From positions 62,001 through 126,000 of the forward strand of contig JAALKI010000002.1 in NCBI GenBank assembly GCA_011088105.1: a DNA stretch of 64,000 nt, read 5' to 3'. Positions 1 through 64,000 of the stretch are shown here, piece after piece. Each line of letters opens with the position of its first letter. Position 1 is the stretch's first letter. The translations under genes were made by a program, and so were the position numbers. Source of the stretch: Nitrospirota bacterium (GTDB taxonomy: Bacteria > Nitrospirota > Nitrospiria > Nitrospirales > UBA8639). Below the pieces are notes generated by a model. It ran no database searches. It had not been told where the DNA came from and saw nothing but the letters and a program-made list of their open reading frames with translations.

Positions 1-1
1 T

Positions 2-778
2 GCACAGACCATTCAGGATATTCCCCTCGCACAGATTCTTCCAAATCCTCACCAGCCTAGGAAACATTTTTCAGGACCCGCGTTGGCTGAATTGGCTGAA
101 TCTGTTGAACAAAGCGGGGTATTGCAACCCATTCTCGTTCGGCTCACTGGTGATGGGAAATACGAGTTGATTGCTGGGGAACGACGACTGCGTGCAGCAA
201 AATTAGCAAAACTTCACAGTATTCCTGCATTAGTGAAGAATTCCAGCGATGAGCAATCTATGCTATTATCCCTAGTTGAAAATATCCAAAGACAGGACTT
301 AAACCCCATTGAAGAAGCTAAGACTTATCTTCGTTTGATGAAAGAATTTGGGCTCACCCAAGAACACGTGGCTGTACGGGTTGGCAAAGAACGATCTTCT
401 GTCGCAAATCTGACGAGACTGATGAGTTTACCGAAAACGATTCAAAGCCTGGTTGAATCCGAACAGATTTCCTTGGGCCATGCCAAGGTCTTATTGGGCG
501 TCAAAGACGTTCAAACGCAGGAAATGATCGCACAGAAAATTGTCACACAGACCCTTTCTGTTCGTCAGGCAGAAGATTTGGCAGCAAGACACAATAGCCC
601 CCGTGAGATATCCAAGAAAAATCAGCCTGTCCAAAGAGCTCTTGAGCTGGAAACACAATTGCGACAGATCCTAGGAACCCGAGTAACGATTACCAGGGGG
701 AAACGTGGAGGGAAAATCGCCATTTCATACTTTTCACAAGATGACTTGACAAGAATTGCAGAGGTGATTTTATCATAA
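2..778 (+). CDS. parB: ParB/Spo0J chromosome-partitioning protein, 5'-truncated by window edge
   Basis: The reading frame is open from base 2, so the start lies outside the window; the 259 visible codons include almost the whole protein. The N-terminus carries the ParB motif LPNPHQPRKHF, followed by the nuclease-fold/CTPase box with GERRLRAAKLAKL, then the helix-turn-helix region (ERSSVANLTRLMSLP) that binds parS, and a C-terminal dimerisation part. ParB binds parS sites, slides on DNA as a CTP-dependent clamp and works with the ParA ATPase in origin segregation. A parA gene would be expected just upstream, outside this window. A TTG at 83 could be read as a start, but it would remove the conserved N-terminal box. 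Confidence 0.95.
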   Translation, partial: AQTIQDIPLAQILPNPHQPRKHFSGPALAELAESVEQSGVLQPILVRLTGDGKYELIAGERRLRAAKLAKLHSIPALVKNSSDEQSMLLSLVENIQRQDLNPIEEAKTYLRLMKEFGLTQEHVAVRVGKERSSVANLTRLMSLPKTIQSLVESEQISLGHAKVLLGVKDVQTQEMIAQKIVTQTLSVRQAEDLAARHNSPREISKKNQPVQRALELETQLRQILGTRVTITRGKRGGKIAISYFSQDDLTRIAEVILS

Positions 779-902
779 GAATTCTGTAGGGTTGGGAAAT
801 AATCCAACCTTCATGAACTACCTATGATGTCTGGTGTTCAGCAAGGTTGAGCAATTATTGACAGTATCAAAATAACCTGTCAGCTATGGGAGGATATGAG
901 CC

Positions 903-1340
903 ATGTGGGGTGAAGAGGCAAAAAAAAAGGAAACCTTGTTTGATGGAGAACATTATACGTTTTTAGGGAAAGACGTCGAATTCAAAGGAAAAGCAAAATT
1001 TGAGGGAACAGTTCGGATTGATGGCCATTTTGAAGGAGACATTACCACAAACGATACGTTAATCATTGGGGAACATGCTGTCATAAAAGGCACGATTACC
1101 GGAGGAGTAATCATTAGTGGGGGAAAAATAGAAGGGGACCTCACCGCATCAATAAAAGTCCAACTGCTCAAACCCGCTATTATGGTCGGCAACATTCGTT
1201 CTCCCTCACTTTTCTTAGAAGAAGGCGTCGTATTTCAAGGAATGTGTGATATGGGCCTCATCCTCAACAGCGAACCTAACAAGATCGAAAATGTGCATGA
1301 TCTCGCTTCCCATCGGGACAAACGATTTCAGGAAATGTAA
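903..1340 (+). CDS. Bactofilin-family cytoskeletal protein
   Basis: This 145-residue protein has the bactofilin (DUF583) pattern: a short charged N-terminus, then a repetitive beta-helix core with regularly spaced glycines (GHFEGDI, GEHAVIKGTITGG, GGKIEGDLTAS), and a disordered tail. Bactofilins polymerise without nucleotide into filaments that organise cell shape, polarity or ParABS positioning. The start is fixed by a GGGAGG ribosome site at 888-893, nine bases before the ATG; an ATG at 896 runs into a stop at once. It lies just downstream of parB, an arrangement also seen in other bacteria where bactofilins help position chromosome-segregation proteins. mnmA follows three bases after its stop. 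Confidence 0.88.
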   Translation: MWGEEAKKKETLFDGEHYTFLGKDVEFKGKAKFEGTVRIDGHFEGDITTNDTLIIGEHAVIKGTITGGVIISGGKIEGDLTASIKVQLLKPAIMVGNIRSPSLFLEEGVVFQGMCDMGLILNSEPNKIENVHDLASHRDKRFQEM

Positions 1341-1343
1341 ATC

Positions 1344-2450
1344 ATGCCTAAACCGACTGTTATCCTTGGCATGAGCGGAGGTGTTGATAGTTCTGTTGCC
1401 GCCTCTTATCTCTTGAACGAGGGATACGATGTTCATGGGATTACCCTCAAAACATGGGAAGATGAGGATGACACCACCCAGACCTCCAAACGATGGCAAG
1501 AACGCGGATGCTGTAAGGTTGGGATGGCAAAGTATGTCGCGAAACTGTTGGACATTTCTCACGAAGTTATTGATATACGAGAGATGTTTACAAAAGAAGT
1601 CATCGATGACTTTGTCGCAGGCTATCTCCAAGGCATCACCCCAAATCCATGTGTTCGCTGTAATGAACGCGTGAAAGTATTGGTCCTTCACAAAATTGCC
1701 ATGGAACGAGGAGCGAATTTTTTTGCGACAGGGCATTATGCCCAAATCACACAAGAGGAAAGCCCCAAGCTTCTCAAGGGAAAAGATGGCCGCAAGGATC
1801 AGTCATACTTCCTCTATCGCCTGTCTCCCACATGGTTGTCGCATATGCTGCTCCCACTAGGAGGCATGGAAAAATCTGAAGTCTGGCAACGGGCTGAAGC
1901 TATGGGACTCCCAACAGATGAACTCAAAGAGAGTCAAGAGATCTGCTTTGTGACACGGGGCAACTACCGAACCTTCCTTACGGAACACGCCCCCCACGCC
2001 TCTCGCCCTGGCCCATTTCTTGATGCTCAGGGTCAAAAAGTGGGAGAACATCGGGGCATTGCGTTTTACACACCGGGCCAGCGCAAAGGACTTGGGCTCG
2101 CTACCGGCGATCGTCTGTATGTCCAGACGGTTATTCCAGACACACACACCGTTGTGCTGGGCCCAAAAGAAGGGCTCCTCAAAAATGAATGCCTCGTGGC
2201 AGATTTGAACATCTTTGACGAACATCAATTACAAGATGGCAACCCTATCGACGTCAAATTTCGATATGCTTCGCCTTCTGTGCCAGCTCACCTGCATTGG
2301 AAGGATCAACGAGAAATTCAAGTGCAATTCGATACCCCACAACAAGCCTTGAGTCCAGGACAGTCCATGGTGTTTTATCGAAACGACCAAGTATTAGGAG
2401 GAGGCCTTATTCAACGATTTCCTCTAGACACCATCGAACATCTGAACTGA
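1344..2450 (+). CDS. mnmA: tRNA-specific 2-thiouridylase MnmA
   Basis: The 368-residue protein has the PP-loop motif SGGVDSS (residues 11-17) that binds ATP, and the two catalytic cysteines expected for MnmA: Cys103 in NPCVRCN and Cys201 in ESQEICFV. It uses ATP to activate U34 of tRNA-Lys, -Glu and -Gln and inserts sulfur relayed by persulfide carriers. Length is normal. It sits three bases after the bactofilin stop, suggesting co-transcription. A hairpin at 2518-2542 lies between it and the ATP synthase genes. Confidence 0.96.
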   Translation: MPKPTVILGMSGGVDSSVAASYLLNEGYDVHGITLKTWEDEDDTTQTSKRWQERGCCKVGMAKYVAKLLDISHEVIDIREMFTKEVIDDFVAGYLQGITPNPCVRCNERVKVLVLHKIAMERGANFFATGHYAQITQEESPKLLKGKDGRKDQSYFLYRLSPTWLSHMLLPLGGMEKSEVWQRAEAMGLPTDELKESQEICFVTRGNYRTFLTEHAPHASRPGPFLDAQGQKVGEHRGIAFYTPGQRKGLGLATGDRLYVQTVIPDTHTVVLGPKEGLLKNECLVADLNIFDEHQLQDGNPIDVKFRYASPSVPAHLHWKDQREIQVQFDTPQQALSPGQSMVFYRNDQVLGGGLIQRFPLDTIEHLN

Positions 2451-2517
2451 TTGGCACATCATTCCCAGCATCTATTATTGACACCTATAACTCTGCATGC
2501 TAGTTTTTAACGTTTTT

Positions 2518-2542
2518 TGCCTCCTCTCCCCGGAGTGAGGCA
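2518..2542. terminator. Hairpin between mnmA and atpH
   Basis: TGCCTC at 2518-2523 pairs with GAGGCA at 2537-2542, and an inner CTC/GAG extends the stem with one bulged base. It is preceded on the plus strand by a run of six T, so it looks more like a terminator for minus-strand transcription, or an attenuator in the atpH leader. No T-run follows on the plus side. Confidence 0.35.
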
Positions 2543-2572
2543 TCTGTCTGTCTCATAAGCTATGGATTACGA

Positions 2573-3112
2573 ATGAATAAGAGCACCATCGCTCGACGAT
2601 ATGCCAACGCGTTGTTCCACTTGTTGGATCCTTCACACGTTGACTCTGCGCGCCAAGCGTTGTTTGTATTGTGTGAAGCGTTACACAAATCCACTGCACT
2701 AAAGCATGTCTGTGCCTCCCCTGTGTTTACGATGGAGGAAAAGCATGACGTCTTGACCGCCTTGAGCACCCAAGCCGGAGCCCCTCCTGTGATAAAAGAC
2801 TTCTTGGGACAGCTATTGAAAAAAAACCGTGTTGGGGTTCTGGAGGAGATTGCCCAAGCATTTAGTGAATTAGCCGATGATCGCGAAGGAAAACAACGGG
2901 TGGTTGTGAAAGCAGCCGAGCCGCTTTCTCAAGAAGAACAAGCATGGTTACAGTCCAAATTAGGAACCTTGATGACACAACAGGTTGAATTAGTGTTTCA
3001 AGCAGAACCGTCCCTGATTGCAGGGCTCCAAATTCAAATTGGCAGTACGGTCTATGATAGTTCAGTGCGGGGGCGATTAGACAACATCCGTTCCCTCCTC
3101 GTGAAAGGGTAA
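2573..3112 (+). CDS. atpH: ATP synthase F1 subunit delta
   Basis: This 179-residue protein matches the OSCP/delta family: an N-terminal helical domain ([13 protein letters not shown]) and the typical C-terminal motif [22 protein letters not shown]. Delta joins the peripheral stalk to the top of the alpha3beta3 hexamer. It is the first gene of a five-gene F1 operon, ending five bases before atpA. No Fo genes (atpB, atpE, atpF) lie upstream; mnmA and the bactofilin gene occupy that place, so the Fo part must be elsewhere. Confidence 0.95.
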
Positions 3113-3117
3113 GGGTT

Positions 3118-4638
3118 ATGCAAATCAAGGCAGAAGAAATTAGTTCGATTATTCAAGAGAAGATCAAAGGGTTTGACCAACGGGTTGATGTCCATGAAAT
3201 GGGCCATGTCATTCAGGTGGGTGACAATATTGCGAAAGTGTATGGGCTCGAAGGGGCTATGTCTGGAGAATTGTTAGAATTTCCAGAAAACTTGTTTGGT
3301 GTGGCGCTGAATTTGGAAGAAGACAGTGTCGGTGTCGTGTTATTAGGCGAAGGTAAGGCCATTCGTGAGGGTGATCCTGTCAAACGAACAGGTCGCATTG
3401 CCGAAGTGCCTGTTGGCGAAGAACTCATCGGACGTGTGGTAGATGCCATTGGAGACCCAGTGGATGGCAAAGGCCCAATCCAAGCTAAAGAACACCGACT
3501 CATCGAAATGCGGGCCCCAGGTGTCGTTGATCGTCAGTCTGTCGGAGAGCCACTCCAAACTGGCCTGAAAGCCATTGATGCCATGATTCCCATTGGTCGA
3601 GGTCAACGCGAATTAATTATTGGCGACCGACAAACTGGGAAAACGGCTATTGCCGTCGATACGATCATCAACCAAAAAGGCCTGAATGTCTTTTGTATTT
3701 ATGTAGCCATCGGGCAAAAACGGTCAACCGTGGCACGAGTCGTGAAGACCCTGGAAGATGCTGGAGCCATGGAGTACACCACGGTCGTATCCGCAACCGC
3801 GAGTGATGCCGCCTCCCTTCAGTTTTTTGCCCCGTATGCCGGTGTCACAATGGGTGAATATTTCCGGGATAACGGGAAGCATGCACTTATTGTCTATGAT
3901 GACTTATCAAAACATGCCAATGCTTATCGTGAATTATCCCTCCTGCTTCGTCGGCCACCAGGTCGGGAAGCCTTTCCGGGCGATGTGTTCTTTCTCCATT
4001 CCCGTTTGTTGGAACGCGCCGCTAAGATGAGCGAGGAAAAGGGGAGTGGTAGCCTGACGGCGCTCCCGATCATTGAAACACAGGCCGGAGACGTGTCGGC
4101 CTATATCCCCACGAACGTCATTTCCATTACCGATGGACAAATTTATTTGGCTGGTGACCTCTTTTATTCTGGTGTTCGTCCTGCCATTAATGTCGGGCTT
4201 TCCGTATCTCGAGTCGGTGGAGCCGCCCAAATCAAAACCATGAAGCAAGTAGCGGGAACTTTACGATTAGATCTTGCGCAATATCGAGAAATGGCAGCGT
4301 TTGCTCAATTTGGGAGTGATTTGGACAAAGCCACTCAAGCACAACTGGCCAGAGGCGTCCGGATGGTGGAATTGCTGAAACAAGAACAATACAAACCAAT
4401 GCCCGTTGCCGATCAAGTTCTTTCCATTTTCTCAGGGGTCAATGGATTTCTCGATAATATTCCAGTAGGGAAGATTCGGCAGTTTGAGCAAGATTTGTTG
4501 ACCTTCATTAAAGACAAGTATCCGAAGGTACGGGATGAGGTCGTAAGCAAGAAAAAAATTGATGAGGAATTAGGGGGACAGGTGAAAGCCATTATTCAGG
4601 AATGTAAACAGCAGAAAGGCTATGACCAGGATTCATAA
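3118..4638 (+). CDS. atpA: ATP synthase F1 subunit alpha
   Basis: This is a 506-residue, full-length F1 alpha subunit. It has the N-terminal beta-barrel, the Walker A motif GDRQTGKT at residues 169-176, the conserved YDDLSKHA segment and the C-terminal helical domain. Alpha forms the non-catalytic nucleotide sites of the hexamer. A GGGTAAGGG segment overlapping the atpH stop serves as the ribosome site. It is followed by atpG after 12 bases. Confidence 0.97.
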
Positions 4639-4650
4639 TGGATAACCACC

Positions 4651-7005
<2,355 letters not shown>

Positions 7006-7006
<1 letters not shown>

Positions 7007-7458
7007 TGGCTCAAACGACCGCAACATCGGCTTCGAACAAGATCCAGCTCGAAGTCGTGAGTCCTGATCACCTTCTCTTGAGTCAAGAAGTCGACTACGT
7101 GTCGGCGCCTGGGGTTGAAGGTGACTTTGGTGTTTTACCAGGCCATTGTCACTTTCTCACCACCCTCCGTATTGGAGAATTATCCTACCGTATTGGTGAA
7201 GAAACCCAATATATGTCCATTCTATGGGGATTTGCTGAAGTCAATCCACAGAAAGTGACAATCCTGGCTGAGGTTGCTGAAAAGGCAGAAGATATTGATA
7301 TCGAACGCGCGCAAACGGCTGTGACCAAAGCAGAAGAGCATCTGGAACGAGGGGGATTACCCTCAGAAGTCGAAGAAGCTCGCATCAGCTTGGAAAAAGC
7401 GAGACTCCGCCAGAAAATAGCCGAACGGCACCAACAAGCACGGAACCCTCACGCTTAG
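7006..7458 (+). CDS. atpC: ATP synthase F1 subunit epsilon
   Basis: This 150-residue protein has the epsilon N-terminal beta-sandwich (LEVVSPDHLLLSQEVDYVSAPGVEGDFGVLPGH) split into recognisable motifs, followed by the two-helix C-terminal domain that can inhibit ATP hydrolysis. TGATG links the atpD stop and the atpC start, indicating translational coupling. It is the last gene of the operon; the next gene, tyrS, converges on it. Confidence 0.94.
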
Positions 7459-7462
7459 ACGG

Positions 7463-7478
7463 TCACGATGCTTCGTGA
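7463..7478 (+). terminator. Short hairpin after atpC
   Basis: TCACGA at 7463-7468 and TCGTGA at 7473-7478 form a six-base stem with a four-base loop five bases after the atpC stop. There is no T-run, so termination is only a guess. The rest of the 248-base gap to the tyrS stop holds no gene that I can see. Confidence 0.3.
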
Positions 7479-7706
7479 TCAAGCATGAGAATGTTGAAAC
7501 GCCCACGAGCCTTCAGAAAAACTTCGATCCACATGCCAGCGGCATTTCCTCCAGACATGAGATAGTCATGCATGAAAGGGAATGAGAAAACTAAAGTCCT
7601 TTGCGCGCCTAACTCAAAATACAGCAAACAGCCTTTTTGCCTAGTCTTGGTTTTTGCTAGCGCTTGAAGCTGCCCATCAGGGACGACTTGCTAACAACTG
7701 TTGACA

Positions 7707-8951
7707 TTATTCAATAGCCCCTTCTGGATTCGCCAACTCAACGGTCGCATATTTTCGTTTCCCAACTTTCAAACGATATTGCCGGCCGGACTCGACATGC
7801 AAGAGTGTATTCACGTCTTGTTGCCGTTCTTTGTCAATCTCAATAGCACCCTGAACGATAAGCCGACGGGCCTCGGCTTTACTGGAGACCAATCCTGTTC
7901 GGGCAATCACCTCAATCAGACTCATCGAAAGATCGTCCGGGGAAGAAAAGTCTGAGAGATATAACACCAAACAGCTGTCTGGATGCTCGGGAAACTCTCG
8001 ACCACGAATCCGCTGTTGGAAATCAGCCTTGCCTTGCTGCGCAGCATCCGCGCCATGATACTGTTCGACGATTTGGGTCGCCAGCGCCATTTTGGCTTCC
8101 ATAGGGTGCAGCTGTGCCACCATCTCTAAATCCGTGGATGTCAAAAGTTCGTAATACCGCACCATAAGCTCATCGCTAATAGACATGAGTTTCCCAAACA
8201 TGTCTTCCGGCGTATCCTCTAGCGCAATGACATTGCCAAAACTCTTACTCATCTTCCTCACACCGTCCGTACCCTCTAAAAGCGGCATAGTGATCACGAC
8301 TTGAGGCACTTGCCCAAAAGCCCGTTGGAGGTCACGTCCAACCAACAAATTGAATTTTTGGTCAGTGCCCCCCAGTTCCACATCTGCCTCCAAGGCAACG
8401 GAGTCGTAACCCTGGACGAGAGGATAGAGAAATTCATGCACGCTGATGGGTTTTTGATCGCGGTATCGCTTAGAAAAATCATCTCGTTCCAACATGCGAG
8501 CGACACTATAATGCGAGCAGAGTTGCACCATCTCTTCTGCTCGCATGGCTTCCATCCACCGGCTGTTAAATTCGATCCGTGTTTTGAGGGGATCAAGGGT
8601 CTTGAAAATTTGACGCTCGTAGGTTTTAGCGTTCGCTTGGACTTGTGCCTTGGTCAGGGCCACTCGTGTTTCTGAAACTCCAGTTGGATCCCCAATCATT
8701 CCTGTAAAGTCACCAATGAGGAAAATGACTTCATGGCCGAGATCTTGGAAGTGCTTGAGTTTTTGGATCAGAACCGTATGGCCAAGATGCAAATCAGGGG
8801 CGGTAGGATCAAACCCGGCCTTAATGCGTAGGGGTCGCCCTTCCTGTAAAGCCGTACGAATCCGCGTTTCCAATTCTTGCTGCTGGATGACTTCGGTCGT
8901 CCCACGAAGAATGAGCGTGAGATGTTGAGTCAGATCTGACTGGGTTATCAT
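7707..8951 (-). CDS. tyrS: Tyrosyl-tRNA synthetase
   Basis: This class I synthetase has 414 residues. The HIGH motif appears as HLGH (residues 55-58) and the KMSKS loop as [10 protein letters not shown]. The C-terminal S4-like RNA-binding domain is visible ([18 protein letters not shown]). It charges tRNA-Tyr. The ATG start is at 8951, and the ComEA-like gene precedes it by 23 bases on the same strand. Confidence 0.96.
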
Positions 8952-8974
8952 GCGTTATACCTTCTTTACCATTA

Positions 8975-9322
8975 CTAAATCGTGATGAGTGATCGAAGGC
9001 GTGCCATCCGCACCTTGCCAATTCCATGAATGTTCTGAAGATCGTCGATTGAGGAAAAGGCACCATGGTGTTTTCGATAATCGAGAATGCGCTGAGCTAA
9101 GACAGTCCCAATACCTGGCAAGGTTTCTAATTCTTGGAGAGTGCCGACATTGATATTGATGATGCCGTTTTTCGTATGCGGGTTGGGGGCGCCAACCAAT
9201 GCGGGGTGGAGAGGCTGGAAGGACTCGCCCCTTGATGGATCCAACGCCCATGGGCCCATCCACCAGACCCCAACCAGCATCAGCCCCAACATCATCAGTT
9301 TGATACTCAAAGACCAAACCAT
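8975..9322 (-). CDS. ComEA-like helix-hairpin-helix protein
   Basis: This 115-residue protein has an N-terminal transmembrane helix or signal anchor (residues 4-27) and a C-terminal pair of helix-hairpin-helix motifs: LQELETLPGIGTVLAQRIL and DDLQNIHGIGKVRMARL. This is the ComEA layout, in which a membrane-anchored domain binds incoming DNA in the periplasm. Competence genes are not otherwise visible here, so the function is inferred from fold only. A longer upstream reading in another frame shows no family features. Confidence 0.82.
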   Translation of the reverse strand: MVWSLSIKLMMLGLMLVGVWWMGPWALDPSRGESFQPLHPALVGAPNPHTKNGIININVGTLQELETLPGIGTVLAQRILDYRKHHGAFSSIDDLQNIHGIGKVRMARLRSLITI

Positions 9323-9366
9323 ACCATCCTCGTCGTCGACGGGTTAAGCGAAAGGTCATCCACGGT

Positions 9367-10770
9367 TTACTTCCGTGTTGATGCCTGATGAATAGCAAGA
9401 TGTTCAATGTCTTCAGCTGCTTCCATCATGCCTTCAGACAATGTGGGGTGGGCATGAATCATCTGCGCTAAGGCCTTGGCCGGAGCATTGACCTGCATGG
9501 CCAGGGCAGCTTCATGAATCAAATCTGCGGCATGCGCGCCCATGATATGAGCGCCCAATATGGCATCGGTCTGTGAATCCGTAATGATTTTAAAGAACCC
9601 TGCTGTTTCACTCGTCCCTTGGGCTTTTCCCAAACCGGCATAACGAAATCGTCCGACAGAATAAGCAGCTCCACGCGCCTGTGCTTGCTGTTCTGTTATC
9701 CCGACTCGACCAATTTCTGGCAAGGTAAAGATACCGGCAGGAATCACATCATAATTGATGGACTGCGGAGCCTCCAAGATGTTTTCAACCGCCACCTTTC
9801 CTTGGGCCGAAGCCACATGGGCTAACATGGCCTTTCCCACTACATCGCCAATTGCGTAAATCCCAGGAATATTTGTTTCCAGCCGCTCATTGACCTCGAT
9901 ATGGCCACGTGTGCCCAACTCCACACCAACTTTTTCCAACCCGATCCCTTGTGTACGAAACCGTCGACCAATAGAGACGAGTATTTGATCGGTCTCAAGC
10001 GTGCCCCCATTGCTTAATACGGCGGTGATTGATTCGGGCGAACGATCAAGGCGCTCGACGGTCACCCCAGTGTGCACACGGACTTTTTGCTTTTTCAATG
10101 TCCGTTCCATGGCCTTTGAAATTTCCTCATCTTCTAAAGGAAGTACCGAATCCATCATTTCCACAAGCATCACGTGGGCCCCTAATGCACTCATTAGGGA
10201 TGCAAACTCACACCCTTCCACTCCTCCGCCTACAATGAGCAACCGAGCCGGAACTCCCTTCAAATCCAAGAGTTCCTTACTGGTCAGAATAGCGTGTCCA
10301 TCAACTGGAAATAAGGGAAGGTCTGGCCAAGAAGACCCCGTCGCCACAATAATGGCATCAGCCGGCACCTGTGTTTCAGTTCCATCCGGCTTGATCACTC
10401 GGACAGCACGTTCATGAAGCAACTCCCCAGTTCCTTGAATATGAGTCACCTGCCACGCCTTTAAAAGCGTGGCAATGCCGTTCACCAAACGATTGACAAT
10501 GCCATTTTTCCGGGCAACCATCTGCGCGAGGTCATAGCGAAAGGCACCATCAAGGTGAATGCCCCATTCTTTTGCCTGATGCAACTTTTCTCCCAAATCC
10601 ACCACCGCCAGCAAGGCTTTACTGGGAATACAGCCCCAATTCAAGCACACGCCCCCCAGGGCTTGGTTTTCAATGAGTGTCACCTGAGCCCCCAGTTGTG
10701 CAGCACGAATGGCTGCGACATAGCCTCCAGGGCCTGCACCAAGAATAACAAGGCGTGTTTGGGAAGACAT
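9367..10770 (-). CDS. lpdA: Dihydrolipoyl dehydrogenase
   Basis: This FAD enzyme of 467 residues starts with the GAGPGGYVAA dinucleotide motif, has the redox disulfide Cys42/Cys47 in CLNWGC, a second NAD-binding GGGVEGCEFA motif and the C-terminal HAHPTLSEGMMEA interface with the catalytic histidine-glutamate pair. It reoxidises dihydrolipoyl groups of 2-oxoacid dehydrogenases or the glycine cleavage H protein. Its start overlaps the stop of gcvH by one base, so in this genome it is probably tied to the H protein. Confidence 0.95.
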   Translation of the reverse strand: MSSQTRLVILGAGPGGYVAAIRAAQLGAQVTLIENQALGGVCLNWGCIPSKALLAVVDLGEKLHQAKEWGIHLDGAFRYDLAQMVARKNGIVNRLVNGIATLLKAWQVTHIQGTGELLHERAVRVIKPDGTETQVPADAIIVATGSSWPDLPLFPVDGHAILTSKELLDLKGVPARLLIVGGGVEGCEFASLMSALGAHVMLVEMMDSVLPLEDEEISKAMERTLKKQKVRVHTGVTVERLDRSPESITAVLSNGGTLETDQILVSIGRRFRTQGIGLEKVGVELGTRGHIEVNERLETNIPGIYAIGDVVGKAMLAHVASAQGKVAVENILEAPQSINYDVIPAGIFTLPEIGRVGITEQQAQARGAAYSVGRFRYAGLGKAQGTSETAGFFKIITDSQTDAILGAHIMGAHAADLIHEAALAMQVNAPAKALAQMIHAHPTLSEGMMEAAEDIEHLAIHQASTRK

Positions 10771-11153
10771 TAGGTTTCTGCGTTGAGAAATTCTTGGTAC
10801 TGCGCTGCATCCATTAACGCTTCAACTTCGGCAGGATTGGAGAGTTCAATGACGGCAATCCAGCCTTGTCCATACGGATCTTTGTTGAGGTGTTCTGGAT
10901 GATCCTCAAGATCTGCATTCACCTTGAGCACGGTGCCACTGACAGGAGCATAGATACTGGATGTCGCTTTTGTTGATTCCACCTCCCCAAGTTCCTGATT
11001 CGCAGAGACCTGACTCTCAACCTTGGGTAAATCCACAAAGACCACATCACCAAGTGCTTCTTGAGCAAAATGGCTAATCCCAACCGTAGCCTGCTGCCCA
11101 TCGATCCGAACCCATTCATGTTCTTTGTGATACCGCAAATCATCAGGAATCAT
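10770..11153 (-). CDS. gcvH: Glycine cleavage system H protein
   Basis: This 127-residue lipoyl carrier has the lipoylation lysine (Lys62) in the segment VESTKATSSIYAP. The H protein shuttles the aminomethyl group between the P, T and L proteins of glycine cleavage; in some bacteria it also acts in lipoate relay. Neither gcvP nor gcvT is in the window. A strong ribosome site, AAGGAGG, lies just before the ATG at 11153, and lpdA follows with a one-base overlap. Confidence 0.94.
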   Translation of the reverse strand: MIPDDLRYHKEHEWVRIDGQQATVGISHFAQEALGDVVFVDLPKVESQVSANQELGEVESTKATSSIYAPVSGTVLKVNADLEDHPEHLNKDPYGQGWIAVIELSNPAEVEALMDAAQYQEFLNAET

Positions 11154-11283
11154 GATACCTCCTTACATTATCGACAGATCTCATACGGGGATGACTCTAG
11201 GAAACAATGACGCTGTGTGTTTGAACCTAAAAACATTGGGTAGGAAATATTTCTCCATTTCATAAAGTAGCATATGGATTTTG

Positions 11284-12726
11284 TCAAGGAAATTGAGGAT
11301 ATGCCGTAATCTGCCCAACACCATGAGGCCATGGCCATTTTGGGCTGTGCCCTCCCAGCATGGTGTGGCGTGCTGAACGAAACACGGTCTGACGAGGCAC
11401 GAGAACCCACAGTTCTTGTGGATCGCCAAGCAATCCGATCATCTGATCAAGAACAGGGCGTAGGGAGGCAGCATCATTATTAGAAAGCGCAGAATGGTGA
11501 AAACCCTGAAGGTTCTTGGGAACATTAGGGGCTTGCTGTTGAATGAGAACAAAATCAAACTGGCTTTTTCCAATTTCAGCCCAATCTTCAGCATACGCCA
11601 CTAACGCCGGAAGAGGATGCTGAAGGCTTAATGCATGAATCTCTACGCCAAATTCCAACGATGGAAACCGGTCGGATAGTTGCTCGGAGAGTTTGGTCAT
11701 CACACGAACCTGTTCCCTCATCTTCCACCCACTCCATTGCCAGAAGAGCGGGGAAAAGACCTCATGATCAGAAACAAACGTCAGGGGATCGCTGTAAAGG
11801 AAACCAGCTTTAGAGGAATGGGGAAAAGTCAAGAACTCCTGAGGTTCTAGATGAACGTCAAAGGCGGTGTCAAACGCACGAATAGCTAAAGGCGTCAATC
11901 CGTCAAAAGGACCGAGGGGCGCATCAGCGCGAAACACGAACCCATCGATCCCTGTTTGGGCCAATGCACCCAACAATGCCACGAGGTGTTGTTGATACCC
12001 AGCGTGGAAAAGGTCAAAAAATTGAGAGGGTCGCATCTGTGTTGAGACAGGATCATAGCTCCGATCTCGCCAGTCATCACCCATGTGAGGCATCCCAATA
12101 CAGCGAAGGCTGACAGCGGCCATCACCGTCTGCTGATGCTGATGGGCCTGTGCAATCAATCGATTGCCTCCCACGCGCATGAAGTCCTTCCAGCGGTAGG
12201 GCGTACATCCCATCTCCAAGATATAAGTGGTGATTTGGGCACCTGCTGCTTCTTCAAGCAGTCGTGTCACAACACCCGTCTCCTGCAGGGTGGAGGCGGA
12301 CACGAAAAGGCCTCGAACCGGGCGAGGTTGGGGAGGCAGAGCAACAAACATCTTCTCTAACTCAAGAACATGAAGCTTGGCACGATCCCGATCGGTGTGT
12401 TCTTGGACAGTGGTGGCAACGATCCGATAGTAATCAAGAGCCTTTCGATAATCTCCGGCCTGTTGAGAGGACTGCGCTAACTCCCAGTGGACTTCATCGA
12501 GCAGCAACGATCGAGGATGGTTGACCACAAAGCGTTCCAAAAGACGCACACTTTCTTGAACCTGGCCTTGAGAACGCAGATGACGAGCTTCTTGGACGAG
12601 TTGCTGCTCTACCCTGCTGGTGAGATGAGGAAAGGTTGACGACGGAGTTGGCCTTTGGACACATCCTGCCCACAGAGCAAGGCACACCAGCCATACAGCC
12701 AATATGTGAACTATTCGGACATTCAC
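11284..12726 (-). CDS. Lipoprotein with TPR-like region and PgaB-type GHL glycoside-hydrolase domain
   Basis: This 480-residue protein begins with a lipoprotein signal (hydrophobic stretch ending LWAGC, Cys22 as lipidation site). Residues about 40-135 form helical TPR-like repeats (GQVQESVRLLERFV, GDYRKALDYYRIV). From about residue 140 to the end it resembles the GHL13-type glycosidase domain of poly-N-acetylglucosamine modifying PgaB (RGLFVSASTLQETG, TGIDGFVFRADAPLGPFDG). The PgaB deacetylase domain is absent. It may act on an exopolysaccharide at the envelope. Its start is GTG at 12726, and a stop of the integrase remnant lies just upstream. Confidence 0.7.
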   Translation of the reverse strand: MNVRIVHILAVWLVCLALWAGCVQRPTPSSTFPHLTSRVEQQLVQEARHLRSQGQVQESVRLLERFVVNHPRSLLLDEVHWELAQSSQQAGDYRKALDYYRIVATTVQEHTDRDRAKLHVLELEKMFVALPPQPRPVRGLFVSASTLQETGVVTRLLEEAAGAQITTYILEMGCTPYRWKDFMRVGGNRLIAQAHQHQQTVMAAVSLRCIGMPHMGDDWRDRSYDPVSTQMRPSQFFDLFHAGYQQHLVALLGALAQTGIDGFVFRADAPLGPFDGLTPLAIRAFDTAFDVHLEPQEFLTFPHSSKAGFLYSDPLTFVSDHEVFSPLFWQWSGWKMREQVRVMTKLSEQLSDRFPSLEFGVEIHALSLQHPLPALVAYAEDWAEIGKSQFDFVLIQQQAPNVPKNLQGFHHSALSNNDAASLRPVLDQMIGLLGDPQELWVLVPRQTVFRSARHTMLGGHSPKWPWPHGVGQITAYPQFP

Positions 12727-12735
12727 GAGAAATAC

Positions 12736-12934
12736 CTAAGAAAACTGAAACCCTTTCGTGTGGTGCTTCAAAGGTCTCTTGACATCGATGGAAGATAAGG
12801 ATGCGACCTCTTTGTTGCGAGTGAATCCTTGGAATTGCTTGATCCAATTGGTGTAGGCGCGTAACGTCTTGGGTGGTAATGTCGTACTTGCATCTCAGCC
12901 TTCACACCCTCAAGCGATTTGTTCTAACCGAAAG
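12736..12934 (-). pseudogene. Remnant of an integron-type tyrosine recombinase (N-terminal SAM-like domain)
   Basis: Read on the minus strand, about 60 codons resemble the N-terminal core-binding domain of integron and phage integrases. One frame gives EGVKAEMQVRHYHP; after a one-base shift at a CCC run near 12871-12873 it continues as KTLRAYTNWIKQFQG and ASLSSIDVKR. The match then decays and meets a stop at 12736-12738. The catalytic domain is missing, so it is inactive. Its place beside the 13.5-16.9 kb gene pair suggests past mobile-element activity. The assignment rests on the pattern RHY..KT..AY..WI..F and needs a profile search. Confidence 0.6.
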
Positions 12935-13510
12935 CGTGTGTGGCCGATGACGTGTTCTCTCCTTTTTGAATGTTGAATTGCATGATGGTGTAATAGAGCG
13001 ATACGGCATGAGATACCTGTCTTTGTTGTTTTTCGGTTTGACGTTTTTCTCGTGACTTTGTGATGAGGTGGAGAAGTCTTTCTTTCTCACAATCTGTGAT
13101 AATACTTGAGGCAGAACTTCAGATAATATCTTAGCAGTTTTCTGTTATCAGAATAGTCAATCTTCTATATCCAGACCTTGACCAGAATGGCATGAAATGG
13201 CTCTTCAATGTTTGGTGTGACCACCATACTGGAATTTATCTAGGCTTCCGTATATCATTTTATTTAGTACTATCCAGGAACTTGATACTAACGTGTTGGC
13301 GTTCTGTTGTGCAAAGTGCTGTTGCCCACAGACCAAGGATTTGCTAGCTGGCTTCTGCTCTAATTCTAGCTAATAAGCAGATCAACCAGACTCTGACGGG
13401 GATAAACAAGTCTATCCCTGCCTGAGTTGGTTATCCAAGGGCGTTACATTGCTGCTTGCTGCAAGCAAGTTTTCCTAAACACAGCGACTCACGATCCACT
13501 GGAGGTGCTT
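12935..13510. other. Intergenic stretch without a recognisable gene
   Basis: This stretch separates the integrase remnant from the metallo-beta-lactamase-fold gene. It is AT-rich and holds only short unconvincing reading frames on both strands. It ends with a ribosome site, GGAGGT at 13501-13506. I see no clear attC-like site, tRNA or terminator in it. Confidence 0.5.
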
Positions 13511-15460
13511 ATGCCAAAAGGAATAATCCGCGCGTATTTCCAAGAGCTAGAAAAATTCGGCTTTCGCGATAACGGTACCGAAAACCGAAACAGAAGGGCA
13601 CAGTTTCGTTCTGAGTTCCGAACGCATTTCCTGAAGTCTCGCGATACGGATGGCGCTATTCATCGGGAGCTTGCCTGGGGCGACCTTGTCGATTTACCGA
13701 GTGGGCTTTCGAATACTGAGGTGACTGAGGCCATTGTGAATGGTCTGACTGGGTTCATTCAATCAGATCATGTCGTTGAGGTTGCGTACATCAAGCGACG
13801 CGGAACAACAGAAAACAAACTCAAAGCAAAGCTTAGCTTCAAGAGTGGTGGCAAAACCCAAAATCGCGAACTTATCTGGGGAGACTGTGTTCAGATCCTT
13901 AAGAGGGGTGACACAACGTCAAAGGTGAGAGCTCGTGGCTTCATTGGAGAGATGAAGAATTCCGATCTCTCTGAAGAATCACTCTTAGAAGTGTATTTCA
14001 TCGACGTTGGTCAAGGGGATGGAGTACTTGTCCGGACACCGGACGGGCGGCATCTGCTGGTTGACGGGGGACTGGAACGTTCAAAGCAATTGACTGGGAA
14101 AAATGCTGCTGACTTTGTCGACTGGAAGTTTTTCTACGATTATGGTGACTACCAGATTCGTCTAGATAGCATGACCGCTTCACACTCTGACAACGACCAC
14201 TATGGTGGTCTACACGATCTGGTTAGAACGACTCCCGCCGCTGACCGCGAGCTCGACTGCCTGGGAACAGATATCGGCACGCTCCATCACCCAGGTCTTT
14301 CTCGATGGGAAAAGCGCTTAAATACCGATCCGCCTCATGTCGATGGCTTAGGTCCGGCAAAGGAGGGGTTCTTTGTGCGATTGCTTGGGGATCGTGCGGA
14401 TGCGGAAGGGGCGATTAAGAACGGAGTGGAGAATGAGCTTTCAGGTCCATGGAAATGGTTCTTTCGAGATGTGCTCAATAGTAGCGGAGCGACGACAATC
14501 GAACGAATCGGCATCGGACGTGAACATCTTGATCTAGGCGGACCGCTCCCGGAGCTATGGCCCGAGGCGGATGGGTGTTCAATTCGTATTCTCGGGCCTG
14601 TTACCATCGAGAGAGATGGGATGCCTACACTTCCAGATCTTGGGCAGAGATCCATTAACACAAACGGACATTCTGTTTGCTTCCGAATCGACTACAAAAA
14701 TGCGAGGATTATGCTAACCGGTGACCTCAATAAAGCTAGCATGGACTGGCTGCGGAAATGTTATGGTGACCGTCTCAGTGCCTTTGCATGCGACGTTGCC
14801 AAGGCTTGCCATCATGGGAGTCACGACATCTCATATCAATTCCTCGAGGCCATGCGACCCGCGGCGACAGTCATCTCCTCTGGTGATGCAGAAGGACATG
14901 CTCATCCAAGACCAGAAATTGTCGGGGCTAGCTCCGTCTCAGGCTTCCATAGTATCGACCGTAAGAAGGATAAGCTTGTAACCCCGCTCATTTATATGAC
15001 TGAAGTCGAGCGGAGTGTCTCGCTTGGAGCCGTCAATCGAATTGACTTCAAAGATCTCCCAGTAGGTGAGACAACGGTGGCTGGTATTCTGCCGGGACGA
15101 CATTTGGACGAACTGACCTCAAAGAAGCGTATCTCACCGACTGAGGAATCAGAGATCGCTGATGCACCGGCGGATGAACAGGCAGAAATTCGCAAGCAGC
15201 TCAAACGACGCTTGAAGGGGCTGGAAGGCCAAGCGACGGACGGTACGATCAAAGCCTCTTATTACTATTCCATGCCAAAAGGCCCGCTTTCTCCGGAACA
15301 CAAAGAGAGGAACGTTTGGCGATCACGCATCATGGTGAAAAACCACTATGGCCTAGTCAACGTGAGAACAGATGGTGAGCTTATCATGTGCGCGACACTT
15401 GATGAGACTGCTGAGGATTGGATTATCCATACGTTTCCTGCGCGGTTCTCCGAAAGCTGA
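13511..15460 (+). CDS. ComEC/Rec2-type metallo-beta-lactamase-fold hydrolase
   Basis: This 649-residue protein starts at the ATG at 13511, chosen for its GGAGGT site at 13501-13506; a TTG at 13427 would add 28 poor residues. The first 160 residues hold two similar segments (RELAWGDLVDL, RELIWGDCVQI), suggesting a duplicated small domain. From about residue 170 comes the ComEC-type fold: YFIDVGQGDGVLV, the metal motif SHSDNDHYGG, the MLTGDLN strand and CHHGSHD. No signal peptide or membrane segment is visible, unlike true ComEC, so it is probably a soluble nuclease or phosphodiesterase. The next gene encodes an EndoU-like RNase, and the pair may be a conflict or RNA-processing module. Confidence 0.75.
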   Translation: MPKGIIRAYFQELEKFGFRDNGTENRNRRAQFRSEFRTHFLKSRDTDGAIHRELAWGDLVDLPSGLSNTEVTEAIVNGLTGFIQSDHVVEVAYIKRRGTTENKLKAKLSFKSGGKTQNRELIWGDCVQILKRGDTTSKVRARGFIGEMKNSDLSEESLLEVYFIDVGQGDGVLVRTPDGRHLLVDGGLERSKQLTGKNAADFVDWKFFYDYGDYQIRLDSMTASHSDNDHYGGLHDLVRTTPAADRELDCLGTDIGTLHHPGLSRWEKRLNTDPPHVDGLGPAKEGFFVRLLGDRADAEGAIKNGVENELSGPWKWFFRDVLNSSGATTIERIGIGREHLDLGGPLPELWPEADGCSIRILGPVTIERDGMPTLPDLGQRSINTNGHSVCFRIDYKNARIMLTGDLNKASMDWLRKCYGDRLSAFACDVAKACHHGSHDISYQFLEAMRPAATVISSGDAEGHAHPRPEIVGASSVSGFHSIDRKKDKLVTPLIYMTEVERSVSLGAVNRIDFKDLPVGETTVAGILPGRHLDELTSKKRISPTEESEIADAPADEQAEIRKQLKRRLKGLEGQATDGTIKASYYYSMPKGPLSPEHKERNVWRSRIMVKNHYGLVNVRTDGELIMCATLDETAEDWIIHTFPARFSES

Positions 15461-15486
15461 TCGGTAAAGATTCGCAACGGGATATA

Positions 15487-15552
15487 CTCTTCATGAAGAG
15501 ATTCTTTAGAAATAGTGGTCGAATAAAGCCTCCTATGACCTTATGATCATAA
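15487..15552. promoter_or_regulatory. Two perfect palindromes in the leader of the EndoU-like gene
   Basis: The 155-base gap between the two genes of the pair contains CTCTTCATGAAGAG at 15487-15500 and TTATGATCATAA at 15541-15552, both perfect inverted repeats. The first may be a weak terminator or an operator, and the second has operator-like size. Their role is a guess; they imply the second gene could be controlled on its own. Confidence 0.3.
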
Positions 15553-15615
15553 AATTCGCAGCTATGCTCTAAAAAGTATAAAAAAGGTCATACCCCTAAT
15601 TAATGAGGTGAGGAC

Positions 15616-16902
15616 ATGACAAACATCTTTCAGCAAATTTGGGATGCCGATCAGTCTGGCGGAGGCATTCGGCCCATACTCGATACTGAGATTGGCGACT
15701 CGCAAGTTGGCTTCGTCAAGGTGAATAGTAACCTTGGCACAGAGGAGAGAGACCTCCGCGTCCTCCCCGAAGTCGTTATTCCTAACTCAAAGCGCCGTAC
15801 GTACGACCTTTGCCGCCTGCTCTTTGACAATTATGCACTGCCGGAGTGGGATAAAGAGATCGATACACCCGAGGAGCGTGAAGAAGTCCACGATCTCGTC
15901 CATGCCATGGTTGATGCAGCACCGATGCAGGTCGCGCGGGAATATATCGCACAGGCGACCGGGACCGGTCTTACTCGGGAGCGATGGTACAACACCATCA
16001 TGGATATGTGGTTCCGTCGGTTTTCAATGGGAGGTGACCCACATCTGTCTGGCTTTGAACATATGATTGTCGGTGAGCAGGAACGCGCGAAAGCCCAGGG
16101 GTATCACTTCTGGTATAAATATCACCTCGATGACGGATTCGCTCAGCAAGTCGATGGTGCTATGGTGAATTTCCCAGGCCTGACTGACGATCGCATTGTG
16201 TACCTGGGTTCGAAGCAGTCGGCAGAGCAAGCCCAGTTCCCCGAGTCGGTGACCATTTCCTATCGCTGGAATGCTCCAGACTATGATCGAAAAAAACTGC
16301 GCTCACTCACCAAGAAGATTGGCGGATTTTTCGTAGGCTGCAGTGTCGAGGGCTTGCTTGCTCTGGGCTCAGTACGTGCGCATCTCGAGACACGAGCACC
16401 GAAGGAAGCCGTGATCAATGGTGCTCGATACAAACTTAAGGTTTTCCGCAGCGAAAACAATCGCCATGTTCGCACCTTCTACCCTGTCTTCGTGGGTGCA
16501 GTAAACGACGGGGTGGGCAGCCGCCCTGGCGATGGAAGAGAGGAAACTGAAGGAGGAGTCGTCACACCAGTGATCGCAGGTTGTATACGCATCGTCGCTG
16601 CGTTGATCAATCCCACAGGCCATGACGTTGGGAATGAAACAGTAACCCTGATCAATACAGGTGGAGCCCAAGAGACCTTGAATGGCTGGCGGCTTGAGGA
16701 TAAAAACAAGAGATCACAGCCCCTTTCGGACGTGACCATTGGAGCGGGAGAAACCGTTCGCATTGTGCTTAACCCATCCGGTGCACAGCTTTCCAATAAA
16801 GGAGGGCGTATTAATCTCATTAACGCAAGCGGGCATGTCGTGCATATGGTCAGTTATTCCAAGGGACAGGTCAAAACGGATGGAGAGACAATTCTGTTCT
16901 GA
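15616..16902 (+). CDS. EndoU (XendoU)-family endoribonuclease with C-terminal lamin-tail domain
   Basis: In this 428-residue protein, residues about 100-300 match the XendoU pattern: the histidine motif SGFEHMIVGE, then GYHFWYKYHLDDG, PESVTISYRWN, IGGFFVGCSVE and a closing GARYKLKVF...RTFYPVF. XendoU enzymes cut RNA at uridines using two histidines and a lysine; both histidine positions look present. From about residue 325 an Ig-like lamin-tail domain follows (ETVTLINTGGAQETLNGWRLEDK, split motif). There is no signal peptide. A GAGGTGAGG ribosome site precedes the ATG. Bacterial EndoU domains are known as toxins, and lamin-tail domains often accompany nucleases and ComEC-like hydrolases, as here. 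Confidence 0.72.
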   Translation: MTNIFQQIWDADQSGGGIRPILDTEIGDSQVGFVKVNSNLGTEERDLRVLPEVVIPNSKRRTYDLCRLLFDNYALPEWDKEIDTPEEREEVHDLVHAMVDAAPMQVAREYIAQATGTGLTRERWYNTIMDMWFRRFSMGGDPHLSGFEHMIVGEQERAKAQGYHFWYKYHLDDGFAQQVDGAMVNFPGLTDDRIVYLGSKQSAEQAQFPESVTISYRWNAPDYDRKKLRSLTKKIGGFFVGCSVEGLLALGSVRAHLETRAPKEAVINGARYKLKVFRSENNRHVRTFYPVFVGAVNDGVGSRPGDGREETEGGVVTPVIAGCIRIVAALINPTGHDVGNETVTLINTGGAQETLNGWRLEDKNKRSQPLSDVTIGAGETVRIVLNPSGAQLSNKGGRINLINASGHVVHMVSYSKGQVKTDGETILF

Positions 16903-16920
16903 TTCAATACATACTAAACA

Positions 16921-16968
16921 AAAAAGTGGTGGAGCTAATGCACTGGAGTCCGCGCTTTCGCACTTTTT
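16921..16968. terminator. Candidate bidirectional terminator between convergent genes
   Basis: AAAAAGTG at 16921-16928 and CACTTTTT at 16961-16968 are perfect inverted repeats around a smaller GCG/CGC hairpin. The stretch lies between the convergent ends of the EndoU-like gene and msrA, and A- and T-runs on the outer sides suit termination in both directions. The loop is long, so confidence is limited. Confidence 0.35.
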
Positions 16969-16982
16969 AGGAACCACCTCAC

Positions 16983-17609
16983 TCAGGCCTTTCCCCACAA
17001 TTCTTCTAACCGTTGAGCACGACCACAGTTCCATTTGTAGAATTTGTAGCGGATGGGATTCTTCTTGTAAAAATCTTGGTGATAGTCCTCTGCCGGATAG
17101 AACATTGAAGCTTTGGTGATTTCAGTCACCACTTGATCCATAAGCCCTGTGTTTTCTTCAACTTTTTGCTTTGATGCTTGGGCTAGTTGGTTCTGCATGT
17201 CATCAAGAAAGAAGATGCCCGATCGATACTGATTGCCATGATCGCAAAATTGTTGATCAGGAGTAGTTGGATCGATATTACGCCAAAAAACCTCTAAGAG
17301 CCTTTGATAGTTGACCTTGACAGGATCATAGACAATTTCGACTGATTCAGTATGTCCCGTATGACCAGCTGAAACTTGCTCGTAACTCGGGTCAGCAACC
17401 GTGCCACCAATGTACCCTGAAGTGACCGACACAACACCGTCTACTTGCTCAAAGGCTTCTTCCATACACCAGAAACACCCGCCGGCAAAGATCGCTTTCG
17501 CTCGTCCGCCTGGTTCTTCCATACTGGCACGGCTGTTCACGCTTGCCAGGCTCAAGCCACCAACGATCACACACACGAGAACTGTGCCTATGTTGCTCAT
17601 CCACCGCAT
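16983..17609 (-). CDS. msrA: Peptide methionine-S-sulfoxide reductase MsrA, exported
   Basis: This 208-residue protein carries the MsrA active-site motif GCFWC (catalytic Cys45) and family segments SGYIGG, HTGHTESVEIVYDP and EDYHQDF. It reduces methionine-S-sulfoxide in proteins. The first 28 residues are a typical signal peptide, so this copy probably protects periplasmic or envelope proteins. The C-terminal YKFYKWNCGRAQRLEELWG offers a resolving cysteine. Confidence 0.94.
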   Translation of the reverse strand: MRWMSNIGTVLVCVIVGGLSLASVNSRASMEEPGGRAKAIFAGGCFWCMEEAFEQVDGVVSVTSGYIGGTVADPSYEQVSAGHTGHTESVEIVYDPVKVNYQRLLEVFWRNIDPTTPDQQFCDHGNQYRSGIFFLDDMQNQLAQASKQKVEENTGLMDQVVTEITKASMFYPAEDYHQDFYKKNPIRYKFYKWNCGRAQRLEELWGKA

Positions 17610-17783
17610 AATAGCTCCTCCATATGTATCACGTTATCAAAACTAGTTGAGACAACAACTCATTTGCCTCTATAGTCTCATAACGAACAAGAGTATTACA
17701 CGATTTCAAAACCTCGCACCGTAAACGATGGACTTTCAAGCACGGATGTCTAATCGGACAACGAAACCTAAAAACGGCCGTTT

Positions 17784-18200
17784 CTAGGTTAAATCCATTG
17801 CTGGGAAAAAATAGCCTATTTCAAAATGTGCAGTTTCTGGTGAGTCAGACCCATGAACAGCATTTTCTTCGATACTCGTCCCATGCGCGGCCCGGATCGT
17901 ACCAGGTTCAGCCTTCGCTGAATCAGTTGCACCCATTAAGGTCCTGTTGCGTTTGATAGCATCTTCTCCTTCCAAGACGAGAACCACAACAGGTCCCGAG
18001 GTCATGAAAGAGGTCAAACTCTCAAAAAATGGACGTTCTCGATGAACCGCATAGAACCCTTCTGCGACTCTCTTAGTGAGAGACATCATTTGGATAGATA
18101 CCGGATGAAGACCTGTGCTCTCATAATGCTTGATGATATCTCCAATGACCTGTTTTTTGACGGCATCCGGTTTAATAATTGCTAACGTGCGTTCTAACAT
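17784..18200 (-). CDS. ndk: Nucleoside diphosphate kinase
   Basis: This 138-residue enzyme has the N-terminal motif [12 protein letters not shown] and the active-site histidine His116 in NAVHGSDS. It balances nucleoside triphosphate pools by passing phosphate through that histidine. An AAAGGA ribosome site precedes the ATG at 18200. The 240-base gap to the next gene upstream contains no recognisable gene. Confidence 0.96.
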
Positions 18201-18471
18201 AATTCTTGGTCCTTTCTATGAATTAATAATGATGTAAACAGCTGCTTCGTTGGTATTCAAATTCATTTATGGCTGTTGAATAGATCGGAACGTGCTTCAC
18301 GAGTGAAACGTTTCGGAAGAGTAACAAACTCTCATAAATTTCGACAAACCCAAACCAACTGATCCAATGCGCCAAAAGCGCTATGTGCTTGCATAAGAAT
18401 CACAAGCATGAGACAATTTCACATTCAGCAGATAGCATGTGAGTCAATCTCCTGAAAGGGAGGCGAATCGT

Positions 18472-19197
18472 ATGGAAACGCGCCAAGAAGTCGTCAAGTC
18501 GATTGGGGCTTGTTTGCTCGTGCTTCTCTTGAGCGTTGTTGTTCTCACATATGTGCCTGAACAACCTTCCTCCCTGACTCAACAGGCTCAAATCCAACAA
18601 GCCGTACCGCCACAGCCAACGTCCCATCTTTCTTGGCTCGATTCCACGCTTTTCTTTTCCCATCTACAAACGCGTCTTCCCCAATATCGGGAAGGGTTCG
18701 AAAAGGCCGCCCAGAAGCACAACATTCCTTGGACACTTCTGGCTGCTCAAGCGTATCAAGAATCACGGTGGAATCGACATGCCAAGAGTCCGACGGGTGT
18801 CAGGGGCCTGATGATGCTCACCCGAGTCACGGCAGCCTCATTGGGCATTCAGAACCGACTTGATCCAGACAAAAGCATTGCAGGAGGCGCAGCATACTTT
18901 GCGCAGTTGCTCAAACGCGTATCGCCGTCTGTTCAGGAGCCTGACCGTATTTGGATTGCGCTGGCAGCCTACAATGTCGGCATGAGACACATCCGAGATG
19001 CCCAAACGCTGGCCCGACAATTCAAGAAGGACCCATATCGTTGGAAAGACTTAAAGACTGTCCTGCCGTTGCTTGCCAAAAAGAAATATTACACAACCTT
19101 GCGTTACGGCTATGCCCGTGGCCAAGAACCTGTACAGTATGTCACACGCATCCAGAGCTATTGGGATCTCCTATACAAACGGTTGTCTGAGGTATGA
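18472..19197 (+). CDS. Membrane-anchored lytic transglycosylase (SLT domain)
   Basis: This protein is 241 residues long from the ATG at 18472, preferred to an in-frame GTG at 18439 because GGGAGG lies at 18458-18463. An N-terminal hydrophobic anchor (residues about 10-27) is followed by an SLT domain with the catalytic glutamate in AQAYQESRWN (Glu97), the GLMMLT motif and AAYNVGMRHI. Such enzymes cleave the glycan strands of peptidoglycan to 1,6-anhydro products. It resembles the C-terminal catalytic part of MltF without its substrate-binding domain. Confidence 0.86.
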   Translation: METRQEVVKSIGACLLVLLLSVVVLTYVPEQPSSLTQQAQIQQAVPPQPTSHLSWLDSTLFFSHLQTRLPQYREGFEKAAQKHNIPWTLLAAQAYQESRWNRHAKSPTGVRGLMMLTRVTAASLGIQNRLDPDKSIAGGAAYFAQLLKRVSPSVQEPDRIWIALAAYNVGMRHIRDAQTLARQFKKDPYRWKDLKTVLPLLAKKKYYTTLRYGYARGQEPVQYVTRIQSYWDLLYKRLSEV

Positions 19198-19220
19198 GAC
19201 CTTTGAAGCGACCTGGTCTG

Positions 19221-20636
19221 TTACTGAATGAAATGGATGTTTTTCTGCTTGATTAAGCGAGCCAGGTAGCTACGCTGTAGCCCGAGTTCATCTGCGGCTT
19301 TGGTTTGATTTCCATGACATCGCTGAAGGGTTTGTTCAATGATGTGGCAGCTGTACCATTCCAGCGCATCATGATACGACAGCCCAGCTGGGTCAGGAGC
19401 CTTGTAATCAGGCAACATCGTCAGGCCCAATTGATCCGTTCCGATCATTGGTCCGATACCTAGAACGACAGCCCGAGAGATGGCATTGTCCAACTCTCGA
19501 ATGTTGCCGGGCCAGGCATACGTATTCATATACGATTTCGCCTCCGGGGTCAGAGCCATCTTAGGCTTCCCCATTTCTCTGATGTGCCGTTGTAAAAACA
19601 TTTCGGCCAGCGATTGAATATCATCAGGCCTTTCTCGAAGGGGAGGGAGAGAAAACGTCACAACATTGAGACGAAAGTATAAATCCTCCCGAAACCGACC
19701 GGTCTTGACTGCCTGACGGAGATCACGGTTCGTGGCCGCAATCACTCGAATGTTCACATGAACCTGCCGAGTCCCCCCAACACGGTGAAATTCACGATCC
19801 TGCAAGAAGCGAAGGAGTTTTACCTGCAAATCTTGGTGCATATCTCCAATTTCATCTAGAAAAAGCGTCCCACCATCGGCAATTTCGATTTTGCCTTTTT
19901 GAATAGAGCTCGCACCGGTATACGCTCCCTTTTCATGACCGAACAACTCATTTTCCAATAAAGTATCATTTAAAGCGACACAGTTGATAATGACAAAGGG
20001 ATGCTTTCGTCTAGGACTCCATTGATGAATAGAGCGGGCAAATAATTCCTTACCCGTTCCACTTTCTCCGAGAAGCAAGACCGTCGCATCAGAATTTGCT
20101 GCCCGTTTCGCCATGGTTGTCAGGGCTGTAATCTTGGGATTCCTTCCAACAATGACTGAATAGCGAGATTCGACTTCTGTACGCAAGTATTCTACATGCT
20201 GCTTGAGCGACTCTCGTTCCATGGCCTTTCCCATGGCGAGGGCCAGGTGATCGATATTCAGTGGTTTGAGTAAAAAGTCATAGGCTCCACATTTCATGGC
20301 TTCCACCGCGCGGGTAACAGTGGCGTGGGCCGTCATGACAACAATCGGAGGGATGAGCCCTGGAGCCGAGACACGAGGCCCACTATTTGTTTCTGTTTGC
20401 AGAGTAGCGTCATTGAGCTGTTGTCGTTGGCTGAGATGCTCCAAGACGTCCATGCCCGACATCTTCGGCATTTCCAAATCCAAGAGCACCAATGCAATCT
20501 CTTCATGCTGCAATAACTCAAGCGCCTCTGTCCCATCACCAGCTCTGACCGTATCGTACCCCAACGCTGCAATCCGATCAGATAACATCAAGGCAATGTC
20601 AGGATCATCATCTACAATCAAGACTTTTTGTGTCAT
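19221..20636 (-). CDS. Sigma54-dependent response regulator (NtrC family)
   Basis: This protein is 471 residues long from the ATG at 20636 (MTQKVLIVDDD); an earlier in-frame start would overlap the upstream gene and add unrelated residues. Domains: a receiver with the phosphoacceptor aspartate in LLDLEMP, an AAA+ domain with Walker A GESGTGKE and the sigma54 loop as GAYTGA instead of the common GAFTGA, and a Fis-type helix-turn-helix (NQTKAADELGLQRSYL). It activates transcription from -24/-12 promoters. No histidine kinase is nearby; the genes upstream encode a deoxyhypusine-synthase-like protein and a sugar-phosphate isomerase. Confidence 0.9.
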   Translation of the reverse strand: MTQKVLIVDDDPDIALMLSDRIAALGYDTVRAGDGTEALELLQHEEIALVLLDLEMPKMSGMDVLEHLSQRQQLNDATLQTETNSGPRVSAPGLIPPIVVMTAHATVTRAVEAMKCGAYDFLLKPLNIDHLALAMGKAMERESLKQHVEYLRTEVESRYSVIVGRNPKITALTTMAKRAANSDATVLLLGESGTGKELFARSIHQWSPRRKHPFVIINCVALNDTLLENELFGHEKGAYTGASSIQKGKIEIADGGTLFLDEIGDMHQDLQVKLLRFLQDREFHRVGGTRQVHVNIRVIAATNRDLRQAVKTGRFREDLYFRLNVVTFSLPPLRERPDDIQSLAEMFLQRHIREMGKPKMALTPEAKSYMNTYAWPGNIRELDNAISRAVVLGIGPMIGTDQLGLTMLPDYKAPDPAGLSYHDALEWYSCHIIEQTLQRCHGNQTKAADELGLQRSYLARLIKQKNIHFIQ

Positions 20637-20655
20637 AGCCTTTTGCCTTATGGTC

Positions 20656-21627
20656 TCATGAATCCAATTCTTCAAGAATCGCCGCGGCCAGCAAAGGAAG
20701 CATAATTTCATGATGGCCAGTGAGTGCGTATCCAACGCCCCCTTTTTGGGTCGGTCGTTTCAGGACATTGGTCGTAGGACGATACTGATTGAGAAAGTCT
20801 AAATTGGCTGTCGTAATGTGTCGAAGCGATCGACCAAGATTGCGGCTGAGCGTCACGGTTTTCAAAAACACTTCAGGCAGAAGGACGGCCGATCCCACAT
20901 TCACGTAGACCCCCCCTTCCATTCGAGAGACCACAGCGGTCAATTTGTGGAAATCGTATAAAGATGCCGCTCCAAGCGCAGCTCCATCTGCCAAAGGATG
21001 CATATGAATAATGTCTGTCCCAATCGCGACATGCACAGTCGCCGGCACATTAAGTGTCGCAGCCTTAGCGAGCAAGCTGGTCTTGATCGAACGAAAAGCC
21101 TTGGCATGCCGATTCATGTACCGTCCCACCGCTTCTCCTATTCCCTGGCCTTCTTTGTCTCCTTGAATAATCGCCTCGTTAATCATACGTCCTGTCTCTT
21201 CAGCCATCCCAAACCGTCCATTATCAATCTCAGCATCCACATCTTCCGAGGTTTGCCCCAGGTACGCCAGCTCAAAGTCATGAATCACAACAGCCCCACT
21301 CATGGCAACGGCTGTAATAATGCCACGATCCATCAGATCAACCAAAATAGGATTGAGGCCCACCTTGGTTGGATGAGCCCCCAAGCCGAAGATCACCGGA
21401 CGCCGCCGTCGATGAGCATGCGCAATGGCTTTTGCCAAACGGCGAAGGGTCTTCACGGCAAGCACATCAGGGAGCGATGCAAGAAATCCTGCGAATGTTC
21501 CACCTGACTGCCAGGGAGAACCAAACTGGGATGTTCGAACTTTACTTCGACGTGTTCGAAGCGGGTAGGTCTTGACTCGTGAAAGATCTAAAGGTCCACG
21601 AGCTGGAGGTTTAGGGGATTTCGGCAA
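20656..21627 (-). CDS. Deoxyhypusine-synthase-like protein
   Basis: This 323-residue protein resembles the bacterial deoxyhypusine-synthase-like family: FGLGAHPTKVGLNPILVDLM, AMSGAVVIHDFELAYLG, TVHVAIGTDIIHMHP and the NVGSAVLLPEVFLK segment of the NAD-binding Rossmann core. True deoxyhypusine synthase modifies eIF5A, which bacteria lack, so the reaction here is unknown; some bacterial relatives make homospermidine-type products. Its start overlaps the SIS gene by 17 bases and the response-regulator start lies 19 bases after its stop, so the three form an operon. Confidence 0.7.
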   Translation of the reverse strand: MPKSPKPPARGPLDLSRVKTYPLRTRRSKVRTSQFGSPWQSGGTFAGFLASLPDVLAVKTLRRLAKAIAHAHRRRRPVIFGLGAHPTKVGLNPILVDLMDRGIITAVAMSGAVVIHDFELAYLGQTSEDVDAEIDNGRFGMAEETGRMINEAIIQGDKEGQGIGEAVGRYMNRHAKAFRSIKTSLLAKAATLNVPATVHVAIGTDIIHMHPLADGAALGAASLYDFHKLTAVVSRMEGGVYVNVGSAVLLPEVFLKTVTLSRNLGRSLRHITTANLDFLNQYRPTTNVLKRPTQKGGVGYALTGHHEIMLPLLAAAILEELDS

Positions 21628-22192
21628 AAAGTTCCTCTTCTACAAGTTCACACAGCACATGTCCTAACGTCATGTGACATTCTTGAATACGTGCCGTAAC
21701 CAATGACGGCACAAGAAACGCATGCTCGACATGTCGCGCGAGAGCTCCACCGGATTCACCGGTCCAGCCAATAGTGACTAACCCCTTCGATCGAGCAACA
21801 TCCACACCCCGTAGGACATTAGGGGAATTGCCACTCGTGCTGAGGGCAATGGCGATGTCACCCGTTTGCCCATGCGCCTGAATTTGGTGAGCGAAAATAT
21901 CCGCAAATTCATAATCGTTGGCAATACTCGTGAGCGTCGACAAATTCGTTGTCAACGCCAAAGCTGGCAATGGGGCACGCTTTTTCTGATATCGTCCAAC
22001 AAACTCAGCAGCTAGATGCGCGGCATCGGCGGCACTGCCCCCATTGCCAAAGAACAAAACTTTCTTCTCGTTTCGGAAAGCCGTGACGACGGCTTGGGCC
22101 AACACTTCAATCTGCAAAATGGAAGCCTGAACAAATCGCCGCTTGACATCGGCGCTCTCTTCAAACCGTTGAATGATGCCTTCTCGATTCAT
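21611..22192 (-). CDS. gmhA: SIS-domain phosphoheptose isomerase-type protein
   Basis: This 193-residue SIS protein has the motifs FGNGGSAADAAHLAAEFVGR, LSTSGNSPNVL and the metal-binding RIQECHMTLGHVLCE. These match GmhA, which converts sedoheptulose-7-phosphate to heptose-7-phosphates for LPS core, though the related DiaA cannot be excluded. It is the first gene of an operon with the deoxyhypusine-synthase-like protein and the sigma54 regulator. No other heptose genes are in the window. Confidence 0.82.
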   Translation of the reverse strand: MNREGIIQRFEESADVKRRFVQASILQIEVLAQAVVTAFRNEKKVLFFGNGGSAADAAHLAAEFVGRYQKKRAPLPALALTTNLSTLTSIANDYEFADIFAHQIQAHGQTGDIAIALSTSGNSPNVLRGVDVARSKGLVTIGWTGESGGALARHVEHAFLVPSLVTARIQECHMTLGHVLCELVEEELFAEIP

Positions 22193-22477
22193 CGAAAGAA
22201 CATTGTAACAAGGTGTGCCCCGTTTTCACACTCTTCGATTTTTGGATCTCGAAACACCCGTTGGATCACACACGTCCACCAACGCATGTCGCGTATCTGG
22301 CATAAGAAAAACATGTCTCATGCCCCATTAAAGTAACCACGAATAGTTTTCTTGCACGAAATATCCTAATGGCTTTCGCATTTTTTTCACTCAATGGCCA
22401 TTTCTGGTGTCGAGAATAGATGCAGAATCCATCATTTTCTTGAACCCCTCCCAAGGTGGTGATATAGTCTCTCCGAC

Positions 22478-23743
22478 GTGAGCATCGACGGTCCAATCAA
22501 AGCCCTCTTCGTGGCAATAGGGGAAGATCCTGCCACGGCCCTCTACACCATTAACCGTTTGGCACCAGAGTTTCTATGCCTCTGTCTTCCTGAGACAAGT
22601 CAGTCCCTTGTCGAAACACACGTGCAACCACATGTTGCCACCATGCCTCACCGATGGGATTGGATACTCTTGAAAGCACCTCATCAGTTTCAGCATGTCC
22701 ATCAAGAACTTGCGCAACATCTTCCCCCCATGTTGAAAACATGGGGGATTCATTCGGGAGACTTAGTCGTAGATCTTTCCGCATCGACACCAGCTATGGC
22801 TTCAGCCATGGTACTCGTCAGTCGTACGATGGCTTCACGCATCGTTCAGCTCACAGCACCCCATCCTGACATCTCCTCATCATCCAACATCATAGACATA
22901 GAAGGAACGGCCAAGGCTTGGCTATCCTCTAATATGTGGGATGAAGAGGCGGTCCAAGCTCGAGCTGAGGCATCTCGACTGTTTAATCAAGGGGCCTTTC
23001 ATTCCGCCGCACAGGGATATCGCCATATTGAATCCTTAGTCAGCGGAGGACTCAAACCGCTCTATCATGCACTGGGTGAATTATCGGAAGGCTATGCGCT
23101 CTGGGAACACTTCCAATACCGATTGGCATGGGACAAACTAAAATCCTCCCTGAAAGCCTTGGAACTAGCATCCATATGGGGAGGGCCTACAGGGCTCGCC
23201 AGCGTCTTGACAGCCGTCAAGGCCAATGTGAAATTCCTGGAAAGTCTTGTGATGGATCCAGACGTGATCAAGCGTGTGGTGTCACATGATCTATTTGCTC
23301 ATGCCCAACGCTTAGCTCGGCGCGATCAACATGTTGAAGCCGCAACCATGGTTCTCCTCCGAGCACTTGAAGCCTATGTTCAATATCAATTGTGGGTAAC
23401 ATTTCACATCAAGTCGTGGGATGTGCAGCTTGAGCAACTGCCTCAAGCCCTTCAAGAGACATGTCGACACTGTTATCTTGACGATATTGATGGAAAGTAT
23501 AAGCTCTCACTCCAGACTCAGTTTCATACCCTGGCCGGGCTTGGGCATCCAATGGGGCAGGCCTTCTTATCGGAATGGACCAAGCTAAAACCGCTTCTGG
23601 ATGCTTCACAACAAGCTATCTTGGGACATGGATTTGAACCAATCAAAAAGGAACGCTTTCATCAGCTTGTCGAAATTGTCACAAAACTCACGAACCTTCA
23701 CGACACATCTCTCCCAACCTTCCCTCACATGAACCTGTCCTGA
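22478..23743 (+). CDS. Orphan CARF/HEPN-like protein of the Cas02710 (TIGR02710) type, active site degenerate
   Basis: This 421-residue protein has a Rossmann-like start (IKALFVAIGEDPATALYTI) and the segment GDLVVDLSASTPAMASAMV, which aligns by eye with the ligand loop of Cas02710-type CARF proteins (usually GGTKAMS). A helical middle resembles the repeats of that family, and the C-terminus has QQAILGHGFEPI, matching the HEPN motif usually written RNxSILAHGF. Here the arginine and asparagine of that motif are replaced, so RNase activity is doubtful. No cas genes or CRISPR repeats lie nearby. Start is GTG at 22478 with a poor ribosome site. The family call is from memory of motifs. Confidence 0.5.
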   Translation: MSIDGPIKALFVAIGEDPATALYTINRLAPEFLCLCLPETSQSLVETHVQPHVATMPHRWDWILLKAPHQFQHVHQELAQHLPPMLKTWGIHSGDLVVDLSASTPAMASAMVLVSRTMASRIVQLTAPHPDISSSSNIIDIEGTAKAWLSSNMWDEEAVQARAEASRLFNQGAFHSAAQGYRHIESLVSGGLKPLYHALGELSEGYALWEHFQYRLAWDKLKSSLKALELASIWGGPTGLASVLTAVKANVKFLESLVMDPDVIKRVVSHDLFAHAQRLARRDQHVEAATMVLLRALEAYVQYQLWVTFHIKSWDVQLEQLPQALQETCRHCYLDDIDGKYKLSLQTQFHTLAGLGHPMGQAFLSEWTKLKPLLDASQQAILGHGFEPIKKERFHQLVEIVTKLTNLHDTSLPTFPHMNLS

Positions 23744-23745
23744 TC

Positions 23746-24156
23746 ATGGAGGTCAAAATCTACTATGAGGACACGGACTGTGGGGGAGTCGTCTATTATG
23801 CGAATTATTTAAAGTACTTTGAACGAGCCCGAACCGACTATTTGCAAGAACGAGGGCTGTCCGTTGCCAAACTTCAGGCGGAGGGCACATTGTTTGTGGT
23901 CATTCATGCTGAACTGACCTACCGTTCTCCTGCTCGATACGGTGATGTGCTCACAATTCAGACGACGGTTTCCCCAACACGCAAAACAGGCATCATATTT
24001 TCACACGTTATTTGCCATCGGGATGACCAGCGAGTGATCGTTGAAGGCTCAGCGACGTTGGTGACGACCAACCTTCAAAATAAGATCCAGAGATTAGATC
24101 CCAACCTCACTCAAGTCATCCTGGCCTCGGGACCACCTCTCACTTCATCGGCATAA
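23746..24156 (+). CDS. Acyl-CoA thioesterase, YbgC/4-hydroxybenzoyl-CoA thioesterase type
   Basis: This 136-residue hot-dog-fold protein has the family motif YYEDTDCGGVVYYANYLKYF, with the catalytic aspartate in EDTD. It hydrolyses acyl-CoA or acyl-ACP thioesters; relatives accompany the Tol-Pal system. Its ATG lies two bases after the stop of the CARF-like gene, suggesting co-transcription, but I see no functional link. Tol-Pal genes are not in the window. Confidence 0.86.
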   Translation: MEVKIYYEDTDCGGVVYYANYLKYFERARTDYLQERGLSVAKLQAEGTLFVVIHAELTYRSPARYGDVLTIQTTVSPTRKTGIIFSHVICHRDDQRVIVEGSATLVTTNLQNKIQRLDPNLTQVILASGPPLTSSA

Positions 24157-24285
24157 TGCTGTCTTCAAGGGGACTATGCAGCAAGAAGCCCAACCGTTTA
24201 CCATATGGCTCATCTTTGCTAGAACCGAATCTATTGCGTATAATTTATATCATGGTTCTCTTCTATCAGCGAGGTCACACACTGC

Positions 24286-24780
24286 ATGCGTAACGTTCGT
24301 TTTCTCCCTATGTTCGCACTGTCCTTTCTCTTCATGGCTTCAGGATGGACTCACGCTCTTGGAGAACAGCCTGACCTCAAACGGCTCAGGTTGCAGGCGG
24401 AAGAAGCGATGGCATTCGGTGATCCGGACGGCGCGGCTCTGAATATCGGAAAAGCCGCAATGATGGCATCCATTTTAGCTAAGCAGGAAAATCACCGCCA
24501 AAAATCGACACCATATCGAGCATTGTCTCTTTTTTTTCGATCACAAGAGAATACCTATCGGGCGATGGCCATGTTTGAAAGAGCCGGCAATCACGTGCCA
24601 CCTCCATCAAGTGTCTGCAGCAGCTTGGCATTAGGCGCACATCAAGCCCAACGCGCCCACGAACATCTACGCAACACCCATCAAACTTCCCAACCAGTCC
24701 AATCGGTAGGAACGCAAATTACCGGATGGCTCCATACCATTCAAGAAATCCAAGAAGACTTTCACTGTCGGACGCCCTAA
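24286..24780 (+). CDS. Exported protein of unknown function, helical
   Basis: This 164-residue protein has a clear signal peptide (hydrophobic residues 6-22, likely cleavage near ALG-EQ). The mature part is helix-rich and alanine-rich (LRLQAEEAMAFGD, NIGKAAMMASILAKQEN) and resembles small TPR-like or DUF4398-like periplasmic proteins. I do not recognise a specific family. It stands alone between the thioesterase gene and tRNA-Pro. Confidence 0.6.
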   Translation: MRNVRFLPMFALSFLFMASGWTHALGEQPDLKRLRLQAEEAMAFGDPDGAALNIGKAAMMASILAKQENHRQKSTPYRALSLFFRSQENTYRAMAMFERAGNHVPPPSSVCSSLALGAHQAQRAHEHLRNTHQTSQPVQSVGTQITGWLHTIQEIQEDFHCRTP

Positions 24781-24871
24781 TGATTTTGTGTGGGGGATAA
24801 AAAGACATTCCCGTAGAACTGGAATGCTGATTCCCGAAATATACTGAATTAGCGTGGGTATCAAGAAAAGG

Positions 24872-24925
<54 letters not shown>

Positions 24926-24948
<23 letters not shown>

Positions 24949-25561
24949 TCACAATGTGGTGGGTTTCTCGTTTTTTGTTCAGAATCGTTTTTGCCTTCTC
25001 CAGCGCTTGCGCGCGATGACTGATCCGATTTTTTTGCTCCACGGTCAGCTCAGCCAACGTACAATCCAGATTGGGGACCCAAAATACAGGGTCGTAGCCA
25101 AAGCCTTGGGTTCCTCTGGATGTTTCGACAATGAGCCCCTCTAAAATACCTTCTACCACTTCAATCTGCAAGGAGGGCTCGACAAGCGCCATAACCGTCC
25201 GGAAACGAGCAGTACGTTTTTCACGAGGAATCCCGTCAAGCTCCTGAAGCAACTTTTGGCAATTGTCTTCATATGTGGCCTGTTCACCAGCGTAGCGAGC
25301 CGCATAGACGCCCGGACGTCCATTGAGCGCATCGACCTCTAATCCTGTATCATCAGCAAGGGCCAGCAAGCCTGTATGGCGTGCCAAGATTGTCGCTTTT
25401 TTGATGGCATTGGCTTCACACGTCTCTCCATCTTCAATGATTTCAGGCAGAGAGGAAAACTCGTCCATGGTCCGAATCCGATAACCCACATCGCCTAATA
25501 AGGCCAAGAGTTCTTGTCGTTTGTGGGGATTGCCCGTTGCCAGGACGACGTCGATACCCAT
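24926..25561 (-). CDS. rdgB: XTP/dITP diphosphatase (non-canonical purine NTP pyrophosphatase)
   Basis: This 211-residue protein has the family motifs [12 protein letters not shown] at the start, [24 protein letters not shown] split around residues 70-92, [11 protein letters not shown] and [11 protein letters not shown] near the end. It hydrolyses XTP and dITP to keep deaminated purines out of nucleic acids. The last codons run into tRNA-Pro: the stop lies in the D-arm region of the tRNA gene. Its ATG is one base after the rph stop, so rph-rdgB-tRNA-Pro may be one transcript. Confidence 0.94.
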
Positions 25562-25562
25562 G

Positions 25563-26306
25563 TTACGTCAACGGACCAATCAATTCTTTTTGAATTGTTA
25601 CGAGTTGTTGAGTTGCCTCGGAGCCTAATTGCAAAAATTCATCCAGATCATCTTTGTCAAATGGTGCTCGCTCAGCCGTGCCTTGAATTTCGATGAGTCG
25701 CCCATTGCCTGTCATGACTAGATTCATATCCACCTCTGCGAGGGAATCTTCTTCATAACACAGATCCACCATATTCTGCTGCCCCACTTTGCCAACACTG
25801 ATTGCGGCTAAATAATCCGTCAATGGACAACGCTTCAGCAAATTTTGGCTTTTGAGTTTCATCAAGGCATCGGCAAGCGCAATGAATGCACCGGTGATGG
25901 AAGCCGTGCGTGTACCACCGTCAGCCTGAATCACATCACAATCGATCCAAATGGTGCGACTGCCCATTTGTGTCATGTCTGTGACGGCGCGAAGCGCTCG
26001 GCCAACCAAGCGCTGAATTTCGAGGGTCCGGCCGCCTTGTTTCCCGCGAGTAGCCTCCCTTGTTGTTCGGTCATGCGTTGCTCGAGGCAACATGGCATAT
26101 TCCGCCGTGACCCAGCCTTGCTCTTTGTCGCGAAGAAACGGCGGGACCTTTTCTTCGATTGACGCGGTACAAATGACTTTGGTGTCACCCATTTCCATTA
26201 ATACCGACCCATCGGCATATTTCAAAAAAGGCCTCGTAATATTTACAGGACGGATTTGATCATAACGGCGACCATCCTGCCGTTGAAGCCGTGCAGCCAA
26301 ATTCAT
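25563..26306 (-). CDS. rph: Ribonuclease PH
   Basis: This 247-residue phosphorolytic 3'-5' exonuclease has the segments [21 protein letters not shown] (broken here for length), [27 protein letters not shown] and AAISVGKV. RNase PH trims tRNA 3' ends. It is upstream of rdgB and tRNA-Pro, a common pairing in bacteria. An AAAGGA ribosome site precedes the ATG. Confidence 0.96.
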
Positions 26307-26420
26307 ATGTGATCCTTTCCGGGAAAAACAAAAGGCGGATTATAAGAGGATACGCCCTTAAGAGCAAACCATTGGATGGGAAAGGGACAAGACAACAAAT
26401 GGGCTAAAGATCAGACACCA

Positions 26421-26525
26421 TTACCCTTTTCTTCGGGTAATCTTGAATCGAAAAAAGAGCAACCCCACAATGAGGAGGCTGATACCCCAGATAAAATATT
26501 CTTCATATGGAAAAATATACGGCAT
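26421..26525 (-). CDS. Possible 34-residue single-pass membrane protein
   Basis: A short frame on the minus strand reads MPYIFPYEEYFIWGISLL, continues with a hydrophobic helix and ends with a basic tail, FRFKITRRKG. That is one transmembrane helix with a positive end, like small membrane proteins or the tail of a sorted surface protein. AAGG lies seven bases before the ATG. It sits in the 425-base gap between rph and serS, which otherwise shows nothing. No family is recognised and it could be chance. Confidence 0.35.
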   Translation of the reverse strand: MPYIFPYEEYFIWGISLLIVGLLFFRFKITRRKG

Positions 26526-26698
26526 CAATCAACCTTATCGAAACCCATTCTGCCTTCGCAAGACAACAGCCTGACCATTCGTTGACTGAGGTTAAGGCAC
26601 ATGCTAGATTCCTCGTGGCTTTTGTTCTTGTGGCCGTTCAAACAGTCCATATGCCGTTTTCCTAACATGCCCCAATAACCACGATGAAAAGAGCTTAA

Positions 26699-28009
<1,311 letters not shown>

Positions 28010-28038
28010 CCAGACGCCGCCTTCCGAGGAAGCTTGGC

Positions 28039-28605
28039 TTAATAGCCCAGCGCTGTGTTAAGACTGGATACGGTCAATGGGGGAAGCGTAAATTCCCCAG
28101 ACACTTCAATACGAGAGGGAACAAGCAGAATGGAATGAAAGGAGACATCCCGAATAGCAATTTTCTCTTCCGGCTTACCAGCGGGACTAATTTCTACGTT
28201 TTCTACAGAGCTCGTGATTTCTCCTAGGTCTTGTGGCGCATAGGTTTCAATGACTGATCGGAGGATGTCCATAATCTGCACATTCGCCTCTTCACCCTCA
28301 TCCTCGACATTTTGTTCAATAATTGTAATCACATCTGTAGCCTGCTCCGTGAGGCGGCAGTTTTCCAGTCGCTCTTTACGACGGAGCGCCAGGAGATCAT
28401 TATCTAATTCTTTGCTAAAAGCCCCATAGGCAAATCGCATAAACTCAAAATGGAACCCGCGCAACCCCTTAGACAACATCTGCAACTCGCTTAAAAACAC
28501 TAGTTGTTGCACTTTGACATCACTCACCATAGAGTGAGAATCGGTCAAATGAAGCAGCAACAACAACAAAGCCCGATCAACTGTAATATCTTGAGGTTTC
28601 CGCAT
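28039..28605 (-). CDS. Conserved protein with Panacea/SocA-like N-terminus
   Basis: In this 188-residue protein the first 75 residues (ALLLLLLHLTDSH, KVQQLVFLSELQM, GFHFEFMRFAYGAFSKEL) resemble the SocA/Panacea (DUF4065) fold, used both in ClpXP adaptors and in antitoxins. The remainder has no match that I know. No toxin gene is adjacent: serS converges from the left and fur diverges to the right. The function is unknown. Confidence 0.5.
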   Translation of the reverse strand: MRKPQDITVDRALLLLLLHLTDSHSMVSDVKVQQLVFLSELQMLSKGLRGFHFEFMRFAYGAFSKELDNDLLALRRKERLENCRLTEQATDVITIIEQNVEDEGEEANVQIMDILRSVIETYAPQDLGEITSSVENVEISPAGKPEEKIAIRDVSFHSILLVPSRIEVSGEFTLPPLTVSSLNTALGY

Positions 28606-28789
28606 CGCGCCTCTCGATCAAAAAATGTTCTCCCGGCATCACGCAACGGCAGCGGTGAGCAGTCTATCCTGCCCGTCGTCATAGGGTCAATGGAACTCCC
28701 TCCTCCTACCTTCGGTCTGTCTCCATGACGAGGCTTGACCCATAAAGGTTTTTTCGTTCTAATGGTGTCCGTCTAAAAGAGAGGGACTT

Positions 28790-29221
28790 ATGTCAAAGGC
28801 CATCCAAGAACTTACCATTCTGAAAGAACACCTCACAAAACATAACCTCAAACTTACCCGCCAACGGGAAAATATTCTTACCACCTTTTTAAAAATGGAA
28901 CATGTGACCGCTGAACACATGTACCGGTTGTTGGCCAAGAAAGATCCTCATATCGGCTTAGCAACGGTCTACCGGACGTTAAAGCTCCTCTGTGAAGCGG
29001 GTCTAGCCAAAGAACATCATTTCGGCACACAAACGCAATTTGATAACGTGGCCCATAAAGGGCATCACGATCATCTCATTTGCACGGATTGTGGGAAAAT
29101 TGTCGAATTTGAAAATTGCCAGATTGAACGACTCCAAGAAGAAGTCGCGACTCGAAATGGATTTACCATCAAAACCCATCGCCTCGAGCTCTATGGCTTG
29201 TGTGCAACCTGCCGTTCTTGA
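28790..29221 (+). CDS. fur: Ferric uptake regulator (Fur family)
   Basis: This 143-residue regulator has a winged helix (LKLTRQRENILTTFL, GLATVYRTLKLLCEAGL), the metal-site segment HKGHHDHLICTDCGKIVEFEN and a second CxxC near the end (LCATC). With iron bound, Fur represses iron-uptake genes. It lies 70 bases upstream of the iron transporter operon, whose leader has a Fur-box-like sequence, making Fur rather than Zur or PerR the best reading. Confidence 0.88.
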   Translation: MSKAIQELTILKEHLTKHNLKLTRQRENILTTFLKMEHVTAEHMYRLLAKKDPHIGLATVYRTLKLLCEAGLAKEHHFGTQTQFDNVAHKGHHDHLICTDCGKIVEFENCQIERLQEEVATRNGFTIKTHRLELYGLCATCRS

Positions 29222-29262
29222 CACGTTTTTGTTCTCCTTGTACAATTCCAGAAATTGAGAGC

Positions 29263-29281
29263 ATGAATCATTATCAGTATC
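29263..29281. promoter_or_regulatory. Fur box upstream of fbpA
   Basis: On the minus strand this 19-base site reads GATACTGATAATGATTCAT and agrees with the classic Fur consensus at 14 of 19 positions. It lies just before the iron-transporter start and about 40 bases after fur, so Fur bound with iron would block transcription of fbpABC. Confidence 0.6.
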
Positions 29282-29290
29282 ATAAATTGA

Positions 29291-30364
29291 ATGAGTAACA
29301 ATAGAAATCCCCTCATGATGCTGCCAGTCTGTGCGGTAATCAACAAGCGTGCCGTCTCTTGGACGCTTAATTTTCTCACTATCGTCAGCTTCTTACTCGT
29401 TCCGGCTTTTTCAATAGCGGATGAGGGTCTTGTGGTCTATTCAGGACGAGCCGAACGGCTGATTCAACCGGTGCTTGATGCATTTGAAGCACGCACAGGG
29501 ATTCCCGTACGCGTCCTAACCGGAAGCAGCACGGCATTGGTCAATCGTCTGCAGTTTGAAGGGGAACGGTCACCAGCCGATGTGTTCATTTCCAATGAAG
29601 TGGGCACGTTGGAGCATGCACACAAACTGCACCTCCTTCGCCCCGTGGCCATGAAAGAAATTGATCGGGCAATCCCTTCGGCCTTTCGAGCACCAGATAA
29701 TAGTTGGATTGGGCTTTCCGGTCGCATCTGGGTCGTGGTGTATAACACCACGCTTGTTCAGCCGGATCAGGTACAATCCATCCTCGACTTAGCCGATCCT
29801 CGATGGAAGGGCAAACTGGCCATTCCCAATGCTGGGAACGAATACCTCCAAGCCGGGGTTTCCGTCATTCATGCTCTCAACGGCAAACAGATGACTGAAC
29901 AATTTCTGAAAGGCATCAAGGCCAATGCCGGAAGCTTCGTCTTTGGGAAAAACCGGCAAATTGTCAAAGCGGTGGCCCAAGGAGAGGTCGCACTCGGGAT
30001 TGTCAATCATTACTATATTTTCCGTCATTTGGACAAACACCCCCAAGCCCCCATTGCTCCGCTGTTAACAACAGACCAGGGATCAAAAGGCATGGGCATT
30101 GTCATGAATGCCTCGGGCATCGGCATCACAGCCCATGCACCTCATGTCGCCGCAGCCAAACGACTCATACAGTTCTTAGTCTCGCAAGCCGGTCAAAAAC
30201 TCTTTGCCGACCTCAACAAAGAATACCCGCTCCATCCTGAAGTCGCTGCAGATGCCGTCCTTCCCGACCGCAAGAGCTTTCATGTTGCACAGGTGCCGTT
30301 GACTCGCCTGGGTGAACTTCGCGATCCTATCATGACAGTGATTGAAGACATTGGTCTCCGATAG
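29291..30364 (+). CDS. fbpA: Iron(III) ABC transporter, periplasmic substrate-binding protein
   Basis: This 357-residue protein has an N-terminal signal segment (hydrophobic about residues 24-43). The mature part matches the FbpA/FutA family: LVVYSGRAERLIQPVLDAFE, TGIPVRVLTGSS and the ligand tyrosine region IVNHYYIFRH. It binds ferric iron in the periplasm for the permease. The ATG at 29291 lacks a clear ribosome site; the ATG at 29315 is an alternative. Its stop overlaps the start of the permease gene. Confidence 0.9.
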   Translation: MSNNRNPLMMLPVCAVINKRAVSWTLNFLTIVSFLLVPAFSIADEGLVVYSGRAERLIQPVLDAFEARTGIPVRVLTGSSTALVNRLQFEGERSPADVFISNEVGTLEHAHKLHLLRPVAMKEIDRAIPSAFRAPDNSWIGLSGRIWVVVYNTTLVQPDQVQSILDLADPRWKGKLAIPNAGNEYLQAGVSVIHALNGKQMTEQFLKGIKANAGSFVFGKNRQIVKAVAQGEVALGIVNHYYIFRHLDKHPQAPIAPLLTTDQGSKGMGIVMNASGIGITAHAPHVAAAKRLIQFLVSQAGQKLFADLNKEYPLHPEVAADAVLPDRKSFHVAQVPLTRLGELRDPIMTVIEDIGLR

Positions 30365-31952
30365 CTCAACGTTTCGCATTCCTTCTGTTTTTTCCCAGTC
30401 CCTTTCCCTTATTTCCCTGGGTATCGCAGGACTCATCGTTCTCCCCTTGGTCTATGTGGCAACCACCGCACTGCTAGCGGATTCAGCCGTGTGGGGCCGC
30501 TTATGGACAACACGGGTGCCTGAGTTGTTTTTCAACACCATCTCTCTGGCAGGCACCGTGGCCATTGGGACATTGCTCCTGGGGGTTTCCCTCGCATGGT
30601 TTCTCACACAGTATGATTTTGGCGGATCTCGAACCTGGGAATGGGTCATCATCCTTCCGCTCGCAATTCCGTCCTATGTCTTGGCTTACATTTATAGTTA
30701 TCTTCTGGGATTGGGAGGGCCACTGGATGTCACCTGGCAATGGCTAGTCGGAGAAGACTCGCATATCTTTTCCCCCTTCACCTTTGCCGGGGCCGCGCTG
30801 GTCATGACGCTGAACACATTTCCATTTGTCTACGTGTTGGCCCGATCAGCTTTTTTAAACTTCAATATCTCCTATGAAGAAGTCGCGCGAGTGACCGGAG
30901 CGACGCGGCTGTCAACGTTTTTCCGTGTATTCTTACCCTTGATCCGTCCATCATTAGTCGCAGGACTGCTTCTGGCCATTCTGTACGTGGTCTCTGATTT
31001 CGGAGCTGTGTCTCTTCTTCGATACCAAACATTTACGTATGCCATTTACCAACAAATGACAGGACGATTTGACTACACGGCCGCATCGTGTTTAAGCCTA
31101 TTGTTGGTCATCTTCGCATTGGTGTTTGTTGTCGGAGAGCGATGGTTTCGGAAAACGAGCCGATTTTATCAGACCAGTGGGGCCTTTCGACGAGTCAAAC
31201 CACGGACGTGTACGTCTCTTCAAACAGGACTCATCACATTGTATCTGCTTGTGATTGTCGGTTTGGCCTTTGCCCTCCCAGTCATGCTGCTTATGCAATG
31301 GACCATGACGGCCATTGCCGAGGGTGAGCTCTCATTCCGTTTTTTAGGTTTTATCTGGAACAGCATTCTCCTCTCAGGGAGCACAGCAACATTGGCCTTG
31401 CTCGTTGGAACGCCCTTGGCCTATTTAGCCTGCCGAAAGCCGACTCGCTTGAATATGCTCTGCCTTCAAGGAGCCTACTCTGGCTATGTCTTACCAGGTC
31501 CAGTGGCGGCATTGGCTTTACTGGTGTTAATTTCTCAAATGGTTCCCGTGCTCTATGGCACAACCGTGATCTTGGTTGTCGCATATCTCATCCATTTCCT
31601 CCCAGCAGGCTTACAAGCCATGGAATCGGCCCTTCACCAGGTGAATCCAAATGTCGAAGAAGCCGCACGAAACCTTGGCGCACGCGCGGTACGAACATTC
31701 CGGGTGATTACACTCCCACTCGTGAAAGGAGGGTTTCTCGGCGCATGGATTCTGGTCTTTATCCAATGCATGAAGGAGCTGCCAGCCACTCTCTTGCTGC
31801 GTCCGGTGGGGTTCGATACACTGGCCATTCGCGTGTGGCTAGAGGCCAGCGAAGAATTGTTTCAACTCGCAGCACCTCCAGCCTTATTGATCATCATCGT
31901 GTCCATTCCCGTTGTCATCTTGTTAACTCGAAGGACAGGAAGCCTATCCTGA
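30342..31952 (+). CDS. fbpB: Iron(III) ABC transporter permease
   Basis: This 536-residue fused permease has about twelve transmembrane helices in two similar halves. Each half has the EAA loop for the ATPase: YEEVARVTGATRLSTFFRVFLP and VEEAARNLGARAVRTFRVITLP, quoted in part. The best start is a TTG at 30342 overlapping fbpA by 23 bases; another start downstream cannot be excluded. It carries ferric iron across the inner membrane. Confidence 0.9.
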   Translation: MKTLVSDSSTFRIPSVFSQSLSLISLGIAGLIVLPLVYVATTALLADSAVWGRLWTTRVPELFFNTISLAGTVAIGTLLLGVSLAWFLTQYDFGGSRTWEWVIILPLAIPSYVLAYIYSYLLGLGGPLDVTWQWLVGEDSHIFSPFTFAGAALVMTLNTFPFVYVLARSAFLNFNISYEEVARVTGATRLSTFFRVFLPLIRPSLVAGLLLAILYVVSDFGAVSLLRYQTFTYAIYQQMTGRFDYTAASCLSLLLVIFALVFVVGERWFRKTSRFYQTSGAFRRVKPRTCTSLQTGLITLYLLVIVGLAFALPVMLLMQWTMTAIAEGELSFRFLGFIWNSILLSGSTATLALLVGTPLAYLACRKPTRLNMLCLQGAYSGYVLPGPVAALALLVLISQMVPVLYGTTVILVVAYLIHFLPAGLQAMESALHQVNPNVEEAARNLGARAVRTFRVITLPLVKGGFLGAWILVFIQCMKELPATLLLRPVGFDTLAIRVWLEASEELFQLAAPPALLIIIVSIPVVILLTRRTGSLS

Positions 31953-31961
31953 AAGAACATT

Positions 31962-33074
31962 ATGGGAGCATTCGTCCATGAACATGCGCCGGAAGCCTTG
32001 AACCCCGATCGGCGTCCCACACCATCAACGACTCGAACCGTTCTTGATTGTTGCACCGTAACCTGTGCGTATGGGCTGACCAAATCGGCCATTCGTGATG
32101 TCTCCTTTTCTATGCAACAGGGTGACATCCTCTGTTTACTGGGGCCATCGGGGTGCGGAAAAACGACAACCCTGCGGGCAATTGCAGGATTTGAACGAGC
32201 CGTATATGGAGAAATTTTTATCAACGGACGGCTCATGTCGAGTGCGCAGGTTCACCTCCCCCCGGAACAACGACATGTCGGGATGGTCTTTCAAGAATAT
32301 GCCCTGTTTCCTCATCTGCGGGTGGAAGAGAATATTGCTTTTGGATTGACCAATCTTTCCTCATCTGAACGCCGCGCGCAGGTTCAGGCCATGCTCTCCA
32401 TCATTGGCTTGAGTGGATTAGAAAAACGGTATCCACATGAATTGTCGGGTGGTCAGCAGCAGCGAGTTGCGTTAGCCCGAGCATTAGCGCCCAAGCCGGT
32501 CATGTTGTTATTAGATGAACCATTTAGCAATTTAGACCCGGACATGACGGTCAAAATGCGTGAAGAATTGCTACAACTTTTAAAAGGTACACAGACCACA
32601 TCTATCTTGGTAACCCATGATCATGAGGAAGCTTTTGCCATCGCCGACCGCATTGCCGTTTTCCAAGACGGGCAGATTGTTCAAATTGATACACCTGAGA
32701 ACATCTATCACCTTCCGACTTCTCCGTTTGTTGCGGAATTTGTCGGGCAAGCCGATTTTCTTCCTGGCTCTCTTCAGCAAGGCGTGGCAAGCACAGAAGT
32801 GGGCGAATTTCCCAAACCCGCGCATTACAACGGACAGGCTCATGTTCAAGTATTAGTGCGTCCAGATGATATTCGGATTACGGCGGTCGGGACAGGAGAG
32901 GCATGCATTGAAGCCAGACAGTTTCGTGGATCAGAAAACGTCTACAGGATTCGGCTACCATCTGGAAGACAGATTCATTGCAGCGAGCCCTCAACAGCCG
33001 TGTATCCCCTTCATGCGCTGGTAGAATTAGAAGTGATTGCCACGCACACCGTGTTATTTGAACATAACGAATAG
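31962..33074 (+). CDS. fbpC: Iron(III) ABC transporter ATPase
   Basis: This 370-residue ABC ATPase has Walker A GPSGCGKTT, signature LSGGQQQRVALARAL, Walker B LLLDEPFSNLD and the H-loop VTHDHEEAF. A C-terminal TOBE-like domain (VQVLVRPDDIRIT) follows, as in FbpC and other ferric iron importers. It starts 10 bases after the permease stop. The N-terminus is about 25 residues longer than usual, so the start may be slightly downstream. Confidence 0.9.
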   Translation: MGAFVHEHAPEALNPDRRPTPSTTRTVLDCCTVTCAYGLTKSAIRDVSFSMQQGDILCLLGPSGCGKTTTLRAIAGFERAVYGEIFINGRLMSSAQVHLPPEQRHVGMVFQEYALFPHLRVEENIAFGLTNLSSSERRAQVQAMLSIIGLSGLEKRYPHELSGGQQQRVALARALAPKPVMLLLDEPFSNLDPDMTVKMREELLQLLKGTQTTSILVTHDHEEAFAIADRIAVFQDGQIVQIDTPENIYHLPTSPFVAEFVGQADFLPGSLQQGVASTEVGEFPKPAHYNGQAHVQVLVRPDDIRITAVGTGEACIEARQFRGSENVYRIRLPSGRQIHCSEPSTAVYPLHALVELEVIATHTVLFEHNE

Positions 33075-33263
33075 TTATGACGGTAACAATCCAATTGTAT
33101 TGACTAAACCCCTAATGGGTTCAGCGGATGAAGGCCTCCTTTATAGAATATCATTCACAGAAGGGCCTCGTTCCTTATATAATGACTTTGTATGTCTCTA
33201 TGTAACGTTTTTTCGATAGCTGTAATAGTGGTCTCTACCTAACAGGGAAAGGAGGAGTAACGT

Positions 33264-33971
33264 ATGAATCAGAGAACATTGACAATGGGATTGAAAACTT
33301 TCACGTTTCTTTTAGGAAGTCTGTTGTTTGTATGTGGCGGTAGTTTGGGGACAGTCTCTGCCTCAGGCTATGATGCCGATGCCCACCATGGAGGATCTTC
33401 TCACCACAAAAGTGATGTACATAAAGACAGTCATCATGGGAGTAGCACATCCGGACATGAAATGGGACACCATGGGAAAGGCGGCAAAGGCCATGGTTCC
33501 AGCCATTCCGGAATGACAGGACATGCCGGTCACGGGAATAAGCATGGTGGAGGTGCCCATCAGAATGCGAGTCATTTTATTAAGCATGTACTGAAATTCA
33601 AAGAGGGCATGGCTATTACAGAAAGCCAAGCACAACAACTCAACGGCATCAATGCAAACTTTAAAAGAACCAAAATTCAAACAGAGGCTGATGTCAAATT
33701 GGCTAATCTGGATTTACACGAATTACTGAAAAATGAACAAGCTGATCTGTCGGCCATTGAATCCAAACTTAAAAAAGTCCATATGCTCAAAGCGGATCTC
33801 TATATGGCTTCAATCAAAGCTAAGCGAGAGGCCAAGGCTGTTCTGACAGATGAACAGAGAAAACGCATGAAGGCGGTTCATGATCGGATCAAAGCCTATG
33901 GATCGAAGATGAAACAATCTGGCCATCCCGGGGGATACCCTCACCATTCCAAAGAGAAAGAAAAGTCCTAA
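33264..33971 (+). CDS. Histidine-rich periplasmic CpxP/Spy/ZraP-like protein
   Basis: This 235-residue protein has a signal peptide (residues 1-34). Residues about 40-100 are a low-complexity histidine-glycine-serine region that probably binds metal (HHGGSSHHKSD, GHHGKGGKGHG). The C-terminal 130 residues are a long helical hairpin of the LTxxQ/CpxP kind, including AVLTDEQRKRMKAVHDRI, seen in periplasmic chaperones and the zinc sensor ZraP. AGGAGG precedes the ATG. The neighbouring iron importer suggests a metal-stress role, but this is inference. Confidence 0.75.
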   Translation: MNQRTLTMGLKTFTFLLGSLLFVCGGSLGTVSASGYDADAHHGGSSHHKSDVHKDSHHGSSTSGHEMGHHGKGGKGHGSSHSGMTGHAGHGNKHGGGAHQNASHFIKHVLKFKEGMAITESQAQQLNGINANFKRTKIQTEADVKLANLDLHELLKNEQADLSAIESKLKKVHMLKADLYMASIKAKREAKAVLTDEQRKRMKAVHDRIKAYGSKMKQSGHPGGYPHHSKEKEKS

Positions 33972-34008
33972 ATTCTTTGCGTACGGCTGGGGAAAATAAA
34001 AAGACATA

Positions 34009-34036
34009 GCGTCCTCTCGCCTAGAAGAGAGGACGC
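34009..34036 (+). terminator. Strong hairpin terminator at the left edge of the island
   Basis: GCGTCCTCTC at 34009-34018 pairs perfectly with GAGAGGACGC at 34027-34036 around an eight-base loop. An A-rich stretch precedes it and a GTTTTTG run follows shortly after, so it may terminate in both directions. It ends the histidine-rich gene and insulates the island beginning about 60 bases further right. Confidence 0.7.
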
Positions 34037-34095
34037 GCCTCTGGCAGAAAAGTTTTTGAAAATCAAAGGACAGTAGAAATCATCACATGCAACAA

Positions 34096-34125
34096 TTGGC
34101 GCGCCCGGCAGAAATCGAACCTGCG
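34096..34125 (-). repeat. Left attachment-site repeat (att), copy of the tRNA-Arg 3' end
   Basis: These 30 bases repeat 57288-57317 in the same orientation with a single mismatch (position 34112). They cover the T-arm, acceptor 3' strand and CCA of tRNA-Arg. Beyond the repeat the tRNA sequence is lost, so this is no tRNA gene. This is the expected far-end scar when a tyrosine-recombinase element inserts in a tRNA 3' end. Confidence 0.75.
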
Positions 34126-34600
34126 GGGAAAATTCTTCCTAGCAGCAGATTAAACGCCGCTACTCATGAGGAGTTGGACAGTTTTGTGAGGACAGGAGTA
34201 GACCAGGGGGGCACCTATCCGTAAAGCCACAATCCAGTCGCAACCGATGGATTGCACGTTGTCGACCACTCCCATCCCACTAATAGAGAAAGTCAGACAA
34301 TATCCAAGGCAGGCCATAAAACAGCTCAACAGCGCCTTTTCTCTCCTCACATCCTGATTGGGGGCTTTAGGTCCTCAGTATCTTGCCTATGCCCACCCTC
34401 TGAACGAAGTGGGCAGTCAAAACCATCGGCAGCTTCAATCTTATTAAAATGTTACCAGCCAGCAAACTTCAATCCGACGGCTTAGAAAGAGAACCCTACT
34501 AATTCTGCCAGAGACTCGCACTGTCGGTAATCTGAAAAAAGGGCGAAAGAATGTCCAGCTTTCTATCTCATGTTTGTCTCTCTGACCAACAATCTGGACA
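34126..34600. other. Left end of island, no confident gene
   Basis: This is a 475-base stretch between the att repeat and the carbamate kinase stop. A minus-strand frame from GTG at 34350 to 34150 encodes a 66-residue hydrophobic, cysteine-containing peptide that could be a signal sequence, but it has no good ribosome site. Nothing else is recognisable. Confidence 0.4.
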
Positions 34601-35554
34601 CTAATCGAGAACCAGGCATGTGCCCGCTTTCCCCGCAATGGCACGGGCCATGTTGGGAGGATTAGTGATGATGCCGGTGGCGCCACCATCCTCGATGTAA
34701 CTGATCAAGGCACTGATCTTTGGCTCCATGCTGCCCTTACCGAATTGTCCTTGGGCACGATAGTCCTGAGCTTCTCTGAGCGTTATACTGTCGAGCCAGC
34801 GCTCGTCAGGTGTATTGAAATTAACAGCCACTTTCTCCACGCTGGTACAGATCAGCAGCATGTCGGCCCTCAACTGTCTGGCTAATAGGCTAGAGGCAAG
34901 ATCTTTGTCGATAACCGCTTCTGCACCTTCCAGCGCACCGCTCTCGTTTTCGTAGACTGGAATACCTCCACCGCCGCAAGCAACCACCACATAGCCATCG
35001 TCGACCAGATGGCGGATTGCTTTTATCTCAATGATCTCTCGTGGTAAGGGTGAAGGCACAACCCGACGCCAGCCACGACCTGAATCCTCTCTTACTTGCC
35101 AATTTTGCAGCGCTCCCAACTTGCGGGCAGTGTTCTCGTCCATATAAGAGCCAATTGGTTTAGTTGGGTCTCCAAAAGCCGGATCATTCCGGTCGACCAG
35201 GACCTGGGTGACCATCGTAATGACCTCCCGTCTGATGCCACGGCAGCGGAACTCATTGTGCAAGGCACGCTGAAACATATAGCCAATAGCACCTTGGGTA
35301 TCAGCGCTGGCATAGTCCATTGGCACTGGCGGCACTTCGCTGAGAGCAATCTCCGATCTCCGCAAGATAAAGCCCACTTGCGGCCCATTGCCGTGGGCCA
35401 CAACAATGTTCCAGCCGGCTTCTGCGATATCCGCAATGTAGCGGGAGGTGCGTGCTGCCGCCTCAGCCTGGTCGGGAATGGCATTGTGACCTTCATCGAC
35501 GATTAGAGCATTGCCGCCGATTGCAACAATCGCAAGCTTGTTGTTTGCTGACAT
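34601..35554 (-). CDS. Carbamate kinase
   Basis: This protein is 317 residues long from the ATG at 35554, which has AAGGAG nine bases upstream; an earlier in-frame ATG is less likely. It matches catabolic carbamate kinases (ArcC/AllK type): AIVAIGGNALIVD, NIVVAHGNGPQVGFIL, VVACGGGGIPV and AVIDKDLASSLLARQL. The enzyme converts carbamoyl phosphate and ADP to ATP and carbamate, which falls apart to ammonia and CO2. It is the last gene of a minus-strand operon with homologues of the oxamate transcarbamoylase subunits, so the substrate is probably made by that complex. No arginine deiminase genes are present. Confidence 0.93.
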   Translation of the reverse strand: MSANNKLAIVAIGGNALIVDEGHNAIPDQAEAAARTSRYIADIAEAGWNIVVAHGNGPQVGFILRRSEIALSEVPPVPMDYASADTQGAIGYMFQRALHNEFRCRGIRREVITMVTQVLVDRNDPAFGDPTKPIGSYMDENTARKLGALQNWQVREDSGRGWRRVVPSPLPREIIEIKAIRHLVDDGYVVVACGGGGIPVYENESGALEGAEAVIDKDLASSLLARQLRADMLLICTSVEKVAVNFNTPDERWLDSITLREAQDYRAQGQFGKGSMEPKISALISYIEDGGATGIITNPPNMARAIAGKAGTCLVLD

Positions 35555-35570
35555 ATCCAGCGTCTCCTTA

Positions 35571-36986
35571 CTATTCAAACCAGCTTGGCAATTCATCCGC
35601 AAGCACGGCTACCGCCTGATTAAAGCATGCGATTGGTGCAGAAGTGATACCGGCACCGATTTGCCCGATGCCCGCTTCCTTATGTGCAATACCGGTATTA
35701 ATGAGTGGTTCGATACCGGTATCGACCACTCTACGGACATCAATACCGGCCGGCGTGGCGGTAAAATCGAACGCCGGCAACGTAAAGGCCCCATTGCAGC
35801 CGAGCGTGATGTTGGCCATCTCTCGAGAATGAGCGATGGCATCGTGCGGGGTGCCGCCGACAAATTGGACGATGGCCGGCGCTGCCGCCATAGCAAAACC
35901 TCCAAGACCAGCGGTTTCCGTGATCGAGCTGTCGCCAAGGTCAGGTGCCGCATCGCTCAGCGAATAACCTGGGAAGTACAGACCGTTAACAACAGGTGCC
36001 CTTGTTGTAAACCAGCGCTCTCCAAGACCACTGAGCCGGATACCGAACATGACCCCATTACGGGCCATTGCCGTGACCATGCTGCTATGCGGGACGCCGG
36101 ATGCCGCATCCAACATTGCTTTGCAGGCCGCCATGGACAGATTCAGGAAGAAATGATCGTTGTCGGCTATAAACCTTGCCACGGCGGCAAAATCAGCGCT
36201 CGATACCCCGGCCTCCAAAGCTGTCGGAATTAGCTTGCGTAATAACAGAGAAGAGGCAGCGACGTTTCGGTTGTGCACTTCGTCCCCCATGTGAAGGGCT
36301 TGTGCCATCAACGGCTTCAGTTCGAGACCACCGAGCTTTTCCACTACCTTTTTCAACACCGGCCCTAAGACGTCAGTCATCCATCGCAGCCGCTCGATCA
36401 CATCAGGCCCATTAGCGCCAAATCGCAAGACCTTACCTAAGCCTTCGTTCATGTTGCAGTAGGCGCGGTTGCCCTGTTCTTGGTTTCTCACAATCCATAC
36501 TGGCATTGAGGGACTGATGACACCGGCCATAGGCCCGACGGCATTGTGGTGATGGGTGGGCGCAAAACAGACATCACCGTTCTTCGCAAGCATGCGAGCC
36601 GCTTTGATGTCATTGGCCCAACCTTCAAGCAGAATTGCCCCGATGATTGCTCCTTGGACTGGACCACACATGTCTTCCCAAGAAATCGGTGGGCCAGAGT
36701 ACAGGATCATCCGGCCATTGAAACCTGGCAGTTCCTCCCCTGCGATGCCCACACCTTCCAGTACCGGTTGAGCTGAAAGATAAGCCTGATAAGCTCTTTC
36801 ATTGGCTGTTTCTACCAGAGGATGATTGATTAAAGTGGCCAATTTCCATCCAACCTCCGGATCGCTGTCGGCAGGAGGACGCCACTGGAGATCAAGTGAT
36901 CTACCGCCAGCCTTACGAATATTGTCACCAAACGAAGTTAGGCCAACATTGACGATTTCGAGGTTCTCGCTGAACAACCCAATCAT
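35571..36986 (-). CDS. allG: DUF1116 protein, AllG/YlbE-like carbamoyltransferase subunit
   Basis: This 471-residue protein matches the YlbE family: NVGLTSFGDNI near the start, GAIIGAILLEGWA, FAPTHHHNAVGPMAGV, NIGDEV-like segment written here MGDEVHNRN, and a C-terminal TGIAHKEAGIGQIGAG. In E. coli this protein (now AllG) is one of three subunits of oxamate transcarbamoylase, which splits oxalurate with phosphate to oxamate and carbamoyl phosphate. Its start overlaps the FdrA-like gene by four bases (ATGA), and the carbamate kinase follows after 16 bases. Confidence 0.85.
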   Translation of the reverse strand: MIGLFSENLEIVNVGLTSFGDNIRKAGGRSLDLQWRPPADSDPEVGWKLATLINHPLVETANERAYQAYLSAQPVLEGVGIAGEELPGFNGRMILYSGPPISWEDMCGPVQGAIIGAILLEGWANDIKAARMLAKNGDVCFAPTHHHNAVGPMAGVISPSMPVWIVRNQEQGNRAYCNMNEGLGKVLRFGANGPDVIERLRWMTDVLGPVLKKVVEKLGGLELKPLMAQALHMGDEVHNRNVAASSLLLRKLIPTALEAGVSSADFAAVARFIADNDHFFLNLSMAACKAMLDAASGVPHSSMVTAMARNGVMFGIRLSGLGERWFTTRAPVVNGLYFPGYSLSDAAPDLGDSSITETAGLGGFAMAAAPAIVQFVGGTPHDAIAHSREMANITLGCNGAFTLPAFDFTATPAGIDVRRVVDTGIEPLINTGIAHKEAGIGQIGAGITSAPIACFNQAVAVLADELPSWFE

Positions 36987-38566
36987 CGCACTTTCCCCTT
37001 GGACGATTGTTGTGTTGACTTTTGGCCAGCGGCCGAAGCGATCGCTGCAGCCTGATACACTGCCTGCGCATTGCTTTGTGCTAGAACGACCCCAGCTTCG
37101 CGCAGTCTAGCTTCCTGAAGAGACAACTCCTGCGGATCACCGTTTGTGCCGCAAATTTGAGCAACGAAGCTGACGTAACGGCCATTGTTAGTTGCCTCGG
37201 CCTGGGCTGTGCGGATCACCGGAACCATTTCCGCGGTTGGATCATCATTCGAGCCATATCCCAGAACGACGTCCAAGAGGATCACGGCGACTTCCGGATC
37301 GGCCGCTTCGCTAACAATGCGTTCGTTGCGCAGACCCTGATCAATCATCGGATGGGGCCGACCACGGGTGAAAATGTCATCACCGAGATCGATGACCGTG
37401 TGCTGAAAGCTACTCCAGGCATCGCGTAGTACCAATTCGGCCTGTAATGGTGTACTCGAGTAAACCGAGCCAATTTCATCACGTAGTAATACCAATGCTT
37501 CGTAACAAAAGGTACCACCGCTATAGAGGCCGCGGATATATTTCTGGCCTTTGCTGAACTTGGAGGCTTCGCGTTGCACCAGTGTCTTGCCGATGGATTT
37601 CTGACAAGCCTTTGGAGTTGCACCATTAACCAGAGCCACTGCCATATGCGCGGCATCCTCCAGCGTTCTTGCAGCGTGAACATTGTTCCGCTGGACGTCT
37701 TTTGTCTCAGACCCCAGAAAATTGGCAACGATTGGCTTGCCGCAACGTGCGGCAGCGGCAAGGACTCTTTCCGCAACATCAGGTGCGGGAGGCTTCGATA
37801 CCAGCACAATGATCTTGGTTTCAGGGTCTGCGGCCAACGCCTCAATCCCTTGCAACATAGTGATGCCGCCTATGTCCTGGCTCAAATCGTGGCTACCTGT
37901 ACCAATCGCCTGGGAAATGCCTTTTCCCAAACGCTCAATCAGACAGGTGACCTGTTGCAGACCAGTACCGGAAGCCGCGACAAGGCCAATTTCACCCCGA
38001 TGAACAACATTTGCAAAGCCAAGCGGAATCCCATTGATGATGGCCGTCCCGCAATCAGGGCCCATGACCATAAGATCATGATCACGTGCATAGTTCTTGA
38101 GCATTTTCTCTTGTTCTCTCGACACATTATCGGAAAACATCATCACATGAAGACCAAGACGTAGTGCTTTCATCGCCTCCCCAGCGGCATAGACTCCAGG
38201 GGTCGATATCAGAGCCAGGTTGGACGCCGGCGCCTCACGCATGGCCATATCGATGCTTCGTGGCGGTTTCTGGGCAACCTCACCATCTTCGTGGCGGTCG
38301 GTTGTATTGAGCAAGAACTCTGCTTCTCCCATGGCCTTTTTCAGTCCCTCGTCCTCGCCACGAATGACGATCAACAGATCGTTTGGTCGTGGCTCGACCT
38401 TATGCTCCAGCAGTCCGGTATCGTGCAGTAGCTTGATGTTCGCCTCTGTCGCCATCACAGCAGCTGCCTGTTCGATACCTTTTTGTGAGCTCAGCCTGGC
38501 TGATAATTGCATCAGAGCAACTGAGTCCCGGTAATAGTTGGCGAGAAACCTTTCCAATATCGGCAT
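36983..38566 (-). CDS. allF: FdrA/AllF-like carbamoyltransferase subunit (acyl-CoA synthetase fold)
   Basis: This 527-residue protein of the FdrA family resembles succinyl-CoA synthetase alpha subunits: NLALISTPGVYAAGEAMKAL, MVMGPDCGTAIINGIPLGFAN, GLVAASGTGLQQVTCLIERLG. The family phosphohistidine does not need to be present. In E. coli FdrA is AllF of the oxamate transcarbamoylase complex. It is translationally coupled to the DUF1116 gene and follows the DUF2877 gene after 23 bases, so all three subunits of the complex are together and in the E. coli-like set. Confidence 0.88.
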   Translation of the reverse strand: MPILERFLANYYRDSVALMQLSARLSSQKGIEQAAAVMATEANIKLLHDTGLLEHKVEPRPNDLLIVIRGEDEGLKKAMGEAEFLLNTTDRHEDGEVAQKPPRSIDMAMREAPASNLALISTPGVYAAGEAMKALRLGLHVMMFSDNVSREQEKMLKNYARDHDLMVMGPDCGTAIINGIPLGFANVVHRGEIGLVAASGTGLQQVTCLIERLGKGISQAIGTGSHDLSQDIGGITMLQGIEALAADPETKIIVLVSKPPAPDVAERVLAAAARCGKPIVANFLGSETKDVQRNNVHAARTLEDAAHMAVALVNGATPKACQKSIGKTLVQREASKFSKGQKYIRGLYSGGTFCYEALVLLRDEIGSVYSSTPLQAELVLRDAWSSFQHTVIDLGDDIFTRGRPHPMIDQGLRNERIVSEAADPEVAVILLDVVLGYGSNDDPTAEMVPVIRTAQAEATNNGRYVSFVAQICGTNGDPQELSLQEARLREAGVVLAQSNAQAVYQAAAIASAAGQKSTQQSSKGKVR

Positions 38567-38589
38567 TATACAAATCCAAATTCCAGCAG

Positions 38590-39498
38590 TTATTGGTCAA
38601 ACCACCGATGCACCATAGGTGGCAACCGTTCAACCCAAGTGACCAATCCCAACAGGCAACCCAAGACGCCTTCGCGTCCAGAAGAGGAACCAACACAGAG
38701 TGCCTGCCTGGTGTGGCAACGAACCTCCGCAGTGGACCGGCCATGGGAAATCGAAGCAAGCAGATTGGTGATGGTCTCACTGAAAGCACCTGCACAGGCC
38801 TGTTCCAAATAAACACGACTGATATCGCTGGTTGCATGTGCCCGGCCAGCCACCACACGTACGATCGTGGAGTGTCCGGCCAGCTGCCTTTCCGATTGTG
38901 CCGCACTGTATATTCCGGCCAGGTATCCAACCAGCAAGTCATCGCCGCTGGGGGTTAAGCCGCAGCCGCAGCCTACCATTCCCTCTGCAATATGTGTGGC
39001 AGCCATTAGTTGATTGCGCCGCACAGCATGGATCAGACGTTGAAGATTGTCTGTAGCGTTACTGGAAACATATTGAGTGGTGACATCGTGATTATCAATT
39101 GGCACCGCCGCTTGGGCTCGTTGCAAAGCCTCCCATGCTGTTTGCCAGGCCTGTTGAATGTTTCGCTGCTTCCAATCGATAGGTTCGAAACCGTGGTTTG
39201 AACACCAGATCTCTCCTTTCAAAAGATTGGCCTCGAGACTCTCTCCTTGGAACCGGAGAATGCCGGCTCGGCATCCCACAGTTTGTCCAGCACGAATTCG
39301 ATCAAGAAAGGAAAACTTTGACGGTGTCGCTAAACGAATTCCATGTGGCACACAGCCCATATCGCGGCTGAGTAACGACAACATGTCATCATCAGCCAGC
39401 ATGATGTTGCAGGCATTGCGAAAGACGCTGTGGACCTGTCCGGAAAATCGATCGCGCCGAGCGTGTGAGCCCGCTACGATGGCATTGACACAAATCAT
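38590..39498 (-). CDS. allH: DUF2877 protein, AllH/YlbF-like carbamoyltransferase subunit
   Basis: This 302-residue protein, counted from the ATG at 39498 (GAGG six bases before), has the conserved segment GCGCGLTPSGDDLLVGYLAG typical of DUF2877. A TTG at 39531 that overlaps the stop of the upstream amidohydrolase is an alternative start. In E. coli the homologue AllH completes oxamate transcarbamoylase. Its presence with FdrA-, DUF1116- and carbamate kinase genes argues for a working carbamoyl-phosphate route. Confidence 0.82.
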   Translation of the reverse strand: MICVNAIVAGSHARRDRFSGQVHSVFRNACNIMLADDDMLSLLSRDMGCVPHGIRLATPSKFSFLDRIRAGQTVGCRAGILRFQGESLEANLLKGEIWCSNHGFEPIDWKQRNIQQAWQTAWEALQRAQAAVPIDNHDVTTQYVSSNATDNLQRLIHAVRRNQLMAATHIAEGMVGCGCGLTPSGDDLLVGYLAGIYSAAQSERQLAGHSTIVRVVAGRAHATSDISRVYLEQACAGAFSETITNLLASISHGRSTAEVRCHTRQALCVGSSSGREGVLGCLLGLVTWVERLPPMVHRWFDQ

Positions 39499-39527
39499 TC
39501 CATCCTCGCTTCCAGCAACGGCTCGAT

Positions 39528-40223
39528 TCAACTCACCGCCTTGATCTTGTCGAGACGACAGAGGACATTAACCACTTCTTGCGAATCCGTGACCCAACCG
39601 AAGATCCCGCCTTGCGCCTTGATCATTTCGAGCCCAACGCGTTGAAATTCTGGGAAGTAGGATCCGACACAATCAGAGATCACCAGGCACTCGTACCCGC
39701 GATCATTGGCCTGGCGCACGGTGGTGTGCACACAGACTTCGGTCGTCACGCCGCAGACGATCAAGGTAGCGATTTTGTTATTCTGAAGGATAAGCTGCAA
39801 ATCAGTTTTGTAAAAGGACCCCTTGCCAGGCTTATCGATCACCGGTTCTCCCGCCGCAGGGTAGAGTTCAGGAATAATATCGTGGCCATGTTCGCCTCTG
39901 ATCAGAACACGACCCATCGGACCCTGATCGCCAATTCCAACTTTGAGCTTGCCGCGCGCCAGTTTTGCTGGTGGCGCATCGGCCAGGTCCGGTCGATGGC
40001 CTTCACGGGTATGAATCACGACCATACCGATATGACGGGCAGCCTCGAGCACGCATTTGCAAGGCTCAATGGTGCTGCGTAATAACGACACGTCGTTGCC
40101 AAGCATTTCGCCGAACCCCCCAGGCTCTAGGAAATCCCGTTGCATGTCGATAATCAACAACGCTGTGGTTGCAGGATCAAACTGCAGCGGATAGGGCTCT
40201 GCATTGAAGCTGCTCTGGCTCAT
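39528..40223 (-). CDS. Isochorismatase-fold cysteine amidohydrolase, biuret-hydrolase-like (copy 1)
   Basis: This protein is 231 residues long from the ATG at 40223, with GAGG six bases upstream; a TTG at 40253 is less likely. The catalytic triad of the family is visible: Asp in LLIIDMQRDF, Lys in DKPGKGSFYKTD and Cys in CGVTTEVCVHTT. Overall similarity to biuret hydrolase is strong (HTREGHRPDLAD, RVLIRGEHGHDIIPEL), but several places differ from the second copy at 50059. It hydrolyses an amide or ureide C-N bond, releasing ammonia or a carbamate. It lies between the AtzF-C-like and DUF2877 genes. Confidence 0.85.
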   Translation of the reverse strand: MSQSSFNAEPYPLQFDPATTALLIIDMQRDFLEPGGFGEMLGNDVSLLRSTIEPCKCVLEAARHIGMVVIHTREGHRPDLADAPPAKLARGKLKVGIGDQGPMGRVLIRGEHGHDIIPELYPAAGEPVIDKPGKGSFYKTDLQLILQNNKIATLIVCGVTTEVCVHTTVRQANDRGYECLVISDCVGSYFPEFQRVGLEMIKAQGGIFGWVTDSQEVVNVLCRLDKIKAVS

Positions 40224-40280
40224 CCGTGCCTCATCTCCGACCGTCGTTTCCAAGCATAATCTCTTTTTGAGGAACTTCGG

Positions 40281-40670
40281 CTATCGAATCTCTTTGTCTT
40301 TACTCGAAACGTAAGCACGCCAGTCGCCGAAATGCGAAATATCCTGATGCTGGTCTTCGGCCAATTCGCGTGGATACAGGATACCGTTCACAATACGTCC
40401 GTCGTCGAGCTTGACCGGACCGCAATAAAGATTAGGCGGCTCGCCCTCCTCGACCCGGCACCAGATCTCATCACTCATCCGATATAGTTCTCCAACCACC
40501 GAGAACCCACCACTCTCAACTTCAAACATACCTGGATGGCGATCTCCAATCGAATAGATGCGATAGATAGGAGCCGTACGAAACTCACCAAGAAATTCTG
40601 CGCCATCCAGGTTGCCGTGTAACGCGAGACCTCGCATGAGCGTACCGTTGACGAACAGTTCGAATGCCAT
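40281..40670 (-). CDS. Stand-alone allophanate-hydrolase C-terminal-like domain protein
   Basis: This 129-residue protein resembles only the C-terminal domain of allophanate hydrolase (AtzF/DUR1,2), a gamma-glutamylcyclotransferase-like fold: VNGTLMRGLALHGNL, YRIYSIGDRHPGMFEV, and the closing LDDGRIVNGILYP...DISHFGDWRAY. In yeast allophanate hydrolase this domain handles the second step, breakdown of N-carboxycarbamate. The amidase domain is not present in the island. Expression with biuret-hydrolase-like and transcarbamoylase genes hints that it acts on an unstable carbamate-type intermediate. Confidence 0.65.
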   Translation of the reverse strand: MAFELFVNGTLMRGLALHGNLDGAEFLGEFRTAPIYRIYSIGDRHPGMFEVESGGFSVVGELYRMSDEIWCRVEEGEPPNLYCGPVKLDDGRIVNGILYPRELAEDQHQDISHFGDWRAYVSSKDKEIR

Positions 40671-40750
40671 GTTTTTCGTAGCTCTCTAGTAAAACGCCGG
40701 TTGATCAATGCCGTTTTCTGTCATGCGTAAGGAGGCATCGGCAGATGCAG

Positions 40751-41224
40751 CTAATACGGGTGGTACGCGTGAGAAGCTCGCCACTCCTGGAACAGTTGCT
40801 GGCATTCCTGCTTCAGAACTCCTGGAACCAGATTGACATTGCTCTTGCCGATTCGAAGCAGCTCTTTGGCAGGAAGAGTCAGTTCATTGAAACCTATCGC
40901 GGTCGCGTCATCAATGGTAGATCCATAGTAGACGGTTTCTACTCGTGCCCAGTGGAGTGCTGCTATGCACATGGGGCAGGGTTCACATGTACTGGCCACT
41001 AGGGCACCGGTGAGGTGAATGTTGCCAACGTTCCGACACGCTTCGCGCAAGGCTACAATCTCTGCATGAGCCGTGATGTCCGTAGAGGCAAGTACATGGT
41101 TGTGTGCAACGGCAACGACCTTTCTGCCTATACGAATCGCACATCCGAAAGGACTCTGCCCCTGGGAGATACCTTCCCAAGCTGCTTTGAGGGCAAGTTG
41201 CATGAGTGATTCTGCTTCGGTCAC
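40751..41224 (-). CDS. Cytidine-deaminase-fold nucleobase deaminase, guanine deaminase-like
   Basis: This protein is 157 residues long from the GTG at 41224, which follows AGGGAG; another GTG at 41263 would add 13 residues. It has the zinc motifs HAEIVALREAC and CEPCPMCIAALHWAR of the deaminase superfamily, and its overall length and GFNEL segment resemble the GuaD-type guanine deaminases rather than tRNA deaminase TadA. It would release ammonia from an amino-substituted ring compound. It is the first gene of the left half of the nitrogen locus, about 80 bases before the AtzF-C-like gene. Confidence 0.8.
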   Translation of the reverse strand: MTEAESLMQLALKAAWEGISQGQSPFGCAIRIGRKVVAVAHNHVLASTDITAHAEIVALREACRNVGNIHLTGALVASTCEPCPMCIAALHWARVETVYYGSTIDDATAIGFNELTLPAKELLRIGKSNVNLVPGVLKQECQQLFQEWRASHAYHPY

Positions 41225-41410
41225 AAGACACTCTCCCTTGCTAAACTTTCTGTATTCTGTCACGCCTTAGCGTTAAATTGCTGCCTGTCTTGGAGAAAAA
41301 AGGAACGGTAAAATGAGTCATTGAATTGCCAACCTAGGTGACAGAAAACAGCCTTGTCTTGTCTCAGGACAAGTAGATATGACCAATGAAAAAGGCTTTG
41401 TCTTGAGCCC

Positions 41411-41770
41411 TCAGGTTTCCATCATCTCCAAGCGGGTATCAAACTCATGGCCGCACTGAACACAACGAATACAGTCTGACCCCACCATGGTCTCATCATC
41501 CCGAATTCCCATACCTCCGCAATCGGGACATCGGGTTAACTGGATCTTCTGATCATCCACGGTCTCGTACCGTGTTCCACGGAAGCAATACACTGGTTGG
41601 CCATCAAGAACCCAAGGATTTCCGGCTTTATCAACCACCGGCAAGGCAATGTAATGACGAGCCGCATAGGCCTCCTGCTCCTTTCGGGTCGGAAGGCCGT
41701 CTTGAACCAGTTTCCCTGTTTTCAATTCGTAGAGGCCGCCATCTTTGGGTATGACTTTTGTAGGTCCCAT
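41411..41770 (-). CDS. Zinc-ribbon protein of unknown function
   Basis: In this 119-residue protein the C-terminal third has two CxxC pairs (RCPDCGG and CIRCVQCG) forming a zinc ribbon; the N-terminal part is polar and unfamiliar. A strong AGGAGG ribosome site precedes the ATG. It stands between the deaminase and the CBS gene and has no obvious part in nitrogen metabolism. Confidence 0.6.
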   Translation of the reverse strand: MGPTKVIPKDGGLYELKTGKLVQDGLPTRKEQEAYAARHYIALPVVDKAGNPWVLDGQPVYCFRGTRYETVDDQKIQLTRCPDCGGMGIRDDETMVGSDCIRCVQCGHEFDTRLEMMET

Positions 41771-41881
41771 CTTCTACCTCCTGGTAAGGGGAGCCAGATG
41801 TTACACTGAAAACTCGAGGATGAATTATGACATAGCCAAACTTCTAAAGGGGAGTCCCTCAGCAAGCCTGGGTACAGTGTT

Positions 41882-42262
41882 CTAAGCCCGCCAAGTAAAG
41901 TACGCTAAGAGATCCCCAACGGAAATAATGCCAACCACTTTTCCTGTTTCGCGCACCACGAGATGTCTCACACCAAGATCCCTCATTTTATCCTGCGCAT
42001 CCAGAAGCGTCTGGGTCGTATCGATGCTATTCAGGGGAGTTGTCATGATACTCTCCACCGTCGTGTTCTCTAAATCTTTCCGCTCGGCCACAGCCTTTCG
42101 CACCAGTTCTCTATCAGTCACACTGCCAATGAGTTCTCCACCTTTTTCGATAAAGAGAGCGCCCACTCGTTCATCACGCATTTTTTTGGCAGTGTCGGCG
42201 ATTGACGTCTCGCAAGGAATTTTCTTAAGGTTTTTACTCATGACTTCTGTGATCGAAACCAT
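41882..42262 (-). CDS. Two-CBS-domain protein
   Basis: This 126-residue protein consists of two CBS motifs (SITEVMSKNLKKI...IGSVTDRELV and VESIMTTPLNSI...VGIISVGDLLAYF). CBS pairs bind adenosine nucleotides and sense energy or ionic state. It is a free-standing pair, common in nitrifiers and many other bacteria. An AAGGAGG site precedes the ATG. Confidence 0.85.
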   Translation of the reverse strand: MVSITEVMSKNLKKIPCETSIADTAKKMRDERVGALFIEKGGELIGSVTDRELVRKAVAERKDLENTTVESIMTTPLNSIDTTQTLLDAQDKMRDLGVRHLVVRETGKVVGIISVGDLLAYFTWRA

Positions 42263-42295
42263 GATCTGGCCCTCCTTCCTCGTTGAGATGAGTAA

Positions 42296-42403
42296 CTAGC
42301 CATTCTCGTTTCCTATAGGATCCAGGCCCTTTGCCTCTCTGTATTGCCTTGCCCCAGCGGACCAGAAAATATCATACATTTCGACCTGCTCCCGCCAGCT
42401 CAT
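42296..42403 (-). CDS. Possible 35-residue protein coupled to the RelE-type toxin
   Basis: The frame begins with ATG at 42403, overlapping the toxin stop (ATGA), and encodes MSWREQVEMYDIFWSAGARQ plus 15 more residues. Translational coupling is the only support. I know no family for it, and it may be chance. Confidence 0.3.
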   Translation of the reverse strand: MSWREQVEMYDIFWSAGARQYREAKGLDPIGNENG

Positions 42404-42687
42404 GATGGCTTTGTCACCGTGCGGCCTCGATACAGTTGCCCACGGATACCAATCCGGTGTATGTCCACAACGTGGTTCTCCCAATCAATTGAATAGAGAA
42501 TGCGCCACGCCCCGACCGCGTACTGGGCAATGCCAGGTAAATCCGCGTCCAGGGGCTCGTGTCGAAGATTCTCGACATTGGAGGCTAGCCACTTCGTCTT
42601 ATCAAAAAGACGCTGTGCCATGCCCTTCTCGGTAGCCAGAAGGTCATCAATCACTGAAGGCAGGTAGGCGACACGATACCAAGCCAT
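42400..42687 (-). CDS. RelE/ParE-superfamily toxin
   Basis: This 95-residue protein has the RelE/HigB-like pattern: YRVAYLPSVIDDLLA at the start, KTKWLASNVENLRHEPL, and AWRILYSIDWENHVVDIHRIGIRGQLY split over the core strands. These toxins cut mRNA on the ribosome or block gyrase. It begins six bases after the stop of the antitoxin-like gene, the standard order for many type II systems. Confidence 0.8.
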   Translation of the reverse strand: MAWYRVAYLPSVIDDLLATEKGMAQRLFDKTKWLASNVENLRHEPLDADLPGIAQYAVGAWRILYSIDWENHVVDIHRIGIRGQLYRGRTVTKPS

Positions 42688-42693
42688 GCCACG

Positions 42694-42897
42694 TCACCAA
42701 TGCAGGCCCAGTTTTTCAGCTATTTCGTCTCCGGTGACCCGTTCCGAGGAGGCCAGGGACTGCTTCAACCGGGCACGGACGGTCTCATCCAGGGGTAGGC
42801 CCAGATCAGGATCACCCAACAGCTCACACAGACGATCGTCCACTATGCCATTGACAAGCTCTTTAAATTCCTTCAGAGAAAGATCGGAAAGATTCAT
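42694..42897 (-). CDS. Antitoxin partner of the RelE-type toxin
   Basis: This small acidic protein of 67 residues starts at the ATG at 42897, which has GGGAG eight bases upstream; an ATG at 42912 is the alternative. The sequence LKEFKELVNGIVDDRLCELLGDPD is helical and resembles PhD/DUF-type antitoxins associated with RelE/ParE toxins. It lies directly before the toxin. Confidence 0.65.
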   Translation of the reverse strand: MNLSDLSLKEFKELVNGIVDDRLCELLGDPDLGLPLDETVRARLKQSLASSERVTGDEIAEKLGLHW

Positions 42898-43107
42898 TGT
42901 GCAGGCTCCCATTACTTGGGAGAATACGCCCGTTGTGGATAGTCAGCGAATGAATTGCCCGGTGATCATACGGAGGAAACGCGGCCAAAAGCAATGTGGC
43001 AGAACAACTCAGGGGCGGTTAAGAAAACGGAGAGTGGCTATATGAAGGAACGATGAAACGATGCAAGCCCATGTAGAATTTTTTGATTTACGAAAGGAGC
43101 GATCGTC

Positions 43108-43479
43108 ATGAACACGCCCGGCCATCTCCATGCGATTACCATTGAGAAAAATCCGAATCGCATAAAAGTGACGTTTAATAGGACGGTGATTGCCGATACC
43201 CGACAAGCGTTAATACTTCGTGAAGGCCTGTTGCCACCAGTGAACTATATACCACGGGAAAATGTGTACATTTCTTACTTTCAAAGGACGAGTCACACTA
43301 CGCGCTATCCGTTGAAAGGTGACGCATCATACTTTACCGTCAGTGTGGAAGATCGAATCGCCGAGAACGCGGTCTGGACCTACGAAACCTCGTTCTCCTC
43401 CGTGGCCGACATTAAAAATCACGTCGTCTTTTATCCAGAAAAAATGAATGCGATCGAAGGACCTCCTCATGAAGGATAG
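43108..43479 (+). CDS. DUF427 family protein
   Basis: This 123-residue protein has the DUF427 features (ITIEKNPNRIKVTFNRTVIADTRQALILRE, split; YPLKGDASYFTV; WTYETSFSSVADIKNHVVFYP). The biochemical role of the family is unknown. AAGGAG lies eight bases before the ATG. It is one of the few plus-strand genes of the island. Confidence 0.85.
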   Translation: MNTPGHLHAITIEKNPNRIKVTFNRTVIADTRQALILREGLLPPVNYIPRENVYISYFQRTSHTTRYPLKGDASYFTVSVEDRIAENAVWTYETSFSSVADIKNHVVFYPEKMNAIEGPPHEG

Positions 43480-43673
43480 AGAAGATGAATGATAATCGAG
43501 ATGCAGATAACAAAAGATTTGACTCTTAACTGTCTAACTCTGACAAACCGAACCTCTCATGGAAATGTGGCACTGCACAACCTAATTTGTTTTCCTATTA
43601 CGATCTGTTATGGATTAATGATGGAACTACGGCTGGCGGTTTCACCGGACCTGAGGAACATTTCCCCAAAAAA

Positions 43674-44264
43674 TTACAACTCTTTTTGACTACCTCTTTT
43701 CGATACTCCATCTGCATAATCAACTAGGATGCCTTCCGTTAAACAAAAAATCGTAGCAGCAATGCTTAAGACAAAAACAACATAATTACTAACAAGGATC
43801 AACTTAGCGCGGCGTATGGATGGCTCTTTCCAGACCTTGTTTCGATCCTTTAATGAAACATCCTTAATAAGATCGCTCTTTGAGCCGATATTTTCTGTTT
43901 TCATGTATTCTGCGTACTCCTCGGTCATTTTAGTCCCTGCCATATACTTGGCTTCACTGCCTTCGGGAAAATTAAAGGAAAGTCGGTCGTGGTTCCAAAA
44001 GTAAGTCATAGAGGCTACTATGGATCCAACAAAAAATACCGTAGCGGCTGTGAGCCACCTCTGCTTAAATTTTGATCTTTCTTGATTCTTCGTTATGGCT
44101 GAAATAAAAAGGAAGAGACAAAGTGTTAGCACAGAAGCTAAACCCACCGAGAAATGGGTACCTGCCTCTTCTGGCGGGGCAATCCTCTTAAAAACCCCCC
44201 CAAACGCGGCTAGTAAAAAACTAACAATCCCAATGGCTTTAGCTAACACGTTCTTTGAGGGCAT
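43674..44264 (-). CDS. Membrane protein of unknown function, third gene of the WD40-caspase set
   Basis: This 196-residue protein has about four transmembrane helices (residues around 9-24, 39-58, 70-90 and 155-177) and a polar stretch between the third and fourth. No family is recognised. It begins 9 bases after the end of the repaired LysM-like gene, so it is co-transcribed with it and with the WD40-caspase gene. Confidence 0.55.
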   Translation of the reverse strand: MPSKNVLAKAIGIVSFLLAAFGGVFKRIAPPEEAGTHFSVGLASVLTLCLFLFISAITKNQERSKFKQRWLTAATVFFVGSIVASMTYFWNHDRLSFNFPEGSEAKYMAGTKMTEEYAEYMKTENIGSKSDLIKDVSLKDRNKVWKEPSIRRAKLILVSNYVVFVLSIAATIFCLTEGILVDYADGVSKRGSQKEL

Positions 44265-44273
44265 GTCCCTTAC

Positions 44274-45372
44274 CTACTCATTCACAATTAAATCAGTTTT
44301 ATAGGTATCCTTGTTTCCCCGCTTGATGACCTCCACGGGTTTGGGATTGATATCCTCTTTTTTACCTCCAGGCTGACCCGTCCAAAAAAATAATTTGCTT
44401 CCGGAAGTGAAGCGGTAGCCGGAGAACTCACGTGTTCAAATTGTTGCACCTCATCTTTGTCAAGCTCGGTTGAACTAGTCCTCCATATGAATTTCGTAAC
44501 ATAATACACAATGCGCGGCTCAATAACCTTACCTTCTTTATTTATCGTCCGCACTTCCACATCAACGAGGGGGGGAATGGAAGATACATTCCACCGTCCC
44601 CTTTTTCCTCCATAAGGCCAGCTATCCTCCCTTTTGTTTCCTCAGCAAGCATGTAGATAGCATCAGCCTGTTCACTTGTAATTCTTCGCTGCTCGGTGAT
44701 AGCGTCTCTGAGAATGCGATTGAGCATCGCTATTTCGGCATTAAACTGTAATATTGCCTTTTTATTCAGAGGTCTAATTCTCCTTTCCATTACTTTTTTG
44801 ACGAGACCTACAGACTGCCTGAAATTGTTTACTGACAGAAACACTCTTTCTCTGTCTTCAGAAGACTCGAACTTTTCTATTCCGACTTTTGACAGATTTT
44901 GCTTAAAACCTTCAAGTGTTTTTACTCGTCTCCAGAATTCTTTTTTTAGTTGATGATCGGTCGTGAGCCTAACCAACTTCCCCTCCTCGAGAGACTTGCT
45001 TAATTGTTCTCCACCCTCAATCTTTGGAACAACGAGTTCTGAATTCGACAAGAGCGTCTTTTCATCTAATCCCGGATTAAGGCTGTAGAGTAAACCAATG
45101 GATTCCCCATCTGCTTCAATCCTCAAACGCTTCTCAAGGAGTGTTTGAATATTCTCGCCCTTTTTCAGCGTGACGGTCTGCGAGGTTAATTTAATCTTCG
45201 TCGCATCAAGTGGCACAGAAGAATGATCGTGGGGATTTATTAATCGAAAAGACAGGTCTGAGCCCAAGACATCTTCCGCATGTAGGGATTCCCCAAGGGA
45301 GAGTAATGTAAGGGACCATATAAGAAACGTTATGAGAAGTGTCACTATCAAAGGTTTTAGGGCTTCTCGCAT
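44274..45372 (-). pseudogene. Exported LysM-like protein, split by two single-base frameshifts
   Basis: The first part (276 codons from ATG at 45372) has a signal peptide, a LysM-like segment (VTLKKGENIQTLLEKRL, LYSLNPGLDEKTLL, SELVVPKI) and a helical middle. It stops at 44542. Adding one base at the C-run at 44569-44575 gives a natural continuation, PPLVDVEVRTINKEGKVIEP; adding one at the T-run at 44358-44363 gives KKEDINPKPVEVIKRGNKD and a stop at 44274-44276. The repaired length is a whole number of codons (366 residues). Because both sites are homopolymers, sequencing error is as likely as decay. It is the middle gene of the WD40-caspase set. Confidence 0.65.
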
Positions 45373-45427
45373 AACTCAACCTCACAGATTCAGTCCCTGG
45401 GTTTGTTGTTGCTCTCATACATGTTCT

Positions 45428-48400
45428 TCATTCTTTTCTTGTTAATACCAGTTCCTTATGAATATATCCGCGGCGTTTTATAAAATCGAAAAGCTTCGGT
45501 TTCTGAGGCCCAGCAGTTTGGTTATCTGGTACCACTTCTTGGTACAGCTTGGGAACCCGGCGTTCCGCATAACGCAAGATATCCTGAAGCGTGAACCTCC
45601 CGTCTTGAACTGCTTTTCCTTGTTCAATCCCCTCTTTGACGAGCGCATAAGTCAGGAGACTGTATCCCCGTGCCCACGCGCTGTCCTTCGCCTGGGTCGC
45701 GGTTAGTACTGGCATTTGTTTATCGTAGGCAAGTTGCCCTAATCCTCTGCTCCCCATGGGACCTGGCTTGAATCCTTTGCCCTCCACTGCCGCCGCATAA
45801 CATGCATCAATGATTAACACCATCTGCTCGGACTCCATTTCGCCCAACCAGAGAGCAAGCTCTTGACTTGAGATCGCGCGGCTCAACAGCTTGTTCGTCA
45901 CTTGCTTTCCGCTATCTCGACCAAGGTCATAGGGTAGTAAGTAAAACTCACCATGCTTATCGGTAATGCCGTGAGTCGAAAAAGAAATGATGACTAAATC
46001 CTCAGGGCGGACTTTTTGAATTATAGTTTTATATTGGTCCGGAAATTCAAACAAGCGCTTCGAATCTTCTCGCTTACCGAGCAACCAACCAAACACGGTT
46101 CGAATGTTCTCTTTGGTGGGAAGGATAGGCGGTGGCCGGTCTTTGAAGTCTGCCTGGTCATCTTCAAAATCGGGATTCGAGTGGTTTGTAATCAGGGGAA
46201 TTGCAACGACCTTATCGAATTGGTTCGATTGTTTAAGATACTTCGTTAAAGTGTCTCTCGTAATTTCCGCATCATCGGATGCAAACGCCAGACGCCATGG
46301 AAGGGCTTCATTGTCCCCCACACCCACTGTTATCACATAGGCCTTTCGCTTGACAGGTTTCAATTCAAACGGGGATATGTTGATAGACCGTGTAACCGTC
46401 GGACTCTTGACTCGATCCTTGTTGAACGCATAGGCTGAAAACTCAGTTTCTGTATACTCAAGAGAAAAGGCTACATTCTTAACCTTTCCGGTAATACCTG
46501 CGTACTGACGTACCTGGGCACCGCTGGCACGATTCCATAACCGGACGCTCTTGTCTTCGCTCCCCGTGAGCACGTAACGGCCATCTGGAGACATCGCCAC
46601 TGCGGTGATGGCCTCCGTGTGGCCTATAAACCGTCGGACCTCAACAGCTTTATGTCGACTATCAAAAAATTTCGTATTAAGTCCAGCTAAATCCCAGAGT
46701 ATTGCGCTTTCATCATCGCTGCCTGTCACAACGTATGGTTCATTTGGTGCGTAGAATATAGATCTCACGCTCCCGGAGTGTCCGACGAGGTGGTATTTTT
46801 GCTCATCGTATGGTCTTCGATCCCAATTCCAGATCCGGACAATTCCATCGGCGTGGCTTGTGATATTCCAACCGAACCCCGGACCATTGCCAAAGACCTC
46901 TATCCCAGGGTATTCCATGTGATCAATTTCCGCACCCGTCTCCACGTTCCAAGAGCGAATAGTGCCATCCTGGCTTGCAGTCAGCAATGTTCCCCCTGTT
47001 AAGAACGTGGCAGCTGATATATTCCCCCTACGACGTTTAAGGGTATGGTGTTCTGTAATTGCCATTGTATCCCAGACCTTCATCACACCATCTGAGCTGG
47101 CACTAAAGACAAAGCGCCCGTCTAGGGAAATAGCAGAGGCATTGAGTGTGGCACCAGGTGGGGAGAATGTATGGACCGGAACACCGGTCGAGGCTTCCCA
47201 AGACATGATATTGCCATTAGTACTGACAGCAATTACCTGGTTGCGACCTGTTCTGCGTGGAATTCCTAGAGCAAATTTTTTTTTGGCTTTCCCGGTTGGG
47301 TCCAACTTAATTTGGGTGGCTCGACGCCAAGCCTCAAGTTTTCTTTGCCTTCCAGCTTCCGGAGCAAGGAATGGTTTTTTGTCTGTGCCGCCCCACTGTG
47401 CCACGAGATAGCCATCCCGGAACAGCCGCAGTCCATGAACACCCGAATCTTTCAGGATAGGAGATTCTCGTCCAAGAAAAGTTTGGGTAACATTTTGTAC
47501 CTGCACCTCGACTTCGACAACGGACATCCCAGATTGCTCGCGAACTGATTCGAGCCGAGTAATTTCGACTTTCGGTTGCGCTCGATTCAGCGTCAGAATG
47601 TCACGTATAGCTGGCAAAGGATCTCCTGCAAGTAGCTTAGGCAAAAGACGTGGTTCGTAGAATTCCTGCATGAAAAGTTCTAGTGCCAATGGTTTAAAAG
47701 GATCATCTGGCAGCACCCAATGTAGCCCTGGGACATTACCTAGATTATTCGTATCAAATCGCCCGTCCGGTGAAATAACAATCCAGCTTGCGTCCAGTGA
47801 GGAGACCAGTCGGCAAAGCTCTTTTCCTTTGGCCACTTGCCACAATCTTGCAGTGCCGTCGTCACCGCCCGTAACTATTAATTGACCACTAGGGGAAAAA
47901 TCCACAGATCTTACCGGACCCCAGTGGCCATTAAACTGATAAACCTGCTTTGCCGTCGAAACCTCCCAAACACGGGCGGTACCATCGTTACTGCCGGTTA
48001 CCAACCAAAGACCGTTCGGAGAAAAGGCGAGGTCTCGCACAACTTCTTGGTGCCCCTTAAACCGCCTGATTGCTTTTTTGTCGATGACGTCCAAAAGAAC
48101 CGCATCACCGTTATCGAGCCCTACCGCAATAAAACGTCCTTTGGGAGAAACTGCCAAAGATTCGATCCCTTCTGGGTAACTCCTGAACCCGGGTAGTAAT
48201 TTCCCAGCAGAAAGATCCCAAATATCGAGTTCGAACTTTGTGCCAATGAAAACTTGTGAACCATCTGCGGAAAACTTAGCATCCCATACGTCAACTTCAC
48301 CCTTTGCGGGTTCGACAGTCTTAATAACTTCGCCTTTGGAAACATCCCAAAGAAACACACGGCCCATGCTGCCAATCACAGCTCTTTGGCCATCAGGTGA

Positions 48401-49882
48401 TAAATCTGCATCCCAAAGCCAATTCGTACGGTTGTCTTCAAACTTAACCCGGAAGAACTGTTTTTCAACCCCACTGGCCACATCCCAAACTCTCAAGGTG
48501 CCTGCCCTACCTCCTGTTGCCAGATGACGTCCGTCTGGGAAAAACTTTGCCGAGTTTACTAAGCCTACGTGACCTTTGAACCGATGCAGCGCTTTGCCAC
48601 TCCCAAGATCCCACAACCGGGCAGTAGAATCTTGAAGTCCTGTCACCAAGTGTCGTCCATCTGGAGAAAAAGCCACAGTACGCACAGGTCCTGCACCACC
48701 TTCTAACCATTGAATCGGCTCTTTTCTATATTTAACATCCAAAATCCCGGCCCAAACATTATAAATCCCACCACCAGCAAGCAGAAATCGGCTATCTTGC
48801 GAAATAGCTATATCCCTCGGTTTAAGTTCTGTGAACTCATGGATCAGTTTTTGCTTGTCAAAATCCCATATTCTGATACCAAATTCTCCTCCGACTGCCA
48901 GGAAGCGCCCATCTGGCGAAAACGTAACTGTCCTAATTCTACTTCCATCTCCTATTACCAGGTCATCCTCTAGGCTTTCGCTGTGTGACTTGTGTTCCAG
49001 TGAGCCCATGAAGCTAGGCGGGATACTAGATAGATCCCAAATGTCCAATTTGTAGGGTACGGGAGAACGACCTGCTTTAATGTAAAGTTTAGCGATTACT
49101 GCATAACGCCCATCTGGGGAGAAGGCCACCGGCGGCGGTTTATATCCTGTAGATATTTTATCTCCAAATTCATTGTACTTTGATGTCCAGCGATTTGTGA
49201 CTATTAATTGTTTGCCAAATTGCTGCAACTCTCTACCAGTGGTAGCATCCCAAAGTCGTGCAGTTCCATCTGTGCTCCCTGATAAAATCAGTCTACCTTT
49301 TGAGGAAAGTGCAACAAATTTAACGGTTTCATTATGGCCTCTAAATATCCGTAGCTCTTTCCCATTTGCAACTTCCCAGAGGCGGACGCTCTCATCTGCA
49401 CTACCTGTTACCGCAAAGCGACCATCTGGCGAAAAATCAACGGCATGGACATCGTCCGAATGGCCCTCAAACCGCCTTAGCATCTTGCCAGTCGCGGCAT
49501 CCCAGAGACGCGCTATCTTGTCCTCGTGAGCCGTCAAAATCCAGCGTTTATTGGGGGAGAGGGCGACATCATTAATCGCTCCTCCTGCAGTAGCGAAAAT
49601 GCGAAGCAACTTTCCGCTGCCCCTGTCCCAGAGTCTAGCCGTTCCATCCTCACTACCAGTCAAAGCCAGACCACCATCCGATGAAATAGCAACCCCCGTA
49701 ATAAAAGAATAATGGCCTAATTGGGGTACAAGGCTCGGTTGGACAGAAGATGCAGCAGAATGGAGGAAAGGGGCTGTCTTCTGTGGCTCCATTCCTTGTT
49801 GATGGTAACCAGGTTGATTGGCTAACAAATCCTCTGAATAAATGAGGAAAGGGAGAAAAACTAATATCAAGATGATTCGCAT
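45428..49882 (-). CDS. Exported WD40-repeat protein with C-terminal caspase-like protease domain
   Basis: This 1484-residue protein has a signal peptide (residues 1-21). About eighteen WD40 blades follow, such as VHAVDFSPDGRFAVTGSADE and VRSVDFSPSGQLIVTGGDD, in two groups separated by a non-repeat stretch near residues 690-830, enough for two or three propellers. Residues about 1190-1484 form a caspase-fold (C14) domain with the catalytic histidine near 1304 (SFSTHGI) and cysteine near 1361 (LIIDACYAA). Proteins of this design occur in bacteria with complex signalling; targets are mostly unknown. Export makes a classic intracellular suicide role less simple. It heads a set with the LysM-like and membrane proteins. 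Confidence 0.88.
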   Translation of the reverse strand: MRIILILVFLPFLIYSEDLLANQPGYHQQGMEPQKTAPFLHSAASSVQPSLVPQLGHYSFITGVAISSDGGLALTGSEDGTARLWDRGSGKLLRIFATAGGAINDVALSPNKRWILTAHEDKIARLWDAATGKMLRRFEGHSDDVHAVDFSPDGRFAVTGSADESVRLWEVANGKELRIFRGHNETVKFVALSSKGRLILSGSTDGTARLWDATTGRELQQFGKQLIVTNRWTSKYNEFGDKISTGYKPPPVAFSPDGRYAVIAKLYIKAGRSPVPYKLDIWDLSSIPPSFMGSLEHKSHSESLEDDLVIGDGSRIRTVTFSPDGRFLAVGGEFGIRIWDFDKQKLIHEFTELKPRDIAISQDSRFLLAGGGIYNVWAGILDVKYRKEPIQWLEGGAGPVRTVAFSPDGRHLVTGLQDSTARLWDLGSGKALHRFKGHVGLVNSAKFFPDGRHLATGGRAGTLRVWDVASGVEKQFFRVKFEDNRTNWLWDADLSPDGQRAVIGSMGRVFLWDVSKGEVIKTVEPAKGEVDVWDAKFSADGSQVFIGTKFELDIWDLSAGKLLPGFRSYPEGIESLAVSPKGRFIAVGLDNGDAVLLDVIDKKAIRRFKGHQEVVRDLAFSPNGLWLVTGSNDGTARVWEVSTAKQVYQFNGHWGPVRSVDFSPSGQLIVTGGDDGTARLWQVAKGKELCRLVSSLDASWIVISPDGRFDTNNLGNVPGLHWVLPDDPFKPLALELFMQEFYEPRLLPKLLAGDPLPAIRDILTLNRAQPKVEITRLESVREQSGMSVVEVEVQVQNVTQTFLGRESPILKDSGVHGLRLFRDGYLVAQWGGTDKKPFLAPEAGRQRKLEAWRRATQIKLDPTGKAKKKFALGIPRRTGRNQVIAVSTNGNIMSWEASTGVPVHTFSPPGATLNASAISLDGRFVFSASSDGVMKVWDTMAITEHHTLKRRRGNISAATFLTGGTLLTASQDGTIRSWNVETGAEIDHMEYPGIEVFGNGPGFGWNITSHADGIVRIWNWDRRPYDEQKYHLVGHSGSVRSIFYAPNEPYVVTGSDDESAILWDLAGLNTKFFDSRHKAVEVRRFIGHTEAITAVAMSPDGRYVLTGSEDKSVRLWNRASGAQVRQYAGITGKVKNVAFSLEYTETEFSAYAFNKDRVKSPTVTRSINISPFELKPVKRKAYVITVGVGDNEALPWRLAFASDDAEITRDTLTKYLKQSNQFDKVVAIPLITNHSNPDFEDDQADFKDRPPPILPTKENIRTVFGWLLGKREDSKRLFEFPDQYKTIIQKVRPEDLVIISFSTHGITDKHGEFYLLPYDLGRDSGKQVTNKLLSRAISSQELALWLGEMESEQMVLIIDACYAAAVEGKGFKPGPMGSRGLGQLAYDKQMPVLTATQAKDSAWARGYSLLTYALVKEGIEQGKAVQDGRFTLQDILRYAERRVPKLYQEVVPDNQTAGPQKPKLFDFIKRRGYIHKELVLTRKE

Positions 49883-50058
49883 CGTCTATAACCCCTTCAG
49901 CAATAACCAACCAGGATGAACTTCCTTTCTAAATCTGCGCAGTGAATTGAGAGTGAAATTCGGATTAGCCATGAGTATTGACTTAGTAGGTAACGACATC
50001 TGAAGCAAACAGTTTCTAGTCTTTTTGGCAATAGTTTCCCAAACTTAGAGCATGTCAA
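49883..50058. other. Intergenic gap between WD40-caspase gene and biuret-hydrolase-like gene
   Basis: This gap of 176 bases is where unrelated cargo meets the right half of the nitrogen locus. It probably holds the WD40 operon promoter on the minus strand; no specific box is clear. Confidence 0.4.
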
Positions 50059-50751
50059 CTAAGCCAACTGTTGAATGGCCTTTATGAAGTCTTGGGAATT
50101 CGAAACAGCCCCAAAGACCCCTCCTTGCATCTTGATCATCTTAATGGCGGCCTTGTGATTACCTTCATCTGTTGCACCGGTGCAATCCTCAAGGAGCAAG
50201 CATTCATAACCGCGGTCATTAGCTTCACGCATGGTGGTATGAACGCACACGTCAGTCGTGATACCAGTTAACACCAGGTGGGTAATCCCTCGCGTGCGCA
50301 GGAGCATTTCCAAATCTGTGGCGTAGAAGCTGCCTTTACCTGGTTTATCAAGAATCAGCTCGCCTGAAGCAGGTCGTAGTTCGTCAATAATGTCCCAGCC
50401 CGGTTCTCCACGAACTAATATCCGTCCCTTCGGCCCAGGGTCACCGATCCCTGCCTGAATTTTCTTACTTCGCCATAGTTTGTTCGGTGGGCAATCCGCC
50501 AAGTCCACTCGATGTCCTTCTCGCGTATGAATCACAGTAAATCCAGGAATTGTTCTCACCGATCCAAGAACATGTTTGATTGGCTCAATTGCTCGCGCGG
50601 TGAGGGAGAGGTCATAACCCATTTTGTCGACATAGCCTCCACTACCACAGAAATCGTGCTGCATGTCGATCACAAGCAACGCGGTATGTTGCGGGTCCAT
50701 GTTGCCATCATAGGGCCATTCATAGGGATCCGCCTTGATCGTCACTTCCAT
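50059..50751 (-). CDS. biuH: Biuret-hydrolase-like isochorismatase-fold amidohydrolase (copy 2)
   Basis: This 230-residue protein resembles rhizobial biuret hydrolase strongly along its whole length: ALLVIDMQHDFCGSGGYVD, HTREGHRVDLADCP, RILVRGEPGWDIIDELRP, the lysine in LDKPGKGSFYATD, the nucleophile Cys in LTGITTDVCVHTT, and GYECLLLEDCTGATD. Biuret hydrolase makes allophanate and ammonia. AGGAGG precedes the ATG at 50751. It lies 24 bases after the importer lipoprotein gene, so the enzyme is made with the importer. The exact substrate is an inference; relatives act on other ureides. Confidence 0.82.
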   Translation of the reverse strand: MEVTIKADPYEWPYDGNMDPQHTALLVIDMQHDFCGSGGYVDKMGYDLSLTARAIEPIKHVLGSVRTIPGFTVIHTREGHRVDLADCPPNKLWRSKKIQAGIGDPGPKGRILVRGEPGWDIIDELRPASGELILDKPGKGSFYATDLEMLLRTRGITHLVLTGITTDVCVHTTMREANDRGYECLLLEDCTGATDEGNHKAAIKMIKMQGGVFGAVSNSQDFIKAIQQLA

Positions 50752-50775
50752 CTTAGAAACCTCCTCGCGTTTCTT

Positions 50776-51888
50776 TTATTTTGGCACTTCTCCGACTACA
50801 CCCTCAGCATACCAATCCATGGTTTCAATGAATTCAAAACTTGGCTTCTGGCCTTCCTCAAGACGCACCTTCCCCGCGTTGTCCTTAATCGGACCTTGAA
50901 ATACGGCGTACGTTCCATCTCTGATCTGTTCCCTCCAAGTCATAACCTTATCTTGAGTCTCCTTCGGGACTGCAGATCCAAGGGGCGCGATATCCAAAAA
51001 TCCGCCTTCCAAGCCAGTTCGGTGGTGTCTGTTGACCCACTTGTCTGATTTCCCTGCCTTCACATCTTTCACAATCTCCACATACAATTCACCCCATTTC
51101 CAATCAGCCCCAGTGATCCAGCCTTTCTCATTGAACTTTTGAAGATCACCTGAGTGATAGCCAACAGAAAACGCCCCACGTTTGGCCGCCGTTTCTACTA
51201 CCGGTCTCGGGCAATCCTGATGCTGACTAAGCACATCCGTTCCCAGATCCAGAAGGGCATTCGCCGCTTCTGATGCCTTTCCCGGATTGCACCACTCCCC
51301 TGTATAAATGACATGGGTTGTTACGTTCGGGTTAACCATACGAGCCCCCAGCGTAAACGCATTGATATTCTGGAGCGTCTGAGGAATCGGATGAGCGGCA
51401 ACAAAGCCGAACACGTTTTGCTTGGTGACTTCTCCAGCGGCCATGCCAGACAAGAACATGGCGTTATAGATGTATGACCAGTATGTCCCGACGTTCGTGG
51501 AGTGCTTAAATCCACCCGCATGCATGAGCACAACGTCTGGATGTCGTTTCCCGACGTTGATGGCCGAGTCCGAATACCCGTAACTAGTAGGGAATAGAAG
51601 CTTGGCCCCTTTTTGAATCATTTGCTCCATGACCCGTTCAACTTCCGCGGTTTCCGGAATGTTTTCACTGGTCATCACCCCAAGGTCCGGAAATTGCTTT
51701 TCCACCTCGAGCCGGCCCTGATCGTGCTCATAATTATATCCGTAGTCATCTTTAGGTCCGACATAGATGAAGCCAACTTTGAATTGTTCGTCTGGTTTCT
51801 TAGAAGTTGGCTCCTCAGGCGCCTGTCCGCATGCCCAGATCGCCATTGCACAAACTATGACGCATATTCCCATTAGGCTCCGTTTCAT
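50776..51888 (-). CDS. BMP-family ABC importer, substrate-binding lipoprotein
   Basis: This 370-residue protein has a lipoprotein signal ending IWAC (Cys20). The mature part is a BMP-family binding protein: FKVGFIYVGPKDDYGYNYEHDQGR, GAKLLFPTSYGYSD, FGFVAAHPIPQTLQNINAFTLGA (quoted in pieces). The family binds purine nucleosides and related ring nitrogen compounds. AAGGAG precedes the ATG. It is encoded after the permeases and directly before the biuret-hydrolase-like gene, so its ligand is probably the substrate or precursor of that enzyme. Confidence 0.9.
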   Translation of the reverse strand: MKRSLMGICVIVCAMAIWACGQAPEEPTSKKPDEQFKVGFIYVGPKDDYGYNYEHDQGRLEVEKQFPDLGVMTSENIPETAEVERVMEQMIQKGAKLLFPTSYGYSDSAINVGKRHPDVVLMHAGGFKHSTNVGTYWSYIYNAMFLSGMAAGEVTKQNVFGFVAAHPIPQTLQNINAFTLGARMVNPNVTTHVIYTGEWCNPGKASEAANALLDLGTDVLSQHQDCPRPVVETAAKRGAFSVGYHSGDLQKFNEKGWITGADWKWGELYVEIVKDVKAGKSDKWVNRHHRTGLEGGFLDIAPLGSAVPKETQDKVMTWREQIRDGTYAVFQGPIKDNAGKVRLEEGQKPSFEFIETMDWYAEGVVGEVPK

Positions 51889-51914
51889 CGTGTGCTCTCC
51901 TTTCCTGACTTACG

Positions 51915-52828
51915 TTATCCCACTCCTTTGAAGACCGATTTCAGGCCTTCGGGCATCGAATATTTTCGACTCTTTTGCCACAGTAATAAACCGACGAGGG
52001 TCAACACATATGGCAACATATGAAGATAGTAGGGGGACACATTGATCCCCTGGGCCTGAATCTGGAGGCCGAGAGTAAAGGCTGTGCCAAAAACACGGCG
52101 CCCAGCACTCCTCGTAACGGATGCCACGTCGCGAATATAGTAAGGGCCACAGCCACAAATCCCCGGCCTGCAGTCATGGCTTCCACCCAGCTCTGAGTAT
52201 AGGCAAGCGAGAGATGCGCCCCGCCTAGGCCGGAAAACACCCCACCGATTCCAATCACGCTATACTGAAGCACCTGTACCCGCACACCCATGGCAAAAGC
52301 CACGAGCTTATTTTCACCAACAGCTCGGATATACAGACCCCAACGGGTGCGGAACAGAAACCACCACATCAGTGGAGCCGACAAATAGGCTAGATAGACC
52401 AATACATCATGTTCAAACATGATCCGGCCCAGAAAGGGAATATCTGACAAGCCTGGAATCGTGAGAGTCTGTATGCCCGTAATCCGGACCCCGACGTACG
52501 GGCGACCAATAAACGACGTGACGCCTAAACAGAGAAACATCAAGGCCAATCCACTCGCAATTTGATTGGCACGGAGCGTCACCACCATGAACGCATGAAT
52601 CAGACTCGCGAGCCCTCCAGCCAACGCTCCCATGATGACTCCCAGCACGGGATCCTGAGTTTCGGCCGTCGTGATAAAGGCAACACAAGCCCCCGTGACC
52701 ATACTGCCCTCCACCCCGAGATTCACGATCCCCGCCCGCTCCGTCAGAATCTCCCCGAGGGTCCCATACAAGATCGGCGTCCCAGACCGAACAGCGCCCG
52801 TCAAAATGCTCTCGATGATTCCAATCAC
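51915..52828 (-). CDS. BMP-type ABC importer permease 2, interrupted by one frameshift
   Basis: This is a membrane permease of the NupQ/BmpF type with eight or more helices; the start is GTG at 52828 after AAAGGAG. As written the frame ends early at 52001 in a non-family tail. Adding one base at the A-run at 52089-52093 restores FFGTAFTLGLQIQAQGINVS and a hydrophobic C-terminus ending at 51915, giving 304 residues, normal for the family. I therefore regard the gene as probably intact, with a sequencing error or a very recent mutation. It starts 4 bases after the other permease gene. Confidence 0.78.
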
Positions 52829-52832
52829 CGGA

Positions 52833-53870
52833 TTAATACTCCTTTCGTCCCGCTGCCAGCCTACCCAATACGATGAAGAAAATCAGGGCCATCAGAATAT
52901 TAACAATGGCATAGGGTAACTCAAGACTAATCTGAATCATGTCTCCCCCCAGCGACAGGACCCCCAGGAGAAAGGCCATGAGGATAATCTTGAGGGGGTT
53001 ATGGAGGGCGAGCCAGCTGACAAGGAATCCCGTGTACCCGAATCCCGTTGAAATGCCGGGCCGGAGTCTCCCCTGGATCGCACAGACCTCTGCCATCCCT
53101 GCCAGGCCGGCGAGCCCCCCTCCAATGCATAAGGTCAGAATAATGTACCTGTTGATCGGAATGCCGGCACGCCTCGCGGCCTCAGCGTTATCACCGATAA
53201 TCCGTAGTTCATACCCCCAGCGCGTCCGTTTTAGGGCAAGGTAAAAGAGGACGATCGCACCCAACGCAAACCAGAGACCAGTGTGAATCCTGGTGTTCCC
53301 ATAGAACGCCAAACGTGCCGCATCGCTGAATTCTCTCGTAAAAGGCCAATTAAAACTCATCGGATCTTTCCAAGACCCGTGAACCATGTGTTCCACTATG
53401 AGAATGGCCACATAATTCAGCAAAAGCGTACAGATGGTCTCATTGACCCCGGCTTTGACCCGGAAAAATGCTGGAATAAACGCAAAGACCGCTCCACCCA
53501 AAAACCCCAAAAGCACCAAGGTCGGCAAGAGAATTTCTTTGGGCCACTCTCCCAAAGTCAGCGCGCCCCATGTGGCCCACATCGCGCCAATATGCAGCTG
53601 GCCTTCTGCCCCGACGTTGAGTAAACCCATCCGAGCAGGAATGGCTGTGGCAACCGCACACAGCATCAGGGGAATCATTTTGACGACGACTTCACTGAGA
53701 CCATACGTGCTTCCTAATGACCCCTTAAAAATCTCGCCATACGCCTCAATGGGGTTCTTCCCAAACGACAGAAGAAGCAAGCCGACTGCAATGAAGGCAA
53801 GGGCCATCATCCCTGTCATACGGAGCACGTCAATCACTCGATTGTTTCTGACTAGAGCGAGCATCTCCAT
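52833..53870 (-). CDS. BMP-type ABC importer permease 1
   Basis: This 345-residue permease of the BmpE/NupP type has around ten helices and the segments ARMGLLNVGAEGQLHIGA, AGVNETICTLLLNYVAI and WGYELRIIGDNAEAARRAGI. It pairs with the second permease to form the channel. TGATG links the ATPase stop with this start. Confidence 0.9.
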   Translation of the reverse strand: MEMLALVRNNRVIDVLRMTGMMALAFIAVGLLLLSFGKNPIEAYGEIFKGSLGSTYGLSEVVVKMIPLMLCAVATAIPARMGLLNVGAEGQLHIGAMWATWGALTLGEWPKEILLPTLVLLGFLGGAVFAFIPAFFRVKAGVNETICTLLLNYVAILIVEHMVHGSWKDPMSFNWPFTREFSDAARLAFYGNTRIHTGLWFALGAIVLFYLALKRTRWGYELRIIGDNAEAARRAGIPINRYIILTLCIGGGLAGLAGMAEVCAIQGRLRPGISTGFGYTGFLVSWLALHNPLKIILMAFLLGVLSLGGDMIQISLELPYAIVNILMALIFFIVLGRLAAGRKEY

Positions 53871-55390
53871 CAGGTGGTTGCTCCTCCAGTCATCAAGAGT
53901 CCGACTTCAAACGGCTGAGTGGTCTTGGGATTGACAATGCCGGCGACGCTCCCTGCGTGCATGACCATGATCCGGTCGGACAATGCAAACAACTCGTCCA
54001 GATCTTCGGAAATCAACAAAAGGGCAGAGCCCTGGCTCCGACTCGTTAGGAAGAGTTCATGCGCCAATTTTGTTGCCGCAATATCAAGGCCGAACGTGGG
54101 ATGAAACGCGACCGTGAGACGAGGCTGACAAGCCAATTCTCTTACAAAGACAACCCGTTGAATGTTTCCTCCAGAAAGCGTAATGACCGGACGATCGAGA
54201 TTGGGGAGCGTTAATCCAAATCTTTCAACGTTGAGTTCGATCTTTGCGCGGATCTCCTTCCAATCCATGACCAGACCTCGCCATCCTCTCTGCGAGTCAC
54301 GCTTATGGAGCACCATGTTTTCCAGCACACTCAACCCCGGCGCAACTCCGGTCTGCAAGGGATCTTCTGGAATATATGCCACAGGAGCTTCCAGAATTTT
54401 GGCGGTTGATCTATTGGTCAGATCCTGTCCATGCAGGACGATGCGTCCTTGAGAGCATGGACGCAAGCCCAAGACTACTTCGCCAAGCTCAGTTTGACCA
54501 TTGCCCGCGACACCGGCTACCCCAAGAATCTCCCTTTCCTGGAGCGTAAAGCTCACCCCTTGAAGACCTGAGCGACCACGCTCTCCCGAGGCGAACACAT
54601 CATGAAACTCAAGCGTGACATCTTGACTAACTGGCTCCTGAAGCTGGTCTGATTCTATTGACTCGATTGTGGGCTTCCCAACCAGCATATAGGCGAGATC
54701 GCTTTCTGTGACATCCTGACGTAGCGCTGTATTGACCACCGTTCCCTTGCGGAGTACAGTGATCCGATCGGCAAGAGCCATGACTTCCCTTAACTTGTGT
54801 GTAATAAAGAGAATGCAGTACCCATCGCTCGATAACTTCCGTGCTATTTCAAAAAAGCCCTCGACCTCTTGAGGCGTAAGTACGCTAGTCGGTTCATCGA
54901 AAATCAGGATCCGTGAGCCGGTGAAAAGTAGACGAAGGATTTCCACTCGCTGCTGTTCCCCGATTGAAAGCTCCCAGACTTTAGCCTCAGGCTCAACAGA
55001 CAAGTTATAGCAGGCGGCTGTGTCGCGGATCCGGTCTGCTAGCTCCTGGCTTTGAATCATTTGGCCTTGTTTCTGTACGGCCAATGCGATGTTTTCAATA
55101 ACCGAAAAGGCGGGAATGAGCATGAAATTCTGAAACACCATACCTATCCCACATCGCATCGCATCCGTTGGTGTGCGGATATCGACCAGATTGCCTTCAA
55201 TATAAATAGAACCGCTATCTTGCTGGTAATACCCGTACAAGATTTTCATCAAAGTGCTTTTTCCAGCCCCATTTTCTCCCAGAAGAGCATGGATCTCGCC
55301 TTTTTCAACAGAAAGATTAATCCCAGAGTTGGCAAGCACCCCTGGAAATGACTTCGTAATATTCTCCAACCTCAGGTACGCCGTATTCAT
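53870..55390 (-). CDS. BMP-type ABC importer ATPase (two ABC domains)
   Basis: In this 506-residue fused ATPase, domain 1 has Walker A GENGAGKS and signature LSIGEQQRVEIL; domain 2 has the degenerate loop GVAGNGQTEL and signature LSGGNIQRVVFVREL. This two-domain design is typical of nucleoside and ribose importers. It is the first gene of the right half of the nitrogen locus. The promoter must lie in the decayed stretch upstream, where I see no clear boxes. Confidence 0.92.
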   Translation of the reverse strand: MNTAYLRLENITKSFPGVLANSGINLSVEKGEIHALLGENGAGKSTLMKILYGYYQQDSGSIYIEGNLVDIRTPTDAMRCGIGMVFQNFMLIPAFSVIENIALAVQKQGQMIQSQELADRIRDTAACYNLSVEPEAKVWELSIGEQQRVEILRLLFTGSRILIFDEPTSVLTPQEVEGFFEIARKLSSDGYCILFITHKLREVMALADRITVLRKGTVVNTALRQDVTESDLAYMLVGKPTIESIESDQLQEPVSQDVTLEFHDVFASGERGRSGLQGVSFTLQEREILGVAGVAGNGQTELGEVVLGLRPCSQGRIVLHGQDLTNRSTAKILEAPVAYIPEDPLQTGVAPGLSVLENMVLHKRDSQRGWRGLVMDWKEIRAKIELNVERFGLTLPNLDRPVITLSGGNIQRVVFVRELACQPRLTVAFHPTFGLDIAATKLAHELFLTSRSQGSALLLISEDLDELFALSDRIMVMHAGSVAGIVNPKTTQPFEVGLLMTGGATT

Positions 55391-55438
55391 TTATGTATCC
55401 ATCATTCCTTTAAAACAGAAGCGTGTTCTCATTCTCTC

Positions 55439-56388
55439 CTATGAGAGAGTTTTCCCAATGTTAGGCTGACGTTCCCGTTTTATATGGTGGGCCATGGTGT
55501 GAAGGATGATCGAGCCGTATTCCATGATCGCTCCATCACAATAGATTTGTCCGTAGACATGCTCGGCAGCTTGGTTGATAGGTTCGGGAAGATCGATCTC
55601 AGCAAGGTTGCTGTATTCAGTGGGGAAATGTTCAGGCTTAGCTTTGTCGGTGAGAGGCTTTGTTAAATTAGTTCCTGATGGAAAACACACATGTGAGTCG
55701 CAGTAGATTGACCCCGCAACCAGGCCGATAGATAGACCCCCACATGGCGCCAAGACCAGCACCCATTTGCGGCGATCGGGGTTCCACCATTCCGCGTCAA
55801 GTCCTGCTTGTCACCTAAGCCATGCATCCAGTTGCAGTTATAGGACTTCGGTTCATGTCCACCCACGTGGACCAACACAAATGCTCCTTTTTTCTGGTTT
55901 AGACGAGTCTCCTTCTTCCTTTAGGTATGACAATTTTTCTGACTTGGATGGTATCGCTCAGCATGAACTCATGCTTCGCCAAGTCGACGTATCGGATTGA
56001 TAGATCTTGGCTAGGCCATGCAAGCCCGTGGACTTTAACGCCATGGCCGGGTGAGCATAACCCAAGCCCCAGCATTGTACATCGATGTGCGCCAATAAAC
56101 AAGGAGTCACACGTTGCACCTACATTTCCTGCTGCCAAGATCGGAGTTCACAACAAGCAGGTAGACCACCATTTTCATAGTCACCTCATGTTCCTCTTTC
56201 TTAAGAAACACCTGGTCGCCCGTGCCAACCAAGGCAACGAGCACAAAGGAGGTTTCTTGATAAATAACCGCAATATCGGTGGTTTCCAGCAAACCCGGCA
56301 GAGACTTACAGGTAGCCAGAGTGTCAGAAAAAACTGTGGTGGGACTTGGCACAACCATATCGATCAACTCAGAAAAATCTGTCGTCAT
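55439..56388 (-). pseudogene. Unassigned decayed or multiply frameshifted gene
   Basis: On the minus strand several adjoining short frames read as parts of one protein of perhaps 310 residues: a 93-codon piece from 56388 (MTTDFSELIDMVVPSPTTVF), then GATCDSLFIGAHRCTM and IRYVDLAKHEFMLSDTIQVR, then FVLVHVGGHEPKSYNCNWMH, and last GSIYCDSHVCFPSGTNLTK to a stop at 55439. Three or more frame shifts are needed, near 56130, 55918 and about 55745. I do not recognise the family. It may be a decayed gene or carry several sequencing errors. A 169-codon frame on the other strand over 55927-56436 has the odd composition of a shadow. Confidence 0.4.
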
Positions 56389-56580
56389 TTATCTAACGGC
56401 AATTCAATAAAACTTAAAGAATGCGTTGACAGCTGACACATTCAGCATCCGAGAATCGATTCGAAGGCAGTGCACATCATGACACAAACACTTCTGTCCT
56501 TCAACTTAGGAGACTGTCTGAATGAGTGATCGTCACGAGAGAGAAACACGTTGATTTCTTATCCATAGAGGAGACCACAC

Positions 56581-56940
56581 ATGATGTGCATCGCCAACAG
56601 AACCTTCATATGGGCGGCAGTCACGATTCTGACGATAGTCTGCAGTGGTCCCATCGAGGCCGGTCAGGCCCGGGACAGAGCAGCCGAGTCGGTCGTGACG
56701 TTTACCATTCTCCATCTCAATGACATCTATGAAATTGCGCCCGTGGAAAGCGGACAACGCGGCGGGCTGGCCCGAGCTGCCACAATCCTGCGTCGGCTCG
56801 AAGAGGAAGACCCTAACACCTTGGCCATTCTGGCAGGTGATCTGTTCAGTCCCTCAGCCATCGGGGCGACGAAGATGAATGGCAAACCAATCGCCGGGGC
56901 ACACATGGTGGAGGTGCTGAACAAGGTCGGCCTTGACACA
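56581..56940 (+). pseudogene. Truncated exported 5'-nucleotidase (UshA-type), N-terminus only
   Basis: From the ATG at 56581 (GAGGAG upstream) the frame gives a signal peptide (residues 1-30) and the first 90 residues of a metallophosphatase domain: FTILHLNDIYEIAP, GGLARAATILRRLEEE, LAILAGDLFSPSAIG and MVEVLNKVGLD. The match stops there and joins the integrase fragment in another frame, running on to a stop at 57018. The remaining metal ligands and the whole C-terminal domain are missing, so it is inactive. It probably marks a deletion or recombination at the island's right end. Confidence 0.72.
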
Positions 56941-56941
56941 G

Positions 56942-57274
56942 GACTTAGGCAAAAAGAACAATTCACCTTTTCGGGAAGCTGTCCGGCGGGCAGGCATTCC
57001 CTGGGTGAGATGGCATGACCTGCGGCATTGCTTTGCTAGCAGATTGGCGATGAGCAATGCGCCCTTGGGAACCATTGCGGCCCTGCTTCGGCATAGCACG
57101 ACAGTGTTGGTGAAGCGTTACGCCCACTTAAGCCCCTCCCATTTACGGGAAGCCGTTGAAATGGTGTCTATGTTTGGAAAAGACCAGAGACCTAACCCTG
57201 AACAGGAGTTACAAAAAGAAACCGTGACTGGAACCGGAATTGAAGAGAAGGAGCGGGTAAGTGAAACGGTGTAA
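56942..57274 (+). pseudogene. int: C-terminal fragment of a tyrosine recombinase (integrase)
   Basis: The open frame shows the catalytic C-terminus of a phage-type integrase: FREAVRRAGI, the box WHDLRHCFASRLAM with His-x-x-Arg, and LLRHSTTVLVKRYAHLSP with the second histidine and the nucleophile tyrosine. The N-terminal arm-binding and core domains and the first catalytic arginine are missing. It abuts the 5'-nucleotidase fragment and ends 14 bases before the tRNA-Arg repeat. The place next to the tRNA is where an island integrase is expected, but this copy cannot work. Confidence 0.8.
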
Positions 57275-57287
57275 GTGGTTGAAAAGG

Positions 57288-57317
57288 TTGGCGCGCCCGG
57301 CAGGAATCGAACCTGCG
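57288..57317 (-). repeat. Right attachment-site repeat (att), within tRNA-Arg 3' end
   Basis: These 30 bases match 34096-34125 in the same orientation with one mismatch and cover the T-arm, acceptor 3' strand and CCA of the intact tRNA-Arg. Together the two copies bound a segment of about 23 kb. Confidence 0.75.
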
Positions 57318-57365
57318 ACCTGCGGTTTAGAAGACCGCTGCTCTATCCAACTGAGCTACGGGCGC
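57289..57365 (-). tRNA. tRNA-Arg (anticodon TCT)
   Basis: This is a complete 77-base cloverleaf with CCA encoded at the 3' end. The acceptor stem is GCGCCCG/CGGGCGC, the anticodon stem GCGGT/ACCGC encloses loop CTTCTAA with anticodon TCT, and the T-loop is TTCGATT. Its 3' end is the insertion site of the island to its left. Confidence 0.95.
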
Positions 57366-57461
57366 TCATAGACTTTTTCGAACATTTTCCTGAAGTTACT
57401 CTTCCATGTTCCAGTTTGAGATTCGCTCACTGGGTTCACACTGTGGAAGGAGGTAATCTCA

Positions 57462-59156
57462 CTATAGCGTTTTTTCGATCTTTGCCCACGTGTCTCGGAG
57501 AGGCACGGTTCTATTGAACACGAGCTTGTTCGGCAACGTATCAACTGAATCAACACAAAAATAGCCTTGCCGTTCAAACTGGAAACGGGCACCAGGAAGT
57601 GCGTAAGCAAGGCTTGGTTCCACCCGGCTATCCGATAACGTTACTAACGATTGAGGGTTCAAACACTCCAGATAATCGGTGCCATCAGAGTCCTCATTCG
57701 GGTTAGCTTTGAGAAACAACGAATCATAAAGACGGATTGTAGCTTCCAGGGCATGCGCGGTTGAGACCCAATGCAACGTCCCTTTTACTTTGCGAGTCGA
57801 TTGGGACTGGCCGCTACGCGTTGACGGATCATAGGTGCAATGAACTTCAATGATATTGCCCGTCTCTGAATCCTTGATCACATTGACACATTGAATGATA
57901 TACGCATAGCGGAGCCGGACTTCCTGGCCTGGAGCCAGACGAAAGAACTTTTTGTGTGGCTGCTCACGAAAATCCTCCTGCTCGATGTACAAGACCTTGG
58001 AAAAAGGAATCTTCCGTGAACCCATGCGAGGATCCTCGGGATTATTCACAGCCTCTAACTCTTCCACCTGATCGTCAGGATAGTTGTCGATGATGACCCG
58101 AAGCGGACGTAAGACCGCCATCGCCCGTGGGGCCTGGAGATTTAAGTCTTCACGAATCGCATGTTCCAATTGTGCCATTTCAACAATGCTATCGCGTTTG
58201 GCCACGCCAATGCGTTCGCAAAAGGTTCGAATCGATGCAGAGGTATATCCTCGTCGTCGGAGACCTTTCAAGGTTGGGAGTCGTGGATCGTCCCAACCAG
58301 TGACATGCCCTGCGGTCACTAACGCCGACAGTTTTCGTTTGCTCATGACCGTGTAATTGAGATTCAATCGGGCAAATTCAATCTGTTGCGAATGACAGGC
58401 CACATCACATTCCTTCAACACCCAATTGTATAAGGGTCGATGATCCTCAAATTCCAGGGTGCATAAGGAATGGGTGATCCCTTCAATGGAATCAGATAAT
58501 GGATGAGCAAAGTCATACGTTGGATAGAGACACCATTGCTGCCCAGTTCGGTGATGCGTCACATGCCGGATTCGATAGAGTGTCGGGTCTCGCATGTTGA
58601 TGTTGGGTGACCCCATATCAATTTTTGCCCGAAGCACATACTGACCATCATCAAATTCACCAGCCCGCATACGGGCAAACAGCTCAAGATTGTCATCGAT
58701 TGAACGCGTTCGATCTGGGCTTTCGATACCAGGATGCGTCAGGGTGCCGCGGTGCGCTTTAATCTCTTCTGCACTGAGACTATCCACATAGGCTTTGTCT
58801 TTTTTGATTAAGAAAACTGCGTATTGATAGAGCTGCTCAAAATTATCAGAGGCAAAAAACAACTGGCCGTTCCAGTCAAACCCCAACCAGCGGATGTCCT
58901 CTTGAATCGACTCGACATATTCCAGAGCTTCCTTACAAGGATTGGTATCGTCGAACCGTAAATGACACTGGCCTGTGGCATATTCCCCAGCCAAGCCAAA
59001 ATTCAGACACATAGATTTCGCATGTCCGATGTGCAAATGGCCATTTGGCTCTGGAGGAAATCGTGTGACGACACAGCTACCGTGCCGTCCTGATTGAACA
59101 TCCTCAGCAACGGTGGTCCGAATAAAATCTCGTGGGGAAGCAGCAGGGGTCGACAT
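57462..59156 (-). CDS. glnS: Glutaminyl-tRNA synthetase
   Basis: This 564-residue class I synthetase has the HIGH motif [16 protein letters not shown] as [13 protein letters not shown], and C-terminal beta-barrel domains typical of GlnS. It charges tRNA-Gln directly, so this organism does not need the amidotransferase route for glutamine. The ATG at 59156 is preferred to a TTG directly upstream. The CBS gene ends 11 bases before. Confidence 0.95.
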
Positions 59157-59167
59157 CAAAGAGAACG

Positions 59168-59935
59168 TCAGGCAATACCAGAATAATATCGAATGACGTC
59201 AGAGACCGAAATCACACCGATGATGGTTCCATTTTCAGTGACAGCCACATGCCGGGTGGCTTTCTCTTTCATCAATTTCACCGCATCCACAATGGGCTCA
59301 CTACTTTCAATGGTGAGAAGCGGTTCACGCATGCAGGTTTTCACGCATGTGGTCAAAGGATCAACCCCAGTCGCCACCACCTCATGCGTCAGCTCTGTTT
59401 CCGTAATACTGCCAACATAGCCATCCGCCCCTTCAATCAGGGCCGATCCAATTTTGGCTTGTTGAAATAAGATCGCGGCGTCTTTGAGCGTGGCATTGAC
59501 ATCAAGAGACTTGACGTGTTTAGACATGTAATCGGCCACTCGAGGTCCCGTACTTTTCTTCGGACGGGTGCTCCGATTCATTTCCGCACGACGGGCCTCC
59601 AGATCTGCGACGCAGCTTTCCAACACACGCTGACGCTGCAACAGGCTTTCTCGTTCGGTATCCTGTGTGATGCCTTCAGGCGCTTCACTGGTTAAATTGA
59701 CCAACCCACCAGCCTCACCAAGCTGAGCATAGGCATACGCCTCGACCATCATGGACGTGTTGCCAAAGGCTTTCGTGATCAAGTCCTCTGTCGCCATGTC
59801 AAATTCTTCTATCGAGGAAGCCGGCCTGTTCCCCATAATATGATTTTTGAGTTTGCCAAGTTGTTGACGCAAACTTTCGATATGCTGGTCAATCGTAGCC
59901 TGGGTCTCTTTGGTCTTTTGTGTAACGATCGCCAT
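59168..59935 (-). CDS. CBS-domain protein with N-terminal helical region
   Basis: This protein is 255 residues long from the ATG at 59935, which has AAGGAGG five bases upstream. Residues 1-125 are helical and charged ([34 protein letters not shown]). Residues about 130-255 hold two CBS motifs ([33 protein letters not shown]). It probably senses nucleotides; the partner is unknown. It precedes glnS on the same strand. Confidence 0.8.
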
Positions 59936-60107
59936 AGTTCCTCCTTGATCGCTAAGAGGGTGAATAGGGCCCATGGTATCCCATGACTCCGTAAGGAGGC
60001 AAGGACCAACGCGATGATGGGGTTCTATTTTTCTGAGGAGTGTGGCATACTGGATTTCGTTAAGAAACCGAGAAAATCGGTTCTGTTTTCGTAACCATGG
60101 AGGCCAT

Positions 60108-60641
60108 ATGGACCTGAAAATCGAGAGTCGGAATGTGGGGATGACACCAAGATGGCAAGCAGAGATTGAAGAGCGTGTGGACGCGCTCCAACCAGACTAC
60201 CATCACATTACGCATGCACGAGTCACCTTGACCAAAAATCCTCACCATAAAAAAGGAGAGGATAATGCGGAAGTGCTCATTGTGCTAACACTCCCTCCCC
60301 GACATACCGTCACGGCCCGAAAGGAAGCGAAAACCTTTGAGGAAGCCATTCGTTTGACCTTTGCCGCGGCCATCACTGAAATTAAAAAAATACGAGGCAA
60401 GAAATCAGCATCACCCCTTCCACCTGCCGCTGGATCATTAACGGGGGTTCTTGGCAAACTCTTTCCACAAGACGCGCATGGATTTATTGTCCAAGATGGT
60501 GGACAAGAAGTGTATTTTCATGAAAATGACCTCCAAGACTGCACCTTTAGTGAATTAAAGACCGGGATGGCCGTTCAGTTTGAGGTTGTCGAAGGGCTCG
60601 AAGGGCAGAAAGCGACATTCGTCACACCTCAATCTCTCTAA
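60108..60641 (+). CDS. RaiA/HPF-like ribosome-associated protein fused to a cold-shock-like domain
   Basis: This protein is 177 residues long from the ATG at 60108 (GGAGG at 60099-60103). Residues 1-100 follow the ribosome hibernation factor pattern (MDLKIESRNVGMTP, ARVTLTKNPHHKKGEDNAEV). Residues about 115-175 resemble a cold-shock OB fold: GVLGKLFPQDAHGFIVQDGG, EVYFHENDL, VQFEVVEG. It may bind ribosomes or RNA under stress. Such fusions occur in other bacteria, but their action is little studied. Confidence 0.8.
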   Translation: MDLKIESRNVGMTPRWQAEIEERVDALQPDYHHITHARVTLTKNPHHKKGEDNAEVLIVLTLPPRHTVTARKEAKTFEEAIRLTFAAAITEIKKIRGKKSASPLPPAAGSLTGVLGKLFPQDAHGFIVQDGGQEVYFHENDLQDCTFSELKTGMAVQFEVVEGLEGQKATFVTPQSL

Positions 60642-60873
60642 GGAAAATCCCGAGTCAGCTATACATTTTCCTTATCGTCTCTTGCTGCACATCAGGTGCA
60701 GCAAGAGGCATCCCTTATCGATCTCTCCCCTTGCGGACCCTGGCCGATCGTACAGTTTAAAAGCTCTAGAAACATGTGGTTTATTGGTCTGAAGGTACAG
60801 ACGTGCGTGATTGAGGGCCTAACACGGCCACTTTTTGAGGACCACCCCTAACACGAAAGGATGGATGCTACCC

Positions 60874-61848
60874 ATGCGTAATACTAAACCAACGAGACCA
60901 GTGATAGGCCCACTCCCCCCGACCATGTTGACTCTGGCAATCGGCTTGAGTCTGTCACTCAGCCTCACGGGCCAGGCAGAAGCCCAGCGCATACTGGCGA
61001 TGAACAGCCCACGTCCTCTGGTGGGATCTCCGAACATCGTAGGTTCAGACACACGGCCAGTGCCACAACGTGTGGCTGCAAACCTATCTGTCGATCTCAT
61101 ACCCGTATCCTTCACGACCGAACCGTTTCTCATCGTTGAAGACAACCGAATCAGTGTCAGGCTAGAGAATCATCCCTTAAGTTGGGTACTGCAGGAAGTG
61201 GTTACACGAGGTCACGTGGCCATCACAAAGGCAGAGGAGAGTGCGGCCACGTTTGAGACCATCCCGGTCACCGCGCAATTTAAGGATCTCCCGCTTGACC
61301 AAGGCTTACGGATACTGTTGAAAGACGTCGATGCCTTGTATTTTTATCGAGCTGGAAGGCAAGCGGCCGCCGATTTGCAGACCGTATGGGTGTATCCAAA
61401 AGGGCAAGGAGAGACGATGAGACCGGTTCCACCTTCGGTGTGGGACCCTACCCGAGAGCTACGTGCAAACCTCTCCCATTCAGAGCCAGCTCACCGCAGA
61501 AAGGCCCTCAAGGATCTGATTAAACACGAGGGAGCAAACGCCGAACCATACATCCTGGAAGCACTGAACGATCCTAATGATTCGGTACGCCACCTTGCCT
61601 TTGAAGGTGCCTTCCGGACAAGCATAGATGTCCCTGTCGATGTGTTGACCGACCTCCTGCAACATGATGCCTTGCCCCGGATACGATTCCTAGCCCTGCA
61701 CGCCCTTACACGAGATGTAGAGGCCAACCGGTGGCTAATTGAGCTGGTGCTGGACGATGCTGATGAAAAAATCCAAGAGCATGCCAAAATGTTGCTGGCT
61801 AACATAGATACAGATGACGAAGATAATCACGAACACCACGACGAATGA
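60874..61848 (+). CDS. Exported HEAT-repeat protein
   Basis: This protein is 324 residues long from the ATG at 60874 with AAAGGA nine bases upstream; earlier in-frame starts exist at 60835 (TTG) and 60865. A signal peptide ends near TGQAEAQ. Residues about 60-190 include a segment similar to secretin/TonB short domains (ISVRLENHPLSWVLQEVV, VTAQFKDLPLDQGLRILL). The C-terminus has HEAT-like repeats (RRKALKDLIKHEGANAEPYI, RIRFLALHALTRDVEANRW) and an acidic-histidine tail. It probably mediates protein contacts in the periplasm. Confidence 0.65.
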   Translation: MRNTKPTRPVIGPLPPTMLTLAIGLSLSLSLTGQAEAQRILAMNSPRPLVGSPNIVGSDTRPVPQRVAANLSVDLIPVSFTTEPFLIVEDNRISVRLENHPLSWVLQEVVTRGHVAITKAEESAATFETIPVTAQFKDLPLDQGLRILLKDVDALYFYRAGRQAAADLQTVWVYPKGQGETMRPVPPSVWDPTRELRANLSHSEPAHRRKALKDLIKHEGANAEPYILEALNDPNDSVRHLAFEGAFRTSIDVPVDVLTDLLQHDALPRIRFLALHALTRDVEANRWLIELVLDDADEKIQEHAKMLLANIDTDDEDNHEHHDE

Positions 61849-62346
61849 CAACTGAAGGAACATGGTCGTGAAGCAACCCTCAGGAACCCTGATGAAGAGA
61901 CCTGTCGATGAAACATCGAAAGCAACCACGAGGGCCATGGAGACGATTGTGAGGAAAATGTGAGTATGGTAGATAGCGGCAAGGCACACGAGCGCTGGTC
62001 CATAAGGACCAGTGCTCGAAGGTGAGACAAGGTGAGACAACGTCGAATTTAAAAGCTTGAGGCAGCGGGAACCGAAGGAAGTCATCACAGCTCATAGAAA
62101 TTTTGCTAGGCTTTCTTCGTAGACATAAAGGATGACGAATGTGAGCCTAGAGTGGTACTCCCCAGCCAGAGTGCAGCATTGTGCGTGGGGAATTCGAGGA
62201 TTGATCCCCTCTCATCTGTACTATGATCTGTGGAGTTCCATGGCCATTTCCCTTACACCATGTGATCACGAACGATGCTTCAGTGCCCCACATTGATGCT
62301 GTTCAACCTCGTCATGAGGTTTTCCGCTCAGCACATAATTGACCTC
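61849..62346. other. Convergent intergenic region with strong inverted repeats, no gene
   Basis: No convincing frame is present. A 13-base stem with one G-T pair (61989-62001 with 62006-62018, loop ATAA) is the strongest hairpin of the window outside terminators. A smaller TCGATG/CATCGA hairpin lies upstream near 61904-61918, and GGTGAGACAA is repeated in tandem around 62021-62040. No T-run follows, so a simple terminator is unlikely. It might be a structured RNA or a repeat element. Confidence 0.4.
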
Positions 62347-62741
62347 CTACGTCGACGACTCTGATAGCTGGTGCATATAGGTCGATATGTTCGCACTGCC
62401 ATAGTGCTTCAGTCCAAAGAGCTCTTCTGCTCCTCCATCAGTCGTGATATACCCAAGTTTGGCTTTTCTTGCAATCCGCCCGTACACTTCGTTCTGACCC
62501 GCATCGGCGTAAAGATTCGCTAGTCGTCAGTCCCAATATCAACGCCGATATAACTCTGCATGTTGGGATTTTCATTGAACATATTTATTGGTAAAGCCAT
62601 GAAATGTTTGGCAAAGAACCAATAATATTTGTGCCGGGCCCACGCATCGCTACTTAACGCGATATTGCCAACTAACAATGTGAGAACGAGAAACCCGAAC
62701 ACAACGAGGTTTCGCTTTTTCCTTTGGCTTTGTGTACTCAT
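62347..62741 (-). pseudogene. Small exported protein split by one frameshift
   Basis: From the ATG at 62741 (GGAGG eight bases upstream) the frame has a signal peptide ending near DAWA-RHK and stops at 62520-62522 after SYIGVDIGTDD. Adding one base there gives LANLYADAGQNEVYGRIARK and ends with YMHQLSESST at 62347, 131 residues in all. The total length is then a whole number of codons. The mature protein has no known family. It is either recently broken or wrongly sequenced. Confidence 0.55.
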
Positions 62742-63691
62742 GAGCGCATCCTCCTTCATTACGTCGTTGGGCAATCCACAGAAAACCATTGGGACACAGT
62801 CTTGTCTATCATGATGGCTCTGCACAGGGGTCTTCTTTCAATAAACTTTAACCATCACGTCCACAATACAACAGGCAAATGTGGCCGTACGGGACAAACC
62901 CATCCGCCATTTTTGAAGGTTTTCCCTGCCCTATCAGCACGATGGCATAAAAAGTATGAGTGTCTCTGGAGCTGATGGCATTTTTTCGTTGGGGCTCCGC
63001 AAAAAAGGAGTAGGATGGCCTTTGAACTGAGAAACGGTTGTTCAACGCAAGAAAGACATGGAAGAGATTGATAGGCCAGGAATCTTAACTCTGCGGGCAA
63101 GGCTGACTTCCATGTCTTCATGAGCAACTGTTCGCAAAGTCAGCGGGAAATATGTTCTTTGCTTACTTATACAGTACCGTACTACATAGTACTGTCTCCT
63201 TCGTTGACAGCTAGGAGTATGTTCCGTGGACATCCTGTCTCTTCTTTTCTGAATTTTGCACAGAATGCTGACACAACGTTGGAGAAAAATTCATAAACAC
63301 GAAAGATTATCTTATTACGGTGAATAACTGCCCTGTATTGAGACAACTGGCATCTTCCTTGCTTGCCCTGGCCTATGGACAGAGACGTGAGAGAACAGAC
63401 ATCACCATTGTTGTCGTTGGTTAAGGTGATCTTGAAGGAGCAGGCCAACGGGTTACACTGCGATGTGTGAATTACGGATATCCTCTACATCCCCATTCAC
63501 AGCCTCGTGATTCAAGCCAGACAGGAAACCTCTTTGTCAGAGTACAGGGTGCGTCGAGAGCTTCCATCGACCGCCTATTTTGAGGCTTACCCTCTTCTTG
63601 GAGGAATTCGGGATTGCCCACAATGTGGTTTAAGCACATGGATTCCTTCTTCTCAAAACCAACACCTTAGGGCCTCTGAGAACAGGACATC
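62742..63691. other. 950-base region without a confident gene, upstream of the LuxR-type gene
   Basis: Short frames on both strands are not convincing. One at 63507-63695 (62 codons, containing DCPQCGLSTWIP) overlaps the next start by ATGA but has no ribosome site. A perfect dyad, ACAGTAC at 63171-63177 and GTACTGT at 63189-63195 with 11 bases between, resembles an operator in size. The stretch may hold a long regulated leader. Confidence 0.4.
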
Positions 63692-64000
63692 ATGATATCT
63701 TTTGAAAAACTCAAGCAATGTCTGAGCAAACCTGAGATCATCCATATATTAGAAATCATCGACCAAGTCGCAAAGATCAAGGACCATGTCCAGTTAAAAA
63801 CCGCAATGGTCGAGAGCCAAAAACTTGTTCCTTGTAATTACCTGGTTGGCGGTCTGCTCGCCATTGAGGCACCACAAGGATTCAAAGGCTTCTCAAGAAT
63901 CATTAATGCGAGCTTTCCTTCTGACTGGATACGCTATTACATAAGAATGAAGTTATACGATGTCGATCCCATCTTGCAGCAACATGTGCAGAATTTTTCA
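63692..64000 (+). CDS. LuxR-type regulator, autoinducer-binding domain, 3'-truncated by window edge
   Basis: The 103 visible codons from the ATG at 63692 match the N-terminal domain of acyl-homoserine-lactone receptors: an amphipathic start, LVPCNYLVGGLLAIE, and the ligand-pocket pattern WIRYYIRMKLYDVDPILQQH with the conserved tryptophan, tyrosine and aspartate. The DNA-binding domain would follow outside the window. It may answer a partner synthase or be an orphan receptor. Such genes are known in Nitrospira. Confidence 0.7.
   Translation, partial: MISFEKLKQCLSKPEIIHILEIIDQVAKIKDHVQLKTAMVESQKLVPCNYLVGGLLAIEAPQGFKGFSRIINASFPSDWIRYYIRMKLYDVDPILQQHVQNFS

What the first reader, a model, noticed from the sequence alone, without database searches (positions are those of the whole stretch)
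22478..23743. Orphan CARF/HEPN-like protein with altered ligand and RNase motifs
The sequence follows the Cas02710 layout, but the ligand loop reads ASTPAMA where GGTKAMS is usual, and the HEPN motif reads SQQAILGHGF where RNxSILAHGF is usual. No cas gene or CRISPR is near. It may have lost cyclic-oligoadenylate sensing and RNA cutting and taken a new role, perhaps as an inactive regulator.
Basis: partly seen in the sequence, partly recalled or inferred. Interest (0 to 1): 0.5.

Follow-up and report, generated by a model that had tools for sequence, protein, structure and literature searches.

The report
Inactive CRISPR-effector relative kept as housekeeping
A protein that in other bacteria senses a virus alarm signal and cuts RNA has, throughout an order of Nitrospira-type bacteria, lost key residues for both tasks yet is kept by about nine in ten well-sequenced species, usually at the same chromosomal place, so it has probably taken on another job that is still unidentified.

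Summary
It is a CARF-6H-HEPN protein of the TIGR02710/Csm6 type. The change is ancestral, not private: the family profile matches 204 of 235 genomes of the order (141 of 153 good ones); in 114 distinct order proteins (from 111 of those 204 genomes plus named records) the HEPN arginine and the CARF lysine are never present, while 11 of 11 canonical relatives keep both. The nearest relatives, in another class of the phylum, are intact, and the order is one clade beside them, which fits a single loss. Median dN/dS is 0.11. The locus gmhA-CARF-ybgC is shared by 31 of 36 long order loci, and 76 of 76 upstream regions carry a promoter that implies a near-leaderless mRNA. The own genome shows no Cas10 or Cas1; 14 of 235 order genomes have Cas10 over the cut-off. 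Best reading: a type III effector domesticated into a non-catalytic, cOA-blind binding protein. Its target is unknown; RNA is my first guess. A profile for the clade exists (PADLOC PDLC01812): a new variant of a known kind.

The parts
22478..23743 (+). CARF-6H-HEPN gene (421 aa), TIGR02710/Csm6-type, degenerate in both functional sites
22440..22445 (+). -35-like element TTGAAC
   Evidence: a TTG-like hexamer at about this spacing in many order members
22460..22468 (+). extended -10 element TGATATAGT, ending 9 nt before the start codon (leaderless or near-leaderless transcript inferred)
   Evidence: 76 of 76 distinct upstream regions of order members carry such an element at 6-10 nt; 12 of 583 other ORFs in 26 loci do
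22478..22936 (+). CARF domain (residues 1-153 by model)
   Evidence: Pfam sub-threshold; CARF part of the model Z 14-15 to Can2/Card1, rmsd 2.1-2.5 over 120-126 residues
22781..22801 (+). CARF ligand loop ASTPAMA, canonical GGTKxMS lost (K105 replaced by P)
22655..22663 (+). order-specific near-invariant motif W60-D61-W62
22955..23239 (+). 6H linker domain
   Evidence: PF22205, residues 160-254
23285..23698 (+). HEPN domain
   Evidence: PF09670, residues 270-407; 6H+HEPN model Z 19.3, rmsd 3.5 over 248 residues to Csm6 8jh1
23606..23635 (+). degenerate HEPN motif SQQAILGHGF (canonical RNxSxLAHG); the Arg position is Ser here, the His is kept
23746..24156 (+). ybgC-like 4HBT thioesterase, 2 nt downstream, likely co-transcribed
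21611..22192 (-). gmhA-like SIS-domain protein, divergent neighbour shared by most order loci
20656..21627 (-). neighbour without a Pfam match, shared by most order loci

Best explanation
An ancestral type III accessory protein (a cOA-sensing CARF-HEPN RNase of the TIGR02710/Csm6 type) was domesticated before the order diversified. SHOWN by sequence: in all order members examined the HEPN Arg and the CARF Lys are gone, together with most further pocket residues, while the fold, 81 near-invariant positions, mostly the locus, and the promoter are kept under purifying selection. INFERRED: the loss happened once; the protein no longer binds cyclic oligoadenylate or cuts RNA; it is made from a sigma-70-type extended -10 promoter as a leaderless or near-leaderless mRNA, in many genomes together with a thioesterase; it works as a dimer whose pseudo-HEPN cleft and 6H linker bind a partner, with RNA or an RNA-protein complex the first guess, and whose CARF part is a dimerisation platform or senses another ligand. 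How likely: non-catalytic and cOA-blind about 0.9; a housekeeping rather than CRISPR role about 0.8; binding RNA in particular about 0.35.
For: Arg position: 0 of 114 distinct order proteins keep R (A 110, V 2, S 1, T 1) against 11 of 11 canonical; CARF Lys: 0 of 114 against 11 of 11. 28 positions conserved in canonical relatives are lost; 81 are at least 96% invariant in the order, 51 of them shared with all intact f19 sisters. Order one clade, support 100; one change for R and one for H on the tree. dN/dS median 0.107, range 0.04-0.24, 271 non-independent pairs. Match in 204 of 235 order genomes, 34 of 37 genera; gmhA-CARF-ybgC in 31 of 36 order loci of 6 kb or more. Cas10 over cut-off in 14 of 235 order genomes, but in 4 of 10 genomes of the sister family f19, all 4 among the 5 f19 genomes that hold the gene. 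Canonical paralogues with both motifs lie in four order genomes that also match the clade profile strongly: G016, G017, G252, G292, so this copy does not replace them. Promoter 76 of 76. Fold.
Against: No activity, ligand or partner was measured. Not every catalytic residue is gone: His in 88, the Asn in 48 and the Ser of the motif in 20 of 114. The gene can be lost: in G007 and G002 gmhA is kept but CARF and ybgC are absent from the locus, and 12 of 153 good genomes have no match. The full-length model has pTM 0.55, and residues 328-341 have pLDDT under 50. The f19 genes seen also lie away from cas genes, so decoupling may predate the loss of the motifs. The tree is a quick one and the program warns that its two longest branches meet.
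Confidence: 0.72

Rival explanations
1. It is still an active defence nuclease: a shifted set of residues (kept His, in part Asn, plus other conserved basic residues such as R278, R295, K371, R393) cuts RNA, switched on by a different ligand.
For: H384 kept in 88 and N378 in 48 of 114; R278, R295, K371, R393 near-invariant in the order and shared with the intact f19 proteins.
Against: The Arg is gone in 114 of 114; in one clade of 9 rows within the window's family the His is gone too while the protein stays conserved. Presence in most genomes of the order, mostly at one locus, is unlike a defence gene.
Confidence: 0.1
2. It antagonises type III immunity, as a dead subunit that pairs with an active Csm6 or soaks up cOA.
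For: Canonical paralogues coexist in four order genomes.
Against: 221 of 235 order genomes have no Cas10 over the cut-off; residues of the canonical cOA pocket are lost.
Confidence: 0.07
3. It is a scaffold or regulator of the neighbouring envelope/lipid genes (ybgC thioesterase, gmhA).
For: CARF-ybgC adjacency, 2-24 nt apart in the loci of the window's family that have ybgC there and 23 nt in one f3 locus; 187 of 235 genomes have both and 29 have neither.
Against: Co-absence is confounded by adjacency and incomplete assemblies; 17 genomes show CARF without a ybgC match, among them the single-contig G014. In many f2 loci the gap is 55-1615 nt.
Confidence: 0.12
4. A decaying relic without function.
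For: Key residues of both known functional sites are gone.
Against: dN/dS about 0.11, match in 204 of 235 genomes, conserved promoter and order-specific invariant residues.
Confidence: 0.02

Closest known systems
Thermus thermophilus Csm6 (5fsh, 8jbb, 8jh1)
   Same: CARF-6H-HEPN layout; 6H+HEPN model Z 19.3, rmsd 3.5 over 248 residues; Foldseek full length E 1e-11; profile E 4.5e-6
   Different: It keeps SGTKAM and GRNSALLVHGF at the aligned places, where the window has ASTPAM and ASQQAILGHGF; by entry titles and molecule name it is a CRISPR endoribonuclease solved with cA4
PADLOC PDLC01812 (CARF1--CARF_HEPN)
   Same: Full-length match, 572 bits, 811 bits for a named Nitrospira: in effect this clade's own catalogued profile
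   Different: Named only as CARF_HEPN with an empty description; nothing says that the sites are degenerate
Intact TIGR02710-type sister proteins in f19 (L089, L090, L094, L095)
   Same: 33% identity to the window protein for three, 31% for L095; 51 near-invariant residues shared
   Different: They keep GGTK (CGTK in L095) and RNxSxLAHG; three lie before rho/prfA/murA and one beside other housekeeping genes (gene labels by eye), not at gmhA-ybgC
RtcR-type CARF regulators
   Same: A CARF domain outside CRISPR that mostly lacks the positively charged residue after strand 4, for which distinct ligands were suggested (PMC4012209, passages seen)
   Different: RtcR links CARF to an AAA+ sigma-54 activator part, not to HEPN (same passages)

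Membership tests
TIGR02710 (CRISPR-associated CARF protein, Csm6/Csx1 type) | Sequence profile above curated cut-off | tested here: met
   103.4 bits against 83.9; Pfam PF09670 and PF22205 above cut-off, CARF profile PF22208 below
TIGR02710 (CRISPR-associated CARF protein, Csm6/Csx1 type) | CARF + 6H + HEPN fold | tested here: met
   predicted models
TIGR02710 (CRISPR-associated CARF protein, Csm6/Csx1 type) | HEPN catalytic R...H motif | tested here: not met
   R in 0 of 114 order proteins, 11 of 11 canonical; H in 88 of 114, the window's among them
TIGR02710 (CRISPR-associated CARF protein, Csm6/Csx1 type) | CARF ligand loop with Lys (GGTK) | tested here: not met
   K in 0 of 114, 11 of 11 canonical
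TIGR02710 (CRISPR-associated CARF protein, Csm6/Csx1 type) | Type III CRISPR system in the genome (usual, not strict: each CARF family has unlinked genes, PMC4012209 passage) | tested here: not met
   no PF22335 Cas10 and no Cas1 match in G000, 97.6% complete; no other cas profile was run
TIGR02710 (CRISPR-associated CARF protein, Csm6/Csx1 type) | cOA-stimulated RNase activity | not testable with these tools
   needs purified protein
PADLOC PDLC01812 (CARF1--CARF_HEPN) | Full-length profile match | tested here: met
   E 1.6e-172, profile 3-418 of 418
RtcR-type CARF regulator | AAA+ sigma-54 domain in the same protein | tested here: not met
   Pfam finds HEPN, 6H and CARF and one weak unrelated match, no AAA+; a separate sigma-54 response regulator lies at 19221-20735

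The most novel reading that the evidence does not exclude
A CRISPR signalling effector was converted, in the common ancestor of an order of Nitrospira-type bacteria, into a leaderless, constitutively made housekeeping protein that uses the CARF-HEPN dimer to sense a new ligand and to bind RNA without cutting it.
Probability: 0.3. Interest if true: 0.8.

Novelty: new variant of a known kind. Interest (0 to 1): 0.58.

Why it matters
Effectors of type III CRISPR are generally seen as defence toxins (general knowledge). Here one seems to have become a near-core gene of a whole order after losing key residues of both its sensor pocket and its active site. That makes a natural experiment on how immune proteins are domesticated, and it points to an untested function in ecologically important bacteria. 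It also warns that automatic labels (TIGR02710, CARF_HEPN) would count a probably inactive, non-CRISPR protein as a defence gene in about two hundred genomes.

Tried and rejected
Pseudogene: rejected by dN/dS and breadth; exceptions with a broken frame exist (one TGA in G342; L009 is in pieces). Private change of this genome: rejected. Alignment error at the motifs: rejected by profile-profile alignment of order and canonical sets and by the alignment to Csm6. Spread by phage or plasmid: no phage match; 14 plasmid records match (Thermus 11, Synechocystis 2, Rubrobacter 1), all under 60% identity, the ten listed at 21-23% and annotated TIGR02710. ybgC dependence: a search for ybgC in 10 genomes without the gene was empty and had no control, so I ran the whole order; the resulting Fisher p of 6e-23 is confounded by adjacency and fragmented assemblies and is not used as proof. 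gmhA was then sought in 22 genomes (15 matched) and six flanks read: no CARF or ybgC match in any of the six, but only some reach far enough past gmhA to tell. phmmer of the window protein against PDB gave two weak matches, E 0.77 and 1.1; phmmer of an intact f19 protein gave none.

Limits of the counts. Motif count: dropped were L001 (window copy), L009 (broken or masked), L113 and L114 (short), and 28 identical proteins; the 114 come from 111 of the 204 matching genomes (my count over) plus named records L002-L008, chosen partly by best score and partly to cover genera. G082's two pieces were not motif-checked. A few of the 204 (for example G383 and G385, E about 1e-39) may be canonical paralogues or fragments; not resolved. 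State changes used 56 of 59 rows; three had no row in that alignment, and the f19 states were entered by hand. The first leaderless control (2 of 57) counted the gene itself; one search leaves it out (window 1 of 56, which is gmhA; 26 loci, 12 of 583). CRISPR repeats were looked for only in 12000-34000.

Papers: passages seen by term search, not whole texts, of PMC3710099 (12 of 22 places), PMC4012209 (5 of 5), PMC12669027 (12 of 21), PMC11229360 (8 of 8). All others were seen in listings only, among them PMC8649781, which holds CARF, HEPN and Nitrospira and was not opened. The 2020 CARF classification paper is not held. Searches without a description of this order-wide form, as far as listings and those passages show.

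Full report
OBSERVATION. ORF 22478-23743 (+) encodes 421 aa with a GTG start. It matches the Csm6 HEPN and 6H Pfam models above cut-off and the Csm6 CARF model below it, NCBIfam TIGR02710 above cut-off and PADLOC PDLC01812 over its full length at 572 bits.

FOLD. AlphaFold2 on the window protein plus seven named relatives gave mean pLDDT 76, pTM 0.55. Foldseek's best PDB matches are T. thermophilus Csm6 (E 1e-11). VIA-align gives Z 20 to Csm6 but with rmsd 13.7 over 374 residues, so the domains are placed differently; the CARF part alone fits Can2 and Card1 at Z 14-15, rmsd 2.1-2.5 over 120-126 residues. The 6H+HEPN part modelled alone (pLDDT 79.9, pTM 0.77) fits Csm6 at Z 19.3, rmsd 3.5 over 248 residues (Foldseek E 8.9e-5). 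So both folds are predicted with fair confidence.

DISTRIBUTION. The own genome holds one match. PDLC01812 matches 43 of 48 genomes of the window's family, 204 of 235 of the order (141 of 153 good genomes, 34 of 37 genera) and 110 of 295 sampled across the phylum, of which 95 belong to the order. In the third family of the order, f3, only 2 genomes matched and 6 of those listed did not. The eight named relatives are Nitrospira or Nitrospiraceae assemblies.

MOTIFS. 114 distinct order proteins were aligned with 11 distinct canonical ones. The HEPN Arg column is A 110, V 2, S 1 (this window), T 1, never R; canonical 11 of 11 R. The next column, Asn in 11 of 11 canonical, is N in 48 of 114 and otherwise D, H, S, Q, Y, G or A (Q in the window). 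The motif Ser, 11 of 11 canonical, is S in 20 of 114. The His is kept in 88 of 114 and is otherwise Y 17, Q 4, G 2, R 1, A 1, N 1. The CARF Lys column is P 84, A 16, V 7, S 5, T 2, never K; canonical 11 of 11 K. Over the whole protein, 28 positions conserved in canonical relatives are lost, among them the strand-1 motif (S13, G15, E19), Y124 and R130 of the CARF part and N275, D288, R292 of the HEPN part. At the same time 81 positions are at least 96% invariant in the order: 51 are shared with the four intact f19 rows and 30 are not, including W60-D61-W62, K312, W314, C329, Q348 and Q396. These are candidates for the new function.

HISTORY. A 59-row tree puts the order in one clade (SH-aLRT 100) with the intact f19 proteins as sister and the distant canonical paralogues outside (quick method, rooted by me on the paralogues; the program warns that the two longest branches meet). 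One change suffices for the Arg and one for the His. The His was lost in a clade of nine rows of the window's family. Three of four intact f19 genes sit before rho-prfA-murA, the fourth beside other housekeeping genes; I saw no cas gene in those stretches (L089, L090, L094, L095, labels by eye). Cas10 is over the cut-off in 4 of 10 f19 genomes (8 of 10 have some match at E 0.001), and these are 4 of the 5 with the CARF-HEPN gene; of the four whose motifs I saw intact, three (G089, G064, G073) have it and G101 has a match below the cut-off. In the order Cas10 is rarer: 14 of 235 over the cut-off. Canonical paralogues (L086, L087, L096, L097) lie in four order genomes that also match the clade profile strongly; G016, G017 and G252 have Cas10, and G292 is not among the matches. 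This fits loss of the signal source followed by loss of sensing and cutting, but the order of events is inferred.

SELECTION AND LOCUS. Median pairwise dN/dS is 0.107 over 271 non-independent pairs. Of 36 order loci of 6 kb or more, 27 show all of h20656 - gmhA (divergent) - CARF - ybgC, and 31 show gmhA - CARF - ybgC; L002, L070 and L076 lack ybgC and L077 and L101 lack gmhA within the stretch held. In the window's family, where ybgC is present, it lies 2-24 nt downstream; in f2 gaps run from 6 to 1615 nt. The gene is dispensable: in G007 gmhA and h20656 remain, but genes that look like restriction-modification genes stand where CARF and ybgC would be, and G002 also lacks both there (labels by eye). 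Across the order 187 genomes match both CARF and ybgC, 17 CARF only, 2 ybgC only, 29 neither.

PROMOTER. Every one of 76 distinct order upstream regions has an extended -10 element (TGN before TATAGT in 71, TATCAT 3, TATATT 1, TATGAT 1) that ends 6-10 nt before the start codon, 9 nt in 62. Of 583 other ORFs of 150 aa or more in 26 order loci, 12 show such a site 4-12 nt before any of their first six start codons. With the usual distance of about 6-8 nt from -10 to the transcription start (recalled), the mRNA would have a leader of a few nt at most. Four distant canonical genes whose upstream sequence I printed (L086, L087, L091, L092) have GGAGG-like ribosome-site sequence, in L086 well upstream of the start I chose; the two f19 genes printed (L089, L090) have neither that nor the TATAGT element in plain form and were not scored. 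No transcription start was measured.

FUNCTION. Shown: predicted fold, loss of key residues in both functional sites, constraint, locus, promoter sequence. Inferred: a single loss, no cOA sensing, no RNA cutting, constitutive expression, dimer, binding role. [quoted passage not shown] the order proteins lack the Arg but many keep the His, so the statement applies only in part. The 2014 CARF survey notes that RtcR-type CARF domains mostly lack the positive residue after strand 4 and may bind distinct ligands (PMC4012209, passage seen). On that ground I rate RNA binding by the pseudo-HEPN cleft as the first guess, at about 0.35.

NOVELTY. The clade already has a profile in PADLOC under the plain name CARF_HEPN, so the proteins were catalogued. 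I found no text that calls them inactive, order-wide or non-CRISPR, but that covers only the held library, and the 2020 CARF classification could not be read. I therefore file it as a new variant of a known kind: a member by descent and fold of the TIGR02710/Csm6 kind that fails two tested defining features, the HEPN Arg and the CARF Lys.

Noticed in passing
window 15616-16902 (+): Protein with an XendoU endoribonuclease domain (PF09412, E 2e-28) followed by a lamin-tail domain (PF00932), next to a metallo-beta-lactamase-fold protein at 13427-15460: an unusual bacterial EndoU.
   Followed up: no
window 22192 (start of gmhA, - strand): The divergent gmhA also has an extended -10-like TGTTACAAT 9 nt before its start codon, so the two genes may form a divergent leaderless pair.
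   Followed up: no
L175 (G007:C2:70001-84000) about 5038-11945: In G007 the CARF-ybgC pair is absent and genes that look like a type I restriction-modification system follow gmhA (label by eye).
   Followed up: partly
L089, L090, L094: Intact canonical CARF-HEPN genes in lineage f19 sit beside rho-prfA-murA-hisG-like genes and not beside cas genes (labels by eye): possibly a cOA effector acting in trans.
   Followed up: partly
L098 10758-11147 and 7938-9338: In this f2 locus a small protein gene lies between CARF and ybgC, and stomatin/NfeD-like genes lie between gmhA and CARF (labels by eye).
   Followed up: no
G037:C8:1398-2648 and G037:C220:817-2064: Two near-full-length copies in one assembly, perhaps mixed strains.
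   Followed up: no
window 20656-21627 (-): Conserved neighbour of gmhA without a Pfam match at E 0.001 although 58-74% identical across the order loci that have it.
   Followed up: no
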